From Actinoallomurus spadix (GTDB taxonomy: Bacteria > Actinomycetota > Actinomycetes > Streptosporangiales > Streptosporangiaceae), in contig NZ_JAMXMX010000001.1 in assembly GCF_024055725.1 (NCBI RefSeq), positions 248,001-312,000 on the forward strand: DNA of 64,000 nucleotides. Direction: 5' to 3'. Shown here one piece after another: positions 1 to 64,000 of this stretch. A program made the position numbers and the translations under genes. The notes below the pieces were generated by a model. That model did no database searches, was not told where the DNA came from, and saw nothing but the letters and a program-made list of their open reading frames with translations. Within the stretch, counting starts at the first letter, position 1, and every line of letters begins with the position of its first letter.

Positions 1-1759
1 CGTCGTGGCCGAGCGCGACGGCCGCGTGGTAGGCCAGCAGCTGCAGCGGGATGGACAACAGGATCGGGTCGAGTTCGGGCTCGTTCTTCGGCACGACGAT
101 CGCGTCGTCGCCGGTCTCCCGGTGCCCGACCGTCAGCACGCGGCCGCGCCGGGCGCGGATCTCCCCGATCGTCGACAGGTTCTTGTCCAGCAGCTCGTCG
201 TCCGGAACGACGGCGACGGCGGGCAGCTCGGGGCTGACCAGGGCGAGCGGGCCGTGCTTCAGCTCGCTGGCCGGGTACGCCTCGGCGTGGACGTAGGAGA
301 CCTCCTTGAGCTTCTGCGCGCCCTCCCGGGCGACCGGCCGGCCGCGGACCCGCCCGACGAACAGCATGCTGCGGTACGCCGCGTACTCCCGCGCGAGCTC
401 GGCGATCCGGTCCTCCTGCTTCAGGATCTCCTCGATCTGCGCGGGCAGGGCCCGCAGCCCCTCGGCGATCCGGCGCCCGTCGGCGGGGGACAGGTCGTGG
501 ATGCGCCCCAGGTGCAGCGCGAGCAGCGCGAACACCACGGCCGTGGAGGTGTACGCCTTGGTCGAGGCCACCGCGATCTCGGGGCCGGCGTGCAGGTAGA
601 CGCCGCCGTCGCACTCGCGGGCGATCGCGCTGCCGACGGCGTTCACGACGCCCAGGACCCGGCCGCCCTTGCGCTTCAGCTCCTGCACGGCGGCGAGGGT
701 GTCGTAGGTCTCACCGGACTGGCTGACCGCGACGTACAGGGTGTCCGCCTCGACGACCGGGTTGCGGTAGCGGAACTCCGAGGCGGGCTCGGCGTCGGCC
801 GGGATCCGGGCGAGCTCCTCGATGAGCTGCGCCCCGACCTGCCCGGCGTAGTACGCCGAGCCGCAGCCGAGGATCTTCACCCGGCGGATCTCCCGGGCCT
901 CGCGCGGGTCGAGGTTCAGGCCGCCGAGGTGGGCGGTGTGGAAGCGCAGGTCCAGTCGGCCGCGCAGCGCGCGTTCGACGGCGGCGGGCTGCTCGTGGAT
1001 CTCCTTGCGCATGAAGTGCGTGTAGCCCTCGGCGTCGTACGCGGCCTCCTCGGCCTCGATGAGGGACGGCTCCTTGCGGGTGGCGCGCCGGTCCAGCGTC
1101 GAGGTGCGGAACCCGTCGGCGCGTACGGTCGCCAGCTCGCCGTCGTCGAGGTGCACGACCTGCCGGGTGTAGCGCACGAGCGCGGCGACGTCGGAGGCGG
1201 CGAACATCTCCTTCTCACCGATGCCGAGCACGACCGGGCTGCCGTTGCGGGCGACGACCAGCACCCCGGGGTGGCGCGCGTCCACGACGGCGATGCCGTA
1301 CGTCCCGACGACCCGCGACAGCGCCTCCCGTACGGCGTCCTCCAGCTCCGCCTCCCCGGAACGGGCGATCAGGTGGGGGAGCACCTCACTGTCGGTCTCG
1401 GAGGACAGGACGACGCCGTCGGCGGCCAGCTCGGCGCGCAGCTCGTCGGCGTTCTCGATGATGCCGTTGTGGACCACGGCGATCGTCCCGGCGATGTGGG
1501 GGTGGGCGTTCAGGTCGCTGGGCTCGCCGTGGGTGGCCCAGCGGGTGTGCCCGATGCCCGGCGCGCCCTTGAAGCGGGCGGGCAGCCCGGCCGCCAGCTC
1601 GCCGACCCGTACCTTGGCCTTGCGCACGCGCAGGTCACCCGCGCGGCCGAGGACGGCCAGGCCCGCCGAGTCGTAGCCGCGGTACTCCAGGCGGGCCAGC
1701 CCCTCGGTCAGGATCGGGACGGCGTCCCGCGGGCCGACGTAGGCCACGATTCCGCACAT
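1..1759 (-). CDS. glmS: Glutamine--fructose-6-phosphate aminotransferase, C-terminus cut by window edge
   Basis: Makes glucosamine-6-phosphate from fructose-6-phosphate and glutamine, the first step towards UDP-GlcNAc for peptidoglycan; cytoplasmic. The reverse strand starts MCGIVAYV at the ATG at 1759, the class II glutamine amidotransferase N-terminus whose Cys2 is the catalytic nucleophile. About 586 codons are present against a usual 600-615 residues, so only the last 20-30 residues lie outside the window. The N-terminal glutaminase domain is followed by the two SIS sugar-isomerase domains expected of the family. The start lies 10 bp after the stop of the small gene at 1770-2039, so the two are probably co-transcribed. 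A 665-residue reading frame on the opposite strand is a high-GC shadow. Confidence 0.93.
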   Translation of the reverse strand, partial: MCGIVAYVGPRDAVPILTEGLARLEYRGYDSAGLAVLGRAGDLRVRKAKVRVGELAAGLPARFKGAPGIGHTRWATHGEPSDLNAHPHIAGTIAVVHNGIIENADELRAELAADGVVLSSETDSEVLPHLIARSGEAELEDAVREALSRVVGTYGIAVVDARHPGVLVVARNGSPVVLGIGEKEMFAASDVAALVRYTRQVVHLDDGELATVRADGFRTSTLDRRATRKEPSLIEAEEAAYDAEGYTHFMRKEIHEQPAAVERALRGRLDLRFHTAHLGGLNLDPREAREIRRVKILGCGSAYYAGQVGAQLIEELARIPADAEPASEFRYRNPVVEADTLYVAVSQSGETYDTLAAVQELKRKGGRVLGVVNAVGSAIARECDGGVYLHAGPEIAVASTKAYTSTAVVFALLALHLGRIHDLSPADGRRIAEGLRALPAQIEEILKQEDRIAELAREYAAYRSMLFVGRVRGRPVAREGAQKLKEVSYVHAEAYPASELKHGPLALVSPELPAVAVVPDDELLDKNLSTIGEIRARRGRVLTVGHRETGDDAIVVPKNEPELDPILLSIPLQLLAYHAAVALGHD

Positions 1760-1769
1760 CAGGTCTCCT

Positions 1770-2039
1770 TCATCCGTAGACGATGCGGCGGAGCTGGCGC
1801 AGCGAGAGCTCCGGGGGAGCGACGCGCCGCGACGGCAGCTCGGCGGCGATGCGTTCGAAGATCCGGTCGTTGGTCAGTCCGCGCGCCTTCAGCTCGGCGT
1901 GCCGCCGGCGGACGAAGTCCTCGGCGGGCTCGGCGAAGTAGGCGAGCACGTCCGCGACGACGCGCGCCGCCTCGCCGGGGCTCAGCGCCGACGTACGGCT
2001 GAGGTGGGCGACGAGCTCGTCATGGGGTTGTCCGGCCAC
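1770..2039 (-). CDS. Small conserved-looking protein upstream of glmS
   Basis: An 89-residue, largely helical soluble protein (MAGQPHDELV...LRQLRRIVYG) with no signal peptide, membrane segment or motif I recognise. It is rich in Arg and Glu; the central stretch LKARGLTNDRIFERIAAELP resembles a small helical bundle. It ends 10 bp before glmS on the same strand, so it is likely the first gene of that transcript. Function unknown. The GC-rich third positions and the tight spacing support it being real. Confidence 0.6.
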   Translation of the reverse strand: MAGQPHDELVAHLSRTSALSPGEAARVVADVLAYFAEPAEDFVRRRHAELKARGLTNDRIFERIAAELPSRRVAPPELSLRQLRRIVYG

Positions 2040-2079
2040 GAACGCCGATAATTCCGGGTCTGGGATGAAAAGAGCAAGA

Positions 2080-2103
2080 ATCCTGCCCGGTATCGGGCAG
2101 GAT
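2080..2103 (-). terminator. Hairpin with T-rich tail, probable terminator of the TetR gene
   Basis: A perfect 10-bp inverted repeat (ATCCTGCCCG / CGGGCAGGAT) with a 4-nt loop. On the minus strand it is followed by a T-rich run (TTCTTGCTCTTTT). It lies about 110 bp downstream of the TetR stop and 41 bp upstream of the 89-residue gene, so it may separate the two transcripts. An operator role cannot be excluded. Confidence 0.55.
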
Positions 2104-2210
2104 CGGAGCCTTCCTGGTCACGCCTGGCCGCCGCGTTCGGCACCACAACGTGCCTGGGCGCCCGGCGCCACCCTCGGGATCGGGACGCCGGGTCGGTGGT
2201 GATGGGGAGA

Positions 2211-2789
2211 TCAGCTCAGCTTCGTGGTCGCCGTGCGAAGATCCTCCAGGGCGGCCAGCGCATGGGGGGCGAGCCCTCTGTCGTCATCACGATCGGCTTC
2301 GGACCACTCGGCATAGCCTCGTTTGAAAGCGAGGACCCCCATCTCGGCTGCGAGGTGTGCGATCGGGCCGGGGACGCCGCGGGCGAGGAGTGCGGTCGTC
2401 ATGGCGCTCGCGAGACCGACGCTCTTCAGCGCGTCCCGTTCCTGAAGCTCGGCGCTGGCCGCGACGGCCGCCTTGAGACGGGGGCCGAGCTCGCGGTTCA
2501 CCGGCCCCATTTCGCTCGATGCGCGCTCGAGGCCGGCGGCGACCGCCTCGAGCGGGCCGGCGCCGGCAGGCGCCTCGGCGATCCCCTCGGCCAGGAGGCG
2601 GCTCAACGTCTCCTGGCCGGCCACCAGGACCTCACGTTTGTCGGAGAAGTGCCTGAAAAAGGTACTTCTGGTGACTCCGGCGCGCTCGGCGATCTGGGCC
2701 ACCGTCGTGGCGTCGTATCCCTGTTCGGTGAAGAGATCCACGGCGGCGACGACCAGTCGCTCGCGCGCCCCCGGTTGCCATCGAGCCAT
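2211..2789 (-). CDS. TetR/AcrR family repressor
   Basis: A 192-residue one-component repressor. The N-terminal TetR helix-turn-helix covers roughly residues 8-55 (VVAAVDLFTEQGYDATTV, then AGVTRSTFFRHFSDKREVL). The C-terminal ligand domain is not recognisable to subfamily. It diverges from the SDR gene at 2879 across a short gap containing two copies of an imperfect palindrome, so it probably represses both itself and the SDR gene. The start ATG at 2789 gives the normal TetR N-terminal length. The ligand cannot be told. Confidence 0.88.
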   Translation of the reverse strand: MARWQPGARERLVVAAVDLFTEQGYDATTVAQIAERAGVTRSTFFRHFSDKREVLVAGQETLSRLLAEGIAEAPAGAGPLEAVAAGLERASSEMGPVNRELGPRLKAAVAASAELQERDALKSVGLASAMTTALLARGVPGPIAHLAAEMGVLAFKRGYAEWSEADRDDDRGLAPHALAALEDLRTATTKLS

Positions 2790-2805
2790 GTCATCACTGT
2801 AACAG

Positions 2806-2864
2806 AGTGATGCGACATGTGTCCCATCGCTCTGCTACGGTGATGCGACATCAGTCCCATCACT
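2806..2864. promoter_or_regulatory. Duplicated TetR operator between divergent genes
   Basis: Two copies of an imperfect palindrome, at 2806-2831 and 2839-2864, share the core TGATGCGACAT-N2-GTCCCATC. They are exactly 33 bp apart, three helical turns. They sit between the TetR start (2789) and the SDR start (2879). A half-site-like ATCACT/AGTGAT pair overlaps the left copy (2793-2811). These are the likely binding sites of the adjacent TetR protein. Confidence 0.65.
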
Positions 2865-2878
2865 CTGGGGAGTCCTCC

Positions 2879-3760
2879 ATGCACGTCTTCGTCACCGGCG
2901 GCACCGGCACCATCGGATCCGCCGTCGTCGCCGAACTGCTCGGCGACGGCCACACCGTTCTCGCGCTGGCCCGCTCGGACGCCTCCGAGCAGACCCTCAA
3001 GGAGGCCGGCGCCGAGGTGCTGCGCGGAGAGCTGGCCGATCTCGACGTCCTGCGGGCCGGCGTCGCGCAGTCCGACGGCGTCATCTCCCTGGCGTTCGGA
3101 CGCGACTACAGCAACCCCGACGTGCTCGCGGCGGCCATCGCCGAGGAGAGCGCGGCCATGGCCACACTGGGCGAAGAGCTCACCAGCAGCGATCGACCGA
3201 TCGTCACCGTCTCCGGGACGCCCTGGGTGCCGGGCCGCGCCTCCACCGAGGCCGATCCGCTGCCGACCGACGGGCCGGTGGGCGGTCGCGGCCGCTCGGT
3301 CAACGCGCTGCTGGAACTGGCCTCGCGCGGCGTGCGCGCGACGGCGGTCCGCATGCCACGCACCGTTCACAATGAGGGCAAGGGCGGCTTCGCCGGCCTG
3401 TTGGCCGACCAAGCGCGCCGCACCGGGGTGGCCGGTTACCCGGGCGACGGCACCCAGCGCTGGCCGGCCGTCCACGCCCTCGACGCAGCGGTCCTGTTCC
3501 GGCTGGCCCTCGAATCGGCGCCGGCGGGGACGTCCTGGCACGCCGTGGCCGACGAGGGCGACGCGGTGCGCGACATCGCGACGGTCATCGGCCGGCGGCT
3601 GGGCCTGCCGGTCGAGGCGGTATCGGAGGGGGCCTTCGGCCCGTTCGGCCCGATCTTCGCGATGGACCAGCCGGCGTCCAGCGCCCACACCCGCGATGTT
3701 CTCGGGTGGCAGCCGGCGCACCCGAGTCTGCTGGAGGACCTGGAGAACGTCCAGCCCTGA
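2879..3760 (+). CDS. NAD(P)-binding atypical SDR / NmrA-epimerase-like oxidoreductase
   Basis: A 293-residue Rossmann-fold protein starting MHVFVTGGTGTIGSAVV, with the TGGTGxIG dinucleotide-binding motif at residues 5-12. The middle (VTVSGTPWVPG) and C-terminal half resemble extended/atypical SDRs acting on nucleotide-sugar-like or small carbonyl substrates; no substrate can be assigned. ATG 2879 is preferred because GGGGAG lies just upstream. A longer frame from 2807 would translate the operator repeats and is unlikely. The divergent TetR gene is the probable regulator. Confidence 0.82.
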   Translation: MHVFVTGGTGTIGSAVVAELLGDGHTVLALARSDASEQTLKEAGAEVLRGELADLDVLRAGVAQSDGVISLAFGRDYSNPDVLAAAIAEESAAMATLGEELTSSDRPIVTVSGTPWVPGRASTEADPLPTDGPVGGRGRSVNALLELASRGVRATAVRMPRTVHNEGKGGFAGLLADQARRTGVAGYPGDGTQRWPAVHALDAAVLFRLALESAPAGTSWHAVADEGDAVRDIATVIGRRLGLPVEAVSEGAFGPFGPIFAMDQPASSAHTRDVLGWQPAHPSLLEDLENVQP

Positions 3761-3832
3761 CATCACCGTCCCTGTCCCCTGACCGAGCCGAACACACGTG
3801 CCACCTCGTGACCACACCGGCCGCGTGGCACT

Positions 3833-3890
3833 CGAACGGCCGGTCACCCTGACCCGACCCCCGGGCTCCTTGGGTGTGACCGGCCGTTCG
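3833..3890. terminator. Bidirectional terminator hairpin
   Basis: A 15-bp perfect inverted repeat, CGAACGGCCGGTCAC (3833-3847) with GTGACCGGCCGTTCG (3876-3890), between the convergent SDR gene and the NlpC/P60-like gene. It lies 72 bp after one stop and 9 bp after the other, so it can serve both. Confidence 0.65.
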
Positions 3891-3899
3891 CCTGCCGCA

Positions 3900-4523
3900 T
3901 CAGCCCTCGAGGATCCGGTTGTAGCGGTACGGCCGGTAGTGGTTGTAGGACACCCGGTGGGTACGGTGGTGCGTCCCGCCGTCACCGGCCTGTTCGTACA
4001 CCCAGTACGTGGTGTGCGCCGGGTCGGCCCACCGCTCGAACAGCATCACGTGCCCGGCGTCGCCGGCGCTGCCCGCGCCGAGGAACCCGATGGCGTCGCC
4101 GGCTCTCAGGTCGCCCCAGCCGATCGGGTGCACGACCGGTCCCGGGTACCCGGGACCGCCGCGCAGCATGCTGTCGGTGTTGTAGTTGAGCGGCGCGCCG
4201 CCCGCGGTCTGGAGGTTCCAGGCCATCGAGACGTATCCGGAGCAGTCGGTGCGCCAGCCGGCCAGGTAACGGCTCTGGCTGTACGGCACCGGCCCGCCGT
4301 GCCAGGCGGTGAGCCACGTGCGGGCGCGGGCGATCGCGACGCTCCGCCTGGTCGGGATCATCGGCGCCGCCTCGGCCCGCCCCGGCGTGACGGTGCTCGA
4401 CGAGCCCATCATCGGCCGGGGGACGCGCGGATGCGCGTCGGCCCGCGCCGGTCCGGCCATGGTCACGGCGGCGAGCAGGCCGCCCAGCACGACGGCGATG
4501 ACCCGCTGGTTCGGATACCTCAC
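3900..4523 (-). CDS. Secreted NlpC/P60-like (CHAP-like) amidase
   Basis: A 207-residue exported protein with a typical signal peptide (hydrophobic VIAVVLGGLLAAV, then AGPARADA near residue 30). The catalytic domain shows the cysteine in WRTDCSGYVSM (Cys94) and a histidine in DAGHVMLFE (His158), the Cys/His arrangement of NlpC/P60-type peptidoglycan or amide hydrolases. A cell-wall role is inferred from the family; the substrate is not known. The GTG start at 4523 is chosen because AAGGGA lies about 9 nt upstream and it gives a standard signal peptide; GTG at 4550 is an alternative. Confidence 0.72.
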   Translation of the reverse strand: MRYPNQRVIAVVLGGLLAAVTMAGPARADAHPRVPRPMMGSSSTVTPGRAEAAPMIPTRRSVAIARARTWLTAWHGGPVPYSQSRYLAGWRTDCSGYVSMAWNLQTAGGAPLNYNTDSMLRGGPGYPGPVVHPIGWGDLRAGDAIGFLGAGSAGDAGHVMLFERWADPAHTTYWVYEQAGDGGTHHRTHRVSYNHYRPYRYNRILEG

Positions 4524-4610
4524 CCGATGGTCCCTTCTCGAAGGCGTCACTGAACGTCACCGAACGTAGCGAGCGGTGATCATTCCTGCTCGGATGACGC
4601 GCCGCCGGAG

Positions 4611-4631
4611 CTTTCTTGACTGACCGTTACA
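4611..4631 (+). promoter_or_regulatory. Operator/promoter of the TetR gene at 4653
   Basis: CTTTCTTGACTGACCGTTACA lies 22-42 bp upstream of the TetR start and contains a -35-like TTGACT. Its inverted copy, with one mismatch in 21 bases, lies at 5272-5292 in front of the downstream dehydrogenase gene. This is the probable binding site of the encoded TetR protein. Confidence 0.65.
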
Positions 4632-4652
4632 GATACGGCTATCGTCCCGGCC

Positions 4653-5234
4653 ATGGCACGGACGCGGGAGTTCGACACCGAGACGGTGGTCCGGTCGGCG
4701 ATGGAGCTGTTCTGGCGCCGGGGCTACGAGGCCACCTCGATCCAGGATCTGGTCGAGGCCACCGGGCTCGGGCGCGGCTCGCTGTACGCCGCGTTCGGCA
4801 GCAAGGACGGACTGTACGAGGTGGCCCTCCGGCGGTACGCCGAGCTGTCGTCGGCGCGGATGACGGCCCGGCTCGAACGCGACGTCCCGATCCGCACGGT
4901 GCTCCGCGACCTGCTGCTGTCGCTCGTCGACGAGGCGGCGCGCGACGCCGACCGGCGCGGTTGCCTGGTGACGAACACCGCGATCGAGCGGCTTCCGCAC
5001 GACGCCGTCTCGGGGCGCATCGTCACCGACGCGCTCGGCGGGGTGCGCGAGTCGATCGCGGCCGCGCTCACCCGGGCCCGCGAGCGCGGCGAGCTCCCCG
5101 CGGACACCGACGTGCCGGGGCTGGCCGACTTCTTCATCACGGCCATCCAGGGACTGCGGGTCATGGCCAAGGCCGGCCCGGACCGGCGGCGGCTGGCCGT
5201 CGTCGTCGAGACCGCCCTCGGCGTGCTGCCGTGA
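4653..5234 (+). CDS. TetR/AcrR family repressor
   Basis: A 193-residue repressor with an HTH at about residues 8-52 (VRSAMELFWRRGYEATSIQDLVEATGL... GSLYAAFGSKDGLY). The C-terminal domain has the CLVTNTAIE-type segment typical of the TetR branch with MARTREFD-like N-termini. It is paralogous to the TetR gene at 6280-6861 (shared MARTxEFD, ELFWxRGYEATS, GCxVxNTA). It is followed 70 bp later by a dehydrogenase gene; identical inverted operator copies in front of both genes imply joint repression. Confidence 0.88.
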   Translation: MARTREFDTETVVRSAMELFWRRGYEATSIQDLVEATGLGRGSLYAAFGSKDGLYEVALRRYAELSSARMTARLERDVPIRTVLRDLLLSLVDEAARDADRRGCLVTNTAIERLPHDAVSGRIVTDALGGVRESIAAALTRARERGELPADTDVPGLADFFITAIQGLRVMAKAGPDRRRLAVVVETALGVLP

Positions 5235-5271
5235 CGGCGCGGGCGCCCGGCGCCGCCCCCTGCCCAAAAAA

Positions 5272-5292
5272 TGTAACGATCAGTCAAGAAAG
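5272..5292 (+). promoter_or_regulatory. Second operator copy, upstream of the dehydrogenase gene
   Basis: TGTAACGATCAGTCAAGAAAG is the reverse complement, with one mismatch, of the site at 4611-4631. It ends 12 bp before the ATG at 5305 and overlaps the ribosome-binding region. The duplication ties the dehydrogenase to the TetR protein encoded just upstream. Confidence 0.6.
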
Positions 5293-5304
5293 AGGAGCCG
5301 GACC

Positions 5305-6153
5305 ATGACCGTCGCACTGCTGGGAACCGGGATCATGGGCGCGGCGATGGCCCGCAACCTGCTCGCTCAGGGCATCGACCTGCGGGCCTGGAACCGTACG
5401 CGGGCGAAGGCCGAGGCCGTCGGCGGGCTCAAGGTCGCCGGCACCCCCGCCGAGGCCGTCGAGGGCGCCACCGTGATCATCACGATGCTGAACGACGGCG
5501 AGGCGGTGCTCCGGGCGATGGAGCAGGCCGCCCCGGGCCTGCGCGAGGGGCAGATCTGGGCGCAGATGAGCACGGTCGGCCTCGGCCCGCTGGACGACCT
5601 TCGCGCGCTCGCCGAACGGCACGGCCTCGTCTTCGTCGACGCCCCGGTGCAGGGCAGCCGGCAGCCCGCCGAACGCGGAGAACTGATCGTGCTCGCCTCC
5701 GGACCGGAGCGCGCGCGGGAACCCCTGGAGCCGGTGTTCGACGCGGTCGGCAAGCAGACGTTGTGGCTCGGCCCCGCCGGTACGGGCAGCCGGCTCAAGC
5801 TCGTCACGAACACCTGGGCCCTCACCCTCGTCTCCGGGGTCGGCGAGGCCCTCGCCCTGGCGCGGGCCCTGGACGTCGACCCGCGGGCGTTCCGCGACGT
5901 CGTCGGCGCCGGGCCGATGGACAGCGCGCTGTTCCAGCAGAAGGCCGCGGCCATCATGGCCGGCGACTTCGCGCCGACCTTCACCGTGACCAACGCCGAG
6001 AAGGACACCCGGCTGATCTGCGCGGCCGCCGCGTCCGCCGGGGTCCGGATGGACGTCATGGAGGCCACCCGCGAGCGCTTCCGCCGGGCCGGCCGCGCGG
6101 GCCACGCCGAGGAGGACATGGCCGCCGCCTACTTCGCCGGCTTCACCTCCTGA
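5305..6153 (+). CDS. NAD(P)-dependent beta-hydroxyacid dehydrogenase (3-hydroxyisobutyrate dehydrogenase-like)
   Basis: A 282-residue member of the 6-phosphogluconate/3-hydroxyisobutyrate dehydrogenase family. The N-terminus VALLGTGIMGAAMARNLL is the Rossmann GxGxMG motif; DAPVQGSRQPAERGEL matches the family substrate-binding DAPVxG motif; GSRLKLVTN includes the catalytic Lys region. It oxidises or reduces a small beta-hydroxy acid; the exact substrate, or an imine-reductase activity, cannot be distinguished. AGAGGAG precedes the ATG. Probably regulated by the TetR protein at 4653. Confidence 0.82.
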   Translation: MTVALLGTGIMGAAMARNLLAQGIDLRAWNRTRAKAEAVGGLKVAGTPAEAVEGATVIITMLNDGEAVLRAMEQAAPGLREGQIWAQMSTVGLGPLDDLRALAERHGLVFVDAPVQGSRQPAERGELIVLASGPERAREPLEPVFDAVGKQTLWLGPAGTGSRLKLVTNTWALTLVSGVGEALALARALDVDPRAFRDVVGAGPMDSALFQQKAAAIMAGDFAPTFTVTNAEKDTRLICAAAASAGVRMDVMEATRERFRRAGRAGHAEEDMAAAYFAGFTS

Positions 6154-6279
6154 CGTCCTCAACGCCGAGGTTCCGCGTCGCGTCGACGACGAGGTTCCTC
6201 GGCGCCGGCTCCTTTCGGTCGTCGCGGCCGGGCTCACATGCAGCTGACAGCGCCGTGAGCGCGCCGGTCGCCCGCCGGG

Positions 6280-6861
6280 TCAGTCCAGGACGGCCAGAGC
6301 CTGGTCCGCGGCGTCGCTGAGCCGGTCCGGGCCGGGATGGGCCCGGCCGAGCACCCGCATCCCCTGCAGCAGCACGAGAAGGAACCGGGCCAGCGCCCGC
6401 GGGTCCTTGTCCGCCGGCAGCTCGCCCTGGGCCCGCGCCCTGGTCAGCGCCGAGGTCAGCGCGGTCTCCACGGTGTCCCAGCTCGCCTCGACCCGCCGGG
6501 CGGCCTGCGCGTCCCGGCCGGCCAGCTCCACCGCGGTGTTCACCACCATGCAGCCCCGCCGGTGCGGATCGGCCGCGGACTCCTCGGCGTAGGCGCGCAC
6601 CAGCGCCCGTACGGCGGGCAGGACGGGCCCCGGCTGGGACAGCAGCTCGACGATGTTGAGGTCACGGGTCCGGGCGTACCGCTCGTACGCCTTGAGATAG
6701 AGGTCGTGCTTGCCGCCGAAGGTGGCGTAGATGCTGGCCCGCGCGATGCCGAGGTGCTCGACGAGGTCGGCCATCGACGTCGCCTCGTACCCGCGCTCCC
6801 AGAACAGCTCCATCGCCTTCTGCAGCACGGCGTCCGGATCGAACTCCTTCGTCCTCGCCAC
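6280..6861 (-). CDS. TetR/AcrR family repressor, AcuR-like
   Basis: A 193-residue paralogue of the repressor at 4653-5234. HTH at residues ~10-52 (QKAMELFWERGYEATSMADLVEHLGI...IYATFGGKHDLY). A perfect GACCGATCGGTC palindrome lies 25 bp upstream of its start, the kind of operator known for AcuR-type repressors. It faces away from the VOC gene at 7013, so the palindrome could control both. Ligand unknown. Confidence 0.87.
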   Translation of the reverse strand: MARTKEFDPDAVLQKAMELFWERGYEATSMADLVEHLGIARASIYATFGGKHDLYLKAYERYARTRDLNIVELLSQPGPVLPAVRALVRAYAEESAADPHRRGCMVVNTAVELAGRDAQAARRVEASWDTVETALTSALTRARAQGELPADKDPRALARFLLVLLQGMRVLGRAHPGPDRLSDAADQALAVLD

Positions 6862-6885
6862 ACCTCAGGACGCTAGTCGAAAGTA

Positions 6886-6897
6886 GACCGATCGGTC
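6886..6897. promoter_or_regulatory. Perfect 12-bp TetR operator
   Basis: GACCGATCGGTC, a perfect palindrome flanked by TA and AA, 25 bp upstream of the TetR start at 6861 and 115 bp upstream of the VOC gene at 7013. Palindromes of this form are typical AcuR/TetR sites. Confidence 0.65.
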
Positions 6898-7012
6898 AAA
6901 TATCGCACGGCTGCGGATTCTCATCGCCGCACCGATGAGTTCGTCGTAGGACTGTCGTTACATGGGCCGAAGCGTCGGTGATCGGCCGGCCGGACCCGAG
7001 GAGACAAGCACC

Positions 7013-7426
7013 ATGGACATGAAGCTCGAACTCGTCGTCGTCCCCGTCGCGGACGTCGACCGGGCCAAGGCCTTCTACGCGGAGCGGGCCGGGTTCCGGC
7101 TGGACGTCGACTTCAGCGCGGGGGAGGACTTCCGGGTGGTGCAGCTCACGCCGCCGGGTTCGGCCTGCTCGATCGCGCTGATGAAGAACAAGGAGACGGC
7201 CGGCTCGGTGCAGGGTCTGCACCTGGTGGTCGCCGACATCGAGGCCGTGCGCGCCGAGCTGACCGGGCGCGGGGTGGAGGTGAGCGAGGTCTTCCACCAC
7301 GAGGCCGGCGGTCCGGTGCCGGGACATGACGCGGAAGAGCGCGACTACGCGAACTTCGCCTCCTTCAGCGACCCGGACGGCAACGGCTGGCTGCTCCAGC
7401 AGATCCGGCGCGGTGGCGAGGCGTGA
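7013..7426 (+). CDS. VOC (glyoxalase/bleomycin-resistance fold) family protein
   Basis: A 137-residue protein with paired beta-alpha-beta-beta-beta modules: KLELVVVPVADVDRAKAFYAE at the N-terminus and LHLVVADIEAV...SFSDPDGNGWLLQQI at the C-terminus, the SDPDGN signature of VOC proteins. Substrate unknown. ATG 7013 is preferred because GAGGAGA lies upstream; the ATG at 7019 is possible. Its stop overlaps the GTG start of the sigma-factor gene, so the two are translationally coupled, as is common for ECF sigma factors paired with small enzymes or DGPF-type proteins. Confidence 0.83.
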   Translation: MDMKLELVVVPVADVDRAKAFYAERAGFRLDVDFSAGEDFRVVQLTPPGSACSIALMKNKETAGSVQGLHLVVADIEAVRAELTGRGVEVSEVFHHEAGGPVPGHDAEERDYANFASFSDPDGNGWLLQQIRRGGEA

Positions 7427-8412
7427 CCGGGACCGTGGAGGCACGGCAGGACGAGATCGCCGCGGCCGTCGCGGGTGACGAGCGGGCGTTCGCCGCGCTC
7501 GCCGAGCGGCACCGCGGGGAGCTGCACGTCCACTGCTACCGGATGCTGGCCTCGTTCGACGAGGCGGAGGACGCCGTGCAGGAGACGTTGCTGCGGGCGT
7601 GGCGGGGCCGGGCGGGCTTCGACGGGGGCGCGCTGTTCCGCGCGTGGCTCTACCGGATCGCCACCAACGTCTGCCTGGATCTGCTCCGGCGCACCGCGCG
7701 CCGGCCGGTACGCGGTGGTTCGTTCGCCGAGGTGCCGTGGCTGCAGCCGTACCCGGACGGCCTGCTCGACGCGGCCGCGCCCGCCGGCGAGGGGCCGGAC
7801 GCGGTCGTGGTCGAGCGGGAGACGATCGAGCTGGCGTTCGTCGCGGCCCTGCAGGGGCTGCCGCCGAGGCAGCGCGCCGCGTTCCTCGCCCGCGACGTGC
7901 TCGGCAGGTCGGCGGCGGAGACGGCGGAGTTGCTGGGAACGAGCGTCGCCGCCGCCAACAGCGCGCTGCAGCGGGCCCGGACCACGATGCAGCGGCGCCT
8001 GCCGGCGCGCCGCACCGAGTGGTCCTCGGGTGAGCTGAGCGGCGCGGAGCGCACGCTGCTCGAACGGTTCATCGACGCGCATGAACGCTGTGACGCGGCG
8101 GCCGCCGTCGCCATCGCGGCCGAGGACCTGCGCGTCACGATGCCGCCGTACCCGTACCGCTACGAGGGCCTGGCGGCGGTCGTGCCGCTCTTGGAGCGGG
8201 CGTTCGGGGAGGACCGAGAGGGCGACTGGCGCCTGGTCCCGACGTCGGCGAACCGGATGCCGACGGCCGCCAGCTACCTGCGGCGGCCGGGCGACTCGGA
8301 GTTCCGGGCGTTCAAGTTCGACGTCCTGCGCGTCGAGGACGGCCGGATCAGAGAGATCACGACCTTCGGCCCGGCGCTGTTCCCGCACTTCGGCCTGCCG
8401 CCGGTCCTGTGA
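7423..8412 (+). CDS. ECF RNA polymerase sigma factor with C-terminal SnoaL-like domain
   Basis: A 329-residue sigma-70 family member. Region 2 covers about residues 20-90 (CYRMLASFDEAEDAVQETLLRAW and WLYRIATNVCLD). Region 4 covers about 135-195 (LQGLPPRQRAAFLARDVLG...LLGTSVAAANSALQRAR). The rest (about 210-329; ERFIDAHERCDAAAAVAIAAEDLRV...FGPALFPHFGLP) is a SnoaL/NTF2-like extension that in such ECF groups replaces a separate anti-sigma factor and modulates activity. GTG 7423 overlaps the VOC stop (GTGA). No anti-sigma gene is nearby, consistent with this class. The inducing signal is unknown. Confidence 0.87.
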   Translation: MTGTVEARQDEIAAAVAGDERAFAALAERHRGELHVHCYRMLASFDEAEDAVQETLLRAWRGRAGFDGGALFRAWLYRIATNVCLDLLRRTARRPVRGGSFAEVPWLQPYPDGLLDAAAPAGEGPDAVVVERETIELAFVAALQGLPPRQRAAFLARDVLGRSAAETAELLGTSVAAANSALQRARTTMQRRLPARRTEWSSGELSGAERTLLERFIDAHERCDAAAAVAIAAEDLRVTMPPYPYRYEGLAAVVPLLERAFGEDREGDWRLVPTSANRMPTAASYLRRPGDSEFRAFKFDVLRVEDGRIREITTFGPALFPHFGLPPVL

Positions 8413-8418
8413 CGGCGC

Positions 8419-8453
8419 GCGTGGTGCCGCCCCGGCCCGGGGTGGCACCACGC
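8419..8453. terminator. Bidirectional terminator between sigma factor and narK
   Basis: A 17-bp stem with one G/T position (8419-8435 with 8437-8453; arms begin GCGTGGTGCC and end GGCACCACGC), just after the sigma-factor stop at 8412 and before the narK stop at 8460. It can terminate both convergent transcripts. Confidence 0.7.
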
Positions 8454-8459
8454 GGCGGT

Positions 8460-9794
8460 TCACACGCCCGGCAGCCGTCGCGGGGACCGGCGGAGGTAGA
8501 CGAGGAACGTCACGGCCGCGCAGAGGACGTAGTAGGCGATGAAGGCGACGTACGCCCCGTCGCCGGTCTTGTAGGTCAGGAACGACTGGCGGAAGGCCAG
8601 GTTGACCAGGACGCCGCCGAACGCCCCGATCGCGCCGGCCACGCCGATGAGGGCGCTCGACAGCCGGCGGGCCTCGTCCTGCGTCGGGGCCTTGGCGCGG
8701 AAGATGGCGGGGATCATCTTGTACGTCGAGCCGTTCCCGACGCCGCTGAGGACGAACAGCAGCACGAACCCGGTGAGGAACAGCGGCAGCGACCGCTCGG
8801 CGGAGGCGGTGAGAACGATCGCGGCGCCGATCCCCATCGCCACGAAGGTCCAGAAGGTGACCTTGGCCCCGCCGAGCCGGTCCGCCGCCCAGCCGCCGAC
8901 GGGGCGGATCAGCGAGCCCAGCAGCGGGCCGAGGAACGTCAGGTACGCCGCCTTGATCGGCGTGTCGAAGTCCGTCTTGAACTGCACCTGCAGTACCTGG
9001 CCGAAGGCGAAGCCGAATCCGATGAACGAGCCGAACGTCCCGACGTACAGCAGCGACATGATCCAGCTGTGCGGGTCCCGCATGACGTCCCGCATGGCCC
9101 GCTTGTCGTTGCGCATCCCGGCGAGGTTGTCCATCCGCAGGGCCGCGCCCAGCGCGGCCAGGACGATGAGGGGGACGTAGATCCCGGCGACCAGCCGCGG
9201 GTGGTCCTTGCCGGCCGTCGCCAGCACCGCCAGTCCGACCAGCTGGACGACGGCCACGCCGATGTTGCCGCCCCCGGCGTTGATGCCGAGCGCCCACCCC
9301 TTGAGGCGCTGCGGATAGAACGCGTTGATGTTGGCCATCGAGGAGGCGAAGTTGCCGCCGCCGACCCCGGCCACGGCCGCGAGGACCAGGAGGGTGGTGA
9401 AGGAGACGCCGGGCCGGAGCAGGACCGCGACCGACACCGCCGGGACCAGCAGGAGCGCGGCGCTGATCATCGTCCAGTTGCGGCCGCCGAACCGGGCGAT
9501 CGCGAAGGTGTACGGCAGGCGCAGGGCCGCGCCGAGCGCCGTCGGAACCGTCGTCAGCAGGAACTTCCCGGCGGGGTCGACGTGGTACGCCGGGCCGAGG
9601 AACAGCACCAGCACGGACCACAGGCTCCACACGGAGAACCCGATGTGCTCGGAGAAGATCGAGAACGCGAGATTGCGCCGGGCGACCTTCGCTCCCGTCT
9701 CCTCCCAGAAACCCTGGTCCTCCGGGTGCCAGTCCGTGATCCACCGGCGTCCGGCCGGGCCGGCGCCGGGAAGGCGTTGTTCGATGATGGTCAT
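8460..9794 (-). CDS. narK: Nitrate/nitrite transporter, MFS NNP family
   Basis: A 444-residue inner-membrane transporter of the major facilitator superfamily with about 12 hydrophobic segments. The nitrate signature is visible as AAVAGVGGGNFASSMANINAFYP, followed by KGWALGINAGGGNIG, the two Gly-rich motifs of NarK/NasA nitrate porters. The N-terminal WITDWHPEDQGFW is also typical of actinobacterial NarK. It diverges from the nitrate reductase gene and probably imports nitrate (or exchanges nitrite) for the assimilation operon. A weak GlnR-like box (9842-9880) lies upstream. Confidence 0.9.
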   Translation of the reverse strand: MTIIEQRLPGAGPAGRRWITDWHPEDQGFWEETGAKVARRNLAFSIFSEHIGFSVWSLWSVLVLFLGPAYHVDPAGKFLLTTVPTALGAALRLPYTFAIARFGGRNWTMISAALLLVPAVSVAVLLRPGVSFTTLLVLAAVAGVGGGNFASSMANINAFYPQRLKGWALGINAGGGNIGVAVVQLVGLAVLATAGKDHPRLVAGIYVPLIVLAALGAALRMDNLAGMRNDKRAMRDVMRDPHSWIMSLLYVGTFGSFIGFGFAFGQVLQVQFKTDFDTPIKAAYLTFLGPLLGSLIRPVGGWAADRLGGAKVTFWTFVAMGIGAAIVLTASAERSLPLFLTGFVLLFVLSGVGNGSTYKMIPAIFRAKAPTQDEARRLSSALIGVAGAIGAFGGVLVNLAFRQSFLTYKTGDGAYVAFIAYYVLCAAVTFLVYLRRSPRRLPGV

Positions 9795-9841
9795 ACGGGC
9801 TCCTCTGGCTGGGGTGCTGCGCCGACGCTAGGAACCGCCCG

Positions 9842-9880
9842 TTTCTCCGGTGTATGGCGCGTAATGCGGCGTTGATAACT
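9842..9880 (-). promoter_or_regulatory. Weak GlnR-like box upstream of narK
   Basis: On the minus strand, TTATC, GCATT, CATAC and GAAAC occur at 11-bp intervals, ending with GAAACG as in the two strong boxes at 9948 and 13524. The middle blocks match the GTnAC-N6-GAAAC consensus poorly, so this is only a candidate. Confidence 0.35.
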
Positions 9881-9947
9881 TCCCCGCACCCGTGCGCGAG
9901 GGGTGCTGTGAGCCGCACCGCAGGTCAGAGGGATCGGTGAAGTGGTT

Positions 9948-9985
9948 GTAGCGGGCCGGTAACACCACGGACCCCGCCGGGAAAC
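9948..9985 (+). promoter_or_regulatory. GlnR-type box upstream of nitrate reductase
   Basis: GTAGC-N6-GTAAC-N6-GACCC-N6-GAAAC: four 5-bp blocks at 11-bp spacing, the arrangement of a double actinobacterial GlnR site (GTnAC-N6-GAAAC twice). It ends 22 bp before the ATG at 10008. A near-identical box lies before nirB (13524-13561), both preceded by TT and followed by GCCC. It implies control by nitrogen status through GlnR and possibly the NnaR-like protein at 16515. Confidence 0.7.
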
Positions 9986-10007
9986 GCCCTAACCGCACGA
10001 TCGAGGC

Positions 10008-12077
10008 ATGTCGCCCACAGCCACCCACTGTCCGTACTGCGCGCTGCAGTGCGGGATGCTCGTCGGCCCCGGCACCACCGTCGCGCCCCGCGAGGACATC
10101 CCGGCCAACGGCGGTGACGGCGGGGCCCTCTGCCAGAAGGGGTGGACGGCCGGGGAGCTCCTGGACATCCCCGACCGGCTGACCGTGCCCCTCATGCGGG
10201 CCCGCCGGGACGCCCCGCTCGAGCCCGTCTCCTGGGACGCGGCGCTCGACCGGATCGCCGCCGGGATCCGCCGGATCCAGGAGGCACACGGCCGTGAGGC
10301 GGTCGCGGTATTCGGCGGGGGCGGGCTGACCAACGAGAAGGCGTACCAGCTCGGCAAGTTCGCCCGCGTCGCGCTGCGCACGCCGAACATCGACTACAAC
10401 GGCCGCTTCTGCATGTCGTCGGCGGCCGCGGCGCAGAACCGGGCGTTCGGGCTGGATCGGGGCCTGCCCGTGCCGATCACCGACATCGCCGCCGCGGACA
10501 CGATCCTGCTGGCCGGCGGCAACGTCGCCGAGACGATGCCGCCGTTCGTCCGGCACCTGACCGCCCAGCGCGAGCGGGGCGGCAGGCTCATCGTCGTCGA
10601 CCCGCGGGAGACCGCGACCGCCCGCCGCGCCGACCTGCACCTTCAGGTCACGCCGGGCACGGACCTGGCCCTCGCCAACGGGCTGCTGCACCTGGCGATC
10701 ACCGAGGGGTTCATCGACAAGGCGTACCTCGACGAGCGGACGGCGGGCTTCGAGGACGTCCGCACCGTCATCAACGGCTACTGGCCCGAGCGCGTCGAGC
10801 GCATCACCGGGGTGCCGGTGCCGGCGATGCGGACGGCCGTGCGGATGCTGGGAGAGGCCGCGAACGCGCTGATCCTGACCGCGCGCGGCGCCGAGCAGCA
10901 CGCCACCGGGACCGACACGGTGACGGCGTTCATCAACCTGGCCCTGGCGCTCGGCCTGCCGGGGCGTCCCGGGTCCGGGTTCGGCTGCCTGACCGGGCAG
11001 GGCAACGGGCAGGGCGGCCGCGAGCACGGCCAGAAGGCCGACCAGCTGCCGGGTTACCGGAGGATCGACGACCCGGCGGCGCGTGAACACGTCGCACGCG
11101 TCTGGGGCATCGACCCCGGCGACCTGCCCGGCCCCGGCCTGTCGGCCACCGAGCTCCTGAACGCGCTCGGCACGCCCGGCGGCCCGCGCGCCCTGCTGCT
11201 GTTCGGCTCCAACCCGGTCGTGTCGGCGCCGGACGCGGGCCGCGTCCAGGCCCGCCTGGACGCGCTGGACCTCCTCGTGGTGTCCGACTTCGTGCCGTCC
11301 GAGACCGCCGTGCGCGCCGACGTCGTGCTGCCGGCGGCGCAGTGGGCGGAGGAGACCGGCACGATCACGAACCTGGAGGGCCGGGTCCTGCTGCGCCGGG
11401 CGGCGCGGCCCCGGCCACCAGGGGTCCGCACCGACCTGGAGATCCTCGCCGCCCTCGCCGAGCGGCTCGCGGCCCCCGGCCGGTTCGGCGCCGAGCCGGC
11501 CGAGGTCTTCGACGAGCTGCGCGCGGCCAGCGCCGGCGGGCTCGCCGACTACTCCGGCATCACGTACGAGCGGATCGTCGCCGAGACCGGCGTCTTCTGG
11601 CCGTGCCCGGGGGAGGACCACCCGGGTACGCCGCGGGTCTTCCTCGATCGGTTCGCCACGCCGGACGGCCGCGCCCGCCTCGTCCCGGTGGACCACCGCG
11701 GGCCCGCCGAGGACGTCTGCGCGGACTACCCGGTCTACCTGACGACCGGGCGGGTGCTCGCCCACTACCAGAGCGGCGCGCAGACCCGCCGGGTCAGGGC
11801 GCTGGTCGACGCGGCGCCGGAGCCGTACGTCGAGATCCACCCCGACCTGGCCGGCCGGCTGGGGATCGAGGAGGGCGACGACGTCCGCGTCACGAGCCGG
11901 CGGGGCGGCGCGGTCGCCATGGCGCGGTTCAGCACGGCGATCCGCCGCGACACCGTCTTCATGCCCTTCCACTGGGCCGGTCCCGCCCGCGCGAACCTGC
12001 TCACCAACCCGGCGCTCGACCCGACGTCGCGGATGCCGGAGTTCAAAGTGTGCGCCGTCCGACTGGAGAAGAAGTGA
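10008..12077 (+). CDS. nasA: Assimilatory nitrate reductase, molybdopterin catalytic subunit
   Basis: Reduces nitrate to nitrite in the cytoplasm using a bis-MGD molybdenum cofactor and one [4Fe-4S] cluster. The N-terminus has the cluster motif CPYCALQCG (Cys8, Cys11, Cys15) and a fourth ligand in ALCQKG (Cys42). GRFCMSSAAA carries the molybdenum-ligand Cys135. The molydopterin dinucleotide-binding domain occupies the C-terminal ~120 residues (VYLTTGRVLAHYQSGAQTRR... through FMPFHW). At 689 residues with no Tat signal it fits the cytoplasmic Nas/NarB class. The stop overlaps the GTG of the next gene (GTGA), coupling it to its reductase. Confidence 0.92.
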   Translation: MSPTATHCPYCALQCGMLVGPGTTVAPREDIPANGGDGGALCQKGWTAGELLDIPDRLTVPLMRARRDAPLEPVSWDAALDRIAAGIRRIQEAHGREAVAVFGGGGLTNEKAYQLGKFARVALRTPNIDYNGRFCMSSAAAAQNRAFGLDRGLPVPITDIAAADTILLAGGNVAETMPPFVRHLTAQRERGGRLIVVDPRETATARRADLHLQVTPGTDLALANGLLHLAITEGFIDKAYLDERTAGFEDVRTVINGYWPERVERITGVPVPAMRTAVRMLGEAANALILTARGAEQHATGTDTVTAFINLALALGLPGRPGSGFGCLTGQGNGQGGREHGQKADQLPGYRRIDDPAAREHVARVWGIDPGDLPGPGLSATELLNALGTPGGPRALLLFGSNPVVSAPDAGRVQARLDALDLLVVSDFVPSETAVRADVVLPAAQWAEETGTITNLEGRVLLRRAARPRPPGVRTDLEILAALAERLAAPGRFGAEPAEVFDELRAASAGGLADYSGITYERIVAETGVFWPCPGEDHPGTPRVFLDRFATPDGRARLVPVDHRGPAEDVCADYPVYLTTGRVLAHYQSGAQTRRVRALVDAAPEPYVEIHPDLAGRLGIEEGDDVRVTSRRGGAVAMARFSTAIRRDTVFMPFHWAGPARANLLTNPALDPTSRMPEFKVCAVRLEKK

Positions 12078-13516
12078 ACGGACAGATCGTCGTCGTCGGC
12101 AACGGCATGGCGGGCTCCCGGCTCGTCTCCGAGCTGCGCGCCCGCGACCGGAACCTGCGGATCACCGTCTTCGGCGCCGAGACCGCTCAGCCGTACAACC
12201 GGGTGCTGCTGTCGAACGTCCTGGCCGGCGTCACCGCGCCCGGGGACATCGGCCTGACCGACCCGGCGTGGTACGCCGCCAACGGCGTCGACGCCCGCCT
12301 CGGGCGGGAGATCGTCGCGATCGACCGGGTGCGCAAGACGGTGACCTGCGCCGACGGGACCGTCACCCCGTACGGGACGCTCGTGCTCGCCACCGGCAGC
12401 GCCCCGGTCGTCCCGCCGCTGCCGGGCCTGGACGCCGAGGGCGTCGTCGCCTTCCGCACGCTCGACGACTGCCGGGCGATCATCCGGATGGCCGACGGCG
12501 CGGAGTCGGCGGTCGTGGTCGGTGGCGGGCTGCTCGGCCTGGAGGCGGCCCGCGGGCTCGCCGGGCGCGGGCTGCGCGTGACCGTCGTCCACCTGGGCGG
12601 GCACCTGATGGAGCGGCAGCTGGACGCCGAGGCCGGCGGGGTCCTGCGGCGTACGATCGCGGGCCTCGGCGTCCGCACGCTCGTCGGAGCGCGGCTGACC
12701 GGGGCCCCCACCGCCGGGGGGCGGGTCACCGGGGTCGAGCTGGACGACGGTGTGGTCCTGCCCGCCGACCTGGTGGTGCTGGCCTGCGGCATCCGGCCCG
12801 AGACCGGTCTGGCGCGGGCGGCGGGGCTCACGGTCGACCGGGGCGTCGTCGTCGACGACCGGCTCCGTTCGGTCGACGACCCGGACGTGCACGCGATCGG
12901 GGAGTGCGCCCAGCACCAGGGCACGGTGTACGGGCTGGTCGCGCCCGCGTGGGAGCAGGCCCGGATCCTCGCCGACCTGCTGACCGGCGGTGACGCGCGG
13001 TACGAGGGATCACGGCAGGTCACCCGGCTGAAGGCGGCCGGGATCGAGCTGGCCGCCATGGGCGAGACGGGTCTCGGCGACGATGAGGCCGAGGTGATCC
13101 GCTTCGCCGACCCGGCGCGCGGGACGTACAAGAAGGTCGTCATCCGGGACGACCGGCTGATCGGCGCGATCCTCCTCGGCGAGACGACCACGGCCGGGAC
13201 GCTCACCCAGCTGTACGACCGGGCGGCGCCGGTGCCCTCCGACCGCCTGGCGCTGTTGTTCCAGGGGCTGGACCCGGCCACGCCCGCCGACACACCGGTG
13301 CGGATGCCGGACGCGGCGACGGTCTGCGTGTGCAACAACGTCAGCAAGGGCCGCATCCGCGCCTGCTGGGAGGCCGGGGCGCGGGACGTCGCCGACGTCG
13401 CCGCCGAGACCCGCGCCACCACCGGCTGCGGCGGCTGCCGGGACACGGTCGAGGGCATCCTCGAGTGGCTCGGAACCCAGGAGGTGACGTTCCCCACCAG
13501 GTCAGGCCGTAGGTGA
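12074..13516 (+). CDS. nasB: FAD-dependent NAD(P)H oxidoreductase with BFD-like [2Fe-2S] domain (nitrate reductase electron donor)
   Basis: A 480-residue flavoprotein. Two Rossmann motifs, IVVVGNGMAGSRLV near the N-terminus and VVVGGGLLGLEAARGL near residue 150, bind FAD and NAD(P)H, as in the N-terminal half of NirB. The C-terminus holds a BFD-type [2Fe-2S] domain with four cysteines (VCVCNNVSKG and TTGCGGCRDT). This is the architecture of NasB-type subunits that pass electrons from NAD(P)H to the nitrate reductase. GTG 12074 overlaps the stop of the catalytic subunit. The symbol is assigned from architecture and position. Confidence 0.85.
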   Translation: MNGQIVVVGNGMAGSRLVSELRARDRNLRITVFGAETAQPYNRVLLSNVLAGVTAPGDIGLTDPAWYAANGVDARLGREIVAIDRVRKTVTCADGTVTPYGTLVLATGSAPVVPPLPGLDAEGVVAFRTLDDCRAIIRMADGAESAVVVGGGLLGLEAARGLAGRGLRVTVVHLGGHLMERQLDAEAGGVLRRTIAGLGVRTLVGARLTGAPTAGGRVTGVELDDGVVLPADLVVLACGIRPETGLARAAGLTVDRGVVVDDRLRSVDDPDVHAIGECAQHQGTVYGLVAPAWEQARILADLLTGGDARYEGSRQVTRLKAAGIELAAMGETGLGDDEAEVIRFADPARGTYKKVVIRDDRLIGAILLGETTTAGTLTQLYDRAAPVPSDRLALLFQGLDPATPADTPVRMPDAATVCVCNNVSKGRIRACWEAGARDVADVAAETRATTGCGGCRDTVEGILEWLGTQEVTFPTRSGRR

Positions 13517-13523
13517 GCGGCTT

Positions 13524-13561
13524 GTAGCACAGCGGTAACAAGCGGGACGCAGACGCGAAAC
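13524..13561 (+). promoter_or_regulatory. GlnR-type box upstream of nirB
   Basis: GTAGC-N6-GTAAC-N6-GACGC-N6-GAAAC, the same four-block arrangement as at 9948-9985, beginning 8 bp after the preceding stop and ending 52 bp before the nirB ATG. It suggests a second nitrogen-controlled promoter inside the nitrate island. Confidence 0.7.
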
Positions 13562-13612
13562 GCCCGATGGTCAAGATCGAGGTCAAGTCGCGTCGGGGAG
13601 GACTGAATTCGT

Positions 13613-16081
13613 ATGACCAGCCGTCTTGTCGTCGTCGGCCATGGACCGGCGGCGCACCGCCTCGTCGAGGCGCTGCGGGAGCGCGACTCCGCCGGTCGGT
13701 GGCGGATCACGGTCGTGGGGGAGGAGCCACGCACGGCCTACGACCGTGTCGCGCTGACGTCCTACCTCACCGACGGCGCCGACCTGGGCTACCCGCCGCA
13801 CGACGAGAGCGTGACCGTACGGACCGGGGAGCGGGTCACCGCGATCGACCGCGCCGCCGGCGTCGTCCGCACGGACGCGGGGGCGACTCTGCCGTACGAC
13901 GCGCTCGTGCTCGCCACCGGGTCGGTGCCGTTCGTGCCGCCGGTGCCGGGCGCCGAGAACGCCTTCGTCTACCGGACGATCGACGACCTCGACGCGCTGC
14001 GCGCCGCCGTGGCCACGAGCGGTGACCTTACTATGTCAAGGCGGGCGGCCGGAGTGGTCGTCGGCGGTGGCCTGCTCGGCCTAGAGGCCGCCCGCGCGCT
14101 GCAGGGACTCGGCCTGGACACCCACGTCGTCGAAGTGGCGCCCTGGCTGATGCCCCGCCAGCTCGACGAGGGCGGCGGCGCGATGCTGCGCCGCCACATC
14201 GAGGCCCTGGGCATGACCGTGCACACCGGCGTCGGCCTCGACCGCGTCGAGCCCGGCGCCGTGCGCCTGGCCGGCGACGTCGTCATCGACGCCGGCGTGG
14301 TCGTCTTCTCCGCCGGCATCCGCCCGCGCGACGACCTCGCCCGCGCCGCCGGCCTGCCGGTGGGGGAGCGGGGCGGCGTCGTCGTCGACGACGCCTGCCG
14401 CACGGAGGACCCGCGGGTCTTCGCGATCGGCGAGTGCGCCCTGGTCGGCGGCATGGTCTACGGCCTGGTCGGGCCGTGCTTCACCATGGCCGAGGTCGTC
14501 GCGGACCGGCTGCTGGGCGGGGAGGCGCGCTTCACCGGCGCGGACCTGTCGACGCAGCTGAAGCTGATGGGCGTGGACGTCGCCAGCTTCGGCGACCCGT
14601 CCGCCGACGCCCTCGACGTCATCTACACCGACCCGGTGGCCGGGATCTACAAGCGCCTCGTCGTCAGCGACGACGCGCAGACCCTCCTCGGCGGCGTCCT
14701 GGTCGGCGACGCCTCGTCCTACCCGACCCTCCGCGCGTACGTCGGCGCGAAGCTGCCCGGCACGCCCGAGCAGGCGCTGTTCGGCGGCACCGAGGCGGCG
14801 GGCGGCGCGCTGCCCGGGGCGACCGTCATCTGCAGCTGCAACAACGTGACCGCCGGGACGATCCGCGCCGCGATCGCCGAGGACGGTCTCACCGACGTGC
14901 CCGCGGTGAAGGCCTGCACCCGGGCGGGCACCGGCTGCGGCAGTTGCGTGCCGCTGGTCAAGAAGATCCTCGACGCGGAGCTGACCGCCGCGGGCGTCGA
15001 GGTGAGCAAGGCCCTGTGCGAGCACTTCGACCACAGCCGCGCGGAGCTGTTCGACATCGTCCGGGTGCGCGGGATCACGACGTTCTCCCAGCTGATCGCC
15101 GAGCACGGGCACGGCCGGGGCTGCGACATCTGCAAGCCGGTGGTCGCCTCGATCCTGGCCAGCCTCGGCAACGGCCACATCCTCGACGGCGAGCAGGCCG
15201 GCCTGCAGGACACCAACGACCGTTTCCTCGCGAACATGCAGAAGAACGGCACGTACTCGGTGGTGCCGCGCATCCCGGGCGGCGAGATCACGCCGGAGAA
15301 ACTGATCGTCATCGGCGAGGTCGCGCGGGAGTTCGGCCTCTACACGAAGATCACCGGAGGGCAGCGGATCGACCTGTTCGGTGCCCGCGTCGAGCAGCTG
15401 CCGGAGATCTGGAAGAGGCTGATCGACGCCGGGTTCGAGTCCGGCCACGCCTACGGCAAGGCGCTGCGCACGGTGAAGTCCTGCGTCGGCTCCACGTGGT
15501 GCCGCTACGGCGTCCAGGACTCGGTCGCCCTCGCCATCCGCCTCGAACTGCGCTACCGGGGCCTGCGCGCCCCCCACAAGATCAAGTCGGCGGTGTCCGG
15601 GTGCGCCCGTGAGTGCGCCGAGGCGCAGAGCAAGGATTTCGGCGTCATCGCCACGGAGCGGGGCTGGAACCTCTACGTCGCCGGCAACGGCGGCATGCGG
15701 CCGCGCCACGCGGACCTGTTCGCCCAGGACCTGGACGAGGACACGCTGGTCCGCTACATCGACCGGTTCCTGATGTTCTACATCCGCACCGCCGACCGGC
15801 TGCAGCGCACCGCGTCCTGGCTGGAGAACCTCGAGGGCGGCCTGGACTATTTGCGCGAGGTCATCGTCGAGGACCGGCTCGGCATCTGCGCCGAGCTGGA
15901 CGCGGCCATGGAACGCCACGTGGCGGGCTACTCCGACGAGTGGCGGGCGATCCTGGAGGACCCGGAGAAGCTGCGCCGCTTCGTCTCCTTCGTCAACGCG
16001 CCCGGCATGCCCGACCCGAGCATCGTCTTCGAACCCGAACGTGACCAGATCAAGCCCGCGATGGTGGAGGTGACCCGTTGA
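13613..16081 (+). CDS. nirB: Assimilatory nitrite reductase [NAD(P)H], large subunit
   Basis: Reduces nitrite to ammonium with NAD(P)H in the cytoplasm. An 822-residue protein in the expected order: FAD/NAD(P)H-binding oxidoreductase half (RLVVVGHGPAAHRLVE; VVVGGGLLGLEAARAL), BFD-like [2Fe-2S] domain (VICSCNNVTAG ... GTGCGSCVPLVKKI; a second CDICKP motif), then ferredoxin-like and siroheme/[4Fe-4S] nitrite reductase domains. The siroheme-cluster cysteines are in CVGSTWC (Cys624, Cys630) and GCARECAE (Cys664, Cys668). Full length for the family. nirD follows 62 bp later, and the siroheme-related genes complete the operon. Confidence 0.95.
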   Translation: MTSRLVVVGHGPAAHRLVEALRERDSAGRWRITVVGEEPRTAYDRVALTSYLTDGADLGYPPHDESVTVRTGERVTAIDRAAGVVRTDAGATLPYDALVLATGSVPFVPPVPGAENAFVYRTIDDLDALRAAVATSGDLTMSRRAAGVVVGGGLLGLEAARALQGLGLDTHVVEVAPWLMPRQLDEGGGAMLRRHIEALGMTVHTGVGLDRVEPGAVRLAGDVVIDAGVVVFSAGIRPRDDLARAAGLPVGERGGVVVDDACRTEDPRVFAIGECALVGGMVYGLVGPCFTMAEVVADRLLGGEARFTGADLSTQLKLMGVDVASFGDPSADALDVIYTDPVAGIYKRLVVSDDAQTLLGGVLVGDASSYPTLRAYVGAKLPGTPEQALFGGTEAAGGALPGATVICSCNNVTAGTIRAAIAEDGLTDVPAVKACTRAGTGCGSCVPLVKKILDAELTAAGVEVSKALCEHFDHSRAELFDIVRVRGITTFSQLIAEHGHGRGCDICKPVVASILASLGNGHILDGEQAGLQDTNDRFLANMQKNGTYSVVPRIPGGEITPEKLIVIGEVAREFGLYTKITGGQRIDLFGARVEQLPEIWKRLIDAGFESGHAYGKALRTVKSCVGSTWCRYGVQDSVALAIRLELRYRGLRAPHKIKSAVSGCARECAEAQSKDFGVIATERGWNLYVAGNGGMRPRHADLFAQDLDEDTLVRYIDRFLMFYIRTADRLQRTASWLENLEGGLDYLREVIVEDRLGICAELDAAMERHVAGYSDEWRAILEDPEKLRRFVSFVNAPGMPDPSIVFEPERDQIKPAMVEVTR

Positions 16082-16143
16082 CCGGCGCGCGCGTGGCCGG
16101 CCCGCGGGCAGCCGCCGGGCGGGCCGACTGAAGGGAGTACCCG

Positions 16144-16518
16144 TTGACCGAGACCCTGGCATCGGCGCCCGCCGGAACCGGCACGCTCGCCGCCCCCCGG
16201 TGGACCGCCGTCTGCGACTACGACGACCTGCAGCCCGAGCGCGGCGTCTGCGCGCTGGTCGGCGACCGTCAGGTCGCGATCTTCCGCACCTACGAGGGCG
16301 CGCTGTACGCCCTGTCCGGCCATGACCCGTTCAGCGGCGCGAACGTCCTGGCCTGGGGCATCGTCGGCACCCGCGCGGGGCTGCCCACCGTGGCCTCCCC
16401 GATGTACAAGCAGGTGTTCGACCTGACCACGGGCCGCTGCCTGGACGACCCGGCCGTGTCCGTGCCGACGTTCCGGGTGCGGCGCGCCGGCGGCCGCGTG
16501 GAGGTGGCCGAGTCGTGA
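16144..16518 (+). CDS. nirD: Assimilatory nitrite reductase, small subunit
   Basis: A 124-residue Rieske-like-fold partner of NirB (WTAVCDYDDLQPERGVCALV... PMYKQVFDLTTGRCLDDP). As usual for NirD, it lacks the Cys/His pairs that bind a Rieske cluster. The only start with a good ribosome-binding site is TTG at 16144 (AGGGAG 8 nt upstream); no ATG lies upstream in frame. The stop overlaps the GTG of the NnaR-like gene, coupling enzyme and regulator. Confidence 0.9.
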   Translation: MTETLASAPAGTGTLAAPRWTAVCDYDDLQPERGVCALVGDRQVAIFRTYEGALYALSGHDPFSGANVLAWGIVGTRAGLPTVASPMYKQVFDLTTGRCLDDPAVSVPTFRVRRAGGRVEVAES

Positions 16519-17699
16519 AGGACGCGCCCCTGGCCGGATTCACCGTGGGCGTCACGGCGGCGCGGCGGCACGAGGAGCTGACGGCGCTGCTGGAGCGCAA
16601 GGGCGCCCGCGTCGTGTACGCCCCCGCGATCCGGCTGGTGCCGCTCGCCGACGACGCCGAGCTGCTGGCGGCCACCCGCGAGATCCTCGCGGACCCGGTC
16701 GACGACGTGATCGTCACGACCGGGATCGGCTTCCGGGCCTGGCTGGAGACGGCCGACGGCTGGGGGCTGCGGGACGACCTGATCAAGCGTCTGGGCGACG
16801 TGCGGATCCTGGCCCGCGGGCCGAAGGCCAAGGGCGCGGTGCGCGCCGCCGGGATGGCTGAGGCGTGGTCGCCCGAGTCGGAGAACTGCGACGAGGTCCT
16901 GCGCCATCTCCTGGAGGAGGACCTGCGCGGCCGCCGGATCGCCGTCCAGCTGTACGGCGATCCGACGCCGCACCTCATCGGCACGCTCCGGCGCGCGGGC
17001 GCCGACGTGGTCGAGGTCCCGGTGTACCAGTGGGCCCGCACGGACGACCCGACGCCGCTGCGCAGGCTGGTCGGGCAGGCGGTCGCCGGCACCATCGACG
17101 CGATCACCTTCACGAGCGCCCCGGCGGTGTCCGCGACGCTGGCCGTCGCGGCCGACGACAACCTCGAGGATCCGCTGCTGGAGGCGCTGCGCACCCAGGT
17201 GGTCGCCGCGTGCGTCGGATCGGTGACCGCCGCGCCGCTGGAGGAGCGGGACGTGGCGACGGTGCGTCCCGAGCGCGCCCGCCTCGGTGCGCTCGTACGG
17301 ACGCTGGCGGCCGAACTGCCGGTCCGGCGGTCCAGCCGGGTCGCCGTCGCCGGGCACGCCATCGAGCTGCGCGGGCACGCCGTGCTGATCGACGGGCAGC
17401 TGAAGCCGATCGCGCCGGCGCCGATGGCGATCCTCCGGGCCCTCGCCCGGCGCCCCGGCCACGTGGTCTCCCGCGCCGAACTCTGCACCGTGCTGCCGAG
17501 CCGGACCCTGCCGGGCGGGGTGAGCCCCGGCCGCCCGTCCCCGGACGAGCACGCCGTGGAGATGGCGGTCGCGCGGCTGCGCCGCGGCCTCGGCCGGGGC
17601 GGGCTCGTCGAGACCGTCGTCAAACGCGGCTACCGGCTGGCCTGCGACCCGGTCCGCGGCGAGCCGGCCCGGTTCACCGGCGCCCCGGAGGCGGTGTGA
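16515..17699 (+). CDS. nnaR: HemD-like domain fused to OmpR-type winged helix; NnaR-like nitrate assimilation regulator
   Basis: A 394-residue protein. Residues ~1-265 resemble uroporphyrinogen-III synthase (FTVGVTAARRHEELTALLERKGARVVYAP; ITFTSAPAVSATL). Residues ~285-385 are an OmpR/PhoB-type winged helix (AILRALARRPGHVVSRAELCTVLP... VETVVKRGYRL). This domain pair is that of Streptomyces NnaR, a GlnR target that co-activates nitrate/nitrite genes. Location directly after nirD fits. Whether the HemD part is still enzymatic or only senses a tetrapyrrole is unclear from sequence. GTG start overlaps the nirD stop. Confidence 0.82.
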   Translation: MKDAPLAGFTVGVTAARRHEELTALLERKGARVVYAPAIRLVPLADDAELLAATREILADPVDDVIVTTGIGFRAWLETADGWGLRDDLIKRLGDVRILARGPKAKGAVRAAGMAEAWSPESENCDEVLRHLLEEDLRGRRIAVQLYGDPTPHLIGTLRRAGADVVEVPVYQWARTDDPTPLRRLVGQAVAGTIDAITFTSAPAVSATLAVAADDNLEDPLLEALRTQVVAACVGSVTAAPLEERDVATVRPERARLGALVRTLAAELPVRRSSRVAVAGHAIELRGHAVLIDGQLKPIAPAPMAILRALARRPGHVVSRAELCTVLPSRTLPGGVSPGRPSPDEHAVEMAVARLRRGLGRGGLVETVVKRGYRLACDPVRGEPARFTGAPEAV

Positions 17700-18400
17700 C
17701 GCTGCTCGCGGTCGGGCACGGCACCCGCGACCCGGCCGGAGTCGCCGTCATCCGCGCCCTCCTCGACCGGCTTCGCGCCCTGCGCCCCGGCCTGACCGTC
17801 GCCGAGTCGTACGCCGAGATCACCGAGCCGTCCCTGGAAGACGCCCTCGCCGCGCTTCCCGCCGGGCCGGACCCGGTCGTCGCGGTGCCGCTGATGCTCG
17901 GCCGCGGCTACCACGCGCTGCGGGACATCCCCGGCCGCGCCGGCCCGCACGCCACGGTCGCCCGGCCGCTGGGCCCCCACCCGCTGCTCGCCGGGGCGCT
18001 GGCCGACCGGCTGGGACGGGACCGGCACGCCGACGCGGTCGTGCTCGGCGCGGCTGGAACCTCCGACCCTCAGGGGATCGCCGACGCGGCCTCCGCCGCG
18101 CACCTGCTGGGCCGCCGCCTGCGCCGCCCCGTGGCGTACGGCCTGGCGGCCGGAGGGGGACCGGCCCTCACCGAGGTCGTTCAGGACCTGCGGGCCCAGG
18201 GCGCGCGCCGGATCGCGGTCGCCTCCTACCTGCTGGCGCCCGGCCACTTCCACGACCGCCTGCTCGCCGCGGGCGCCGACGTCGTCGCCCCGCCGCTGGG
18301 CGTGCACGACGCGCTGGCCCGGGTCGTCCTCCGCCGCTACGACGAAGCGCGGGCCTCGGTGACGCGACGCTACGCCGGCTCGCCGGCCGGCGCGTCATAG
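17696..18400 (+). CDS. Sirohydrochlorin chelatase-like (CbiX family)
   Basis: A 234-residue two-repeat CbiX-like protein: [13 protein letters not shown] at the N-terminus carries the metal/catalytic His of the chelatase family, and the second repeat has [14 protein letters not shown] and [15 protein letters not shown] with another His. It probably inserts iron into sirohydrochlorin to make the siroheme used by NirB. GTG overlaps the stop of the nnaR-like gene, completing the co-transcribed run. A cobalt or nickel role is possible. The 3' end overlaps the convergent HxlR gene by 31 bp. Confidence 0.82.
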
Positions 18401-18780
18401 GCCGCGCGGGCGGCGTGCACCTCCGCGATGTGCGTCTCCGCCCACTCCTTCGCCGCCTGGACGAGCGGCAGCAGGCTCACGCCGAGCGGGGTCAGCTCGT
18501 AGTCGACGCGGACCGGCACGGACGGGGTGACGGTGCGGGTGACCATGCCGTCCCGTTCAAGGGCCCGCAACGTCTGGGTGAGCATCTTCTGGCTCACGCC
18601 CGCGATGGCCCGGCCGAGGTCGCTGTAGCGCCGTGGACCGCCGGCCAGCGCGTTGAGGACGAGGGTGACCCACTTGTCGCTGATCCGGTCGAGCAGTTCA
18701 CGGGCGGGACAGGTGGCGAGGTAGGCGTCGTACGCGGCGCGGGCCTCGGCCCGTCGCTCGACGGCGGTCTGGGTCGGCAT
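18370..18780 (-). CDS. HxlR family transcriptional regulator
   Basis: A 136-residue winged-helix protein with the HxlR signature: [22 protein letters not shown], then [35 protein letters not shown] and [10 protein letters not shown]. Divergent from the quinone reductase gene at 18891 and very likely its regulator; HxlR proteins often sense electrophiles or thiols, and a Cys lies at the family-typical position before the HTH (Cys24). Its last 31 bp overlap the 3' end of the chelatase gene. Confidence 0.88.
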
Positions 18781-18890
18781 GACACTCTTCCGGGTGGCTT
18801 ACGCACTTTGAGGTACATACTTCCCGATAGAGAGTAGCGGTCCGTAGGTTCCTGTGTATCGCCAACCGAAGCACAGAGGAGGACTACGCC

Positions 18891-19826
18891 ATGCGCGCGG
18901 TCGTCGTTCGTTCCTACGGGGGCCCGGAGGCCCTGGAGCTCGCCGAGGTTCCCGTCCCCGAACCGGGCCCCGGTCAAGTGCGCGTGCGGGTCCGCGCCGC
19001 CGCGGTCAATCCCGTCGACGTGGCGACCCGCGCCGGTGCCCTGGTCCAGGGCGGGATCATGGCGGCGCGCGAGGTGACCGGTCTCGGCTGGGACGTCGCG
19101 GGGGTGGTCGAGGCGGCCGGTCCAGGAACGGCCGGGTTCGCTCCGGGGGAGGAGGTGATCGGGCTGTCCGACCGGCTCGATCTTCCTCTGGGCACCCACG
19201 CCGACCAGGTCGTCCTCGACGCGGACGCCATCGCGCGAAGGCCGGCCGGGCTGTCCCCGGAGGAGGCGGCGACGCTTCCGCTGAACGTCCTCACCGCCGA
19301 CCAGGCCCTGGACCGTCTCGGCCTCCGCGCCGGCCAGACCCTCCTGGTCACGGGTGCGGCCGGTGCCGTCGGCGGGTTCGCCACCGAACTGGCCGCGCTG
19401 CGCGGGATCCGCGTCGTCGCGGTCGCGGGGGAGCCGGACGAGGATCTCGTCCGCGGGTTCGGCGCCGAGATCTTCGTGCCCCGGACCCGGGAGCTGCCGG
19501 CGGCCGTCCGCTCGGCGGTGCCGGGCGGCGTCGACGCCGCGATCGACGCGGCCGTCGTCGGCCTGCCCGCGCTGGAGGCCGTACGCGGCGGGGGCGCGTT
19601 CGCGGCCGTCGTCGGCGGGGCCGCTCCGCCGGCGCTGCGCGGCACGCGTGTCTCCAACGTGTGGATCCGGGCGGACGGACCGCGCCTGGCCGAGCTCGCC
19701 CTGCTCGCGGCGGACGGGCGGCTCACGCCGCGCGTGGCGGGGACGTTCCCGCTGGCGGAGGCGGCGACGGCCCACCGGCTCCTGGAGAAGGGCGGCCTGC
19801 GCGGCCGTCCGGTCCTCATCCCCTGA
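18891..19826 (+). CDS. NADPH:quinone oxidoreductase-like zinc-free MDR protein
   Basis: A 311-residue medium-chain dehydrogenase/reductase: N-terminal GroES-like domain (VVRSYGGPEALELAEVPVPEPG) and Rossmann domain (LLVTGAAGAVGGFATELA). The catalytic-zinc ligands and structural-zinc cysteines of true alcohol dehydrogenases are absent, as in quinone reductases. GAGGAGG precedes the ATG. The divergent HxlR gene suggests induction by quinones or electrophiles. A strong hairpin lies 19 bp after the stop. Confidence 0.85.
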   Translation: MRAVVVRSYGGPEALELAEVPVPEPGPGQVRVRVRAAAVNPVDVATRAGALVQGGIMAAREVTGLGWDVAGVVEAAGPGTAGFAPGEEVIGLSDRLDLPLGTHADQVVLDADAIARRPAGLSPEEAATLPLNVLTADQALDRLGLRAGQTLLVTGAAGAVGGFATELAALRGIRVVAVAGEPDEDLVRGFGAEIFVPRTRELPAAVRSAVPGGVDAAIDAAVVGLPALEAVRGGGAFAAVVGGAAPPALRGTRVSNVWIRADGPRLAELALLAADGRLTPRVAGTFPLAEAATAHRLLEKGGLRGRPVLIP

Positions 19827-19844
19827 GGGCGGTGCCCGCGAGAC

Positions 19845-19875
19845 GATGAGGGCCCGCCGGGAGCGGGCCCTCATC
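19845..19875 (+). terminator. Terminator of the quinone reductase gene
   Basis: A 13-bp perfect stem, GATGAGGGCCCGC with GCGGGCCCTCATC, loop of 5 nt, starting 19 bp after the stop at 19826. It lacks a long T-tract, as is usual in high-GC actinomycetes. Confidence 0.75.
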
Positions 19876-19967
19876 GCGTGGTCCGGGACCGCCCGGCCTG
19901 GAGGCTCAGGCCGGGACGGTGAGGGTGGCGGTGTAGCCGGCGGTGGCGTCGGCCTCATGAGAGGACG

Positions 19968-20009
19968 CGAAGGCCCGCCGGGAGCGCGTGGGCTCCCGGC
20001 GGGCCTTCG
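19968..20009 (-). terminator. Strong 18-bp hairpin terminator of the sigma factor gene
   Basis: Perfect 18-bp arms (19968-19985 and 19992-20009) with a 6-nt loop, 18 bp downstream of the sigma-factor stop on the minus strand. No T-tract follows. It also backs up the + strand terminator at 19845. Confidence 0.8.
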
Positions 20010-20027
20010 TCGGTCGGCTGGGTCCGG

Positions 20028-21359
20028 TCAGCTGGCGAAGTCGAGCAGCGGCTGGGCGTTGCTCGGGTGCCGCAGCTTGGACAGCGACTCCTTCTCGAGC
20101 TGGCGGATCCGCTCGCGGGTCAGCCCGAGGTGCTTGCCGATCTCGTCGAGCGTGCGGGGCGTGCCGTCGTACAGCCCGAACCGCATCGCCATGATCTTCT
20201 CTTCGCGCGGGGACAGCACGGACAGCGCGCGGCGCAGCTGGTCGGCCATCAGCTGGCGGTCGACCAGCTCGGACGCCTCGGGGCTGTCGGTGTCCTCGAT
20301 GAGGTCACCGATGCGCGTCTCGCCGTCCTCGCCGATCGTCGAGTCCAGGCTGATCGGCTGGCGGCTGGTCCGCAGCAGCTCCTGGACCTGGGCAGGGCTC
20401 TTGTCGAGCTCCTCGGCCAGCTCCTCAGGAGTCGGTTCGCGGCCCAGGCGCTGATGCATGTCCCGCTCGACGCGGCTGAGCTTGCTCAGCATCTCCAGGA
20501 CGTGCACGGGCAGCCGGATCGTGCGGGCGGAGTCGGCGAAGCCACGCTGAATGGCCTGCCGGATCCACCACATCGCGTACGTGGAGAACTTGTAACCCTT
20601 GGTGTAGTCGAACTTCTCCACCGCGCGGATCAGGCCGAGGTTGCCCTCCTGCACGACGTCGAGCAGCGACAGGCCGCGGTCGGCGTACTTCTTGGCCACC
20701 GAGACCACGAGCCGGAGGTTCGCCTCCAGCATGTGCGACTTGGCCCGGCGCCCGTCCTCGGCGACGAGCTCGAGGTCCTCGCGGTCGCCGTCGGACAGCC
20801 CGGTCTCGGTCTCCAGCTTGTGCTCGGCGTAGAGCCCGGCCTCGATGCGCTTGGCGAGCTCGACCTCCTGCGCCGCGGTGAGCAGCTGCCGGCGGCCGAT
20901 CGCCTTCAGGTAGGTGTGCACCGAGTCGCCCATGACCGAGGACTGGTCGTCCAGGTCGGTCGGGGCGTCGACCTCGTAGTCATCGGACTCGAGCTCGGTG
21001 ACGGGGGCGTCCGTGGTGTCGGGGTCGGCCTCGGCCCGGGGTGCCCCGGTGTCGGCCTGGGCGGCCTTCGCCTTGCCGGCGGTCTTGCTCTTGGCGCGGG
21101 CGGGCTTGGCCTTCTTGACAGCGGCCGTACCCTTCTTCTTGGTGGACGCGGCCTCGGTCTTGTCCTCACTGGCCAGCCGGACTCCGGCCTCGGTCAGCTC
21201 ACGAATGATGGAGCGGCCCTGTGTGGGGGTGATGCCGGCCTCGTGGAAGGCAGCACGCACCTCGTCCAGTGAGAGGTGCCCCTGAGAACGGCCACGGTCG
21301 AGAAGCTCCTCGAAAGGCGTCGGCCCTGCGGGCATGGTCGCAGCAGCGGTTCGCGGCAT
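20028..21359 (-). CDS. rpoD: Principal-type RNA polymerase sigma factor (HrdB/SigA family)
   Basis: A 443-residue sigma-70. A region 1.1-like segment at the N-terminus (LLDRGRSQGHLSLDEVRAAFHE) is followed by a Lys/Ala-rich linker (~65-105). Region 1.2 is DSVHTYLKAIGRRQLLTAAQEVELAKRIE, region 2 has LRLVVSVAKKYADRGLSLLDVVQEGN and YKFSTYAMWWIRQAI, and region 4.2 has RTLDEIGKHLGLTRERIRQLE. The C-terminal LRHP...LLDFAS is typical of actinobacterial HrdB/SigA. Slightly shorter than the ~510-residue Streptomyces HrdB; being a second primary-like factor is possible. GGGAGGGAGGTG precedes the ATG. Confidence 0.9.
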   Translation of the reverse strand: MPRTAAATMPAGPTPFEELLDRGRSQGHLSLDEVRAAFHEAGITPTQGRSIIRELTEAGVRLASEDKTEAASTKKKGTAAVKKAKPARAKSKTAGKAKAAQADTGAPRAEADPDTTDAPVTELESDDYEVDAPTDLDDQSSVMGDSVHTYLKAIGRRQLLTAAQEVELAKRIEAGLYAEHKLETETGLSDGDREDLELVAEDGRRAKSHMLEANLRLVVSVAKKYADRGLSLLDVVQEGNLGLIRAVEKFDYTKGYKFSTYAMWWIRQAIQRGFADSARTIRLPVHVLEMLSKLSRVERDMHQRLGREPTPEELAEELDKSPAQVQELLRTSRQPISLDSTIGEDGETRIGDLIEDTDSPEASELVDRQLMADQLRRALSVLSPREEKIMAMRFGLYDGTPRTLDEIGKHLGLTRERIRQLEKESLSKLRHPSNAQPLLDFAS

Positions 21360-21618
21360 GAGGACACCTCCCTCCCTTCGATGTCCTAGCGGTACGGGAC
21401 GTATGTCGTCTGCTTACGCGCGCACTATCGGAAACGCGCGATTGTGGCCGGGTTGTTCCCGTAGAGCGAAAACTTTCACGTGCGCACGCGCCCGGGTGTG
21501 GTGAAGTCGCCCCTCGTCGGCCAACCGCACAGGTTATCAGCCCCCTTCGTCACCTGCGAGGAGACCCGGCCGGGGGGTCGTGGCCCGGTGTGACCGATGT
21601 CACCCGGCGTGAGCGGCC
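21360..21618. other. Upstream region of the sigma factor gene, no gene seen
   Basis: 258 bp between the sigma-factor start and the lipoprotein stop. It holds the sigma-factor leader and ribosome-binding site, but no coding frame with the local codon bias. No clear -35/-10 pair could be fixed. Confidence 0.5.
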
Positions 21619-22002
21619 TCAGGGATGGGTCCGGATGGTCGCGATCTTCGATGTGCACGTGGTGATCGTGCCCCTGGTGCCGCAGGTCCAGTGGCCGATG
21701 ACCACCAGGCCCGCGGTCCCCTCCGCGGGAGTGTCGGGGTCGTTGTACTTCTCGAAGACCTGTATCGCCTCGACGCAGGTGGTCCGCCCGCGTACGACCT
21801 GGACGGTGGCGCGGGCGCCGCGCACCGTGGTGACCTGGCCGCATTCCGCGCCGGGCCGGGCGAGCCGTGGCCTGCCGGTGGGGGAGAGTGACGGCGTCGG
21901 GATCACCAGGGAGGCGCTCGGCCGCGCCTGCGGGTGGCGCTCACTCGCGCAACCCGCGGCGGCGATCAACGCCAAGAGGACGATTGCAGGGCGTACCACC
22001 AC
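21619..22002 (-). CDS. Putative lipoprotein of unknown function
   Basis: A 127-residue secreted lipoprotein. The N-terminus (VVVRPAIVLLALIAAAGCAS) has a charged start, a hydrophobic core and an AAGC lipobox, so the mature protein would be lipidated and held outside the membrane. The mature part has four cysteines (AECGQV, TTCVEA, WTCGTR, TTCTSK) that could pair in disulfides. No domain recognised. GTG 22002 is preferred because GGGAG lies 11 nt upstream; an upstream extension would be Pro/Gly-rich and lacks a signal peptide. Divergent from the RNase gene. Confidence 0.62.
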   Translation of the reverse strand: MVVRPAIVLLALIAAAGCASERHPQARPSASLVIPTPSLSPTGRPRLARPGAECGQVTTVRGARATVQVVRGRTTCVEAIQVFEKYNDPDTPAEGTAGLVVIGHWTCGTRGTITTCTSKIATIRTHP

Positions 22003-22169
22003 GACGACGGATTCTCCCAGAGTCGGGGACCCCGCCGAGCCGGGGCGTCGCCCCGGCGGGTCTCCTCGCCCTGGGGAAGAATTCACCATTTTTTGGCGGT
22101 TCGGGCCTTCATCGAAGCCCTGACAAGGCTGATCATGACGGATGACCGTCCCCCTGACAAGGAGGCTCC

Positions 22170-22583
22170 GTGTACACCCGCCACCGCCCTCGCTCCACTT
22201 GGACGGCCCGGATCGCCGTCACCGTCGCCGCGACCGCGTCCCTGGCCGGCGTGGTCGGCACCACCCACGCCGGCGCGTCGGTCTACGGCTCCTGCACGAT
22301 CTCGCGCTGCGCCGACGCCCGCTCGGCCGACTCGATCTGGGCCTCCAAGGGCTACCCCACGACCAGCGGCTGGTACTCCTGGCCGGACGGTAAGTACAAC
22401 TACACCGGCGGGCGGTTCTACAACCGCGAGGGCGAGCTGCCCAGCGGCGCCACCTACTACGAGTACGACGTGTACTCCCGCGCCAAGGGCGCCGCGCGCG
22501 ACGCGTACCGGATCGTCGTCAACCGCAGCACCGGCGTGACCTGGTTCTCGCCGAACCACTACACCGACTTCTACCGGCTGTAG
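22170..22583 (+). CDS. Secreted guanyl-specific ribonuclease (RNase Sa/N1/T1-like)
   Basis: A 137-residue exported protein: signal peptide ~1-36 (RIAVTVAATASLAGVV..THAGA), then a microbial ribonuclease domain. The catalytic triad spacing of RNase Sa (Glu-Arg-His) is visible as YYEYDV (Glu98), DAYRIVV (Arg114) and NHYTDF (His130). Two cysteines (SCTISRC) may form a disulfide. It probably cleaves extracellular RNA after guanosine. AAGGAGG precedes the GTG start at 22170. No barstar-type inhibitor gene is adjacent, so the cell must be protected by export or by a distant inhibitor. Confidence 0.78.
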   Translation: MYTRHRPRSTWTARIAVTVAATASLAGVVGTTHAGASVYGSCTISRCADARSADSIWASKGYPTTSGWYSWPDGKYNYTGGRFYNREGELPSGATYYEYDVYSRAKGAARDAYRIVVNRSTGVTWFSPNHYTDFYRL

Positions 22584-22584
22584 G

Positions 22585-22624
22585 GCCTGTCTCGAAGTCC
22601 CCGTCCGCGGGCTTCGAGACAGGC
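22585..22624. terminator. Bidirectional terminator between RNase and menE
   Basis: A 13-bp perfect stem, GCCTGTCTCGAAG (22585-22597) with CTTCGAGACAGGC (22612-22624), placed 2 bp after the RNase stop and 11 bp before the menE stop. Confidence 0.75.
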
Positions 22625-22634
22625 ACCAGGGCCC

Positions 22635-23789
22635 TCAAGCGCGGCGCAGGCGCTGCAGGTCGGGTTTGCCGGAGGGCAGCAGCGGCAGCTCCTCCACGAA
22701 CTCGACCTGACGCGGCGCGGCGTACGCGGGGAGCTCCGCGCGGACCCAGGCGCGGAGCTCCTCCAGGTCCGGCGGGTCGTCGCCGGGGACCACGACGGCG
22801 GTCACCCGCTCGCCCCACTCGGGATCGGCGCGTCCCACGACGGCGACGTCCCGTACGCCGGGGTGACGGGCCAGCACCCCCGCCACCTCACCCGCCACGA
22901 CCTTCTCCCCGCCGGTGACGATGACGTCGTCGGCCCGGCCCCGCACCCGCAGCCGGCCGTTCTCGATGACGCCCAGGTCCTGGGTGACGAACCAGGCACC
23001 GTCCCGCACGGCGGCGGTCAGCTCGGGCCTGAGCCGGTAGCCGTCGAACAGCACCGGCCCGGCCAGCCGGATGCGCCCGTCGGCGCCGATCTCGACGGCC
23101 ACGCCGTCGAGGGGAACGCCGTCGTACACGCAGCCGCCGCAGGTCTCACTCATCCCGTACGTCGTGAAGACCCGGCCGCCGCGCGAGCGCGCCGTCTCCA
23201 CCAGGTCGGGCGGCGGCGCGGCCCCGCCCAGCAGGATCGACCGGAAGCCGCTCAGGTCGACGCCGGCGTCGAGGAGGCGGCGGAGCTGGGTCGGCACCAC
23301 CGAGATGTGGGCCGCGCCCGATCCCGCCACCCGCGACACGTCGAAGCGCGGGTGGATCACCGGGTCGGTGCCGGCGACCAGGGAACGTACGAGCACCTGG
23401 ACACCCGCGATGTGACTGGTCGGCAGGCAGCACAGCCAGCGGTCGCCGGGCTCGGCGGAGACCCGTGCCAGCGTCGCCGAGGCGGAGTGCCGCAGCGCGG
23501 CCGCCGACAACTCCACGACCTTCGAGGCGCCGGTCGACCCGGAGGTGGCGATCAGCACCGCCGTGTCGTCGGCCACCGCCGGGCCGGGCGCGCAGTCGTG
23601 GCGCCGTCTCCCGTGGGGGGTCTCCACCCACGACGGGCGCAGCACGTCGAGCAGCCGGGCCAGGGCCGGGGCGGGCAGGTCGGGGGAGAGGGGGCAGATC
23701 GCCGGGCCGCTGCCGTCGAGCGCCGCCTCGAGACGGCGGAACAGCAGGGGGCCGGGCGGCAGGACGACGGCGTGCAGGCTTCGGCTCAT
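22635..23789 (-). CDS. menE: o-Succinylbenzoate--CoA ligase
   Basis: A 384-residue acyl-CoA synthetase of the ANL superfamily that activates o-succinylbenzoate for menaquinone synthesis. The AMP-binding motif is VLIATSGSTGASKVVELS; later motifs are FTTYGMSETCGGCVYDG and the hinge-region VRGRADDVIVTGGEKVV; the catalytic Lys lies in LPSGKPDLQRL. It is short for the superfamily but normal for actinobacterial MenE. Start ATG 23789 is divergent from menB. An apparent upstream extension through menB-C-D on this strand is only an antisense open frame. Confidence 0.9.
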   Translation of the reverse strand: MSRSLHAVVLPPGPLLFRRLEAALDGSGPAICPLSPDLPAPALARLLDVLRPSWVETPHGRRRHDCAPGPAVADDTAVLIATSGSTGASKVVELSAAALRHSASATLARVSAEPGDRWLCCLPTSHIAGVQVLVRSLVAGTDPVIHPRFDVSRVAGSGAAHISVVPTQLRRLLDAGVDLSGFRSILLGGAAPPPDLVETARSRGGRVFTTYGMSETCGGCVYDGVPLDGVAVEIGADGRIRLAGPVLFDGYRLRPELTAAVRDGAWFVTQDLGVIENGRLRVRGRADDVIVTGGEKVVAGEVAGVLARHPGVRDVAVVGRADPEWGERVTAVVVPGDDPPDLEELRAWVRAELPAYAAPRQVEFVEELPLLPSGKPDLQRLRRA

Positions 23790-23960
23790 GACGCGGCCCA
23801 GCCTAGCCCAGGTTGATTCTTCAATTACTATGTGAAGGCCGGCACTTGGAGTCCGACGATGTCCCGGGGACACCGCCCGCCGGACCCCACCACCGGCACG
23901 CTTGAATAGAGCGGGCGCCGACAGGCAGCGGGCCGCCGGCGGGCTGGAAAGGAACACCGC

Positions 23961-24860
23961 ATGGTCTCCGAGCTGTTCGACCCGGACGCGTGGAAGGCGG
24001 TCGAGGGCTTCGACTTCACCGACATCACGTACCACCGGGCGGTCGACCAGGGCACGGTGCGCATCGCGTTCGACCGGCCGGAGGTCCGCAACGCGTTCCG
24101 CCCGAAGACCGTCGACGAGCTGTACCGCGCGCTCGACCACGCCCGGATGTCCAGCGACGTCGGGTGCGTGCTGCTCACCGGCAACGGCCCGTCGCCCAAG
24201 GACGGCGGATGGGCGTTCTGCTCGGGCGGTGACCAGCGGATCCGCGGCCGGGACGGCTACCGGTACGCCGAGGGCGAGACCGCCGACACGATCGACCCCG
24301 CCCGCGCGGGCCGGCTGCACATCCTGGAGGTGCAGCGGCTGATCCGGTTCATGCCGAAGGTCGTCATCTGCGTCGTCCCCGGCTGGGCGGCCGGCGGCGG
24401 GCACAGCTTGCACGTCGTCGCGGACCTGACGCTCGCCAGCCGCGAGCACGCGCGGTTCAAGCAGACCGACGCGGACGTCGCCAGCTTCGACGGCGGGTTC
24501 GGCTCGGCCTACCTGGCCCGGCAGGTGGGACAGAAGTTCGCCCGGGAGATCTTCTTCCTGGGTGACACGTACGACGCCGAGGCGGCCCACCGCATGGGCA
24601 TGGTCAACGCCGTCGTGCCGCACGCCGAGCTGGAGCGGACCGCGCTGGAGTGGGCACGGAAGGTCAACGGAAAGAGCCCCACCGCGCAGCGGATGCTGAA
24701 GTACTCCTTCAACCTCATCGACGACGGTCTGGTCGGCCAGCAGGTCTTCGCCGGTGAGGCGACCCGGCTGGCGTACATGACCGACGAGGCCGCCGAGGGC
24801 CGCGACTCCTTCCTTGAGAAGCGCGCCCCCGACTGGTCCCGTTTCCCCTGGTACTACTGA
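23961..24860 (+). CDS. menB: 1,4-Dihydroxy-2-naphthoyl-CoA synthase
   Basis: A 299-residue crotonase-fold enzyme that cyclises o-succinylbenzoyl-CoA. Visible motifs: VRIAFDRPEVRNAFRPKTVDEL, the oxyanion-hole segments WAFCSGGDQR and VPGWAAGGGHSLHV, TDADVASFDGG with the catalytic Asp region, and the family C-terminus KRAPDWSRFPWYY. Full length. AAAGGAA precedes the ATG. It heads the menB-menC-menD run. Confidence 0.95.
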   Translation: MVSELFDPDAWKAVEGFDFTDITYHRAVDQGTVRIAFDRPEVRNAFRPKTVDELYRALDHARMSSDVGCVLLTGNGPSPKDGGWAFCSGGDQRIRGRDGYRYAEGETADTIDPARAGRLHILEVQRLIRFMPKVVICVVPGWAAGGGHSLHVVADLTLASREHARFKQTDADVASFDGGFGSAYLARQVGQKFAREIFFLGDTYDAEAAHRMGMVNAVVPHAELERTALEWARKVNGKSPTAQRMLKYSFNLIDDGLVGQQVFAGEATRLAYMTDEAAEGRDSFLEKRAPDWSRFPWYY

Positions 24861-24939
24861 CCGGCCCGTGCACGAGCGGGCGACGCGCGGCCCTAAGGTA
24901 AAGGCGGGAAGCAACGTCTCCGGACAGGGGGTCAGGCCA

Positions 24940-25893
24940 TTGCGCGGGTTCGCCATCCCGATGCGCACGCGGTTTCGCGGGGTGACACGGCGAGAGGGGA
25001 TGCTGGTGCGGGGACCGGCCGGATGGGGGGAGTTCTCCCCTTTTCCGGAGTACGGGCCGAAGGAGTGCGCCCGCTGGCTCGCTGCGGCCCAGGAGGCGGC
25101 GCATGACGGATGGCCGCCGCCGCTGCGCTCCCGCATCCCGGTGAACGTCACGGTGCCGGCGGTCGACGCGGAGACCGCCCACCGGATCGCCCGCGTGTCC
25201 GGCTGCCGCACGGCCAAGGTGAAGGTCGCCGAGCCCGGGCAGACGGAGGCGGACGACCTCGCGCGGGTCGAGGCGGTCCGCGACGCGCTCGGCCCCGGCG
25301 GCAGGGTCCGGGTGGACGCGAACGGCGCCTGGGATCCCGACACCGCCGTCCGCATGCTGCGGCTCCTCGGTGAGCTGGAGTACGCCGAGCAGCCCTGCGC
25401 GACGCTGGACGAGCTCGCCGCCGTGCGCCGCCGCGTCGAGACGCCGATCGCCGCCGACGAGTCGATCCGCCGCGCCGAGGACCCGTTGCGCGTCCGGGCG
25501 GCCGGGGCCGCCGACGTCGTCGTGCTCAAGGTGCAGCCCCTGGGCGGGGTGCGCGCCGCCCTGCGCGTGGCCGAGGCGTGCGGGCTGCCGGTGGTGGTCT
25601 CCAGCGCGGTCGAGACCTCGGTCGGGCTCGCCGCGGGCGCGGCGCTGGCCGCCGCGCTGCCCGAGCTGCCGTACGCCTGCGGCCTCGGAACCCTCTCGCT
25701 GCTGGAGGGCGATGTCGTGACCGACCCGCTCACGGTGACCGACGGCGCGATCGACGTGCGCCGCCCGGAGGTCGACGAGGACGCCCTGCGACGGTACGAG
25801 GCCGGCGGCGCGGCCTGGCGGCGCCGGGCGGCCGAGGCGCAGCGTGAGCTGGGCGGGGCCCCGCTGGTGACGGACGCCGAGGGCGTGCGATGA
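24940..25893 (+). CDS. menC: o-Succinylbenzoate synthase
   Basis: A 317-residue enolase-superfamily dehydratase making o-succinylbenzoate from SHCHC. The catalytic barrel shows the Lys-x-Lys segment AKVKVAEPG, metal ligands in VRVDANGAW, EYAEQPC and IAADESI, and the second catalytic Lys in VVLKVQPLGG. The TTG at 24940 is chosen: it gives LRGFAIPMRTRFRG, the usual N-terminus, with GGGGG upstream and no in-frame ATG. The stop overlaps the menD ATG (ATGA). Confidence 0.9.
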   Translation: MRGFAIPMRTRFRGVTRREGMLVRGPAGWGEFSPFPEYGPKECARWLAAAQEAAHDGWPPPLRSRIPVNVTVPAVDAETAHRIARVSGCRTAKVKVAEPGQTEADDLARVEAVRDALGPGGRVRVDANGAWDPDTAVRMLRLLGELEYAEQPCATLDELAAVRRRVETPIAADESIRRAEDPLRVRAAGAADVVVLKVQPLGGVRAALRVAEACGLPVVVSSAVETSVGLAAGAALAAALPELPYACGLGTLSLLEGDVVTDPLTVTDGAIDVRRPEVDEDALRRYEAGGAAWRRRAAEAQRELGGAPLVTDAEGVR

Positions 25894-27551
25894 ACCCGGC
25901 GACCGCGCTGGCGACCGTGCTGGTCGACGAGCTGACGCGCTGCGGGATGACCGACGCCGTGCTGGCCCCCGGCTCGCGGTCCGCGCCCCTGGCCCTGGCG
26001 CTGCACCAGCAGTCGAAGATCCGGTTGCACGTGCGGTTCGACGAGCGGTCGGCGTCGTTCCTGGCGCTCGGGATCGCCAAGCGCAGCGGCCGCCCGGTCG
26101 CGGTGATCTGCACGTCGGGGACGGCCGCCGCGAACTTCCATCCGGCCGTCGTCGAGGCGCACGAGGCGGGCGTGCCGCTGCTGATCCTGACCGCCGACCG
26201 GCCGCCGGAGCTGCGCTACACCGGCGCGAACCAGACGATCGACCAGGTCAAGCTGTACGGCACGGCGGTGCGCTGGAGCTGTGAGGTCGGCGTGCCGGAG
26301 GAGCGCCCCGGGATGGTGGCGTACTGGCGGTCGCTGGCCAGCCGTGCCTGGCACGCGGCCCTGGAGCCCGACCCGGGCCCGGTCCACCTGAACCTCGCGT
26401 TCCGCGAGCCGCTCATCCCCGATGGGGACGAGGACTGGTGCGAGCCCCTGGAAGGCGACGTCACCGGCGCCTGGACGAAGGTGCGCGCCGCGACGCCGGG
26501 CTCGGTGCTGCACGTGCCCCCGACCCGCCGTGGCGTCCTCGTGGTCGGCGATGGCGCGGTCAACGTCAAGCGCTACGTCGCGGCGGCGTCGATGGCGGGC
26601 TGGCCCGTGCTGGCCGAGCCGAACGGCAACGCCCGCTACGGCGACCACGCCCTGTCGGCACACCACTTCCTGCTGGGCGTGCCGGAGTTCGTCGACCGGC
26701 ACCACCCGGACGTGGTGGTGACGCTGGGCAAGCCGGGCCTGTCCCGCCCGCTGCTGTCGTTCCTGCGCCGCGCCGAGCAGCACGTCGTCGTCTCCCCGTC
26801 GCTGGCGCGCTGGCCGGACCCGGTCCGGTCGGCCACGCAGGTGGCCCAGGAGGCGGAGATCCCGGCCGTGTCGGGCGACGACTCGTGGCTGAAGTCCTGG
26901 CGGACCGCCGACCTGATCGCGCGCAACGCGGTCGACTCGGTCCTGGACTCCACCGACGAGCTGACCGAGCCCAGACTCGTCCGTGACCTCGTCGCGACGA
27001 TCCCCGGCGGCTCGCTGCTGCTGGCGTCGGCGAGCATGCCGATCCGTGACCTGGACCAGACGATGCACCCGCGCCGGGGCATCCGCATCCTCGCCAACCG
27101 GGGCGCGAGCGGCATCGACGGCCTCGTCTCGACGGCGATGGGCGCGGCGCTGGCGCACGGCAACCGCGCCTACGCCCTGCTGGGCGACCTGGCCTTCCTG
27201 CACGACCAGAACGGCCTGGTCATCGGCCCGCAGGATCAGCGGCCGGACCTGGCCATCATCGTGATCAACAACGTCGGTGGCGGGATCTTCTCGCTGCTGC
27301 CGCAGGCGTCGTTTCCCGAGTCGTTCGAGCGGGTCTTCGCCACGCCGCACCAGGTGGACATCGCCTCCATCACGGCGGCGCACGGCATCCCGTACGCCCG
27401 GCTGGAGTCGCTGAACGACCTGCCGAAGGTCGTGGCCAGGGAGGGGCTGCGGATCGTGGAGGCGCGCACCGACCGCGCGGCCAACGCCGAGTTCCACGCC
27501 CGCATGCGCGAGGCGGCGCAGGACGCGGTCCGGTCGCTCCTCGGCGTGTGA
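25890..27551 (+). CDS. menD: 2-Succinyl-5-enolpyruvyl-6-hydroxy-3-cyclohexene-1-carboxylate synthase
   Basis: A 553-residue thiamine-diphosphate enzyme that adds the succinic-semialdehyde unit from 2-oxoglutarate to isochorismate. N-terminal motifs include AVLAPGSRSAPLALAL, the ThDP-activating Glu in HVRFDERSASF, and VICTSGTAAANFHPAV. The C-terminal ThDP/Mg domain has RGASGIDG, LLGDLAFLHDQNGL and VINNVGGGIFSLLPQ. Full length, translationally coupled to menC. Confidence 0.95.
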   Translation: MNPATALATVLVDELTRCGMTDAVLAPGSRSAPLALALHQQSKIRLHVRFDERSASFLALGIAKRSGRPVAVICTSGTAAANFHPAVVEAHEAGVPLLILTADRPPELRYTGANQTIDQVKLYGTAVRWSCEVGVPEERPGMVAYWRSLASRAWHAALEPDPGPVHLNLAFREPLIPDGDEDWCEPLEGDVTGAWTKVRAATPGSVLHVPPTRRGVLVVGDGAVNVKRYVAAASMAGWPVLAEPNGNARYGDHALSAHHFLLGVPEFVDRHHPDVVVTLGKPGLSRPLLSFLRRAEQHVVVSPSLARWPDPVRSATQVAQEAEIPAVSGDDSWLKSWRTADLIARNAVDSVLDSTDELTEPRLVRDLVATIPGGSLLLASASMPIRDLDQTMHPRRGIRILANRGASGIDGLVSTAMGAALAHGNRAYALLGDLAFLHDQNGLVIGPQDQRPDLAIIVINNVGGGIFSLLPQASFPESFERVFATPHQVDIASITAAHGIPYARLESLNDLPKVVAREGLRIVEARTDRAANAEFHARMREAAQDAVRSLLGV

Positions 27552-27566
27552 CCCGCGCTCCGCGCC

Positions 27567-28730
27567 TCACCCGCTCGGAGAGTCGGCGATCCGGATGTCG
27601 TGGTCGGCGCCGCCGGCGGCGAAGTCCAGCAGCCGGGCGCCCTCCTCGAGGAGCGCCGTACGGTCCAGGGCGGGCAACGGGGCGTACGGCTCGACGGTGA
27701 GCACCGCGCGATCCCGCTCGCGGGTGATCCGCCAGGTGCCGTGCACGAAGCCGTTGATGAGGAACACCGGCCGTGGAGAATCGTTCGGGGTGGCGAGCCG
27801 CCGGCGATGCTCCTCGGGGAGCACGCGGGTACGGTCCGCGTGCGACCGCAGCAGGTTGTCGTACTCGGGAAGGAAACGGGGCGGAGCGGGCGTCTCCGGG
27901 CCGGGCCGTGGGGCGTCGGGAAGGTCGAGCAGTTCGGTGCCCTTCTCGTCGCGGAGGGACAGCAGGCGGGGCCGGAGCCGGTCGACCACCTCGCGCTGCC
28001 GGGTGAGGCCCGACCAGCTCTGCAGGTCCTTGACCGATGCCGGGCCGTACGCGGCCAGGTAGCGGAGCACCATCGCCTCCGGCGAAGGGGCCGCCGACAG
28101 AGGCCGGCCCAGCCATGACTCGGCCGACGTGTGCACCGCCTGCCCGCCCCGCCCCCACATGCCCCGGGGCGGCAGCTGCACGAGCGGCACCTGGGTGCGC
28201 ACGACCGCGGTGAGCGCGCCGGGATCACGCTCCGGCAGGTGTTCGGCGAGCGCCGCGCCGAGGTCCGCGAACGTGCGCGGCCGCTCTTCGACGATCGCCC
28301 GGCCGGCGGACTCGACCTCTTCGAGGTCGAGTCCGGTCAGGTGCCGGCTGTAACCCGTCTTGAGGGCGCGGTCGAGCACGGGCTGGACGAGGGGGCGCAG
28401 CTCGAGGCAGTCGGCGGCGCTGACCAGGTGGATCGTGCCGCGGATCAGCGCGACGCGGACGAGGTCGCGGCCCTCGATCCGGTCCGCGAGGTCCTCGGTG
28501 CGGAAGCCCGCGAGCCGGGTCCATAGTCCGACGTACGGCGCGAGCGGGGCCTGGGCCTGCATCGCGATCAGGTGTTCCACCGTCCGGACGGCCGGCATGG
28601 TCTCGCGGACGAGCAGCATCTGGCGGGCGAGCAGCGCCCGGTTCAGCGCCCGCCGGCCGAGGACGCCCTCTGCCGCCGTGGTGGGGGACGGGGCCGGCTC
28701 GGGGGAACGAAGCATCTCCATGATCGGCAC
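27567..28730 (-). CDS. AlkZ-like winged-helix DNA-binding protein (HTH_42 family, putative DNA glycosylase)
   Basis: A 387-residue protein of the family that includes AlkZ/YcaQ, glycosylases that remove bulky alkylated bases or unhook cross-links. The QxQ-type catalytic motif appears as LIAMQAQAPLAPYVGLWTRL (Gln58, Gln60), followed by RIEGRDLVRVALIRGTIHLV. Further family segments are LRYLAAYGPASVKDLQSWSGL (winged helix) and FLPEYDNLLRSHADR. The role in repair is inferred from the family. The start is uncertain: GTG 28730 or the ATG a few codons on. It is convergent with menD, 16 bp apart. Confidence 0.75.
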   Translation of the reverse strand: MPIMEMLRSPEPAPSPTTAAEGVLGRRALNRALLARQMLLVRETMPAVRTVEHLIAMQAQAPLAPYVGLWTRLAGFRTEDLADRIEGRDLVRVALIRGTIHLVSAADCLELRPLVQPVLDRALKTGYSRHLTGLDLEEVESAGRAIVEERPRTFADLGAALAEHLPERDPGALTAVVRTQVPLVQLPPRGMWGRGGQAVHTSAESWLGRPLSAAPSPEAMVLRYLAAYGPASVKDLQSWSGLTRQREVVDRLRPRLLSLRDEKGTELLDLPDAPRPGPETPAPPRFLPEYDNLLRSHADRTRVLPEEHRRRLATPNDSPRPVFLINGFVHGTWRITRERDRAVLTVEPYAPLPALDRTALLEEGARLLDFAAGGADHDIRIADSPSG

Positions 28731-28775
28731 CGTACGGCGGATTGCGGTCGGTTTCCGGCCGCAATGACCCTTCGG

Positions 28776-29372
28776 TCAGCGGTGGCCGAACCGGCCCAGG
28801 TCGAGATCCAGGTCGACCTCGAATCCGATGTTCGTCCGCAGCCGGCCGTGATGGACGCCGGTCGGCACGTATGCCCGGATGGACGGATCGAGCTCGTAGG
28901 TGTAGGCGACCGGCCGGTGGCCGTCCCGCTCGATCCGCCAGAGATACCTGATCCCGGCCTCCGAGTACTTGATCGGCTTCGTGAATCGATCGCGGTCCTC
29001 CGAGTCGGGAGAGACCACCTCGACGACGAGCCGTACTTCTTCGGGGAGGTAGTACGTGCGGTCGAGATCGTCCGGCCGCTGATCCGCGACGACCATCACG
29101 TCAGGTTCCGGACGCTGCCGCAGGCCGAGCTTGACGGTCATCTCCCGCACGACGGTGAGACCCGCCGGCGGACGGATGCCCAGCCGTGCGTCGGTCAGCA
29201 GGTCGACCACCAGCATGTGGAACTTGGTCTGCGGTGACATCAGGACGAGGGCTCCGTCGATCAGCTCCACATGCTTCGGGGCGTCGGGCGGGAGGGCGTC
29301 CAGATCGTCCGACGTCCAGCCGCCCTCCGGCCCGGGATAGAGCCACTCGGGCAGTGAGGTCATAACAGACAT
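28776..29372 (-). CDS. Uma2 family putative endonuclease (DUF820)
   Basis: A 198-residue PD-(D/E)xK-fold protein. Family landmarks: APKHVELIDGALVLMSP, RPEPDVMVVAD (Asp), VRLVVEVVSPDSEDRD (Glu) and KPIKYSEAGIRYLWRIE (Lys). Uma2 proteins are abundant in actinomycetes and cyanobacteria but their biological role is not established. ATG 29372 is chosen because GGGGAA lies 6 nt upstream; frame extension to 29447 lacks such a site. Confidence 0.85.
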   Translation of the reverse strand: MSVMTSLPEWLYPGPEGGWTSDDLDALPPDAPKHVELIDGALVLMSPQTKFHMLVVDLLTDARLGIRPPAGLTVVREMTVKLGLRQRPEPDVMVVADQRPDDLDRTYYLPEEVRLVVEVVSPDSEDRDRFTKPIKYSEAGIRYLWRIERDGHRPVAYTYELDPSIRAYVPTGVHHGRLRTNIGFEVDLDLDLGRFGHR

Positions 29373-29443
29373 GATTCCCCAATGCTCGGTGCCGGTGGCT
29401 TGGCGGAAGCCTAACACGCAGAGTTGAATTCCATCACTGATCG

Positions 29444-30235
29444 TCACCGGCTGCCATCGTGGAGGGTGGTGCGGAGGGCGGTGGTGTCCTCCTCGGTCCA
29501 GCCGTGGCGTTCGAGCCAGCCGAGCGGGCCGCCGAAGCGCTCGTCGACGACCGCGAGGAACTTCTCCATCGTCTGCGGGTGCGGCATGTGCGTGTCGGCG
29601 GGCCGTGAGTCGAGGTCCTGCGCGTAGATGGGGCTGGAACGCAGGCGGGCGAGGATCGCCTCCAGGCGTTCGCCGGTCGCCGCGTAGTCGGCGACGATCT
29701 CCTCACGGGGCACGCCCGCGACATGCAGGGCGAAGGCGATGACGACGCCGGTGCGGTCCTTGCCCGCGGCGCAGTGAACGATCGAGGTGCCCACGGGGAT
29801 GACCCGCAGGGCGCGCACGACGGAGTCGGGCCGGTCGGCGAGGTAGCCGAGGTAGTGGCCCACGGAGCGGTCGGTCTCCGGGCCGTCCTCCTGACGGTTC
29901 TGCCAGGGCAGAATCTTGTCCGTGTCGATCGTGTCGGCGTCGACGTCGGTGTAGCGGCCGCCCTCGGTGAACAGGGACAGGTGGTGGATCGTGACCGCGG
30001 GCTCGCGGGTGAGCGGGCCGGGACCGGTGAGGTTCACCTCGGACTCGCTGCGCAGGTCGACGACGTTGCGCAGGCCGCGGCCGGTGACCAGGTGGCGGAT
30101 GTCGGCCGGGGTGAGGTCCTGCAGGTTGTCCGAGCGCAGCAGCGCGCCGGGACGAATGGCGCCGCCGTCCGCCGTGGGCAGGCCGCCCAGGTCCCGCACG
30201 TTGACCGCGCCTTCCAGTTCGATCCATTCGCTCAT
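29444..30235 (-). CDS. Tyrosine-protein phosphatase (Y_phosphatase3 type)
   Basis: A 263-residue dual-specificity-like phosphatase. The N-terminus VNVRDLGGLPTADGG and PGALLRSDNLQDL is typical of the family; the P-loop is HCAAGKDRTG with nucleophile Cys155 and Arg161; C-terminal helices contain the EEIVADYAAT segment. It dephosphorylates phosphotyrosine and possibly phosphoinositides; the target is unknown. Cytoplasmic. A single-gene transcript by appearance. Confidence 0.87.
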   Translation of the reverse strand: MSEWIELEGAVNVRDLGGLPTADGGAIRPGALLRSDNLQDLTPADIRHLVTGRGLRNVVDLRSESEVNLTGPGPLTREPAVTIHHLSLFTEGGRYTDVDADTIDTDKILPWQNRQEDGPETDRSVGHYLGYLADRPDSVVRALRVIPVGTSIVHCAAGKDRTGVVIAFALHVAGVPREEIVADYAATGERLEAILARLRSSPIYAQDLDSRPADTHMPHPQTMEKFLAVVDERFGGPLGWLERHGWTEEDTTALRTTLHDGSR

Positions 30236-30323
30236 GACCTGGACCTTATCGGGCGCGGGTGGCCGTTCCTCGTCGTGCGGGGGCGCGCCGATCGGCGGGC
30301 CGGTGACGGGGCGGGTATGCGCT

Positions 30324-30362
30324 CCGTCCCGGCCGGAGGGGTGCTGCTTCCGGCCGGGACGG
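30324..30362 (-). terminator. Terminator of the ABC exporter genes
   Basis: A 14-bp perfect stem, CCGTCCCGGCCGGA with TCCGGCCGGGACGG, loop 11 nt, 7 bp downstream of the permease stop at 30370 on the minus strand. Confidence 0.7.
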
Positions 30363-30369
30363 GCGCCGC

Positions 30370-31197
30370 TCAGCGGCTCAGCCGCCGGAACCGCCGTACG
30401 GACAGGGAGAAGAAGACCAAGGTGATCAGTACCGGCCACAGGACGGCGAGCAGGAGGGAGTGACGGGCGGCCCAGGATCCGCCGCCCCATCCGGGGTTCC
30501 CGAACAGCTCCCGGGTCGCCGACACCGTGGCCGAGAGCGGGTTCCACTCGGCGATCGCCCCGAGCCAGCCGGGCATGGTGGACGGTGCGGCGAAGACGTT
30601 GGACAGGAAGCCGACGGGCCACACCAGGATCTGCACTGCCACGAGCAGCTGCGGGTCGCCGGCGACGAGACCGAGGTAGATCCCGGCCCACAGCAGGGCG
30701 AAGCGCAGGAGCAGCAGCAGCGCGATCGCCCAGAGGGCCCGTGCCGTGCCGTCGTGCCAGCGCCAGCCGACGGCGAGCCCGCAGGCCAGCATCAGGGCGA
30801 GGGTGAGCGCGGAGTGGAGCAGGTCGGCGGCGGCACGACCGGTGACCACCGCCGAGGAGGCCATCGGCAGGGAGCGGAACCGGTCGGTGACGCCCTTGGC
30901 CGCGTCCCCGCTGACGGCGGCGAACGTGGTCTCCAGCCCGAACGCCATCGTCATCGCGTACATCCCCGGCAGCAGGAACTCGGCGTAGCCACCGCCTCCG
31001 GGCACCCGCATCTGGCCGCCGAACAGGTAGCGGAACATCAGGACGATCATGATCGGGAAGAGCAGGCCGACGACGACCTGGGCGGGCTGCCGCGCCCAGT
31101 GCGTCAGGGCGCGGCGGGTCAGTGTCCATCCGTCGGCGAGGGCCCAGCGCAAGCGGGCCGCGGGCGTGCGGGGGAGTGAGGGAACGTGGCCGGTCAT
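30370..31197 (-). CDS. ABC-2 type exporter permease (DrrB-like)
   Basis: A 275-residue integral membrane protein with about six hydrophobic segments (VVVGLLFPIMIVLMFRYLFG; LTLALMLACGLAVG; LWAIALLLLLRFALLWAGIYLGL; LLLAVLWPVLITLVFFSL). The ABC-2 signature region FLLPGMYAMTMAFGLETT and the EWNPLSATVSATRELFGNP segment are typical of daunorubicin-resistance-type permeases. Its ATG overlaps the stop of the ATPase gene (ATGA), so the two form one exporter. Confidence 0.88.
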   Translation of the reverse strand: MTGHVPSLPRTPAARLRWALADGWTLTRRALTHWARQPAQVVVGLLFPIMIVLMFRYLFGGQMRVPGGGGYAEFLLPGMYAMTMAFGLETTFAAVSGDAAKGVTDRFRSLPMASSAVVTGRAAADLLHSALTLALMLACGLAVGWRWHDGTARALWAIALLLLLRFALLWAGIYLGLVAGDPQLLVAVQILVWPVGFLSNVFAAPSTMPGWLGAIAEWNPLSATVSATRELFGNPGWGGGSWAARHSLLLAVLWPVLITLVFFSLSVRRFRRLSR

Positions 31198-32177
31198 GCC
31201 GGCACCTCCTGTTCGTCGTGGCGGGCGTCGCCGGCGCGGTGCCCGGTCAGGTGCAGGAACACCTCGTCGAGGGTCGGGCGCCGTAGCGCGATGTCCTCGG
31301 CGTCGATGCCCGCGTCGGCCAGCGCCCGGACGACCTGGGTGAGTGCCGTGGCGCGGTCGCGCACCGGCGCGCCGGCGCGGCGCAGGTCCGCGTCGACCTC
31401 GGCCGTGGTCCCGCTGACGCGGCTCAGGAGCTCGGCGGCGGCGGGCAGCGCGGCCGGATCCCGGACGACGACGTCGATCCGGTCGTCGCCGGTACGGGCC
31501 TTGAGCTCGTCGGGCGTGCCCTCGGCGACGACCCGGCCGTGGTCGACCACCGAGATGGTGTCGGCGAGGTGGTCGGCCTCGTCCAGGTAGTGGGTGGTGA
31601 GCAGCACCGTGGTGCCCTCCCGGGCGAGCGCGCGGACGGCGTCCCACATCTCCAGGCGGCCGCGCGGGTCCAGCCCGGTCGTCGGTTCGTCCAGGAACAG
31701 CACGGCGGGCGCGAGGATGAGCGCCGCGGCGAGGTCGAGACGCCGGCGCATGCCGCCGGAGTAGCGACCGACGGGCTTCGCCCCCGCGTCGCCCAGGCCG
31801 AAGCGGTCGAGGAGCTCGGCGGCGCGGGCCCGCGCGGCGCGCGCGCCCAGGTGGTGCAGCCGCCCGAACAGTTCCAGGTTCTGCCGGCCGCTGAGGATCT
31901 CGTCGACCGCCGTGCGCTGGCCGAGCAGCCCGATCCTGTGGCGGACCTCGGCGGGCCGGCTGAGGACGTCGAATCCGGCGACGGTCGCGCGGCCCTCGTC
32001 GGGCCGGAGCAGAGTGGTCAGGATCCGTACGGTCGTCGTCTTGCCCGCGCCGTTCGGCCCCAGGAGCCCGCGGACGGCGCCGGCGGGCACCGCGAGGTCC
32101 AGGCCGTCCAGGGCGGCGGTGTCGCCGTACCGCTTGCGCAGGCCTTCGGCGGCGACGGCCAGGTCGGTCGTGGTCAT
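31194..32177 (-). CDS. ABC exporter ATP-binding protein (DrrA-like)
   Basis: A 327-residue ATPase with intact motifs: Walker A GPNGAGKTTTV, signature RYSGGMRRRLDLAAAL, Walker B ILAPAVLFLDEPTTGLD, and H-loop LTTHYLDEAD. The C-terminal ~90 residues are the DrrA-type extension. It energises the adjacent permease for drug or lipid-like efflux. Likely repressed by the divergent TetR protein at 32282, with repeated operators in the shared gap. A useful contrast to the degraded ABC protein at 44672. Confidence 0.92.
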   Translation of the reverse strand: MTTTDLAVAAEGLRKRYGDTAALDGLDLAVPAGAVRGLLGPNGAGKTTTVRILTTLLRPDEGRATVAGFDVLSRPAEVRHRIGLLGQRTAVDEILSGRQNLELFGRLHHLGARAARARAAELLDRFGLGDAGAKPVGRYSGGMRRRLDLAAALILAPAVLFLDEPTTGLDPRGRLEMWDAVRALAREGTTVLLTTHYLDEADHLADTISVVDHGRVVAEGTPDELKARTGDDRIDVVVRDPAALPAAAELLSRVSGTTAEVDADLRRAGAPVRDRATALTQVVRALADAGIDAEDIALRRPTLDEVFLHLTGHRAGDARHDEQEVPA

Positions 32178-32193
32178 CCCATCCCCTTAACTC

Positions 32194-32246
32194 AGTACGT
32201 CGTACGGAGTAGTGTGCGGGATAGAATACCGTACGCCATACGGAGT
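32194..32246. promoter_or_regulatory. Repeated operator between ABC exporter and TetR
   Basis: Two related copies, 32195-32210 (GTACGTCGTACGGAGT) and 32231-32246 (GTACGCCATACGGAGT), 36 bp apart, each with partial dyad symmetry (CCGTAC...ATACGG). They lie between divergent starts at 32177 and 32282 and are the likely targets of the TetR protein. Confidence 0.6.
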
Positions 32247-32281
32247 TCGCGCCACGGAGCCGGGTCGGAGACAATCGCGAG

Positions 32282-33046
32282 GTGACGACGGAGTACAGCG
32301 GCAGCGGCGACCCCACGCGGACCATGGAGCTGCTCTGGGGCGTGCGGGCGCGCCCCCGGCGGGGACCGAAGCCGCGCCTGACGACCGAGCAGATCACCCG
32401 GGCCGCCATCGAGGTCGCCGACGCCGAGGGCCTGTCCGCGCTGTCGATGCGGCGGGTCGCCGAACGCCTGGGCGTGGGCGCCATGTCGCTCTACACGTAC
32501 GTCCCCGGCAAGGCGGAACTGATCGACCTGATGGTCGACGCCGTCTACGGTGAGCGCTCAGGCCCGGTCGAGACGCCCGGCGGCTGGCGGGAGCGGCTCG
32601 AGCGGGTCGCCCGCGCCAACTGGACCCTGTATCGGCGGCATCCCTGGATGCTCCAGGTCGCGACGGCCCGCCCGGCCCTCGGCCCGAACACGCTGGCCAA
32701 GTACGACGAGGAACTGCGCGCGGTGGAGGGGATCGGGCTGACCGACGTGGAGATGGACGCGGTGCTCACCCTCGTCCTGCAGCACGCGGTGAGCTCGGCG
32801 CGCCTGCTCGTCGAGGCGGCCGAGGCGCAGAGCCGTACGGGCATGACGGACGAGGAATGGTGGGCGGCGCACGGTCCGCTGCTGGCGAAGGTCTTCGAAG
32901 CCGACCGATATCCCGTCGCCGCGCGGGTGGGCTCCGCCGCGGGCGAGGCCCATCAGGCCGCGCTCAGCCCGGAGTACGCCTTCGAGTTCGGTCTCGCCCG
33001 GATCCTGGACGGGATCGGCGTGCTCGTGGAGTCCCGCTCGGGCTGA
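32282..33046 (+). CDS. TetR family repressor with TetR_C-type ligand domain
   Basis: A 254-residue regulator with an HTH at about residues 35-80 (TEQITRAAIEVADAEGLSALSMRRVAERLGVGAMSLYTYVPGKAELI) of the tetracycline-repressor subtype, where YTYVPGKxEL is typical, followed by a long helical C-terminal domain. GTG start at 32282. It diverges from the DrrAB-like exporter and probably represses it. The ligand is presumably the exported compound. Confidence 0.88.
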   Translation: MTTEYSGSGDPTRTMELLWGVRARPRRGPKPRLTTEQITRAAIEVADAEGLSALSMRRVAERLGVGAMSLYTYVPGKAELIDLMVDAVYGERSGPVETPGGWRERLERVARANWTLYRRHPWMLQVATARPALGPNTLAKYDEELRAVEGIGLTDVEMDAVLTLVLQHAVSSARLLVEAAEAQSRTGMTDEEWWAAHGPLLAKVFEADRYPVAARVGSAAGEAHQAALSPEYAFEFGLARILDGIGVLVESRSG

Positions 33047-33074
33047 GCCCCGGATCGGCGAGACTGGGAGGGTG

Positions 33075-34304
33075 TCAGCCCTCGATGGCGTACTGCATCG
33101 CGCGCAGTTTGGTCTGGGTCTCCTCGAGCTCGGCGGCCGGGTCGGAGCCGGCGACGATGCCGCCACCGGCGTACAGGCGGGCGCGCGGCCCCTCGACCTG
33201 CGCGCACCGCAGCGCGATGCCCCACTCGCCGTCGCCCCGGGCGTCGATCCAGCCGACGGGCCCGGCGTAACGGCCGCGGTCCATGGCCTCCAGCTCGCGG
33301 ATCAGGTCCAGGGCGGTGTCGGTGGGCGTACCGCCGACCGCGGGCGTCGGGTGCAGCGCGCCGACGACGTCCAGGACCGAGCGGTCCTCCTCGAGCCGGC
33401 CGCGTACGGGGGTGGCCAGGTGGATGAGGTTCGACAGGCGCAGGATCTCCGGCTCCGCGGGCACCGTCAGGTCCCGGCAGAGCGGGGCCAGTGCGGCGCG
33501 GACCATGTCGGCCGCGTACGAGTGCTCCTCCCGGTCCTTGGCCGAGGCGAACAGGGTGCTGGCGGCGCTGGAGTCGCTGTCCGAGCCGCGTGCGATCGTC
33601 CCGGCCAGCACGAGCGACTCGACCTGGCCGCCCATGCGCCGGACGAGCAGTTCGGGCGTCGCTCCGACCAGCCCGGCGCACGCGAACGTGTAGCAGGACG
33701 GGAAGCGGTCGGCGAGACGCCGGAGCAGGATCCGGCTGTCGATCGGCTCGTCGGCCACGGCCAGCAGGTCGCGGGCGAGAACGACCTTGGACAGGTGTCC
33801 CGCGCGGATGCGCCGCACGGCGGCGGCCACGGCCCGCATGTGCCGCGGCGCGGTGACGTCGCCGTCGGCCCACCGGACGGCGGCGGGCGGCGCCGGGGGC
33901 CGCAGGAGGGTCAGCGGGTCGGGGCGCTCGCCGATCGTGGTGTACCAGGCCTGGCCGTCACGGCGGCCGAGGACGGTGCGCGGCACGATCAGCACCGAGT
34001 CCCCGGAACGGGGGTCGAAGGAGAAGCTGCCGAACGCGACCGGCCCGGACCCGGGCACCCGCAGGGGATCGTCGACCGTGGCGGCGTCGAACAGCGCCGT
34101 GAGCCACTGCCGCGCCCACGTGAAGCGGTCCTCGCCCGGCGGGACGGCGACGCGCGCGGCCTCGCCCCAGCCGACGAGCCCCTCCCCGTGGCGTACCCAG
34201 GCCAGGACGGACGAGTGGGGGAGTCGCGCCAGCAGGTCCTCTGGCGTGCGCACGGGAACGGTGCGTACGGCGAGCTGTTCCGGCAGTCCAACGGCGAGGG
34301 TCAC
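33075..34304 (-). CDS. menF: Isochorismate synthase
   Basis: A 409-residue chorismate-binding enzyme (MenF/EntC/DhbC). Motifs: LSKVVLARDLLA, FPSCYTFACAGLVGATPELLV, LVLAGTIARGSDS, LIHLATPVRG, LHPTPAVGGTPTD and GRYAGPVGWIDARGDGEWGIALR. It converts chorismate to isochorismate for MenD; a siderophore role is less likely as no siderophore genes are nearby. GTG start at 34304. A promoter with palindrome lies immediately upstream (34313-34341). Confidence 0.88.
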   Translation of the reverse strand: MTLAVGLPEQLAVRTVPVRTPEDLLARLPHSSVLAWVRHGEGLVGWGEAARVAVPPGEDRFTWARQWLTALFDAATVDDPLRVPGSGPVAFGSFSFDPRSGDSVLIVPRTVLGRRDGQAWYTTIGERPDPLTLLRPPAPPAAVRWADGDVTAPRHMRAVAAAVRRIRAGHLSKVVLARDLLAVADEPIDSRILLRRLADRFPSCYTFACAGLVGATPELLVRRMGGQVESLVLAGTIARGSDSDSSAASTLFASAKDREEHSYAADMVRAALAPLCRDLTVPAEPEILRLSNLIHLATPVRGRLEEDRSVLDVVGALHPTPAVGGTPTDTALDLIRELEAMDRGRYAGPVGWIDARGDGEWGIALRCAQVEGPRARLYAGGGIVAGSDPAAELEETQTKLRAMQYAIEG

Positions 34305-34312
34305 GAGACCTT

Positions 34313-34341
34313 ACTGTACGGGAGATTTGAACCCGTTCAAA
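34313..34341 (-). promoter_or_regulatory. menF promoter overlapped by a palindrome, probably leaderless
   Basis: On the minus strand TTGAAC (34335-34340), a 16-bp spacer, then TACAGT (34313-34318). The -10 ends 8 nt before the GTG at 34304, so the transcript would have almost no leader. The -35 lies inside a perfect palindrome, TTTGAACCCGTTCAAA (34326-34341), a likely repressor site. Confidence 0.55.
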
Positions 34342-34642
34342 CAGCAGGGTCTTGTGAGATTCGCGGGCTTTGCGCCTCATTTCCGGCGACTGATGCCCGC
34401 ATGGGAGAGTAGCCGCCTGCTCGTCCTCCAAACATCGCGACATATCGGTTGGCGGGCGGACGCGGAGGCGCTTCACCCGCCGTGCCATTCCGTCCTCGGG
34501 GTTCGCCGGGTGCCCGCCGTGCCGAGGGAACGGCCGGGTGTCCGCCACACCGGGCGACCGCCGCACGGGGCGACCGCCGCACCGGGGAACCGCCGGATCG
34601 CGGCCGCCACCGTCAGGGACGCCCGCGGCCGGCGGCGGGGGG
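34342..34642. other. Non-coding spacer with short tandem GC-rich repeats
   Basis: About 300 bp without a convincing gene. Around 34549-34595 a unit of about 16-17 bp (GGGCGACCGCCGCAC) is repeated two to three times imperfectly. Frames crossing it are low-complexity and look like shadows. Confidence 0.45.
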
Positions 34643-35047
34643 TCAGTACGACTGCAGCTCCAGCAGGTTGCCGTCCGGGTCGCGGAGCAGGGCGTTACGG
34701 AGGGTCGGGCCCCACTCCGGCCGGTCGGACGGGGCCGCGACCGGCTTCGCGCCGTGGCGCAGGCACAGCGTGTATCCCGCGTCGACGTCGGCGACCCGGC
34801 CGACGAGCATGACGCCGTCCTGGGCCGGCGCGTCGGCCGGCAGGTCCGCGGTGCCGGCGGCCGCGGCCATCGCCGCGCGGCTGAACAGGGCGAGCACTCC
34901 CTCGCCTTCGACGTCCCAGCTGGCGTAAGGCCCGGCCGCGCCGCCGCGCGCGACGGTCGCGCCGGCCAGCTCGGGCAGCACCGCGTCATAGAACCCGAAG
35001 CACTCGGCGAACCGGCTGACCAGCAGACGGGGATACAACACGTCCAT
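34643..35047 (-). CDS. VOC (glyoxalase/bleomycin-resistance fold) protein
   Basis: A 134-residue VOC protein: LYPRLLVSRFAECFGFYDAVLP at the N-terminus and LLRDPDGNLLELQSY at the C-terminus, the RDPDGNLLEL motif holding a metal-binding Glu. Substrate unknown. It diverges from a MarR gene across 59 bp with an imperfect palindrome, so it is probably MarR-controlled. Confidence 0.82.
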   Translation of the reverse strand: MDVLYPRLLVSRFAECFGFYDAVLPELAGATVARGGAAGPYASWDVEGEGVLALFSRAAMAAAAGTADLPADAPAQDGVMLVGRVADVDAGYTLCLRHGAKPVAAPSDRPEWGPTLRNALLRDPDGNLLELQSY

Positions 35048-35062
35048 GACGTCTCCAAATTC

Positions 35063-35096
35063 GTAGGTGCAGACCCATTATTGGTTCGCACCCTAC
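35063..35096. promoter_or_regulatory. Candidate MarR operator
   Basis: GTAGGTGCAGACC pairs imperfectly with GGTTCGCACCCTAC in the 59-bp gap between divergent VOC and MarR genes. The dyad covers most of the gap and would overlap both promoters. Confidence 0.5.
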
Positions 35097-35106
35097 ACTG
35101 TGCGGA

Positions 35107-35697
35107 ATGGAAGAGACACCGCCCAGCCTGCTGGCGCTGACCCCGTACCTGCTGTCGCGCGTGGGGAAGGCGGCGCGCGGCCGGATCATCGAGCGCCTCG
35201 CGGCGCGCGACCTGCGCCTCTGGCACATGGCCGTCCTGGCGGCGCTGGCGGACTTCGGCCCGCAGGCACAACGCGACCTCGCGGCCCGCCTGAGGATCGA
35301 TCCGAGCGACGTGGTCAAGGTCCTCGACGACCTGGCCGCCGCCGGCCACGTCGAGCGGGCCCGGGACCCCGCCGACCGGCGCCGGGTCACCGTGACCCTC
35401 ACCGCGGCCGGCCGTACGGCCCTCGCGGACCTGACCTCCGAGACGACGGCCCTGGAGGAGGAGGTCCTGGCGCCCCTCGACGAGCGGGAACGCGCGGTGC
35501 TGCACGCGCTACTGCGCCGGGTCTTCGCCCACCTGCACGAGAAGGACCAGGGGGCGTCCGGTGGACGAAGATCCACCGGACGCCCCCTAAGGAATGATGA
35601 CGGTGGCGCCCGCCGCGGGGACGTCGCCCATCGCCGCGAGGGCCGCCGGAGCGTCCGCCAGGCCGATCGTCCGGGTGATGAGGAGGTCCGGCCGTAG
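35107..35697 (+). CDS. MarR family regulator whose reading frame runs through a terminator into the opposite gene
   Basis: A winged-helix regulator: RVGKAARGRIIERLAARDLRLWHMAVLAALADFG, RDLAARLRIDPSDVVKVLDDLAAAGHVERARDPADRRRVTVTLTAAGR. A normal MarR protein would end near residue 148 (HLHEKDQ, about 35550). Here the frame has no stop there; it continues through a 17-bp hairpin and 111 bp antisense to the alcohol dehydrogenase gene, to a TAG at 35695, giving 196 residues with an Arg/Gly-rich tail. Either the natural stop was lost by mutation or sequencing error, or many transcripts end without a stop codon. The divergent VOC gene is the probable target. Confidence 0.82.
   Translation: MEETPPSLLALTPYLLSRVGKAARGRIIERLAARDLRLWHMAVLAALADFGPQAQRDLAARLRIDPSDVVKVLDDLAAAGHVERARDPADRRRVTVTLTAAGRTALADLTSETTALEEEVLAPLDERERAVLHALLRRVFAHLHEKDQGASGGRRSTGRPLRNDDGGARRGDVAHRREGRRSVRQADRPGDEEVRP
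35549..35588. terminator. 17-bp bidirectional terminator inside the MarR frame
   Basis: Perfect arms 35549-35565 and 35572-35588 (beginning AGGGGGCGTCCGG) with loop CGAAGA. It lies at the 3' ends of the convergent MarR and alcohol dehydrogenase genes; the dehydrogenase TAG (35587-35589) overlaps the base of the stem, and the MarR frame passes through it. Confidence 0.8.
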
Positions 35698-36621
35698 TAG
35701 GCCGGCCGTGACCATGGCCATCATCGGGCCGTAGGCGTGCGCGGCCATCCCGTGGCTGCCGAGCATCTCCAGTTCCAGGGCGATGACCCGGTGCATCGGC
35801 ACGATCGCGGGCCCGGCGGCCGGCGGCAGGAGCCCCACCTGGACGTGACGTCCGCGGCGGCGCAGGCTCTCGACCGACGCCGCGCAGGTCGCCGGGCTCC
35901 CGAGCGCGTCCAGTGACAGGTGCGCACCGCCGCCGGTGATCTCGCGGACGGCCTCGGCCGCACCGTGGGGACCCTGCACGCACGCGGCCGCGCCGAAACG
36001 GCGGGCCAGATCCAGGGCGGCGGGGGAGACGTCGACCGCGACGACCCGCGCCCCGCACGCCGCGGCGATCATGACGGCGGACAGCCCGACTCCGCCGCAG
36101 CCGTGCACCGCCACCCACTCGCCCGGCCCGACGCGCCCTTGCGCGGTGACCGCCCGGAAGGCCGTCGCGAACCGGCAGCCCAGAGCGGCCGCCGTCGCGT
36201 ACGCCAGGTCACCGGGCAGGGACACGAGGTTGACGTCGGCGTTGTCGATCGCGACATACTCCGCGAACGACCCCCAGTGGCTGAAGCCGGGCTGCGTCTG
36301 CCGCTCGCACACCTGCTGGTCGCCGGCCGCGCACGCCGCGCACCGGCCGCACGCGCAGACGAACGGCACGGTCACCCGGTCGCCGGCCCGCCACCCCGTG
36401 ACGTCCGGGCCGGCCGCGGCGACGACGCCCGCCAGCTCGTGCCCGGGCACATGCGGAAACCGTGTGATGTCGGGATCGTGGCCCATCCATCCGTGCCAGT
36501 CGCTGCGGCACAGCCCGGTCGCCTCCACCCGGATCACCACCCCGGCGCGGGGCGGCTCGGGATCGGGCACCTGCCGTACCTCGGGCATCCGCCCGAACCC
36601 GTCATACGCCACCGCTCGCAC
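35587..36621 (-). CDS. Zinc-dependent alcohol dehydrogenase (MDR family)
   Basis: A 344-residue medium-chain dehydrogenase. The catalytic-zinc motif is GLCRSDWHGW and VPGHELAGVV (GHE); the structural-zinc loop CACGRCAACAAGDQQVC has the four cysteines. The Rossmann motif is VHGCGGVGLSAVMIA. It oxidises an alcohol with NAD(P)+; substrate unknown. GTG 36621 (VRAVAYDGFG) is preferred because GAGAGGGG lies about 10 nt upstream; the extension to 36651 is not family-like. Confidence 0.88.
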   Translation of the reverse strand: MRAVAYDGFGRMPEVRQVPDPEPPRAGVVIRVEATGLCRSDWHGWMGHDPDITRFPHVPGHELAGVVAAAGPDVTGWRAGDRVTVPFVCACGRCAACAAGDQQVCERQTQPGFSHWGSFAEYVAIDNADVNLVSLPGDLAYATAAALGCRFATAFRAVTAQGRVGPGEWVAVHGCGGVGLSAVMIAAACGARVVAVDVSPAALDLARRFGAAACVQGPHGAAEAVREITGGGAHLSLDALGSPATCAASVESLRRRGRHVQVGLLPPAAGPAIVPMHRVIALELEMLGSHGMAAHAYGPMMAMVTAGLLRPDLLITRTIGLADAPAALAAMGDVPAAGATVIIP

Positions 36622-36740
36622 CGGTCCGCCCCTCTCTCGGCTCCGGCTCACCGTACCGACGCCGCCGGCGGACGGAATGCGCGGGTCGGCGAGCTCATGG
36701 GCGGATTCACGTCACGGGCGAGGCAGGGACGCCACATTCG

Positions 36741-36769
36741 TTGACGGAAATATAGCGCGACGGTTATAT
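36741..36769 (+). promoter_or_regulatory. arsR-type promoter with palindromic operator, leaderless
   Basis: TTGACG (36741-36746), 17-bp spacer, TTATAT (36764-36769). The ATG at 36777 is 7 bp after the -10, so the transcript is probably leaderless. An imperfect dyad (GGAAATATA ... TATATTCC) covers the spacer and the -10, suiting autorepression by the ArsR protein. Confidence 0.7.
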
Positions 36770-36776
36770 TCCCTGG

Positions 36777-37094
36777 ATGAGCGCGACCTTTGACGTACTG
36801 GCCGAACCCGCCCGTCGCCGCATCCTGGACCTTCTGCTCGAGCGTCCCCGCCTGGTCGGAGAGCTGACCGAGGCGCTCGGCCTTACCCAGCCCGGCACCT
36901 CGAAGCACCTGCGGGTCCTGCGCGAGGCGGGCCTGGTCACGGCGCGTCCCGAGGCGCAGCGCCGGTGGTACGAACTGCGCCCCGAACCGCTGGCCGAGGT
37001 GGACGCGTGGCTGGCGCCCTACCGCCGGCTGTGGTCCGGCTCGCTCGACGCGCTGGAGCGGGACCGGGACACGATGGGGACCGGCGGCGCGTGA
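36777..37094 (+). CDS. ArsR/SmtB family repressor
   Basis: A 105-residue winged-helix regulator: DVLAEPARRRILDLLLERPRLVGELTEALGLTQPGTSKHLRVLREAGLVTARPEAQRRWYELRPEPLAEVDAWL. No cysteine is present, so the classical thiol metal sites are missing; it belongs to the non-metal-sensing branch often paired with SRPBCC or other enzymes. No partner gene lies directly downstream on the same strand, so its target is unclear beyond itself. The promoter palindrome suggests autorepression. Confidence 0.85.
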   Translation: MSATFDVLAEPARRRILDLLLERPRLVGELTEALGLTQPGTSKHLRVLREAGLVTARPEAQRRWYELRPEPLAEVDAWLAPYRRLWSGSLDALERDRDTMGTGGA

Positions 37095-37170
37095 CACCGA
37101 TCCTGGGAACCGCGGACGGCCGCCGGCCGGGGAGGTGTGCCCGGCCGTGCTCGAAGATCCTGGAGCGGCC

Positions 37171-37818
37171 TTATGCCGCGCGGGTCGAGGCGAGGTAGAC
37201 GACGTCGGGTTCGCCGCGCGCGACCTCGACCGGATGCGCGGACACGCGCGCGAACCGCTCCCGCAGGCGATCCTCGAACACGGTGACGGCGGCGGCGCTC
37301 CAGACCGCGAGGACGCCGCCGGGCCGGAGTCGGCCCGCCAGCAGGTCCAGCCCCTCGGGGCCGTAGAGCGCGGTGTTGCCGTCGCTGACCGTCCACTCCG
37401 GGCCGTTGTCGATGTCCAGGCAGATCGCGTCGTACGGCTTGCCCGGCGTGCGCAGCCAGACCAGGAGGTCCGCGCACTCGACACGTACGCGGGGGTCGTC
37501 GAGGGCGCCCTCGGAGTACGGCCGGAGCGGTCCGGAGTGCCAGCCGATCACCGCCGGCTCCCGCTCGACGACCGTCACCCGGCGGGTGTCCGGCGAGTGC
37601 ACGGCCTCGGCGAGGGAGAATCCCACGCCCAGCCCGCCGATGAGCACGTGGGCCGGCCGGGCGAGCCGCTCCAGGGCGGCGCGCACCAGGAGGCGCTCGG
37701 ACGCGCCGGCCCGGGTGTCCATCAGGAACACTCCGTTGCTGATGATCTCGAAGTGCTCGCCGTCACCGCGTAGGACCAGCTCGCCGTGCGGGCCGGTCCG
37801 CCGATCACAGACCTCCAT
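37171..37818 (-). CDS. Spermidine synthase-like methyltransferase-fold protein
   Basis: A 215-residue protein with the polyamine-synthase-type Rossmann core: ARPAHVLIGGLGVGFSLAEAV (nucleotide-binding glycines), RRVTVVEREPAVIGWH (acidic ligand at the end of strand beta-2), YDAICLDIDNGPEWTVS and LRPGGVLAVWSAA. It lacks the N-terminal beta-domain of true SpeE, so the polyamine product is uncertain; such short forms are common in actinomycetes. Cytoplasmic. Confidence 0.78.
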   Translation of the reverse strand: MEVCDRRTGPHGELVLRGDGEHFEIISNGVFLMDTRAGASERLLVRAALERLARPAHVLIGGLGVGFSLAEAVHSPDTRRVTVVEREPAVIGWHSGPLRPYSEGALDDPRVRVECADLLVWLRTPGKPYDAICLDIDNGPEWTVSDGNTALYGPEGLDLLAGRLRPGGVLAVWSAAAVTVFEDRLRERFARVSAHPVEVARGEPDVVYLASTRAA

Positions 37819-37965
37819 GAGCCGCCAGCCTACCCCGCAAGATCACCGGCCGAGGCGGTGATTGGAATGTGACGGAGAGTCGTCATTCGAGGTCGGCGGG
37901 CCGAATAGGTGCTCAACGAAAGGGAATGACCAGCCCCGTACAGCTTCGTACGGAAGGGGGAGCCG

Positions 37966-38160
37966 ATGGGTCTCCTGGACAAGCTGAAGAACACGATGGA
38001 GAAGGCGAAGGGCCGCGGCAAGGAGGCCGCGGGCCGAGGAGCCCGTGATCCGTACCTGGAGTCCGAAGGGCGCAGGGACCGGATGAAGGGCGGCGCCAAG
38101 CAGGCCGGCGAGCAGGCCAAGGACGCCGCGAAGGAGGTCCGTCGCACCTTCGAACGGTGA
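37966..38160 (+). CDS. CsbD-like stress protein
   Basis: A 64-residue, charged, helical protein (MGLLDKLKNTMEKAKGRGKEAAGRG ... MKGGAKQAGEQAKDAAKEV) resembling the CsbD family of general-stress proteins whose biochemical role is unknown. AAGGGGG lies upstream of the ATG. A 6-bp inverted repeat (CCGTAC ... GTACGG, 37936-37953) overlaps the leader. A hairpin terminator follows 12 bp after the stop. Confidence 0.75.
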   Translation: MGLLDKLKNTMEKAKGRGKEAAGRGARDPYLESEGRRDRMKGGAKQAGEQAKDAAKEVRRTFER

Positions 38161-38172
38161 GAGACCGACAAG

Positions 38173-38205
38173 GAGGTTGCCGCCAGGTGCCCTGGCGGCA
38201 ACCTC
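38173..38205 (+). terminator. Terminator of the CsbD-like gene
   Basis: A 15-bp perfect stem, GAGGTTGCCGCCAGG with CCTGGCGGCAACCTC, loop TGC. Confidence 0.8.
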
Positions 38206-38861
38206 GCATGTCGGGCCCCGACGGTGCGGCCGCCGCTGCGTGAAAGAGAACGCGAACCCTCCGTCGATCTCATGTTCCGCAATGCCGCCACCGGCACATG
38301 CGTCGGCTCTGACGGCGGCAGCCACGTCGACCCCTTGATGGTGCAGCCCTGTGAACAGCGCGGACGCCCGCCAGGTACGGCATGAGCACCTCAGGGATGG
38401 TGGCGGCGGCGCTCCCTGATCACGCGCTCACCAAGGTGTGCCTGAGCCGAACGGAGGCTCTGGCCGGGAATCCGTGAAGCGGAGTGAGCACCCCAAAGTG
38501 CCGCAGCTCAGATTGAGTCGTCTGCCGGTGAACCCGAACGCGGTGGGGTTCGTACGCCTTGCCAAGGGGTCCGCCTTGGACCGCCGCGCCGTCGTGTGGA
38601 GGAGCTACACGGACGACCGGCCATCTCTCACCGCGACCGATCTCGTCACCGGAGGTGGATCGTGAGCTGCGGGAGGACGCCGGACCGGGGACCGACCGGG
38701 TCGGAGCCCTGGACGACGCCGGCCGGGCCGCGCAGGGACGGCTCGGCGAGGCGTCGCGCCGCCAGGTGTCCTCAGCGGGAGGGACGTCCCGCAGCAGGTG
38801 GTCGGCGCGCCGCCGGCCGCGGCGCCGCCCGCGATCTGATTCAGACCTAAGGAGAGCGATC
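38206..38861. other. Region without a confident gene; possible gene remnants
   Basis: About 650 bp with weaker GC bias at third positions than its neighbours. A 75-codon frame (38438-38665, + strand, ending ...SLTATDLVTGGGS) has moderately biased codons but no recognised domain. A second frame starting GTG at 38655 (VDRELREDAGPGTDRVGALDD) runs without a stop into the lectin gene at 38862. These look like remnants of decayed genes rather than functional ones. Confidence 0.35.
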
Positions 38862-39718
38862 TTGTCTAAGTCAGGACCCGGCGAGCGCTCGGAGTCGCTG
38901 GGTATCCGCCGGCCGGTGGCGTTGCCCAAGGCGGACATCGAGGGAACCGCAGACCTGGCGCCGGCCACCGGCGCCGAGCCGGCCCAGGAGGTCGACCGGC
39001 CCGCCACCGAGGAGGAGAAGGCCGCCGAGACCGCGACTCCCGAGGGGGAGAAGGCCGGCGAGACCGGAGAGCGGCCGAAGGACACGTCGCCGGCGGCGGC
39101 CAGCAGCCTCCGCCGGGCGCGTACACCTCCATGTCCCCGTCGGCGACCCCGACCTCGAAGCCCTCCGCGCACGCGACGCCCACCCCGGGGGCCAGCAAGA
39201 GCGCCGCTTCCAAGACCTCCGGCAAACCTTCACCTAGCGCCCATGCCGCCCATAAGGGTGGTTCGTCGAGTAAAACAGCCAGCAAGGGTGGTTCCTCGGT
39301 CGGAGCGGCCAGCAAGGGCGGTTCCTCGAGCAAGTCGGCCCACAAGGGCGTTCCGGCGAGTGAGAAGCCGACGTCGGGTGGGAACCCGTACACACTCGAG
39401 GTCCACGCGACCTACGACATCAACCCGGGGAAGACCCTGCGCACGAACCGCCTCGCGCTGACCATGCAGAAGGGCGGCAACCTCGTACTGCGTGACACGA
39501 CCGGCAAAATCGTCTGGTCCACCGGGACGCATCAGGCCGGCGCGTACGCCGAGTTCCAGACCGACGGCAACCTGGTCGTCTACGTCAACGGCAGACACGC
39601 GGTCTGGGCGTCGGGGACGTACGGCCACAACGGCGCGACGCTGGTGCTCCAGACCGACTACAACCTGGTGATCTACGACGGCCACAACGCGCTGTGGGCG
39701 AGCCATACGAACAGGTGA
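38862..39718 (+). pseudogene. B-lectin (bulb-type mannose-binding lectin) gene, apparently frameshifted
   Basis: The 5' part begins at TTG 38862 with AAGGAG upstream and encodes an acidic Pro/Glu-rich stretch (RRPVALPKADIEGTADLAPA... EKAGETGERPKD). Around 39085-39110, in a GGC-rich stretch, coding sense moves to the -1 frame: PPPGAYTSMSPSATPTS, then a Ser/Lys/Gly-rich linker with repeated KGGSS, then a B-lectin domain with the characteristic QxDxNxVxY-type repeats (MQKGGNLVLRD, FQTDGNLVVYVNG, LQTDYNLVIYDG). The lectin frame alone starts at ATG 39131 without a ribosome-binding site and has no signal peptide. Decay or a sequencing error both fit. Confidence 0.55.
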
Positions 39719-39767
39719 CCCCCGTGACCGGGCGACGCCGTTCGCGGGGATCTGCCGGGTCCTGGAT

Positions 39768-41798
39768 TCACCGGCTGACCCGGCCCTCCTCGTCTCCGAT
39801 CGAGCGGTACAGGATTTCGGCGTCGCTCCAGGCGTCCTCCGCCGCGCCGTGGTGGTTCTGCCGGTGCCACGCGACTCCGGTCAGCTCGCGGGCGTACGCC
39901 TGGAGTGCGGGGGCGCCGATCTCCTGGGCCAGAGTCGCGGCCCGGTCGAGGTAGCCCACGGCCGCGTCGTACCGCTCCGCCTTGATCTCGATGGCACCGA
40001 GATTGATCAGATCGATCGCCCGGCCCTCTCTGTCGCGTTTCGGCCGGGCCCGGTGGGCCAGGCGCAGGTCATTGCGGGCGGCGTCGAGGTCGCCGTTGTC
40101 GGCGTGGCACACCGCCCACTCCGTCTTGAGCTGGCTGAAGTAGGGCACGTGGCCATGCCCGAGGGCATCGGCCTCGGTGAGCAGGCGCTGTGCCTCGTCG
40201 ACGCGCCCGCGGCCGCGCGCGACCGCGGCCATGCGGATGTAGGCGACCGCTCGGGCGGTGGCGTCGCCGGTCTCGGCCCCGCGGGCCAGCATCGCCTCGG
40301 CGACGTCCACGCGCTCACGGTCACGCTGCTCGCGGGAGAACCAGCGGTCCAGCGCCTCGGCGATCGCCCAGAGGCCGGCCGCCGCGCGCATCGGCGGCTT
40401 CGGCACGCCGAGCAGGGCCAGCAGGGTGACGTCATGGACGGCGAACCACCGCGTCGCGTCGAGGTCGTGCTCGCCACCGAGCATGCGGGCGTTGTCCTGG
40501 GCGAGGCCGGCGTAGAAGTCGGCGAGTCTGACCTGCACCCGCGCGGTCTCCCGGGGAGGAACCGGATCGGCGAGGCTCACGGCGGACGGGACCACCCGGG
40601 CCCCGGAGGAGCTGCGCTGGACGAGGAACCTCCGGCTGAGCTCGGCCAGGTGCCGGTCCGCCTCCTGCAGCGAGATCCCGCCGAGCGCGGCGATGGCGGC
40701 GTCGGTGAACTCCGCGTCGGGTGCGGCGACGAGTTGTGACAGCAGCCGCCGCGCGGCGCTGGGCGCCCGCGTGAGGACCATCGCCATGATGGCGTGCAGT
40801 TCGAGGATCTCGCCGCCGTCCTTCAACACGCGCAGGAGCCCCGCGAACGTCTCGCCGGGGTTCTGGGCCAGCCAGCGTCCCAGCAGGATCGCGACGCGTG
40901 GGTGCCCGAGCGGGTAGTGCTCGGCCAGCTCGCGGGCCGCGGCCGGATCGGCCTGTGCCCGCGCTCGGATGGAGTTGCGTGCGGTATCGGGGGAGTGCCA
41001 CCGGTGCCGGAGCCGGTCCAGCAGGGTCTTCGGCGTCGCGCGCGGTGGTTCGCCGGCCTGCCGGCACAGCAGTTCGAGCGCGTGCTCGGGGGCGAGGCCG
41101 CTGACCGGCACATCCGGAACGCCGGTCAGCTCGTCGGGGCCGATCGTCCCGGCGATGATCACGAAGGCCCCGGGGACGCCCTCGGCGATCCACCGGACCT
41201 CGTTCACGTCCTGGACGTTGTCGATCACGAGCACCAGCCCGCTGCCGCGCAGCTTCTCCACGACCGCCCGGGTGGCGTCGGCGCCGGACAACTGCAGGTC
41301 CAGGCCGAGGATCCGCAGCACCGGCATCCGCACCCACCGGTTCCGGTCGCGCAGCAGTGGGATCCGCGACAGGCCGGTTCCGTTCGGCCGCAGCCTGCTC
41401 AGGTCCACATAGCGCTGGGACTCCTCGCTCGGGACGAGCCGCCGGGCCGCCGCGACGGCCACCGACGAGGTTCCGATGCCGGGAGGCCCGTGCACCACGA
41501 CCGTTCCATGGCGGTGCGCCCAGGCGAGGACCGTCTCCATGATGGAGTCACGGCCGACGAGATCGTCGACCCGCGGGAGGTCCTGCGGGATCGGGTCCGG
41601 GCCGCGCTCAGACGGCCGGAGCAGTCGCGACACCGAGAACACCAGGATGCCCACGCCGATGACGACCCAGGGCACCCAGGTTCCCACCGCACCCAGTTGA
41701 TTCGCGGCCACCTCGCCCACGGCCTTGAGCGCGACCGCGCCCGCGAAGGTGACGTATCCGGCGGTCCGCTGGAACCGCGACCTGCCCCGGGAGGTCAT
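39768..41798 (-). CDS. Membrane-anchored NB-ARC/TPR (STAND) protein with altered P-loop
   Basis: A 676-residue STAND-type protein. Two hydrophobic segments (about residues 12-30 and 40-58: WVPWVVIGVGILVFSVSRLL) anchor it; an NB-ARC-like domain begins at VDDLVGRD (78). The Walker A motif reads GPPGIGTSS: the lysine is replaced by Thr110. Walker B is LVLVIDN (Asp193). A winged-helix-like part (340-430) is followed by TPR-like helices (470-660; AVGYLDRAATLAQEIG, GVAWHRQNHHGAAEDAWSDAEILYRSIGD). ATG 41798 overlaps the stop of the permease gene (ATGA). It is the last gene of a four-gene coupled operon starting at 45259. Function unknown; a signal-output role for the transporter-like proteins upstream is inferred. 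Confidence 0.82.
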   Translation of the reverse strand: MTSRGRSRFQRTAGYVTFAGAVALKAVGEVAANQLGAVGTWVPWVVIGVGILVFSVSRLLRPSERGPDPIPQDLPRVDDLVGRDSIMETVLAWAHRHGTVVVHGPPGIGTSSVAVAAARRLVPSEESQRYVDLSRLRPNGTGLSRIPLLRDRNRWVRMPVLRILGLDLQLSGADATRAVVEKLRGSGLVLVIDNVQDVNEVRWIAEGVPGAFVIIAGTIGPDELTGVPDVPVSGLAPEHALELLCRQAGEPPRATPKTLLDRLRHRWHSPDTARNSIRARAQADPAAARELAEHYPLGHPRVAILLGRWLAQNPGETFAGLLRVLKDGGEILELHAIMAMVLTRAPSAARRLLSQLVAAPDAEFTDAAIAALGGISLQEADRHLAELSRRFLVQRSSSGARVVPSAVSLADPVPPRETARVQVRLADFYAGLAQDNARMLGGEHDLDATRWFAVHDVTLLALLGVPKPPMRAAAGLWAIAEALDRWFSREQRDRERVDVAEAMLARGAETGDATARAVAYIRMAAVARGRGRVDEAQRLLTEADALGHGHVPYFSQLKTEWAVCHADNGDLDAARNDLRLAHRARPKRDREGRAIDLINLGAIEIKAERYDAAVGYLDRAATLAQEIGAPALQAYARELTGVAWHRQNHHGAAEDAWSDAEILYRSIGDEEGRVSR

Positions 41799-43453
41799 CG
41801 TCGCACCCCCTGGGTGAAGCCCTGGACCAGCCATTTCCCGGTCCCGAGGACCAGCGTCAGCGGAATCACCGTGGAGACGACGGCTCCGGCCGCCAGCACC
41901 CCGGACGAGGTCGTGAACTCGCGCGTCTGGTCGTACAGCACGAACGTCACCTGGCCGGCCTCCGGGCCGCCGAGGAGGAAACCGACCACGAAATCGTTCC
42001 AGACGAGGACGAACTCGAGCACCGCGACGGTCAGTACGGCCGGCCAGCTCTCCCGCGCGACGGCGAAGAGCACTGAATCCGGATCCAGCAGGCGGACGCG
42101 GTCCGGGTCCGGGCGGGCGGAGACGAACGCGGCGCGCAGCAGCAGCACTGCGAGCGGCACCGCCAACGCGGTGTGCACCAGGGTCAGGGCGGTCGGTGCG
42201 CCGAGCAGACGCAGGTCGTCGAACACGCGCCCGAGCTCGACGATCACCGTCTGCGGCGGCACGACCGCGACCACGGTCGTGACCGCGATGAGGATCCGTC
42301 CCGTCCGGCGCGACAGTCCGCCTCGCGCGAGCGCGTACGCCGCCGGCACGGCGATGACGACCAGCAGCAGGGCCGCGCCCACCGAGCGCACGGCGGTGTT
42401 CGACAGGGCGTCGAGCAGCTCACCGCTGGCGAAGGCGTCCCGGTAGGAGCCGAAGCCGAAACCGCCGCTCCACCACCCGCCGCTCGCGGCGGCCTCCGGC
42501 GTGTGCAGCGAGGTGAGCAGCACCACCGCCGGCGGGACGAGCCAGACGGCGATCGCGAGGACCGCGACCACCCGCCCGCGCACGCCGGGCGGGGGCTCCT
42601 CCTGCTCCTCCACAGGGTTCGGCCACTGCCGGCTGAGTCCCCACAGCAGGGCCAGCGCCAGCGCCGCGACGCACAGGAACATGACCACGCTGAGCGCTGC
42701 CCAGGTGCTCTCGGCGACGTCCAGCCGCCACCGCCACCAGTGCACGCCCGCGACGTCCACCTCGGCCTGCTCCGAACCGGGCGCGGTGATCAGCACCAGC
42801 TCGAACACCCGCGCGGCGGCGAGCAGCGCCACGATGAGCACGAGCGCGCCCGCGGGCACCAGAGCGGGCAGCGTCACGGTGGACCATCGTCGCCGGCGGC
42901 CGTGCCCGAACGCCTGGGCCATCCGTGTGAGGTCGCGCGGAACGCGGCCCAGCCCGGCCCGGAACACCACGACGGCCAGCCCGGCCCACTGCCAGGCGAA
43001 CGCCAGTCCGAGCACCGGCCAGATCCCCGGTGATCCGAGGAACCGGCCGCCCAGCGCATCGGCAGGACCGCCCGGGGTGAACAGCAGCCGGAACGCGACC
43101 GCGGTCACGAGCGTCGACACCGCGATGGGCGCGGCCAGCACACCGAGGCGCCGGACACCGCGGGCCTGCCAGGCGAGGAACAGCCCGAACGCGCAGACGA
43201 CCGGTGCGAGGACCAGCCACACCAGGCTGTTGACGATCGCGTGCCTGATGCCGTGATCGGTCCACAGCGCGCCATAGCCGTGGCCGCCGTCGTCGAAGCT
43301 GACCACGACGGCCCAGACCAGCGGGAGCACGACGACCGCGCCGACGAGCGCGGTGGCGGGCAGGAGATACGCCACGGCGCGCCACGGCAGGCTGCGGTGC
43401 CCGCGCACCGGAGCACGGGTGTCCTCGATGAGGCGGACGTGGAACGCCGTCAC
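41795..43453 (-). CDS. Single-chain double ABC permease (MalF/MalG-like fusion)
   Basis: A 552-residue membrane protein with about 12 hydrophobic segments in two halves joined by a charged linker (WGLSRQWPNPVEEQEEPPPG, ~residues 240-265). Each half resembles a carbohydrate-type binding-protein-dependent permease. The first half keeps an EAA-like loop (DLTRMAQAFGHGRRRRWSTVTLPAL); in the second half the loop is degenerate (DPDRVRLLDPDSVLFAVARESWPAVL), lacking the EAA-G core. GTG 43453 overlaps the stop of the binding-protein gene (GTGA), with GGAGG just upstream. Usually MalF and MalG are separate genes. Confidence 0.82.
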   Translation of the reverse strand: MTAFHVRLIEDTRAPVRGHRSLPWRAVAYLLPATALVGAVVVLPLVWAVVVSFDDGGHGYGALWTDHGIRHAIVNSLVWLVLAPVVCAFGLFLAWQARGVRRLGVLAAPIAVSTLVTAVAFRLLFTPGGPADALGGRFLGSPGIWPVLGLAFAWQWAGLAVVVFRAGLGRVPRDLTRMAQAFGHGRRRRWSTVTLPALVPAGALVLIVALLAAARVFELVLITAPGSEQAEVDVAGVHWWRWRLDVAESTWAALSVVMFLCVAALALALLWGLSRQWPNPVEEQEEPPPGVRGRVVAVLAIAVWLVPPAVVLLTSLHTPEAAASGGWWSGGFGFGSYRDAFASGELLDALSNTAVRSVGAALLLVVIAVPAAYALARGGLSRRTGRILIAVTTVVAVVPPQTVIVELGRVFDDLRLLGAPTALTLVHTALAVPLAVLLLRAAFVSARPDPDRVRLLDPDSVLFAVARESWPAVLTVAVLEFVLVWNDFVVGFLLGGPEAGQVTFVLYDQTREFTTSSGVLAAGAVVSTVIPLTLVLGTGKWLVQGFTQGVRR

Positions 43454-44682
43454 GATGACGCCTCCTGCTCCGCGGCGAGCCTCTCGCACGTCCGGGTGAC
43501 CGCCACGTCCAGCGGCGTCCGGTGGATCGCGACCCCGGCGAAGAAATCCTGGAAGATCTTCCAGGTGCCGCGGCCGTCGGAGCCGGTGAGCCGCCCGCCG
43601 AGCTGATCGGACAGATCGAACGCCGGGCCCTGGCCCGTCGTGGTCTCGGCGCGTACCTGGTCGGCCAGCGCCGCCAGATCGGGGGGATAGTCCTTCACCG
43701 CGGGGTTCACCGACAGGAACCCGCCCGCTCGCGCCCAGATGTCGGCCGCTCGTGGGGTGGCCAGCCAGGCGATGAGCTCGCGGCCCGCGTCACTGTGGCG
43801 GTTCAGCAGGACGGCGGCGTCGCCGCCGACGATGAGCGAGCGCTTCTCCCCTTCCCGGCAGGGGAACCGGAACCAGCCCGCCGGCGCGCTCCCGAACTGC
43901 TCGATGACCGGATGGTCGAAGTCGGCCCCGACCAGCATGGCCGCCCGCCCGTGCCGGAACACGTCCAGCACGGCCTGATCGAACTGGATCAGCAGCGCGC
44001 GACGCGGACCACCGGGGAAGGCGCCGGGGATGGCCCAGACCTCGCCGACGCGGCGCAGGGCCTCCCGCACCCGCGGATGGGTCCACAGCGGAGCGCCGCC
44101 GACGAGGGCGCGATAGACCTCGGGATCGACACTCAGCAGGGCGTTCTCGAACCAGTCGGTGAGCACCCAGCCATCGGCCGCGCCGAGGGCCAGCGGCGGG
44201 TGCCCGGACGCCGCCATCGCCCGGCACAGGTCCACCCACTGGTCCCAGGTGGCCGCCTGATCGCCGCCCAGTCGATCCCGCCGGTACCAGACCAGTGACT
44301 TGTGCGCGGCCTTGAACCACACGCCGTAGTTGGTTCCGTCCCGGGCCAGCAGATCCGCCCAGGACGCCGGGATCCCGCGCGCCGGAGGAAGGGGGGTGAG
44401 CCGGTCGCGGTGGGCGTCCACCATCGCCGGACTCTGGATCAGCGCGACGTCCGGGACGGCGGTGCGCGCCACCCGGTTGGCGATCAGCGCGTCGAGATCG
44501 TTGCCCGCGGAGCGCACACCGACGTCGACACCTCCCCGCACGAACGGAGCCAGGACGCTGCGGAACCGGCTGAGCTCCGAGCCGCTCCAGATCACCACGA
44601 CGCGGACGCTCTCCCGTGGTCTCCCGCACGCCGCCGTGAGCGTCAGCAGCGCCAGCCCCGTCATCGCCTCCCTACGTCGCAT
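43450..44682 (-). CDS. Lipoprotein extracellular solute-binding protein (family 1-like)
   Basis: A 410-residue lipoprotein: MRRREAMTGLALLTLTAACG with lipobox Cys19. The mature protein has the cluster of carbohydrate-type binding proteins: VRVVVIWSGSELSRFRSVLAPF, NYGVWFKAAHKSLVWYRRD (the typical hinge region), GRAAMLVGADFDHPVI and a C-terminal WKIFQDFFAG. The ligand is unknown. GGAGGAA precedes the ATG at 44682. It overlaps the end of the ABC-like gene by 11 bp and the start of the permease gene by 4 bp. Confidence 0.85.
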   Translation of the reverse strand: MRRREAMTGLALLTLTAACGRPRESVRVVVIWSGSELSRFRSVLAPFVRGGVDVGVRSAGNDLDALIANRVARTAVPDVALIQSPAMVDAHRDRLTPLPPARGIPASWADLLARDGTNYGVWFKAAHKSLVWYRRDRLGGDQAATWDQWVDLCRAMAASGHPPLALGAADGWVLTDWFENALLSVDPEVYRALVGGAPLWTHPRVREALRRVGEVWAIPGAFPGGPRRALLIQFDQAVLDVFRHGRAAMLVGADFDHPVIEQFGSAPAGWFRFPCREGEKRSLIVGGDAAVLLNRHSDAGRELIAWLATPRAADIWARAGGFLSVNPAVKDYPPDLAALADQVRAETTTGQGPAFDLSDQLGGRLTGSDGRGTWKIFQDFFAGVAIHRTPLDVAVTRTCERLAAEQEASS

Positions 44683-45259
44683 CGTGGAGTTCCTCCGGCC
44701 GTACGGCGCCGTCGGCGAGGGCGCCGCTCTCCCGATCGGTGATCACCAGGACGGTGGCGCCGTACGCCTGCGCGGCGGACACGGCGGGGCGGCAGGAGAC
44801 CTGCCCGGCGCGGTCTTCGAACACGATGACGCCAGGGTTCCGCGGATGGCCCAGCGCGCGGGCCACGGCCACGCGCAGGCGCTGCGCGGGGGAGAGCTCG
44901 TGCGGATGCCGCTTGCGCATGCCGGTGAGCCGGAGGTCGCGGAGCCGGTCCGCGGCGTGCGCGGGATCCCCGCCGTACGCGACGTTGCGCTCGACGTTCA
45001 GGTGCGGTAACAGCCCGCCGCCGACGGGCACGAGTGTGATGCCGCGCTCTCCCGGCGGCGCATCGGTGATGTCCCGCCCGTCCAGACGGACGGCGCCGGC
45101 GAGCGGCCGTGCGAGCCCGAGCACCACGTCGGCGAGCGCGGTGCCCGGGTCGGGAGTCGTGCCGATGACGGCCGACCTGCCGGACGGAACCGTGAGGGTG
45201 AGGTGGTACCGCGCACCGTGGGCCGGCCAGACGAGCGCATGCAGATGCAGGCTCGGCAC
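44672..45259 (-). CDS. Degenerate ABC nucleotide-binding domain protein (pseudo-ATPase)
   Basis: A 195-residue protein that aligns along MalK/UgpC-type ATPases (VPSGRSAVIG..., LAGAVRLDGRDITDAPPGERGITLV, GLLPHLNVERNVAYGG) but lacks every catalytic motif. Walker A reads GTTPDPGTA at 33-41 (no Lys). The Q-loop Gln is Val79. The signature is LSPAQRL (122-128) instead of LSGGQ. Walker B ends FED instead of DE. The H-loop reads VITDRE with Thr for His. The regulatory C-terminal domain of MalK is also missing. GTG 45259 has AGGGAGA upstream. It is the first gene of the coupled four-gene operon; it is unlikely to hydrolyse ATP. Confidence 0.78.
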   Translation of the reverse strand: MPSLHLHALVWPAHGARYHLTLTVPSGRSAVIGTTPDPGTALADVVLGLARPLAGAVRLDGRDITDAPPGERGITLVPVGGGLLPHLNVERNVAYGGDPAHAADRLRDLRLTGMRKRHPHELSPAQRLRVAVARALGHPRNPGVIVFEDRAGQVSCRPAVSAAQAYGATVLVITDRESGALADGAVRPEELHDAT

Positions 45260-45328
45260 GACTCGTCTCCCTCGACGTGTGCGGCGCTGGACGCGTGGAC
45301 CCTCGGTGACCCCGGCACGATAACGCGA

Positions 45329-45391
45329 TTGTAAGGAGGGGGTAACCCTTTGCAAGCGCCTTTCACTACTTCCTGCGTGACCGAAAGTCAC
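45329..45391 (-). promoter_or_regulatory. Promoter and upstream dyad of the transporter-like operon
   Basis: On the minus strand TTGCAA (45351-45356), 16-bp spacer, TACAAT (45329-45334). About 60 bp upstream of the predicted start is a dyad GTGAC-N5-GTCAC (45377-45391) in the place of an activator site. It resembles a CRP-type half-site pair (TGTGA ... TCAC) but has the wrong central spacing, so the regulator is unknown. Confidence 0.45.
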
Positions 45392-45469
45392 AGGGTGCGG
45401 CGCTCAGGGGCCCGGCGTACGGCCGCCCGCGCGGGAGCCGAGCCCGTCGCGCGTCCGTGGCCGGTCGTC

Positions 45470-46123
45470 TCAGGACGCGCGGCGGGCGAGCAGCGTGGAG
45501 TCGTGAGCGTCCACCGTGACGCCGTCACGGGTCAGCGTGCGCGGGCGCTGTTCGGCCACGAGGACGTCGAAGTCCTCCGGCAGCGCGGGCAGCAGTTGCC
45601 CGGCGGTGAACATCGCTTCGCGGTGGCTCGCCGTCAGGTGGGTGAACGCCTCGGACGGCGCGTGGCCGACGATGAGCAGGTGCCCGCCGGGCGCGACGGC
45701 CTCGGCCAGCCGCCGGGTGACCTCGGCCATTCCGCCGCCCGGCGGGTGCAGGTAGTGGCTGGTGACCAGGTCGTAGGTCCGGCCTCCGGCCGCGAAGGCC
45801 CGTGCGTCGATCCGCCACCAGTCGACGCGGTCGGCGACGCCGGCCTGCTCGGCGCGCCGGGCGGCGCGGGCCAGGCCGTTGGCGGAGAAGTCGGCGCCGG
45901 TGACCGTCCAGCCTCGCCGCGCCAGCCAGATCGCGTCGCCGCCCTCGCCACAGCCGACGTCGAGCGCGGTGCCCGGTGTCAACCCGGTCACCTCGGTGAC
46001 GAGCTGGGGGTTGGGATTTCCGCTGAAGACCTGTTCCGGCCCGGAGTACCGCTCGTCCCAGCTCGCCGGCTCGAACGTGGCCGCGGCCTCATCGTCGGTG
46101 AGCCGGCGGTCGTGTCCACTCAT
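45470..46123 (-). CDS. Class I SAM-dependent methyltransferase
   Basis: A 217-residue methyltransferase: motif I is GTALDVGCGEGGDAIWLARRG, then VTGADFSANGLARA (acidic loop binding the ribose), RTYDLVTSHYLHPPGG and VAPGGHLLIVGH. N-terminal WDERYSGPEQVFSGNPNPQLV is typical of the TehB-like/thiopurine-methyltransferase-like small methyltransferases. Substrate unknown. No close operon partner. Confidence 0.85.
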   Translation of the reverse strand: MSGHDRRLTDDEAAATFEPASWDERYSGPEQVFSGNPNPQLVTEVTGLTPGTALDVGCGEGGDAIWLARRGWTVTGADFSANGLARAARRAEQAGVADRVDWWRIDARAFAAGGRTYDLVTSHYLHPPGGGMAEVTRRLAEAVAPGGHLLIVGHAPSEAFTHLTASHREAMFTAGQLLPALPEDFDVLVAEQRPRTLTRDGVTVDAHDSTLLARRAS

Positions 46124-46447
46124 CGAACGGTTCCCTTTCCCGTGGATGTGGTGCTGACAGGGCGACCAGGGTCACGTAGCGCCTGGTCGTCCATGCCCAC
46201 GAGCCTCCTCGCCCCGTCGATGGTTCGGCAACCTTTATTGCCGTTTCCGCAAATCGCTGGAACTCGGGACGCCGAGAGCCCGGCGAGCTGGACGCGTGCG
46301 CACGCGCGCAGGGGGTGATCAGCGGCACCGGACCCCGCGGCCCCGGTGCCGCCGAGCCACGCCGCCACCCCACCGGAATCGCCTCTCGAAAGAGGGAGTC
46401 GTCATGACGGCGGCGCGACGATTCCCGGCGCTCGATGCGCGCGGCCG
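46124..46447. other. Intergenic region with one hairpin, no gene seen
   Basis: 324 bp. An inverted repeat CGGCACCGG (46323-46331) / CCGGTGCCG (46343-46351) with an 11-nt loop could terminate the SpoIIE-type phosphatase transcript, about 100 bp after its stop. The rest contains the methyltransferase promoter region; no coding frame is convincing. Confidence 0.45.
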
Positions 46448-47863
46448 CTAACGCTCGGGATGCTGCATGGGCAGTGTCGTCTGGGGCGTCAGCTGAATGG
46501 CGCCACCAGGGGTGGTGGGCCGCCACTCGGCGAGCATGATGGTGGCGTCGTCGGCCAGCGGCGCGCCGTGCTCGGCCAGGAGGCCGTGGACGAGGCGCCG
46601 CAGCGCCTCCGGCGTGGACATGCCGGCCGCGGTCGTCCGCAGGATGGTGTCGGCCAGGCGCTCCACCCCGAACAACTCGCCGGTGCGGGTGCGCGCCTCG
46701 ATCACACCGTCGGTGTAGCACAGCAGACGGTCGCCCGGCTGCAGGGTCTCGTGGTGCGTGCGCGGCCGCGTGCCCTCCAGCAGCCCCATGGGCGGGTCGG
46801 GGGTCCGGGCGAGCTCTTTGATCACTTTGTCCTTGCGGATCAGCAGTGGGGGCGGATGGCCGCAGTTGACCCACTCCAGCCGCCCGGTCTCCGTCTCCAA
46901 GTTCAGCAGCAGGCCGGTCATGAACCGCCATTCCGGACTGTGCTCGCGGATCGCCCGGTCGGCGACCGTCGCGATCTCGGCGAGGCCGCCGCCGGCCCGC
47001 CGGGTGCTGCGGCAGGACGCCAGGCCCACGGACGCGACCAGCCCGGCCACCAGGTCGTGCCCGGCGGCGTCCAGCACCGTCATGTGGACGCTGGTGTCCA
47101 TCGTGGAGAAGTCGTAGGCGTCTCCGCCCAGCCGGTAGGCGGGTTCGGCCGCCGCGGAGATCACGACGTCCTTGGTGGCCAGCGTGTGGCCCGGCATGAA
47201 CGCCCAGACCATCTCGGCCGACAACTCCATGCGTTCGCGCCGGCGCAGCCGCGCGAAGGCGTCGCTGTGGATGCCGTGGCTGGCCACGAGGAGCGCCACC
47301 ACTCCGGCGAGCAGGTGACATCGCTGCAGCACCTGTTCACCGAGGCGGTCGAGGGCCAGCTCCAGGACACCGAGCCGTACGGTGCCGTCCACCAGCGGCA
47401 GCCAGACCCGGTGGCGCCGCACCGGCGCGTCGACCCCGGTCAGGTCTCCCGGGGCGTCGCCCTCCTCGGCCGTCACCACGGTCAGCCTCCGGTAGGCCAG
47501 CCCGGCCACCGTGCCCTCGATCCGCACCATCCCGGGCGCGGGCGTACAGTCGCCGAGGCTCGTCAGGTGGCCGATCGGTTCCACGCCGCGCACGGGCGCG
47601 GGCGTACCGTCCCCTGGAACGTCGACGTCGACCTCATCGCCGAGGCCGGTGTCCGTGCCGGGATCCGCGGCGCAGGGCAGGGGCACGAGCACCGTCTCCT
47701 GGAGGTCGGCCAGGTACACGACGACCCGCGTGATGCCCAGCGGCCGGGCCTGGTGCAGCACCACCTCGGCGAGCCGGTTCGGCGGGTTGCACCGCGCCTC
47801 CCGCAGGATGTCCGCCAGAATCCGCTCGCCCACCGACAGGCCGGCGGCCTCACCGGTGCTCAT
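46448..47863 (-). CDS. PP2C-type (SpoIIE) serine phosphatase with N-terminal sensor domain
   Basis: A 471-residue protein. Residues ~15-220 look like a GAF-like sensor (LVDGTVRLGVLELALDRLGEQVL). Residues ~250-455 are a SpoIIE/RsbU-type PP2C phosphatase: AYRLGGDAYDFSTMD, HMTVLDAAGHDLVAGLVAS, LEWVNCGHPPPLLI, GDRLLCYTDGVIEAR and a C-terminal DDATIML with metal-binding aspartates. Such proteins dephosphorylate anti-sigma antagonists in actinobacterial stress networks. No anti-sigma pair is adjacent, so the partner is elsewhere. Cytoplasmic. Confidence 0.88.
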   Translation of the reverse strand: MSTGEAAGLSVGERILADILREARCNPPNRLAEVVLHQARPLGITRVVVYLADLQETVLVPLPCAADPGTDTGLGDEVDVDVPGDGTPAPVRGVEPIGHLTSLGDCTPAPGMVRIEGTVAGLAYRRLTVVTAEEGDAPGDLTGVDAPVRRHRVWLPLVDGTVRLGVLELALDRLGEQVLQRCHLLAGVVALLVASHGIHSDAFARLRRRERMELSAEMVWAFMPGHTLATKDVVISAAAEPAYRLGGDAYDFSTMDTSVHMTVLDAAGHDLVAGLVASVGLASCRSTRRAGGGLAEIATVADRAIREHSPEWRFMTGLLLNLETETGRLEWVNCGHPPPLLIRKDKVIKELARTPDPPMGLLEGTRPRTHHETLQPGDRLLCYTDGVIEARTRTGELFGVERLADTILRTTAAGMSTPEALRRLVHGLLAEHGAPLADDATIMLAEWRPTTPGGAIQLTPQTTLPMQHPER

Positions 47864-48226
47864 GCCGTCACCCGGTGCCGCCCCGCATCGGCGTGTTGCG
47901 GCCGCGGTGGCGGGTGAGGGGATCGGCCGGCGCGTGTTCCGCGTCCTGGCGATCGCGGAAGGTCTGTTCGGACACCGGCGACTCCTGCCGACAGGTCTCC
48001 AGGCCGGGGGACCGCCGCAGTGACGCCACCGGCCCGCCGACCTGCTCTGACTCCGACCCTACGCCCGGCCGCCGGCCGATTCACGCGCAGCCCGAAACGG
48101 CCGTCACGGCCCGTCCGCCTCGGCCACTTTCGAGGCCGAGAGGGCGGCGGTGGACGGCGGGCGGCGTGACGGATCAGGACGCGGTGACGCTCCGCCGGGA
48201 CGGGTCGGCCCTCGGGCCGGACGCCC
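47864..48226. other. Intergenic region, no gene seen
   Basis: About 360 bp between the phosphatase start and the Hsp20 stop on the minus strand. Frames through it on both strands are Arg/Pro-rich shadows. It should hold the phosphatase promoter, but I see no clear -35/-10 pair. Confidence 0.4.
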
Positions 48227-48865
48227 TCACTCGGGCATGGCTCCGGGGTCCGTGCCCCCGGCCGGCATGCCTCCGGCGTGCGTGCCTCCCGCCGGCATCC
48301 CGGTGGCCCGTCCTTCGGCCGGCATGTCCGTGGTCTCCATCCCGGCCGGCATGCCGCCGGTCTCCCCGCCGCCGAGCGGCATTCCCGTCGTGCGGGCGCC
48401 CGTGATCGGGATGCGGTGCCCATGGGCTCGCTGGGCCTTGGGGATGCGCAGGGTGAGCACGCCTTCTTCGAGTTTGCCCTCGACGTTGTCCGCGTCGACG
48501 TCGGACGGCAGTGACGCGTGGTAGTGGAAGCGCCCGACCCGTACGCGCAGCGCGTTGGAGCCCTCGGTCTCCTCCCTGACCTCACCGCTCACGCACAGCT
48601 CACGGTCCCGGATGTTCACGTCGACGTCGTCCGGCAGGATGCCCGGCAGCTCGAGGCGGACGACGTAGCCGTCCTCGGTCTCGTCGATCTCCGCGATGGG
48701 TACCCACGGGCGTTCGGTCTCGGCTTCCATCGGCGGCTGGATGAGCCCGGTCATCCGGTTGAGCAGTTCCTGGACGTCCGCGAAGGGATCCCGGTGCAGC
48801 AGCCCGGTCGGCTCCATTCCGTGCAGCCGGCCGGCCCTGCCGCGCCGCCTCATCGGCATAGTCAT
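48227..48865 (-). CDS. Hsp20/alpha-crystallin small heat-shock protein with Met-Pro-Ala-Gly repeat tail
   Basis: A 212-residue chaperone. The alpha-crystallin domain spans about residues 50-150 (VPIAEIDETEDGYVVRLELPG, DVDVNIRDRELCVSGE, GRFHYHASLP, ADNVEGKLEEGVLTLRIPK, then the C-terminal anchor RIPI). The last ~55 residues are low complexity, built from GMPAG-like units (TTGMPLGGG, TGGMPAGM, TTDMPAEG, ATGMPAGGTHAGGMPAGG), which is unusual. Divergent from the gas-vesicle operon; Hsp20-like proteins (GvpH/GvpI-neighbour type) are often linked to gas-vesicle genes, so a role in vesicle assembly is plausible but unproven. Confidence 0.85.
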   Translation of the reverse strand: MTMPMRRRGRAGRLHGMEPTGLLHRDPFADVQELLNRMTGLIQPPMEAETERPWVPIAEIDETEDGYVVRLELPGILPDDVDVNIRDRELCVSGEVREETEGSNALRVRVGRFHYHASLPSDVDADNVEGKLEEGVLTLRIPKAQRAHGHRIPITGARTTGMPLGGGETGGMPAGMETTDMPAEGRATGMPAGGTHAGGMPAGGTDPGAMPE

Positions 48866-49317
48866 GACAATCCCCGTTAGTGATCGATATGGGCGCCCTC
48901 GCCGGCGTCCACTCTCCCCGTTCCGTCGGCGCGGTGACCTGCGGTCATCGCAACGGCCTCACCGAGCGCCGTACCCGGCCGATGTCGGAACGACACGTCG
49001 GCCGGGCCGCTGAAGGCCGGTCGCCGCGCCCGCTCCGCCGCCGCCCCCGACCCTCAAGACGGGCCCGCACACGCCTCTTCTCCGGGTGTCGGGTCGAGGG
49101 CCTCCAGGGCCCGTGGAGGCGCCGTCGAGGCCGTCGGCGTCCGGGTTTTGCAGACGACGCTGAGGGTAGGGCGATCGGTAACAACCTACGTATTGATCGT
49201 TTTCACGCTCGAAGTCGGCGATATCGGCAGTAAGGGCGGCCGGGAGCCGACGGGTCGGTCAGGGTGGATGGGGGCATGGCACCCGTTCCGGCTGCGGGCG
49301 CTAAGGGGGACACGATC
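48866..49317. promoter_or_regulatory. Divergent control region of Hsp20 and gas-vesicle genes, with sigma-B-like promoter
   Basis: 450 bp without a gene. At 49145-49169, GTTTT, a 14-bp spacer and GGGTAG match the actinobacterial sigma-B-type pattern (GNNT-N14-16-GGGTA). This would start transcription about 140 bp before the first gas-vesicle gene. Further downstream, AT-richer sequence (GTAACAACCTACGTATTGATCG, 49178-49199) may bind a regulator. Confidence 0.45.
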
Positions 49318-50025
49318 ATGAAGGACGGATTGCGGATCGCCCTGGCCGTCGGCGCCGGTTACCTCATGGGCCGTCGGCGGAAGATGAGGCTCGCGCTCAC
49401 GCTCGCCGCGGCCGGCGCTTCGGGACGCATCGCCAGGAACCCGGCGAACCTCGTCAAGCAGGGTACGAAACTGCTGAACACCTCACCCGAGGTGAAGAAC
49501 CTGACCGATGCCGTACGCGGCCGCCTCGTCGAGGTCGGCAAGGCGGCGGCCGTCACCGCCGCGAGCAGCCAGATCGACGCGCTCAGCGACCGCCTTCAGC
49601 GGCGGACCGAGTCCCTCCTGCGGCCGCCGACGCCCGGGGGCGCCCGGGAACGGGAGGACGAGGAAGCCTACGCGGGCCGGGACGTCCACGAGGAGGAGCG
49701 CTACGAGGAGGAGCGCTACGAGGAGGAGCGCTACGAGGAGGAGGGCGGGCAACGGCCGAGGCGCGGGCCCGCCGCCGTCCGCAGGGCGTCGTCAGCCTTC
49801 CGCCGCCGGCCGGCCGGCCGTGACCTCGACGAAGAGGAGGAGCGGCCGCGCGCCCCCCGGAGGCACGCCGAGGACGAGGGCGCGGGCGCGGGCCGGCCGC
49901 GTGACGTGCGGCGCTCGGCCGCCCGCTCCGCGGAGCCGGAGGACGAGTACGACGAGGAGACCGACCGGCCGCGACGGGAGGCTCCGCCGAGCGGTCGGCC
50001 GCCGATCCGGCGGATGCGGAGGTGA
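49318..50025 (+). CDS. Gas-vesicle cluster accessory protein with acidic/RYEEE repeat tail
   Basis: A 235-residue protein. The N-terminus (MKDGLRIALAVGAGYLMGRRRKMRLALTLAAAGASGRIA) has two short hydrophobic stretches around an Arg/Lys cluster, then helical sequence to ~100. The C-terminal half is strongly charged with a tandem RYEEE repeat encoded by 3.6 copies of a 15-bp unit (49690-49743). Position before the SRPBCC gene matches the GvpY-type accessory gene of Streptomyces gas-vesicle clusters; the name is by position only. ATG 49318 has AAGGGGGA upstream; the upstream frame extension lacks a good site. Confidence 0.65.
   Translation: MKDGLRIALAVGAGYLMGRRRKMRLALTLAAAGASGRIARNPANLVKQGTKLLNTSPEVKNLTDAVRGRLVEVGKAAAVTAASSQIDALSDRLQRRTESLLRPPTPGGAREREDEEAYAGRDVHEEERYEEERYEEERYEEEGGQRPRRGPAAVRRASSAFRRRPAGRDLDEEEERPRAPRRHAEDEGAGAGRPRDVRRSAARSAEPEDEYDEETDRPRREAPPSGRPPIRRMRR
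49690..49743 (+). repeat. 15-bp tandem repeat in coding sequence
   Basis: 3.6 identical copies of GAGGAGGAGCGCTAC (units at 49690, 49705, 49720, partial 49735) encode EEERY repeats. Such repeats can vary in number by slippage. Confidence 0.9.
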
Positions 50026-50031
50026 GCGTCG

Positions 50032-51324
50032 ATGACGGACACGACACGCTCGGTGACCGATCCGCTGAAGCAGACCACTGAGCGGCTTCCCGGCGGTGAC
50101 CTGCTCAAGGACCTTCACACCGACCGGTTGCTCGGCGAGGTGCAGAAACTGATCGCAGCGATGGGGACGCGCGCCGCTTCGCGCCTGCTCGAGCGGATCG
50201 AGGGCACCACGGACCGGCTCGGCGACTACTCCGAAGGCGGGGGAGGCGGGCTGCTGTCCGCTCTGACGGGAGGCGCCGGTGGGAGCCTCCTGTCCGGTCT
50301 GGCCAAGGGGAAGGGCGGCCTGCTGTCCGGCCTCGCCAAGGGGGAGGGCGGCGGCCTGCTGTCCGGCCTCGCCAAAGGCGCGGGCGGAGGGGTGCTGTCC
50401 GCCCTGGCCGGGGGAGGCAAGGAAGGGTCGCTGCGGGAGCGGCTCGCTCCGGGCTTCGCCGCCGCCAAGGCGTACGCCAAGACGAAGCTGCAGCAGAAGC
50501 TGGGCAAGGGCGACAAGGGCGGCAAGGGGCAGAAGATCAAGGTCATCAATATCGTCGAGACGCTCGACGTCGGCGCGCCGATCCGGCTCGTCTACGACCA
50601 GTGGACGCAGTTCGAGGACTTCCCGTCCTTCATGAAGAAGGTCGAGAACGTCCACCAGGAGAGCGACGAGAAGCTCCAGTGGAAGGCGCAGGTCTTCTGG
50701 TCGCACCGCATCTGGGAGTCGACGATCATCGAGCAGATCCCCGACAAGCGGATCGTCTGGCGGTCGCGGGGCGCGAAGGGATATGTGGACGGCGCCGTGG
50801 CCTTCAGCGAGATCGGGCCGGACATGACCCGGATCGCGCTGGTCCTGGAGTACCACCCGCAGGGGCTGTTCGAGCGCACCGGGAACCTCTGGCGCGCCCA
50901 GGGACGCCGCGCGCGCCTGGAGTTCAAGCACTTCCGGCGGCATGTCATGACCCAGGCGGTTCTGCGCCCCGACCAGATCGAGGGCTGGCGAGGCGAGATC
51001 CGCGACGGTCAGGTCGTCAAGGACCACGAGACCGCCGTGCGCGAGGAGGAGAAGGGCGAGGGCCGGCCGGAGCGGACCCCGCGCGAGGAGGAGGAAGAGC
51101 CGGAGCGCGGGCGCGAAGAGGAGTACGAGCGCGAGGGCGAGTACGCGGAGGAGTACGAGGGCGAGGAGGAACCCGGCGAGGAGGAGCCCGAATACGAGGG
51201 CGAAGAGGAACCCGGCGAGGAGGAGCACAGGCGTCGTGAGCCCGTGACCTCCGGCAGACGGCGCGGCGACACCGGGCGAGGGGACCGGGCCGAGCGCCAG
51301 GCACGCCGCGAGCGCCGCGGCTGA
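50032..51324 (+). CDS. SRPBCC (polyketide cyclase-fold) gas-vesicle accessory protein with LLSGLAKG repeats
   Basis: A 430-residue protein in three parts. Residues ~60-145 hold repeats of [12 protein letters not shown] (four or five imperfect copies). Residues ~165-320 are an SRPBCC domain ([38 protein letters not shown] ... [21 protein letters not shown] ... VALVLEYHP-like core). The last ~100 residues are very acidic ([16 protein letters not shown]). It occupies the GvpZ position of actinobacterial clusters; function unknown, possibly lipid or hydrophobic-protein binding during vesicle assembly. It starts 6 bp after the preceding stop. Confidence 0.72.
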
Positions 51325-51347
51325 CCGACGGAACCACTGGGGGGACC

Positions 51348-51749
51348 ATGACCACGGCAGTACAGCCGGCGGGCGGAGGTGGACTCGGGCGCCCGTCGGG
51401 CGGCGGCCTGGCCGACGTCATCGACACGATCCTGGACAAGGGGCTCGTCATCGACGCCTACGTCCGGGTGTCGCTCGTCGGCATCGAGGTGCTGGCCATC
51501 GACGCGCGCATCGTCGTCGCCAGCGTCGACACGTACCTGCAGTTCGCCGAGGCGGCCAACCGCCTGGACCTGACGCAGACCGAGGAACAGGGGATCCCCG
51601 GTCTGATGCGGGACCTGCAGGAGGGCGGCGCGAAGTATAAGACCCGGGGCGCCATCGAGGGCGTCGGCGAGAAGCTCCGCGAGTTCGTGGGGATGGACGA
51701 CGCCGAGCGGTCGGTGCCGCGCCGGCGCCGCCGATCGGGGGAGGAGTGA
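51348..51749 (+). CDS. gvpA: Gas vesicle structural protein
   Basis: The major rib-forming hydrophobic protein of the gas-vesicle wall. Residues ~20-85 match GvpA closely ([50 protein letters not shown]). The protein is 133 residues, with a ~50-residue polar C-terminal extension ([20 protein letters not shown]...) as found in other actinobacterial GvpA proteins and absent from the ~70-residue cyanobacterial form. GGGGGGA precedes the ATG. Confidence 0.93.
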
Positions 51750-51750
51750 G

Positions 51751-52536
51751 ATGACGGCACCTGGACAGACCCGCCCGGCCGAGAAGGTGCGCGACACGGC
51801 CTGTTACGTGTACGGCATCCTGCCGGGGGACGTGGAACTGACCCCCGACGCCCGCGGACTGCGGGACTACGACGTCGACCTGGTGCGCCACGGGGAGATC
51901 GCGGCACTCGTCAGCGACATCGACCTGGGCGGCCCGATCGGCCGGCCGGAGGACCTCACCGCGCACGAGCGGCTCCTGGACGACGCGGCCGTGGAGGTCC
52001 CCGTCCTGCCGATGCGGTTCGGCGCGGTCCTCACGAGCCGGGAGGCGGTGGAGCGGGAACTGCTGGCCGCCAACCACGACCAGTTCCTCGCGGCCTTGGA
52101 CGAGATCGAAGGACGGGTCGAGTACACCCTGAAGGGACGCTACGAGGAGCGCGCCGTGCTCCGGGAGATCATGTCGGAGAACCCGGACGCCGCGGGTCTG
52201 CTGGAGCAGATCCGCGACCGCCCGGAGGAGCTCACCCGCGACGCCCGGATCCGGCTCGGCGAGTTCATCAACCAGGCGATCTCCGCCAAGCGGGACGCCG
52301 ACACCCAGTGGGCCGCCCAGACGCTCGGGGAGTACGCGCGGGCCAGCGTCCCGCGCCGGCCGACGCATCCCGAGGACGCCGTCCAGGTGGCCTTCCTCGT
52401 CGAGACCGACCGGCGCTCCGAGTTCGAGAAGGCCGTGGCGAAGGTGGCCGAGGAGTGGCAGGGCCGGGTCACCCTCCGCCTGCTCGGCCCGATGGCGCCG
52501 TACGACTTCGTCGTCACGCCGAGTCCGGGGGCCTGA
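51751..52536 (+). CDS. gvpF: Gas vesicle protein GvpF/GvpL family
   Basis: A 261-residue GvpL/F protein with the two-domain family pattern: DTACYVYGILPGDVEL at the N-terminus, LTAHERLLDDAAVEVPVLPMRFGAV (the conserved VLPxRFG motif), LKGRYEERAVLREIM, and C-terminal VAFLVETDRRSEFEKAV ... LRLLGPMAPYDFV. GvpF lies on the gas-facing side of the growing shell and is required for nucleation. It begins 1 bp after the gvpA stop. A second GvpL/F gene is at 53726. Confidence 0.92.
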   Translation: MTAPGQTRPAEKVRDTACYVYGILPGDVELTPDARGLRDYDVDLVRHGEIAALVSDIDLGGPIGRPEDLTAHERLLDDAAVEVPVLPMRFGAVLTSREAVERELLAANHDQFLAALDEIEGRVEYTLKGRYEERAVLREIMSENPDAAGLLEQIRDRPEELTRDARIRLGEFINQAISAKRDADTQWAAQTLGEYARASVPRRPTHPEDAVQVAFLVETDRRSEFEKAVAKVAEEWQGRVTLRLLGPMAPYDFVVTPSPGA

Positions 52537-52539
52537 GCC

Positions 52540-52782
52540 ATGGGCCTGGTCTCGTCGATCCTCACGTTGCCGTTCCTTCCGGTGCAGGGCGTCATCAAGC
52601 TCGGCGAGCTCATCGAGCAGCAGGTGGACCAGCAGCTCAACAGCCCGATGGCGATCCGCGCCCAGCTGGAGGAGATCGAGCGGCGGCGGCAGGCGGGTCT
52701 CATCTCCGAGGAGGAAGAGGCCGAGGCGCAGCAGGAGATCCTCGGCCGGCTGATCGGCGGGCAGGCCACCGGCGCCCCGTAG
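52540..52782 (+). CDS. gvpG: Gas vesicle protein GvpG
   Basis: An 80-residue protein with the GvpG pattern: GLVSSILTLPFLPVQGVIKLGELIEQQVDQQL at the N-terminus and an acidic helix with LEEIERRRQAGLISEEEEAEAQQEILGRL. It is an accessory protein of vesicle assembly. ATG 3 bp after the gvpF stop. Confidence 0.92.
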   Translation: MGLVSSILTLPFLPVQGVIKLGELIEQQVDQQLNSPMAIRAQLEEIERRRQAGLISEEEEAEAQQEILGRLIGGQATGAP

Positions 52783-52816
52783 CGGGTCCCGGCCGTCCCG
52801 CCGGAAGGGAGAAACC

Positions 52817-53254
52817 GTGTCCGTCAGCCGCAGAGACCGGCCGGAACGCGCGCGTCGGCGGCTCGATGACGACGTGGACGAGGACTACGGCGCCGACTAC
52901 GAGACCGAGTACGCCGAGGACGAGGCCACCGGCTACGAGGAGGACGAACCGGAGCCCCGGCCGGGGCGCGGCGGCGCGGCGACGGCCGGGCGGAGGCGGC
53001 TGTCCGCGGGGGAGGCGGCCCACGCCGCGCTGCGGGAGATCACCGCGCTCACGAACCGGACCGCGGAGGGCGTGGTGGCGATCCACCCGGCGGACAACGG
53101 CTGGGTCGCCGGCGTCGAACTGCTCGAGGCCCGTCGCGTCCCCTCCTCCTCGGACACACTGGCGCTGTACGAGGTCGAGGTCGACGAGGAGGGCGGCCTC
53201 GTCGCGTACCGGCGGATCCAGCGGTACCCACGCGGCCGCAGCGAGGCGTCATGA
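52817..53254 (+). CDS. gvpO: Gas vesicle protein GvpO
   Basis: A 145-residue protein: an acidic disordered N-terminus (~1-60, DDDVDEDYGADYETEYAEDE) and the conserved GvpO domain (AAHAALREITALTNRTAEGVVAIHPADNGWVAGVELLEARRVPSSSDTLALYEVEVDEEGGLVAYRRIQRY). GTG start after GAAGGGAGAAACC. In Streptomyces gvpO heads the operon; here it is in the middle. Its stop overlaps the gvpJ ATG. Confidence 0.9.
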   Translation: MSVSRRDRPERARRRLDDDVDEDYGADYETEYAEDEATGYEEDEPEPRPGRGGAATAGRRRLSAGEAAHAALREITALTNRTAEGVVAIHPADNGWVAGVELLEARRVPSSSDTLALYEVEVDEEGGLVAYRRIQRYPRGRSEAS

Positions 53255-53733
53255 CGCCCGAGCGGCCGCGGGGCGGCTACGTCACGCCGTACGGGGGCGG
53301 GCCGGGTGGCGGGCGCGAGGGCGCCAACCTCGGCGACATCCTGGAGCGCGTCCTGGACAAGGGCATCGTCATCGCCGGCGACATCCAGGTGAACCTCCTC
53401 GACATCGAGCTGCTCACCATCAAGCTGCGGCTGCTGGTCGTGTCGGTCGAGACCGCGCGCGAGCTGGGGATCGACTGGTGGGAGCACGACCCGTGGCTGA
53501 CCGGCGACCGCCGCGGACTGGAGGAGGAGAACCGCCGGCTGCGGGAGCGGGTCGAGGACCTGGAGGAGGGCCGTCACGGGCGCCGGGCCGTGGACGCGCC
53601 GCGCCCGGAGCCGGCGGAGCCGCGTGCGGAGTCGCGACCCGGCCGGGAACGTGATCCGGAACGCGGCCGGGACCGCGGCCGCATCGAGGAACCGGAACGC
53701 CGCCACGCCGATCCGGAGCGCCGCCGTGACTGA
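53251..53733 (+). CDS. gvpJ: Gas vesicle protein GvpJ (GvpA-like)
   Basis: A 160-residue GvpA paralogue. The GvpA-like core (NLGDILERVLDKGIVIAGDIQVNLLDIELLTIKLRLLVVSVETARELGIDWWEHDPWL) is the GvpJ subtype, where the LTIKLRLLVVSV and WWExDP segments are typical. A coiled-coil-like segment (LEEENRRLRERVEDLEEG) and an Arg/Glu-rich tail follow. ATG overlaps the gvpO stop. Confidence 0.9.
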   Translation: MTPERPRGGYVTPYGGGPGGGREGANLGDILERVLDKGIVIAGDIQVNLLDIELLTIKLRLLVVSVETARELGIDWWEHDPWLTGDRRGLEEENRRLRERVEDLEEGRHGRRAVDAPRPEPAEPRAESRPGRERDPERGRDRGRIEEPERRHADPERRRD

Positions 53734-54517
53734 CACCGTGACGTACCTGTACGCCATCGCCCGGGACGCCGGGGCGCCCCTGCCGCCGGGCCTGACCGGG
53801 CTGCTGGGCACCCCGGTCCGGACGGTCGCGGCGGCCGGGCTCGTCGCGTACGTCGGGACGGTGCCGCTCGCGCAGTTCGGGGAGGCCGCGCTGAGGCGGA
53901 ACCTGGAGGATCTGACGTGGCTGGAGGCGACGGCGCGGGCCCACCACCAGGTCGTCGAGGCGGTGGCGGAGACCGGCCCGGTCGCACCCGTACGGCTCGT
54001 GACCGTCTACCGGGCCGACGAGCAGATCGGCCGTCTTCTGCGCGACCGCGCGGAGGAGTTCACCGAGGTCCTCGCCCGGGTGGCCGGGCGGCGGGAATGG
54101 GGGGTGAAGGTCTACGCGGCCCCGCGGCACGCGGAACCGGACGACACGGGGGCCGGCGAGGCGCCGGAGGGCGCGTTCGGGCGCCCGGGGACGGCGTATC
54201 TGAAACGCCGCCGGACGAGCCTGCGGACGCGCGAGGAGGCGTGGCGCCGGGCGGCCTCGCGGGCCGAGCGGATCGACTCGGTCCTGACCGGAATCGCGGT
54301 CGCGCGCCGGCACCACCGGGCGCAGGACCCGCAGCTGTCCGGCCGGGACGACTGGATGGTGCTGAACGGCGCCTACCTGGTCGACGACGAGCGCGGTGAG
54401 GAGTTCGCCGCCGCGGTCGCCGCGCTCCGCGACCCGGAACTGGACGTTCAGCTGACCGGGCCGTGGGCGCCGTACTCCTTCACGATCAGTGAACCCGGAG
54501 CGGGAGGGGCCGCGTGA
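53726..54517 (+). CDS. gvpL: Gas vesicle protein GvpL (second GvpL/F family member)
   Basis: A 263-residue GvpL/F protein: VTYLYAIARDAGAPLPPGLTGL, LEDLTWLEATARAHHQVVEAV, VAPVRLVTVYRADEQIGRLL, WGVKVYAAP, and C-terminal MVLNGAYLVDDERGEEFAAAV ... VQLTGPWAPYSFT. GTG 53726 is chosen because GGAG lies 8 nt upstream; it overlaps the gvpJ end by 8 bp. The central insert DDTGAGEAPEGAFGRPG is specific to this copy. Confidence 0.88.
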   Translation: MTDTVTYLYAIARDAGAPLPPGLTGLLGTPVRTVAAAGLVAYVGTVPLAQFGEAALRRNLEDLTWLEATARAHHQVVEAVAETGPVAPVRLVTVYRADEQIGRLLRDRAEEFTEVLARVAGRREWGVKVYAAPRHAEPDDTGAGEAPEGAFGRPGTAYLKRRRTSLRTREEAWRRAASRAERIDSVLTGIAVARRHHRAQDPQLSGRDDWMVLNGAYLVDDERGEEFAAAVAALRDPELDVQLTGPWAPYSFTISEPGAGGAA

Positions 54518-54762
54518 CGGTCGACCGTTCCGCCGAGCGCCCGCCGGCCGCACGGGGCGGCGTTCCGGCGCAGCGCGTCGCGCTGGTCGACCTCCTCGAC
54601 CGGCTGCTGGCCGGCGGCGTCGTCATCAGCGGCGACCTGACCCTGTCCATCGCCGACGTCGACCTGGTCCGGATCTCCCTGCGGGTGCTGATCGGCTCGG
54701 TCGGCGGCGACGACGTCATCGCACCGCGGCGCGATGACCTCCCGGGGGCGGTGCCGTCGTGA
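54514..54762 (+). CDS. gvpS: Gas vesicle protein GvpS (GvpA-like)
   Basis: An 82-residue GvpA paralogue of the GvpS/M type: RVALVDLLDRLLAGGVVISGDLTLSIADVDLVRISLRVLIGSV. GTG overlaps the gvpL stop (GTGA), and its own stop overlaps the gvpK start. Confidence 0.88.
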   Translation: MTVDRSAERPPAARGGVPAQRVALVDLLDRLLAGGVVISGDLTLSIADVDLVRISLRVLIGSVGGDDVIAPRRDDLPGAVPS

Positions 54763-55205
54763 ACGAGCCCTTCCACGCGCCGCCGCGCGACCCGGGCGCG
54801 GCTCCTCTGGCGGACACCGCTCCTCCGGCGGGCGGGGCTTCTCCGGCGGGCGTGCGTCCTTCGGTGGGTGCGGGTTCTCCGCCGGACGCCGGTCGGCCCG
54901 CCGCGGGCGCCCCGGTGCGCCGTGGGGGCCGGCGCATCGAGGCGGACTCCGAGACCGTCCAGCGCGACTTGGCGCAACTGGTGCTGACCGTGGTGGAGCT
55001 CGTGCGGCAGCTGGTCGAGCGCCAGTGCATCCGGCGGGTCGACCAGGGCGATCTGTCCGACGAGCAGGTCGAAGAGATCGGCGTGACGCTCATGCGCCTG
55101 GAAGAGGCGATGGAGGAGCTGTGCGAGCGGTTCGGGCTGTCGATGGCCGACCTCAACCTCGACCTTGGCCCGCTCGGCACCCTGCTCCCCACAGACCAGG
55201 ACTGA
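54759..55205 (+). CDS. gvpK: Gas vesicle protein GvpK
   Basis: A 148-residue protein: a Pro/Gly-rich N-terminus (~1-60) and the conserved GvpK core RIEADSETVQRDLAQLVLTVVELVRQLVERQCIRRVDQGDLSDEQVEEIGVTLMRLEEAMEELCERFGLSMADLNLDLGPLGTLL. GTG overlaps the gvpS stop. Last gene of the cluster. No gvpN (AAA+ ATPase) gene lies in the window. Confidence 0.92.
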   Translation: MNEPFHAPPRDPGAAPLADTAPPAGGASPAGVRPSVGAGSPPDAGRPAAGAPVRRGGRRIEADSETVQRDLAQLVLTVVELVRQLVERQCIRRVDQGDLSDEQVEEIGVTLMRLEEAMEELCERFGLSMADLNLDLGPLGTLLPTDQD

Positions 55206-55272
55206 GCGGCGCGACCGCCGTACCCTCGATCGCCGGGCCGCAAGGGAGGGTGACGGATGCCCGAAATCCGGC

Positions 55273-55327
55273 TTACCTGGCGCAGATTTTCAAGATCAGG
55301 TAAATAATTTCAAGCTCAGGCAAATAA
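55273..55327 (+). repeat. AT-rich 20-bp tandem repeat and inverted repeat upstream of the NB-ARC regulator
   Basis: Two copies of TTTCAAG(A/C)TCAGG(T/C)AAATAA lie head to tail at 55288-55307 and 55308-55327. The left copy also forms an inverted repeat, TTACCTG (55273-55279) with CAGGTAA (55297-55303). This AT-rich island stands out in 72% GC-like surroundings and precedes the TTG start at 55390 by 60 bp. A regulator site or promoter is likely. Confidence 0.6.
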
Positions 55328-55389
55328 GAAGCCGGGGATCCTCGCGAGCACAGGCCCCGGCCGTGGGCCCTCGATGGCAGGGAGACCTC

Positions 55390-57975
55390 TTGGCGGCGCA
55401 GGACGCTGAGAACGATGCGTTTCCGGACCCGCGCGAAGCCTCGACGGCGCAGGAGTTCACCGCGTTGCTCCGGCGGCTGCGAGCCTGGTCCGGGCTGACC
55501 TACCGGCAGGTGGAGAAACGGAGCGGGCTGCAAGGCGTCCCTCTCCCGTACAGCACGATCGCCACGGCGCTGCAGCGCGACACCCTGCCCCGTGAGGAGT
55601 TCGTCGAGGTCTTCGTCCGGGCGTGCGGCATCGACCCGGTGCCGTGGCTGGCGGCGCGCAAACGGATCGCGGTGGCCGAGAGCGAGGCCGCCGGCCCGGC
55701 CTGGCCCGCCGACGACCCGGCCGGAGCGGGCCCGGCACCCCGGCCGGCGGAGCTCCCGCCCGACGCCGGCGACTTCTCCGGCCGCGACGCCCCGGTACGG
55801 GAACTGACCCGGCTGCTCATCGACGAAGAGGCCAAGGCCGTCGTGATCTCTTCGATCGCCGGCATGGCGGGCGTCGGCAAGACGACCCTGGCGGTGCACG
55901 TGGCGCACGGGGTCGAGAACGTCTTCCCCGACGGCCGGCTCTACGTCGACCTGCGCGCCTACGACACGCCGCTCGACCCCGCCGACGTGCTGGCCCGTTT
56001 CCTCCGGTCGCTCGGCGTGGACGGGCAGAAGATCCCCGACACGCTGGATGAGCGCGCCGCCCTGTACCGCAGCCTGCTGGCCTCCCGGCGGGTCCTCGTC
56101 CTGCTGGACAACGCGGCCGACGAGTCTCAGGTACGGCCGCTGCTCCCCGGGACGCCGACCTGCGCCGTGCTGCTGACCAGCCGGCGGCGCCTGGCCGGTC
56201 TCGAGGGCGTGCACCACATGGACCTGGAGGTGTTCGCCTCCGGGCCGGCCGTCGAGCTCCTCGGGCGCATCGCCGGCGCCGAGCGGGTGGGCGCCGAGCC
56301 CGACGCGGCCCTGGAGATCGCGGCGCTGTGCGGCGGGCTTCCCTTGGCCGTCCGGATCTGCGGCGCCCGGCTGCGGACCCGGCCGCATTGGCGGCTGACG
56401 GACCTGACACGACGGCTGCGCGACGAGCGCTCCCGCCTCGACGAGCTGGCCGTCGGCGACCTCGCCGTGCGGGCCGGGCTGGCCCTGAGCTACGCGGGGC
56501 TGGACGCGGACGCGCGACGGCTGTTCCGCCTCCTCGGCCTGCTCGACGCACCCGACTTCGCCTCCTGGGTCGCGGACGCCCTCCTCGGCGTCGCGCCCGG
56601 GCAGGCGGAGCGCGGGCTCGACCAGCTCCTCGACGCCCGGCTGCTCGACGTGCGGAGCGTCGACGGGCCCGCCATCCGTTACCGGTTCCACGATCTCGTC
56701 CGGGTCTACGCGCGCGAACTCGCCGAACGCCACGACGACCGGTCCGAGCGGCTGGCCGCGCTGACGCGGGCGTTCGGCGGCTGGCTGGCGCTGGCCGAAC
56801 AGGCGCACATGCGGCTGTTCGGCGGCGACTACGCCGTCCTGCACGGCTCCGCCCCGCGCTGGCCGGCTCCCCCGGAGCTGTGCGCCGACCCGGTGGCCTG
56901 GTACGAGAGTGAGCGGCCCGCACTGCTCGCCACGGTCGGCCAGGCGGCCCGCCTGGAACTGGACGAGCTGTGCTGGGACCTGGCGTGCAGCCTGTGGTCC
57001 GTCTTCGAGACGGTCGCCCACCACGACGAGTGGCGCGTCACGGCGGAGACCGCCCTGACCGCGACCCGCCGCGCCGGGAATCGCCGGGGGGAGGCGTTCG
57101 CCCTGACGGGACTCGCCCACCTCGCCGTCGCCCGCCAGCGGTACGCGCAGGCCGAGGAGCACCTGAGCGCGGCGATCGAGCTCTTCGAGAGCGTGCGTGA
57201 GGAGCACGGCCGCGCGCTGTGCCTCACCATCGCCGCCTACGTCGACCACATGTGCGGCCGCTACGACCAGGCGCTGCCCCGCTATCAGGAGGCCCTCGCC
57301 GGGCTCCGGCGCGCGGCGGACCACGGCGCCGAGGTGATCTGCCTGCGCTGTATCAGCCAGATCCACCTCGAGCTGGCCCGGCCCGATCTCGCCTGGCCCT
57401 ACCTCGACGCCGCACGGTCGCTGCTCGGCGGTGCCGACGGGGAGAGCGTCCACCCGCAGCTCCTCAACCAGATCGGCCAGTTCCACCTCGGACGGCGCGA
57501 GCTGGAGGAGGCCGAGCGGGTGTTCACCCGGCTCGCGGACGTCGCCGACGGGATCCGGGACCCGCAGGGCGGCGCGGCGGCGCGGTGCGGGCTCGGTGAG
57601 ATCCTGCTGCACCGCGGGCGGTTCGAGGAGGCGCGGCCCTTGCTGCACGAGGCGCTGACGCTCGCCCGCGAGGCGGGCGAGCGCCTGCTCGGCGCGCGGA
57701 TCCTGACCGTCCTGGGCCGGTGTCACGCCGGGGAGCGTGATCACGTGCGGGCCACGGCCCTGCTCCGGGAGGCCGCCGGGATGTGCGCGGAGATCCGTAC
57801 CCCGCTCTGGGAGGGGCGGGCGCTGGACGCACTGGGCGCCGTTCTGCTCGCCGCGGGCGACGCGGCGGCCGCCGAGGACGCGTGGACGCGGGCGCGGACG
57901 CTGCTCGCGGCCGCGGGCTCACCGGAGAGCGCGGACGTCGCGGCCCGCCTCGAAGACCTTCCCGGCCGTACGTGA
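55390..57975 (+). CDS. NB-ARC/TPR (STAND) transcriptional regulator with N-terminal HTH
   Basis: An 861-residue AfsR-relative lacking the BTAD domain. Residues ~20-75 look like an XRE-type HTH (FTALLRRLRAWSGLTYRQVEKRSG... STIATALQRDTLP). NB-ARC follows with an intact Walker A GMAGVGKTT (Lys164), Walker B VLVLLDNAAD, CGGLPLAVRI, and a winged-helix part (YRFHDLVRVYARELAE). The C-terminal ~250 residues are TPR-like. TTG 55390 is chosen (AGGGAGA upstream); GTG 55360 is possible. The target is unknown; it follows the gas-vesicle operon on the same strand by 185 bp, so a link to vesicle control is possible. Confidence 0.83.
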   Translation: MAAQDAENDAFPDPREASTAQEFTALLRRLRAWSGLTYRQVEKRSGLQGVPLPYSTIATALQRDTLPREEFVEVFVRACGIDPVPWLAARKRIAVAESEAAGPAWPADDPAGAGPAPRPAELPPDAGDFSGRDAPVRELTRLLIDEEAKAVVISSIAGMAGVGKTTLAVHVAHGVENVFPDGRLYVDLRAYDTPLDPADVLARFLRSLGVDGQKIPDTLDERAALYRSLLASRRVLVLLDNAADESQVRPLLPGTPTCAVLLTSRRRLAGLEGVHHMDLEVFASGPAVELLGRIAGAERVGAEPDAALEIAALCGGLPLAVRICGARLRTRPHWRLTDLTRRLRDERSRLDELAVGDLAVRAGLALSYAGLDADARRLFRLLGLLDAPDFASWVADALLGVAPGQAERGLDQLLDARLLDVRSVDGPAIRYRFHDLVRVYARELAERHDDRSERLAALTRAFGGWLALAEQAHMRLFGGDYAVLHGSAPRWPAPPELCADPVAWYESERPALLATVGQAARLELDELCWDLACSLWSVFETVAHHDEWRVTAETALTATRRAGNRRGEAFALTGLAHLAVARQRYAQAEEHLSAAIELFESVREEHGRALCLTIAAYVDHMCGRYDQALPRYQEALAGLRRAADHGAEVICLRCISQIHLELARPDLAWPYLDAARSLLGGADGESVHPQLLNQIGQFHLGRRELEEAERVFTRLADVADGIRDPQGGAAARCGLGEILLHRGRFEEARPLLHEALTLAREAGERLLGARILTVLGRCHAGERDHVRATALLREAAGMCAEIRTPLWEGRALDALGAVLLAAGDAAAAEDAWTRARTLLAAAGSPESADVAARLEDLPGRT

Positions 57976-58005
57976 CGGGCACCGGGCATCGAGACCCCGG
58001 ACCTC

Positions 58006-58746
58006 TTAGTCCTGGATGGTCGGGCGGATGGTGATGTCGCCGATCTCGACGTCGTCGGGCTGTTCCACGGCGAAGGCGATGGCCCGGGCGACGGCTTCCG
58101 GCGGGATGGCGAACTCCGCCATGTTCTCGCGGATGCCCTGGCGTACCACGGGATCGTCGATGGAGTCGGCGAGTTCGGTGCTGACGTAGCCGGGCGAGAT
58201 CGAGGTCGTGCGCAGCATGCCGTCGGTCGACTCCTGCCGCAGGCCTTCCATGATGGTGCGCACGGCGTTCTTGGTTCCGGCGTAGACCGCCATGATGGGG
58301 GTGATCTTCAGCCCGGCCGTCGACACCGTCGTCACGAGATGGCCGCGGCCCTGGCGGCGGAACACGGGCAGTGCGGCCGCGATGCCGTGGAGCACGCCGC
58401 GCACGTTGACGTCGATCATCGCCGACCAGCCGTCGACGTCCAGGTCCGCCACGGGCCCGATCTTGCTGATGCCGGCGTTGCCCACCAGCACGTCGAGCCG
58501 GCCGAACCCGGTCACGGCCCGGTCGACGAGCCGCTCCAGGTCCTCGCGGCGAGTGACGTCGATGGCGCACGCGACGGCGCGGCCACCCTGGTCGCGGATG
58601 TCCTTCGCGAGTTCGTCGAGACGGTCCTTCCGGCGCGCACCCAGGACGACGGCGGCGCCGCGTTCGGCCATGAGTCGCGCGGTGGCCTCTCCGATGCCGC
58701 TGCTGGCCCCCGTGATGGCGACGACCTTGCCGGTGATGGCTGACAT
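58006..58746 (-). CDS. Short-chain dehydrogenase/reductase
   Basis: A 246-residue classical SDR: VVAITGASSGIGEATARL (TGxxxGIG cofactor motif), LVGNAGIS, the catalytic set with Ser in TTVSTAG, Tyr/Lys in MAVYAGTKNAVR, and ISPGYVSTEL. Substrate unknown. It diverges from a TetR gene with two perfect palindromic operators between them, so it is very likely TetR-controlled. Confidence 0.9.
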   Translation of the reverse strand: MSAITGKVVAITGASSGIGEATARLMAERGAAVVLGARRKDRLDELAKDIRDQGGRAVACAIDVTRREDLERLVDRAVTGFGRLDVLVGNAGISKIGPVADLDVDGWSAMIDVNVRGVLHGIAAALPVFRRQGRGHLVTTVSTAGLKITPIMAVYAGTKNAVRTIMEGLRQESTDGMLRTTSISPGYVSTELADSIDDPVVRQGIRENMAEFAIPPEAVARAIAFAVEQPDDVEIGDITIRPTIQD

Positions 58747-58770
58747 TCGTGGCCTCTTTCCGATTATTGT

Positions 58771-58810
58771 GGACACGTGTCCGTTTATATACGCTAGCGG
58801 ACACGTGTCC
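58771..58810. promoter_or_regulatory. Twin perfect TetR operators
   Basis: GGACACGTGTCC occurs twice, at 58771-58782 and 58799-58810, 28 bp apart, in the 93-bp gap between divergent SDR and TetR genes. Both are perfect 12-bp palindromes; the spacer (GTTTATATACGCTAGC) is AT-rich and probably holds the -10 elements. Confidence 0.8.
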
Positions 58811-58839
58811 GGTTGTCCACGTCGTCCTGCGGAGGGCAG

Positions 58840-59391
58840 ATGAACACACCCCGGTTGCGTGCCGACGCCGCCGAGAACCGCGCCCGGATCGTCGAGGTCG
58901 CGCGGGCCGTCGTCGCGAGCTCGGACGAGTTGAAGCTCAACGCGATCGCCAGGCAGGCCGGGGTCGGCCAGGGCACCCTCTACCGCCACTTCCCGACGCG
59001 GGAGGACCTGCTCGCCGAGGTCTACCGGCACGAAGTCGAGGAGCTCGTCGAGGTCGCGCCGGTCCTGCTCGCCGAGCACGACCCGGTCACCGCGCTGGCC
59101 CGCTGGTTCGATCGCGTGGCCGACTACGCGCGGGTCAAACGCGGGGTGTTCGCCGCCGTCGAGGTGGGGGTGTGGCAGGACCTCTCCGCGCACAGTCTCG
59201 GCCCGATCGGCGACGCGATGACCGCGCTGCTGGAGGCCGGCAAGGCCACCGGGGCCATCCGGCCCGACGTCGACGCCCGCGACGTCATCCTGCTCATCGG
59301 CTATCTCACCCGGCTCGACGAGGAGGAATGGGACACTCGCGCCCGGCATCTGCTGGGCGTCGTCCTCGATGGTCTGCGCTCCCGCGAATGA
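58840..59391 (+). CDS. TetR/AcrR family repressor
   Basis: A 183-residue repressor: HTH at about residues 8-55 (AAENRARIVEVARAVVASSDELKLNAIARQAGVGQGTLYRHFPTREDLLAEVYRHEVEEL) and a C-terminal SACE_7040-type domain (ALLEAGKATGAIRPDVDARDVILLIGYL). ATG 58840 has GGAGGG close upstream; an upstream GTG would lie inside an operator. It probably represses the SDR gene and itself. Confidence 0.88.
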   Translation: MNTPRLRADAAENRARIVEVARAVVASSDELKLNAIARQAGVGQGTLYRHFPTREDLLAEVYRHEVEELVEVAPVLLAEHDPVTALARWFDRVADYARVKRGVFAAVEVGVWQDLSAHSLGPIGDAMTALLEAGKATGAIRPDVDARDVILLIGYLTRLDEEEWDTRARHLLGVVLDGLRSRE

Positions 59392-59461
59392 CAAGCCGCT
59401 GACACTCGTACGGCACGGTCCGCACGTCCCCGGCGCACCCGGAACCGGTGCTCCGCGAAAC

Positions 59462-59532
59462 CCCTGCCAAGCCTCGGCCCCGGTCGAGTCCCGGCTCCCT
59501 GCCAAGCCCCGGCCCTCGGTCGAGCCCTGGCC
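59462..59532 (+). repeat. Imperfect 35-bp tandem repeat
   Basis: Two imperfect copies (59462-59496 and 59497-59532) share CCCTGCCAAGCC(T/C)CGGCC and GGTCGAG. They lie in the noncoding gap before the DUF523 gene. Function unknown. Confidence 0.6.
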
Positions 59533-59591
59533 CCGGCCGGCCCCGGCGCCGCGACAGGAGACCGCGCGACGGCCGGAATACAGTGGGGCGT

Positions 59592-60536
59592 ATGGCGGCG
59601 CAGGAGCGTGACGCGATCGGCCGGCCGCGGATCGGGGTGTCGAGCTGCCTGCTCGGCGATCCGGTCCGCTACAACGGCGGGCACAGCCGCTGCCGCTTCC
59701 TCACCGACGAGCTCGCGCCTTACGTCGACTGGGTGCCGTTCTGCCCGGAGATGGAGATCGGCTTGGGGACGCCGCGGGAGACGCTGCGGCTGACGGCCGA
59801 CGACCGCCTGGTCAGCCGGAGCCTGGCCGCCGACCATACCGCCGCGATGGCCGCGCTGCCGCTGGCCCCGGGCCTCGACGGCCAGGTGTTCAAGGCCAGG
59901 TCGCCGAGCTGTGGCATCCGGGGCATCCCGCGCTACGGCGCGGACGGGCGGCCCGCCGACCGGCGCGGTCGCGGCGTCTACGCGGCGCGGCTGATCGACG
60001 CGGACCCGCTGCTCCCGGTGGAGGACGAGGGCCGGCTGAACGACGCGGGGCTCCGGGAGGCGTTCGTCGAGCGGGTGTTCGCCCGGGCCCGGCTGCGGGA
60101 GCTCTTCGAGGGCGACTGGCGCCCGCGTGACCTGGTCGCCTTCCACACCCGCCACAAGGTCCAGATCCTCGCGCACGACCCCGCCGGGTACCGGCTGGCG
60201 GGGCGGGTCGTCGCCCGGGCCGGCGACCGGCCGCGCGAGGAGACCGAGGCCGCGTACCGTGAGCTGTTCGACGCCGCGCTGGCCCGCAAGGCCACGCGGG
60301 GCCGCAACGCGAACGCGCTCCAGCACGTGTTCGGCCTGATCAGCGAGGTCCTCGACGACACGCGGCGGCACGACATCGTCGCGAGCATCGAGGAGTACCG
60401 GCTCGGCGGCGCCCCGCTCAGCCTTCCCGTCGCGCTGCTGAGCCACCACGCCCGCGGAGAGGGCATCGCCTGGGCGGCCGACCAGACCTTCCTGGCGCCC
60501 TTTCCCGCGGCCCTTCACCTGCGCCATCACCTCTGA
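59592..60536 (+). CDS. DUF523-DUF1722 protein (YbgA-like)
   Basis: A 314-residue two-domain protein. DUF523 (~8-155): RIGVSSCLLGDPVRYNGGHSR, FCPEMEIGLGTPRETLRL and FKARSPSCGI with conserved cysteines likely to bind a metal or cluster. DUF1722 (~190-305): LVAFHTRHKVQILAHDPAGYR, the YbgA signature. In other bacteria these domains are linked to DNA photolyase loci; the reaction is unknown. ATG 59592 follows GGGGCG. Confidence 0.87.
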   Translation: MAAQERDAIGRPRIGVSSCLLGDPVRYNGGHSRCRFLTDELAPYVDWVPFCPEMEIGLGTPRETLRLTADDRLVSRSLAADHTAAMAALPLAPGLDGQVFKARSPSCGIRGIPRYGADGRPADRRGRGVYAARLIDADPLLPVEDEGRLNDAGLREAFVERVFARARLRELFEGDWRPRDLVAFHTRHKVQILAHDPAGYRLAGRVVARAGDRPREETEAAYRELFDAALARKATRGRNANALQHVFGLISEVLDDTRRHDIVASIEEYRLGGAPLSLPVALLSHHARGEGIAWAADQTFLAPFPAALHLRHHL

Positions 60537-60628
60537 CCGTCGCCCGGGGCTCCCCGCCGTCCGGGGGACGCCGCGCGCCTCCGGTCGCGCCCGTCGGCCT
60601 CCGCCTGCCACGAGGATTGGTTAGCAGG

Positions 60629-60651
60629 CATAATGGTTATATGTCTATAAC
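60629..60651 (+). promoter_or_regulatory. Exporter promoter with palindrome spanning the start codon
   Basis: A -10-like CATAAT (60629-60634) lies 6 bp before the ATG at 60641, suggesting a leaderless transcript. A 16-bp palindrome, GTTATA-TGTC-TATAAC (60636-60651), covers the ATG. MarR-type repressors bind such AT-rich dyads; the MarR gene at 62244 is the likely source. Confidence 0.5.
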
Positions 60652-62125
60652 TGATGGTGTCGCGGTGCGTGGCGTGACACACCCCCAGGAGACGGGCCGG
60701 CGCCGGCGCTGGCTCATCCTGGGGATCTGCTGCATGAGCCTGTTCATCGTCGGCCTGGACAACACGATCGTGAACATCGCGCTGCCGTCCATGCAGCACG
60801 ATCTGCACGCCTCCGTCTCCGGCCTGCAGTGGATCATCGACGCCTACACCGTCGTGCTCGCCGCGCTGCTCATGCTGTCCGGCTCCACGGCGGACCGCGT
60901 CGGGCGGCGCCGCACCTTCCAGACGGGCCTCGCGCTGTTCACGCTCGGGTCGCTGCTGTGCTCGCTGTCCCCGAGTCTGGGCTGGCTGATCGCCGCACGC
61001 GTCGTCCAGGCCGTCGGGGGCTCGATGATGAACCCCGTGGCCATGTCCATCATCACCAACACGTTCACCGATCCCCGGGAACGCGCGCGGGCCATCGGGA
61101 TCTGGGGCGGCGTGGTCGGCCTCAGCATGGCCATGGGCCCGGTCGTGGGCGGCGCGCTGGTCGCCTCGGCCGGCTGGCAGGCGATCTTCTGGATCAACAT
61201 CCCCGTGGGCCTGCTCGCGATCGTCCTGTGCGCGCTGTTCGTCCCCGAGTCGCGCGCGCCGCGCGCCCGCCCGATGGACCCGGCCGGCCAGATCCTCATC
61301 TGCGCGCTGCTCGCCGGGCTCACCTACGGCCTCATCGAGGCGCCGTCCGCCGGATGGGCCTCCGCGCAGACCCTGGCCTGCTTCCTCGGGGCCGCCCTCG
61401 CCCTGGCCTGCCTCGTGGGGTACGAACTGCGGCGCGCCGAACCGCTGATCAACCCGCGGTTCTTCCGCAGCGCCCCGTTCGCGGGAGCGACCGTCGTCGC
61501 GATCTGCGGTTTCGCCGCGCTGGGCGGCTTCCTGTTCCTCAACACCCTGTACCTGCAGGACGCGCTCGGCCGTACGGCGCTCCACGCCGGCCTGCTGACC
61601 CTGCCGATGGCCGGGCTGACGGCGGTGTGCGCGCCGCTGTCGGGGCGGATCGTGGGCGGTTCCGGTCCACGGCTGCCCCTGGTCATCGCCGGCACCGCCA
61701 TCGGGCTGTGCGCCCTGATGCTGACCGGCCTGTCCGCGCACACCCCGCTGTGGCGGCTCATGGTCGCGTACGTGCTGTTCGGCCTGGGCTTCGGCATGCT
61801 CAACGCGCCGATCACCAACACCGCCGTCTCCGGGATGCCACGCGCGCAGGCGGGGGTCGCCGCCGCCGTCGCGTCCACCAGCCGGCAGATCGGCCAGTCC
61901 CTCGGCGTCGCGGTCATCGGCTCCTTGGCCATGTCCGCCGTGCGCGGGCCGCTGCGCACGGGATTCCCGGCCGCCAGCCACGTCGGCTGGTGGGTCGTCG
62001 CCGGATGCGGCGCCGCGATCCTCTCCCTCGGTATCCTCACCACCGGCCGCTGGGCCCGGCGGACCGCCGAGCGCACGGCCGAGCGCCTCATCCACGGCTC
62101 GACCGAGACGGCGGATCCCGCGTGA
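60641..62125 (+). CDS. MFS multidrug exporter, DHA2 (14-TM) family
   Basis: A 494-residue proton-driven exporter. Motif A-like GSTADRVGRRRTFQTG, motif C-like GIWGGVVGLSMAMGPVVGGALV, and the N-terminal LFIVGLDNTIVNIALPSMQHDL are characteristic of DHA2 (EmrB/QacA) transporters; about 14 hydrophobic segments. Substrates are probably hydrophobic drugs or dyes. No Shine-Dalgarno is visible, in line with a leaderless start at 60641. The following MarR gene is probably its regulator. Confidence 0.88.
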   Translation: MSITDGVAVRGVTHPQETGRRRRWLILGICCMSLFIVGLDNTIVNIALPSMQHDLHASVSGLQWIIDAYTVVLAALLMLSGSTADRVGRRRTFQTGLALFTLGSLLCSLSPSLGWLIAARVVQAVGGSMMNPVAMSIITNTFTDPRERARAIGIWGGVVGLSMAMGPVVGGALVASAGWQAIFWINIPVGLLAIVLCALFVPESRAPRARPMDPAGQILICALLAGLTYGLIEAPSAGWASAQTLACFLGAALALACLVGYELRRAEPLINPRFFRSAPFAGATVVAICGFAALGGFLFLNTLYLQDALGRTALHAGLLTLPMAGLTAVCAPLSGRIVGGSGPRLPLVIAGTAIGLCALMLTGLSAHTPLWRLMVAYVLFGLGFGMLNAPITNTAVSGMPRAQAGVAAAVASTSRQIGQSLGVAVIGSLAMSAVRGPLRTGFPAASHVGWWVVAGCGAAILSLGILTTGRWARRTAERTAERLIHGSTETADPA

Positions 62126-62153
62126 GCCGGCCTCCCGTTCCGGAGGAGGGCGC

Positions 62154-62210
62154 ATGAACGAGCGGAGCGAGCGAGTGAGTGAGCGGCGATGAGCAGCGAA
62201 TGAGCGCGGC
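62154..62210 (+). repeat. GAGCGA-rich short repeat
   Basis: A run of GAGCG/GAGTGA units (ATGAACGAGCGGAGCGAGCG and continuation) in the 118-bp gap between the exporter and MarR genes. Similar dispersed sequences occur between genes in several actinomycetes. It offers several fake start codons; no product is expected. Confidence 0.5.
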
Positions 62211-62243
62211 ATCTCTGGCAGCTCTCCCGGCGAAGGAGAGCCC

Positions 62244-62714
62244 ATGAACGACACGCCCGGGACGCCGCGCGACACGGCGGCACCGGCCACCGCCGACCCG
62301 GACGCGGTCGCCCGCGTCTGGGCGGCGATGTCCTCGTTCGTTCTAGCGCAGGAGGACCGGCGCAAGGAGGTCGCCGAAACGCTCGGCATGAGCTTCTTCC
62401 GCGCCAAGGCGCTGCGCCGGCTGCTGCCCGGCCCCCTCACGATGCGGGAGCTGACCGCCAGGCTCGTCACCGAGAAGCCGTACACCACCCTGGTCGTCGA
62501 CGACCTGGAGCGGCGCGGGTTCGTCGAACGCAGCGTCCACCCGGACGACCGCCGCTCCAAGATCGTCACCTTGACCCCGGCCGGAGTCGCGGCGGCCGAA
62601 GAGGCCGAACGCATCCTGGCCCGGCCGCCGCGCTCCCTCCTTGCCCTCGACCCCGGCGACCTGGCGGCCCTCGACCGGATCATGGCCGAGCTCCGCTCGC
62701 CGCAGGACGGATGA
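62244..62714 (+). CDS. MarR family regulator
   Basis: A 156-residue winged-helix regulator: VWAAMSSFVLAQEDRRKEVAETLGMSFFRAKALRRLLPGPLTMRELTARLVTEKPYTTLVVDDLERRGFVERSVHPDDRRSKIVTLTPAG. The DDRRSK wing is typical. It follows the DHA2 exporter and probably represses it, with a site over the exporter start codon. AAGGAGA precedes the ATG. Confidence 0.88.
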   Translation: MNDTPGTPRDTAAPATADPDAVARVWAAMSSFVLAQEDRRKEVAETLGMSFFRAKALRRLLPGPLTMRELTARLVTEKPYTTLVVDDLERRGFVERSVHPDDRRSKIVTLTPAGVAAAEEAERILARPPRSLLALDPGDLAALDRIMAELRSPQDG

Positions 62715-62731
62715 CGGGGGTCCGGGGAGTG

Positions 62732-63796
62732 TCACCCCGTCGCGGGAGCGGGTTCTCTCCCGCGGCCTCCGGGGTGGCGGTGCCGCCAGGTCCAGAAGAC
62801 CGCGCAGGACACGAGCGACCAGCCCGCGAGGACGAGGAACGGGAAGACATGCTGGTGGTGGCGGAAGTAGATCGCGGTGTGCTGGGCGTTGACCGAGGCG
62901 CCCGGCGGTAGCCAGCGGCCGATGGTGCCGAGGGGCGAGGGCAGGAGGGCCCAGGAGACCGCGCCGCCCGAGGAGGGGTTGCCGAGCAGGACCATCAGGC
63001 TCCACGTGGGCAGCATCGCCCAGCGCCCGAACAGGGTCTTGAACATCGTGAACACCATGCCGCAGGTGAACATCGTGAACGACAGGATCGGCCAGGACTC
63101 GCCGAAGGGCAGGCGCAGCGCGCCCAGGAGCCAGTTCACGATCGCCACGATGACGAACCCGCCGAGCACCGAGTACGCCACCGTGAACGCGATCCGCTCG
63201 AGCGGCGCCAGCGCCGCCGCGTGCGCGCTGAGTTGGACGGCGCCGACGAACCCGAGGATCACCGCGGCGATCGAGACGTAGAACACGGCCAGGCCGCGCG
63301 GGTCACCGCGCTGCAGCGGCTTGATGTCCCGGACCGTGACCGAGACGCCCGTGGCACGGCCCACTCTCGGCGTGGTCTGCTCCAGAAGCTGCGCCACCGA
63401 GGCGCCCGACGCCCCGGCCACGTCGACGGTGACGATCCGGCCGGAGTCGCGGAAGTCGAGGATCGCGAACACCTTCTGGGCGTCCATCGCGTCGGCGGCC
63501 TCCGCCCGGCTCCGGTACGGGTAGATCTTCACAGAGGCGTTCAGCGCCTTCTCCAGCCCGCCGACGAACGCCTTGGCGCGTGCCGGCTGGTAGTTCCCCA
63601 CGATCGCCGCCGGGATGGAGTGCGGCGTGGGGTTCGCCATGGAGTAGGTGTAGGAGCCCGCGAACAGCCCGGCCGCGGCCGAGATGATCAGCACCAGCAC
63701 GGTCGCGGGCAGGAACGGCGACCGTTTGAACGCCGCCCAGCGCTCCGCGCGGGTGGGCGGCCTGCCGTGCGCGCCGTGGACCGGCGTCTCGGACAT
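62732..63796 (-). CDS. DUF3533 / ABC-2-like membrane protein
   Basis: A 354-residue membrane protein: an N-terminal membrane segment (LPATVLVLIISAAAGLFAGSYTY), a ~130-residue extracytoplasmic domain (IPAAIVGNYQPARAKAFVGGLEKALN ... TPRVGRATGVSVTV), and about five or six further membrane segments (AVFYVSIAAVILGFVGAVQLSA; GGFVIVAIVNWLLGAL; FLVLAGWSLVSCAVFW). This layout fits DUF3533/YhgE-Pip-like proteins and one ABC-2 subunit type. No ATPase gene is adjacent. Function unknown, perhaps export or envelope related. Confidence 0.7.
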   Translation of the reverse strand: MSETPVHGAHGRPPTRAERWAAFKRSPFLPATVLVLIISAAAGLFAGSYTYSMANPTPHSIPAAIVGNYQPARAKAFVGGLEKALNASVKIYPYRSRAEAADAMDAQKVFAILDFRDSGRIVTVDVAGASGASVAQLLEQTTPRVGRATGVSVTVRDIKPLQRGDPRGLAVFYVSIAAVILGFVGAVQLSAHAAALAPLERIAFTVAYSVLGGFVIVAIVNWLLGALRLPFGESWPILSFTMFTCGMVFTMFKTLFGRWAMLPTWSLMVLLGNPSSGGAVSWALLPSPLGTIGRWLPPGASVNAQHTAIYFRHHQHVFPFLVLAGWSLVSCAVFWTWRHRHPGGRGREPAPATG

Positions 63797-63941
63797 GTCA
63801 CCACGCTAAGCGACGGCGTCCCGGCACGCGGCCCCGGGAGGGCCGGCGCCCGGGTGGGCGACGTCATGGTGATCACCGTCCGTCGTACGCTCGGCGGTCG
63901 GATCACCGCACGGTGCGGAGGCGCAGCGGAGAACCGCGGTC

Positions 63942-64000
63942 TCACTTCGCCGTGACGCAGAAGTACCACACGTTGATGTCCACCTCGGTCCAGGCGGCGT
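63942..64000 (-). CDS. C-terminus of a gene cut by the right edge
   Basis: The minus strand ends in a short frame encoding AAWTEVDINVWYFCVTAK followed by TGA (63942-63944). It aligns in direction with the DUF3533-like gene and has GC-rich third positions, but with 18 residues the product cannot be named. Confidence 0.4.
   Translation of the reverse strand, partial: AAWTEVDINVWYFCVTAK

Follow-up and report, generated by a model that had tools for sequence, protein, structure and literature searches.

A four-gene actinomycete locus encoding a candidate ATP-independent receptor derived from a sugar importer

The DNA analyzed here (the window) is a 64,000-nucleotide stretch of the Actinoallomurus spadix genome, within which four minus-strand genes form a tightly coupled set. 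Gene 1 (44672..45259; 195 aa) codes for an ABC nucleotide-binding-domain-like protein, gene 2 (43450..44682; 410 aa) for a lipoprotein solute-binding protein (SBP), gene 3 (41795..43453; 552 aa) for a fused permease, and gene 4 (39768..41798; 676 aa) for a membrane-anchored STAND/TPR protein. A first-pass annotation, made from the sequence alone, had described four minus-strand genes overlapping by 11, 4, and 4 bp, and all of these open reading frames were confirmed in place and strand; the same -11/-4/-4 junction spacing is also present in relatives, which supports the four start sites. A putative sigma-70-type promoter (TTGCAA-16-TACAAT; 45328..45355, minus strand) lies 68 bp upstream of gene 1, although this near-consensus site is seen in the window only and relatives lack it. 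No RNA families were found around the four-gene locus.

Gene 1 is kin to the PotA/MalK-type ATPases (Pfam ABC_tran, 2e-8; NCBIfam potA, 7e-15), and lacks the C-terminal regulatory domain of MalK. It had been described as MalK-like with its catalytic motifs lost, and each of them is indeed degenerate: the Walker A position reads IGTTPDPGTALADV, LSPAQ replaces LSGGQ, FEDRAG replaces the DEP Walker B, TDRE stands at the H-loop, and the Q-loop is degenerate too. The loss is general, as the P-loop lysine, LSGGQ/E, and the Walker B DE are each present in 0/38 of the ABC proteins. At Walker B, the window's family has ED and the f39 loci have DL, and the EDRxG replacement residues are themselves conserved in ABC proteins of the window's family. 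Despite the loss of motifs, the domain is predicted to fold well; its AF2 model has a pLDDT of 89, and the modelled fold matches importer ABC nucleotide-binding domains.

Gene 2 matches SBP_bac_1 (2e-11), and Cys19 of its lipoprotein signal is invariant among relatives, both consistent with its initial assignment as a lipoprotein solute-binding protein. Its nearest solved relatives are sugar-binding proteins, including LpqY, and the invariant segments are WSGxEL, WFKxAHKS, ADGWxLTDWFEN, and GGD. The two halves of gene 3 were matched separately, the N-terminal half being SugA/MalF-like and the C-terminal half SugB/MalG-like, in agreement with the proposal of two permease halves in a single chain. 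Of the features of a CUT1 importer, a CUT1-type SBP and two homologous permease halves are present. The EAA..DG motif, however, is absent from both coupling loops in 32/32 aligned permeases, and the C-half loop is shortened in the fused permeases, whereas ordinary permeases from the same searches, serving as a control, retain recognizable EAA..DG-type loops. An EAA regular expression matched elsewhere in the chain (in the window, inside the loop PEAAASGGWW), and the evidence for EAA loss is the aligned loops of the 32 permeases, not that expression.

Gene 4 consists of an N-terminal hydrophobic hairpin (residues 6-60), a NOD, a winged helix, and a TPR region (about residues 430-676); a NOD fold together with a winged helix and superstructure-forming repeats gives it the architecture of a STAND protein. 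Its sequence matches are AfsR and PH0952, with AfsR (8k60, 8jke) the best among solved structures, and structure comparison matches its fold to PH0952, Apaf-1, and CED-4. The initial description, an NB-ARC/TPR protein with two membrane segments, holds for the STAND/TPR part and for the segment at 42-60, which is clear; the first hydrophobic segment, a helix within 6-37, is weaker and is modelled at low confidence. The P-loop reads GPPGIGTS in place of GxxxxGK[ST], with the lysine changed to Thr. None of the 40 STAND proteins has the lysine (0/40), nearly all carrying Thr and those of L033 and L034 carrying Ala, and the GxGTS replacement is itself conserved in the NOD. As a control, STAND paralogues with an aligned P-loop keep GxGK in 14 of 15 cases. 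The exception (L027; G063:C1) is a paralogue with a GVGTSS P-loop in a short locus with no fused permease, so that lysine loss may also occur in STAND proteins outside the four-gene system.

The STAND NTPase domain is absent in three distant loci (L090, L100, and L101), and because it is dispensable there, gene 4 more likely works through its membrane hairpin and TPR scaffold. No DNA-binding, enzymatic, or effector domain was recognized in gene 4 as an output domain, and Pfam scans gave no match to a LuxR/GerE DNA-binding domain; Pfam and NCBIfam likewise revealed no kinase among the four conserved genes.

A search for the same four-gene order in other actinomycetes, as the first-pass annotation had proposed, found it in 37 loci from several families. 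Among the 32 distinct loci parsed first, 30 are clear four-gene loci, L090 has reduced genes, and the contig of L044 ends before gene 4. In the f39 group, six loci (L111-L116) have all four genes and one (L110) has three, its contig ending before gene 1; the two f6 loci (L100 and L101) have the SBP gene, the fused permease gene, and the gene 4 counterpart (TM-TPR), with no ABC gene recognized within 18 kb. The TM-TPR gene is next to the fused permease gene at 40/40 loci with enough contig, and the SBP, fused permease, and TM-TPR protein are never lost across loci. With conservation in 40 other loci, chance is ruled out for the four-gene set. Two findings had been named as speaking against the initial reading, and neither was made: no homologue has an intact P-loop (ABC, 0/38; STAND, 0/40), and the STAND gene is linked to the transporter genes wherever the contig allows.

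Within the window's own family (151 genomes), a search with gene 4 returned eleven other full-length homologues, all directly downstream of a fused permease gene; every STAND homologue above about 70 bits adjoins a fused permease, and SBP and ABC genes lie upstream in all of the extended regions. Carriers include Streptosporangium, Sphaerisporangium, Acrocarpospora, Nonomuraea, and a Thermomonosporaceae MAG. In the order, 31 of 299 genomes carry the fused permease (E <= 6e-79); ordinary permeases score far worse, at best about 1e-26, and further, more distant carriers occur in other families of the class. Sampling of the window's genus found it in four of eight members, and the system is therefore accessory; it is also rare overall, since a phylum sample of 397 genomes gave no match at E <= 1e-30 beyond the window's own genome. 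All of these counts are lower bounds, with single-protein queries used and few candidates scored per genome. No plasmid copies of the fused permease were found.

Only one of the open reading frames flanking the locus in the window has any match among the flanks of other loci. With essentially none of these surroundings shared, what is conserved is the set of four genes. Flanks are syntenic within the Nonomuraea-type loci, and conserved neighbors that might name an output were found only within single genera (Nonomuraea-type and f39 loci), with none family-wide. The Nonomuraea-type loci L042, L055, and L079-L089 have a downstream convergent zinc-finger anti-sigma factor-like gene and a second conserved gene, a synteny restricted to that group, and in three f39 loci (L114-L116) a gene just downstream of the TM-TPR gene encodes an ABC protein whose P-loop, GPNGSGKT, is intact. 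In the window, the convergent neighbor (39131-39718, plus strand) codes for a B_lectin (D-mannose binding lectin) domain with a Ser/Pro-rich N-terminal part; it is carbohydrate-related, yet is not conserved beside the four genes. Upstream are genes for a methyltransferase (45470-46123) and a SpoIIE-type phosphatase (46448-47863), both on the minus strand, ordinary, and not conserved with the operon; farther on, a minus-strand gene (48227-48865) codes for an Hsp20 protein whose repetitive C-terminal tail, made up of GMPAGG-type repeats, is unusual.

Most gene pairs are under purifying selection, with dN/dS (Nei-Gojobori) of about 0.2-0.55; the exception is the ABC gene of the pair L079-L082, with dN/dS near 0.9. 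Pairwise distances of the four proteins correlate with r = 0.90-0.96, which fits co-inheritance and is also expected from plain vertical descent. In a permease tree, with ordinary permease pairs as the root, the fused permeases fall into a single clade (support 0.96). The complete four-gene f39 loci diverge earliest within it, and a nested group (0.98) unites the NOD-less L090 (f2) with L100 and L101 (f6), whose loci lack both the NOD and the ABC gene. The simplest reading of the tree is that both nucleotide modules may have been lost from the locus stepwise, with the SBP, permease, and TM-TPR protein retained; our confidence in this order of loss is moderate because the branches are long.

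We think it probable that the four genes code for a transmembrane receptor that works without ATP and arose from a sugar importer of the CUT1 (LpqY-SugABC) type. Its lipoprotein SBP would capture a ligand outside the cell, probably a carbohydrate or a fragment of a glycan, and the loaded SBP would dock on the fused permease, which would relay a conformational change to its own cytoplasmic face. There the ABC domain, where present, would serve as a structural adaptor and not as a motor. The gene 4 hairpin would lie alongside the permease, and the cytoplasmic TPR superhelix of gene 4 would bind or release a partner in the cytoplasm, much in the way that MalT is held by idle MalFGK2. The ligand, the docking, the absence of transport, the partner, and the output are all what we infer. 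The first-pass annotation had claimed that the transporter parts no longer import but signal the presence of an extracellular ligand to the STAND protein; the loss of ATP sites and EAA loops supports the first part well, short of proof, and the second is a reasonable inference. The chances are slightly better than even that the locus represents a new bacterial receptor class, in which an importer without ATP hydrolysis, built on a fused permease, is joined to a dead membrane STAND/TPR protein with no nucleotide cycle, some lineages having neither nucleotide-binding module at the locus.

Against a receptor stands the presence in the same genome of an intact MsiK/UgpC-type ATPase (462 bits), which could energize a permease, and the main rival is that the system is still an importer. 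The fused permease would then take its energy from a shared MsiK/UgpC-type housekeeping ATPase, with the dead ABC protein acting as a silent heterodimer half or a brake and the STAND/TPR protein regulating uptake. Such sharing has precedent among actinomycete sugar importers, as described for CebE/MsiK and DasABC-MsiK (PMC4890002, PMC6167110), and the strongly conserved SBP core also fits continued uptake. Nevertheless, both halves of the permease have lost the EAA loops on which an ATPase docks, and the C-half loop is shortened, while ordinary permeases keep these loops; moreover, the locus retains a dead ABC protein of its own, which MsiK-dependent systems lack. We consider continued import unlikely, though it is to be taken seriously.

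The initial annotation had also suggested a defense-like role, in which the SBP would detect a phage- or competitor-derived molecule, as a defense or self/non-self sensor, and the STAND protein would trigger a protective or lethal response via its membrane hairpin. The relation of the STAND fold to Apaf-1/NLR proteins, the patchy distribution within a genus, and the occurrence of inactive STANDs among the components of predicted conflict systems (PMC7159879) are in keeping with such a role, but PADLOC gave no match for any of the four proteins, no effector domain is present, and no conserved defense neighbors were recognized. Oligomerization, moreover, would be driven by the NOD, a domain that has no P-loop lysine here and that three loci do not encode. 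The defense-like part of the annotation is thus not borne out, and we regard such a function as improbable. A decaying transporter operon, its genes functionless relics under relaxed selection, would explain the loss of all catalytic motifs and the one ABC pair with dN/dS near 0.9. However, the open reading frames are intact in >35 loci over deep divergence with their overlapping junctions conserved, dN/dS otherwise lies mostly at 0.2-0.55, and the ABC model keeps its pLDDT of 89; this breadth of conservation largely refutes decay, and we rejected the relic or pseudogene reading as very improbable.

ABC importers are a well-known kind of ATP-driven machine, as are STAND proteins, and several actinomycete families retain the two side by side with neither ATP site intact. 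If the locus codes for a receptor, an importer would have been turned fully into a sensor, and the system would offer a natural test of conformational signalling by importers without ATP. The distant loci provide a series for defining the minimal core, from the full set, to loci with the NTPase domain gone, to loci with the ABC gene also gone. Domain-based automatic annotation would report an ordinary sugar transporter and a TPR protein, and so hides the system.

The composite, with its proposed function, falls outside the known kinds that we could identify, although each of its parts has a known ancestry. As had been supposed, searches of Pfam, NCBIfam, PADLOC, and the literature turned up no named system that combines the four parts. 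The mycobacterial trehalose importer LpqY-SugABC (CUT1) supplies one of the SBP's nearest solved relatives and the nearest for both permease halves, but SugA and SugB are separate chains served by a working SugC ATPase, whereas the window has a fused permease, lost motifs, and an attached STAND protein. The AfsR-type NOD/TPR regulators give the best sequence match of gene 4 among solved structures; AfsR carries a SARP DNA-binding domain, which gene 4 lacks, having a membrane hairpin instead. The operons of iSTAND conflict systems similarly encode a STAND protein that is catalytically inactive, but its partners there are MoxR and vWA proteins, and the text describing them does not contain the terms 'ABC transporter', 'permease', or 'solute' (PMC7159879).

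By analogy, the closest precedents in action are MalFGK2-MalT and GlnH-GlnX-PknG. In Escherichia coli, the ABC subunit of idle MalFGK2 anchors the STAND protein MalT at the membrane and frees it upon substrate transport (PMC10427625), so that a CUT1 importer is likewise paired with a STAND protein; however, MalK and MalT use nucleotides, whereas both ATP sites are lost in the window's operon, and MalT is soluble and binds DNA, whereas gene 4 is membrane-anchored with no recognized DNA-binding output domain. In the conserved GlnH-GlnX-PknG operon of Actinobacteria, a lipoprotein SBP is proposed to signal via a membrane protein to a cytoplasmic TPR-containing protein (PMC6069109), giving a similar SBP-based sensor with a TPR-containing output protein. 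GlnX, however, is not a whole importer permease, whereas the membrane part encoded in the window is a full one, and PknG is an active kinase, whereas the gene 4 TPR protein contains no known enzyme.
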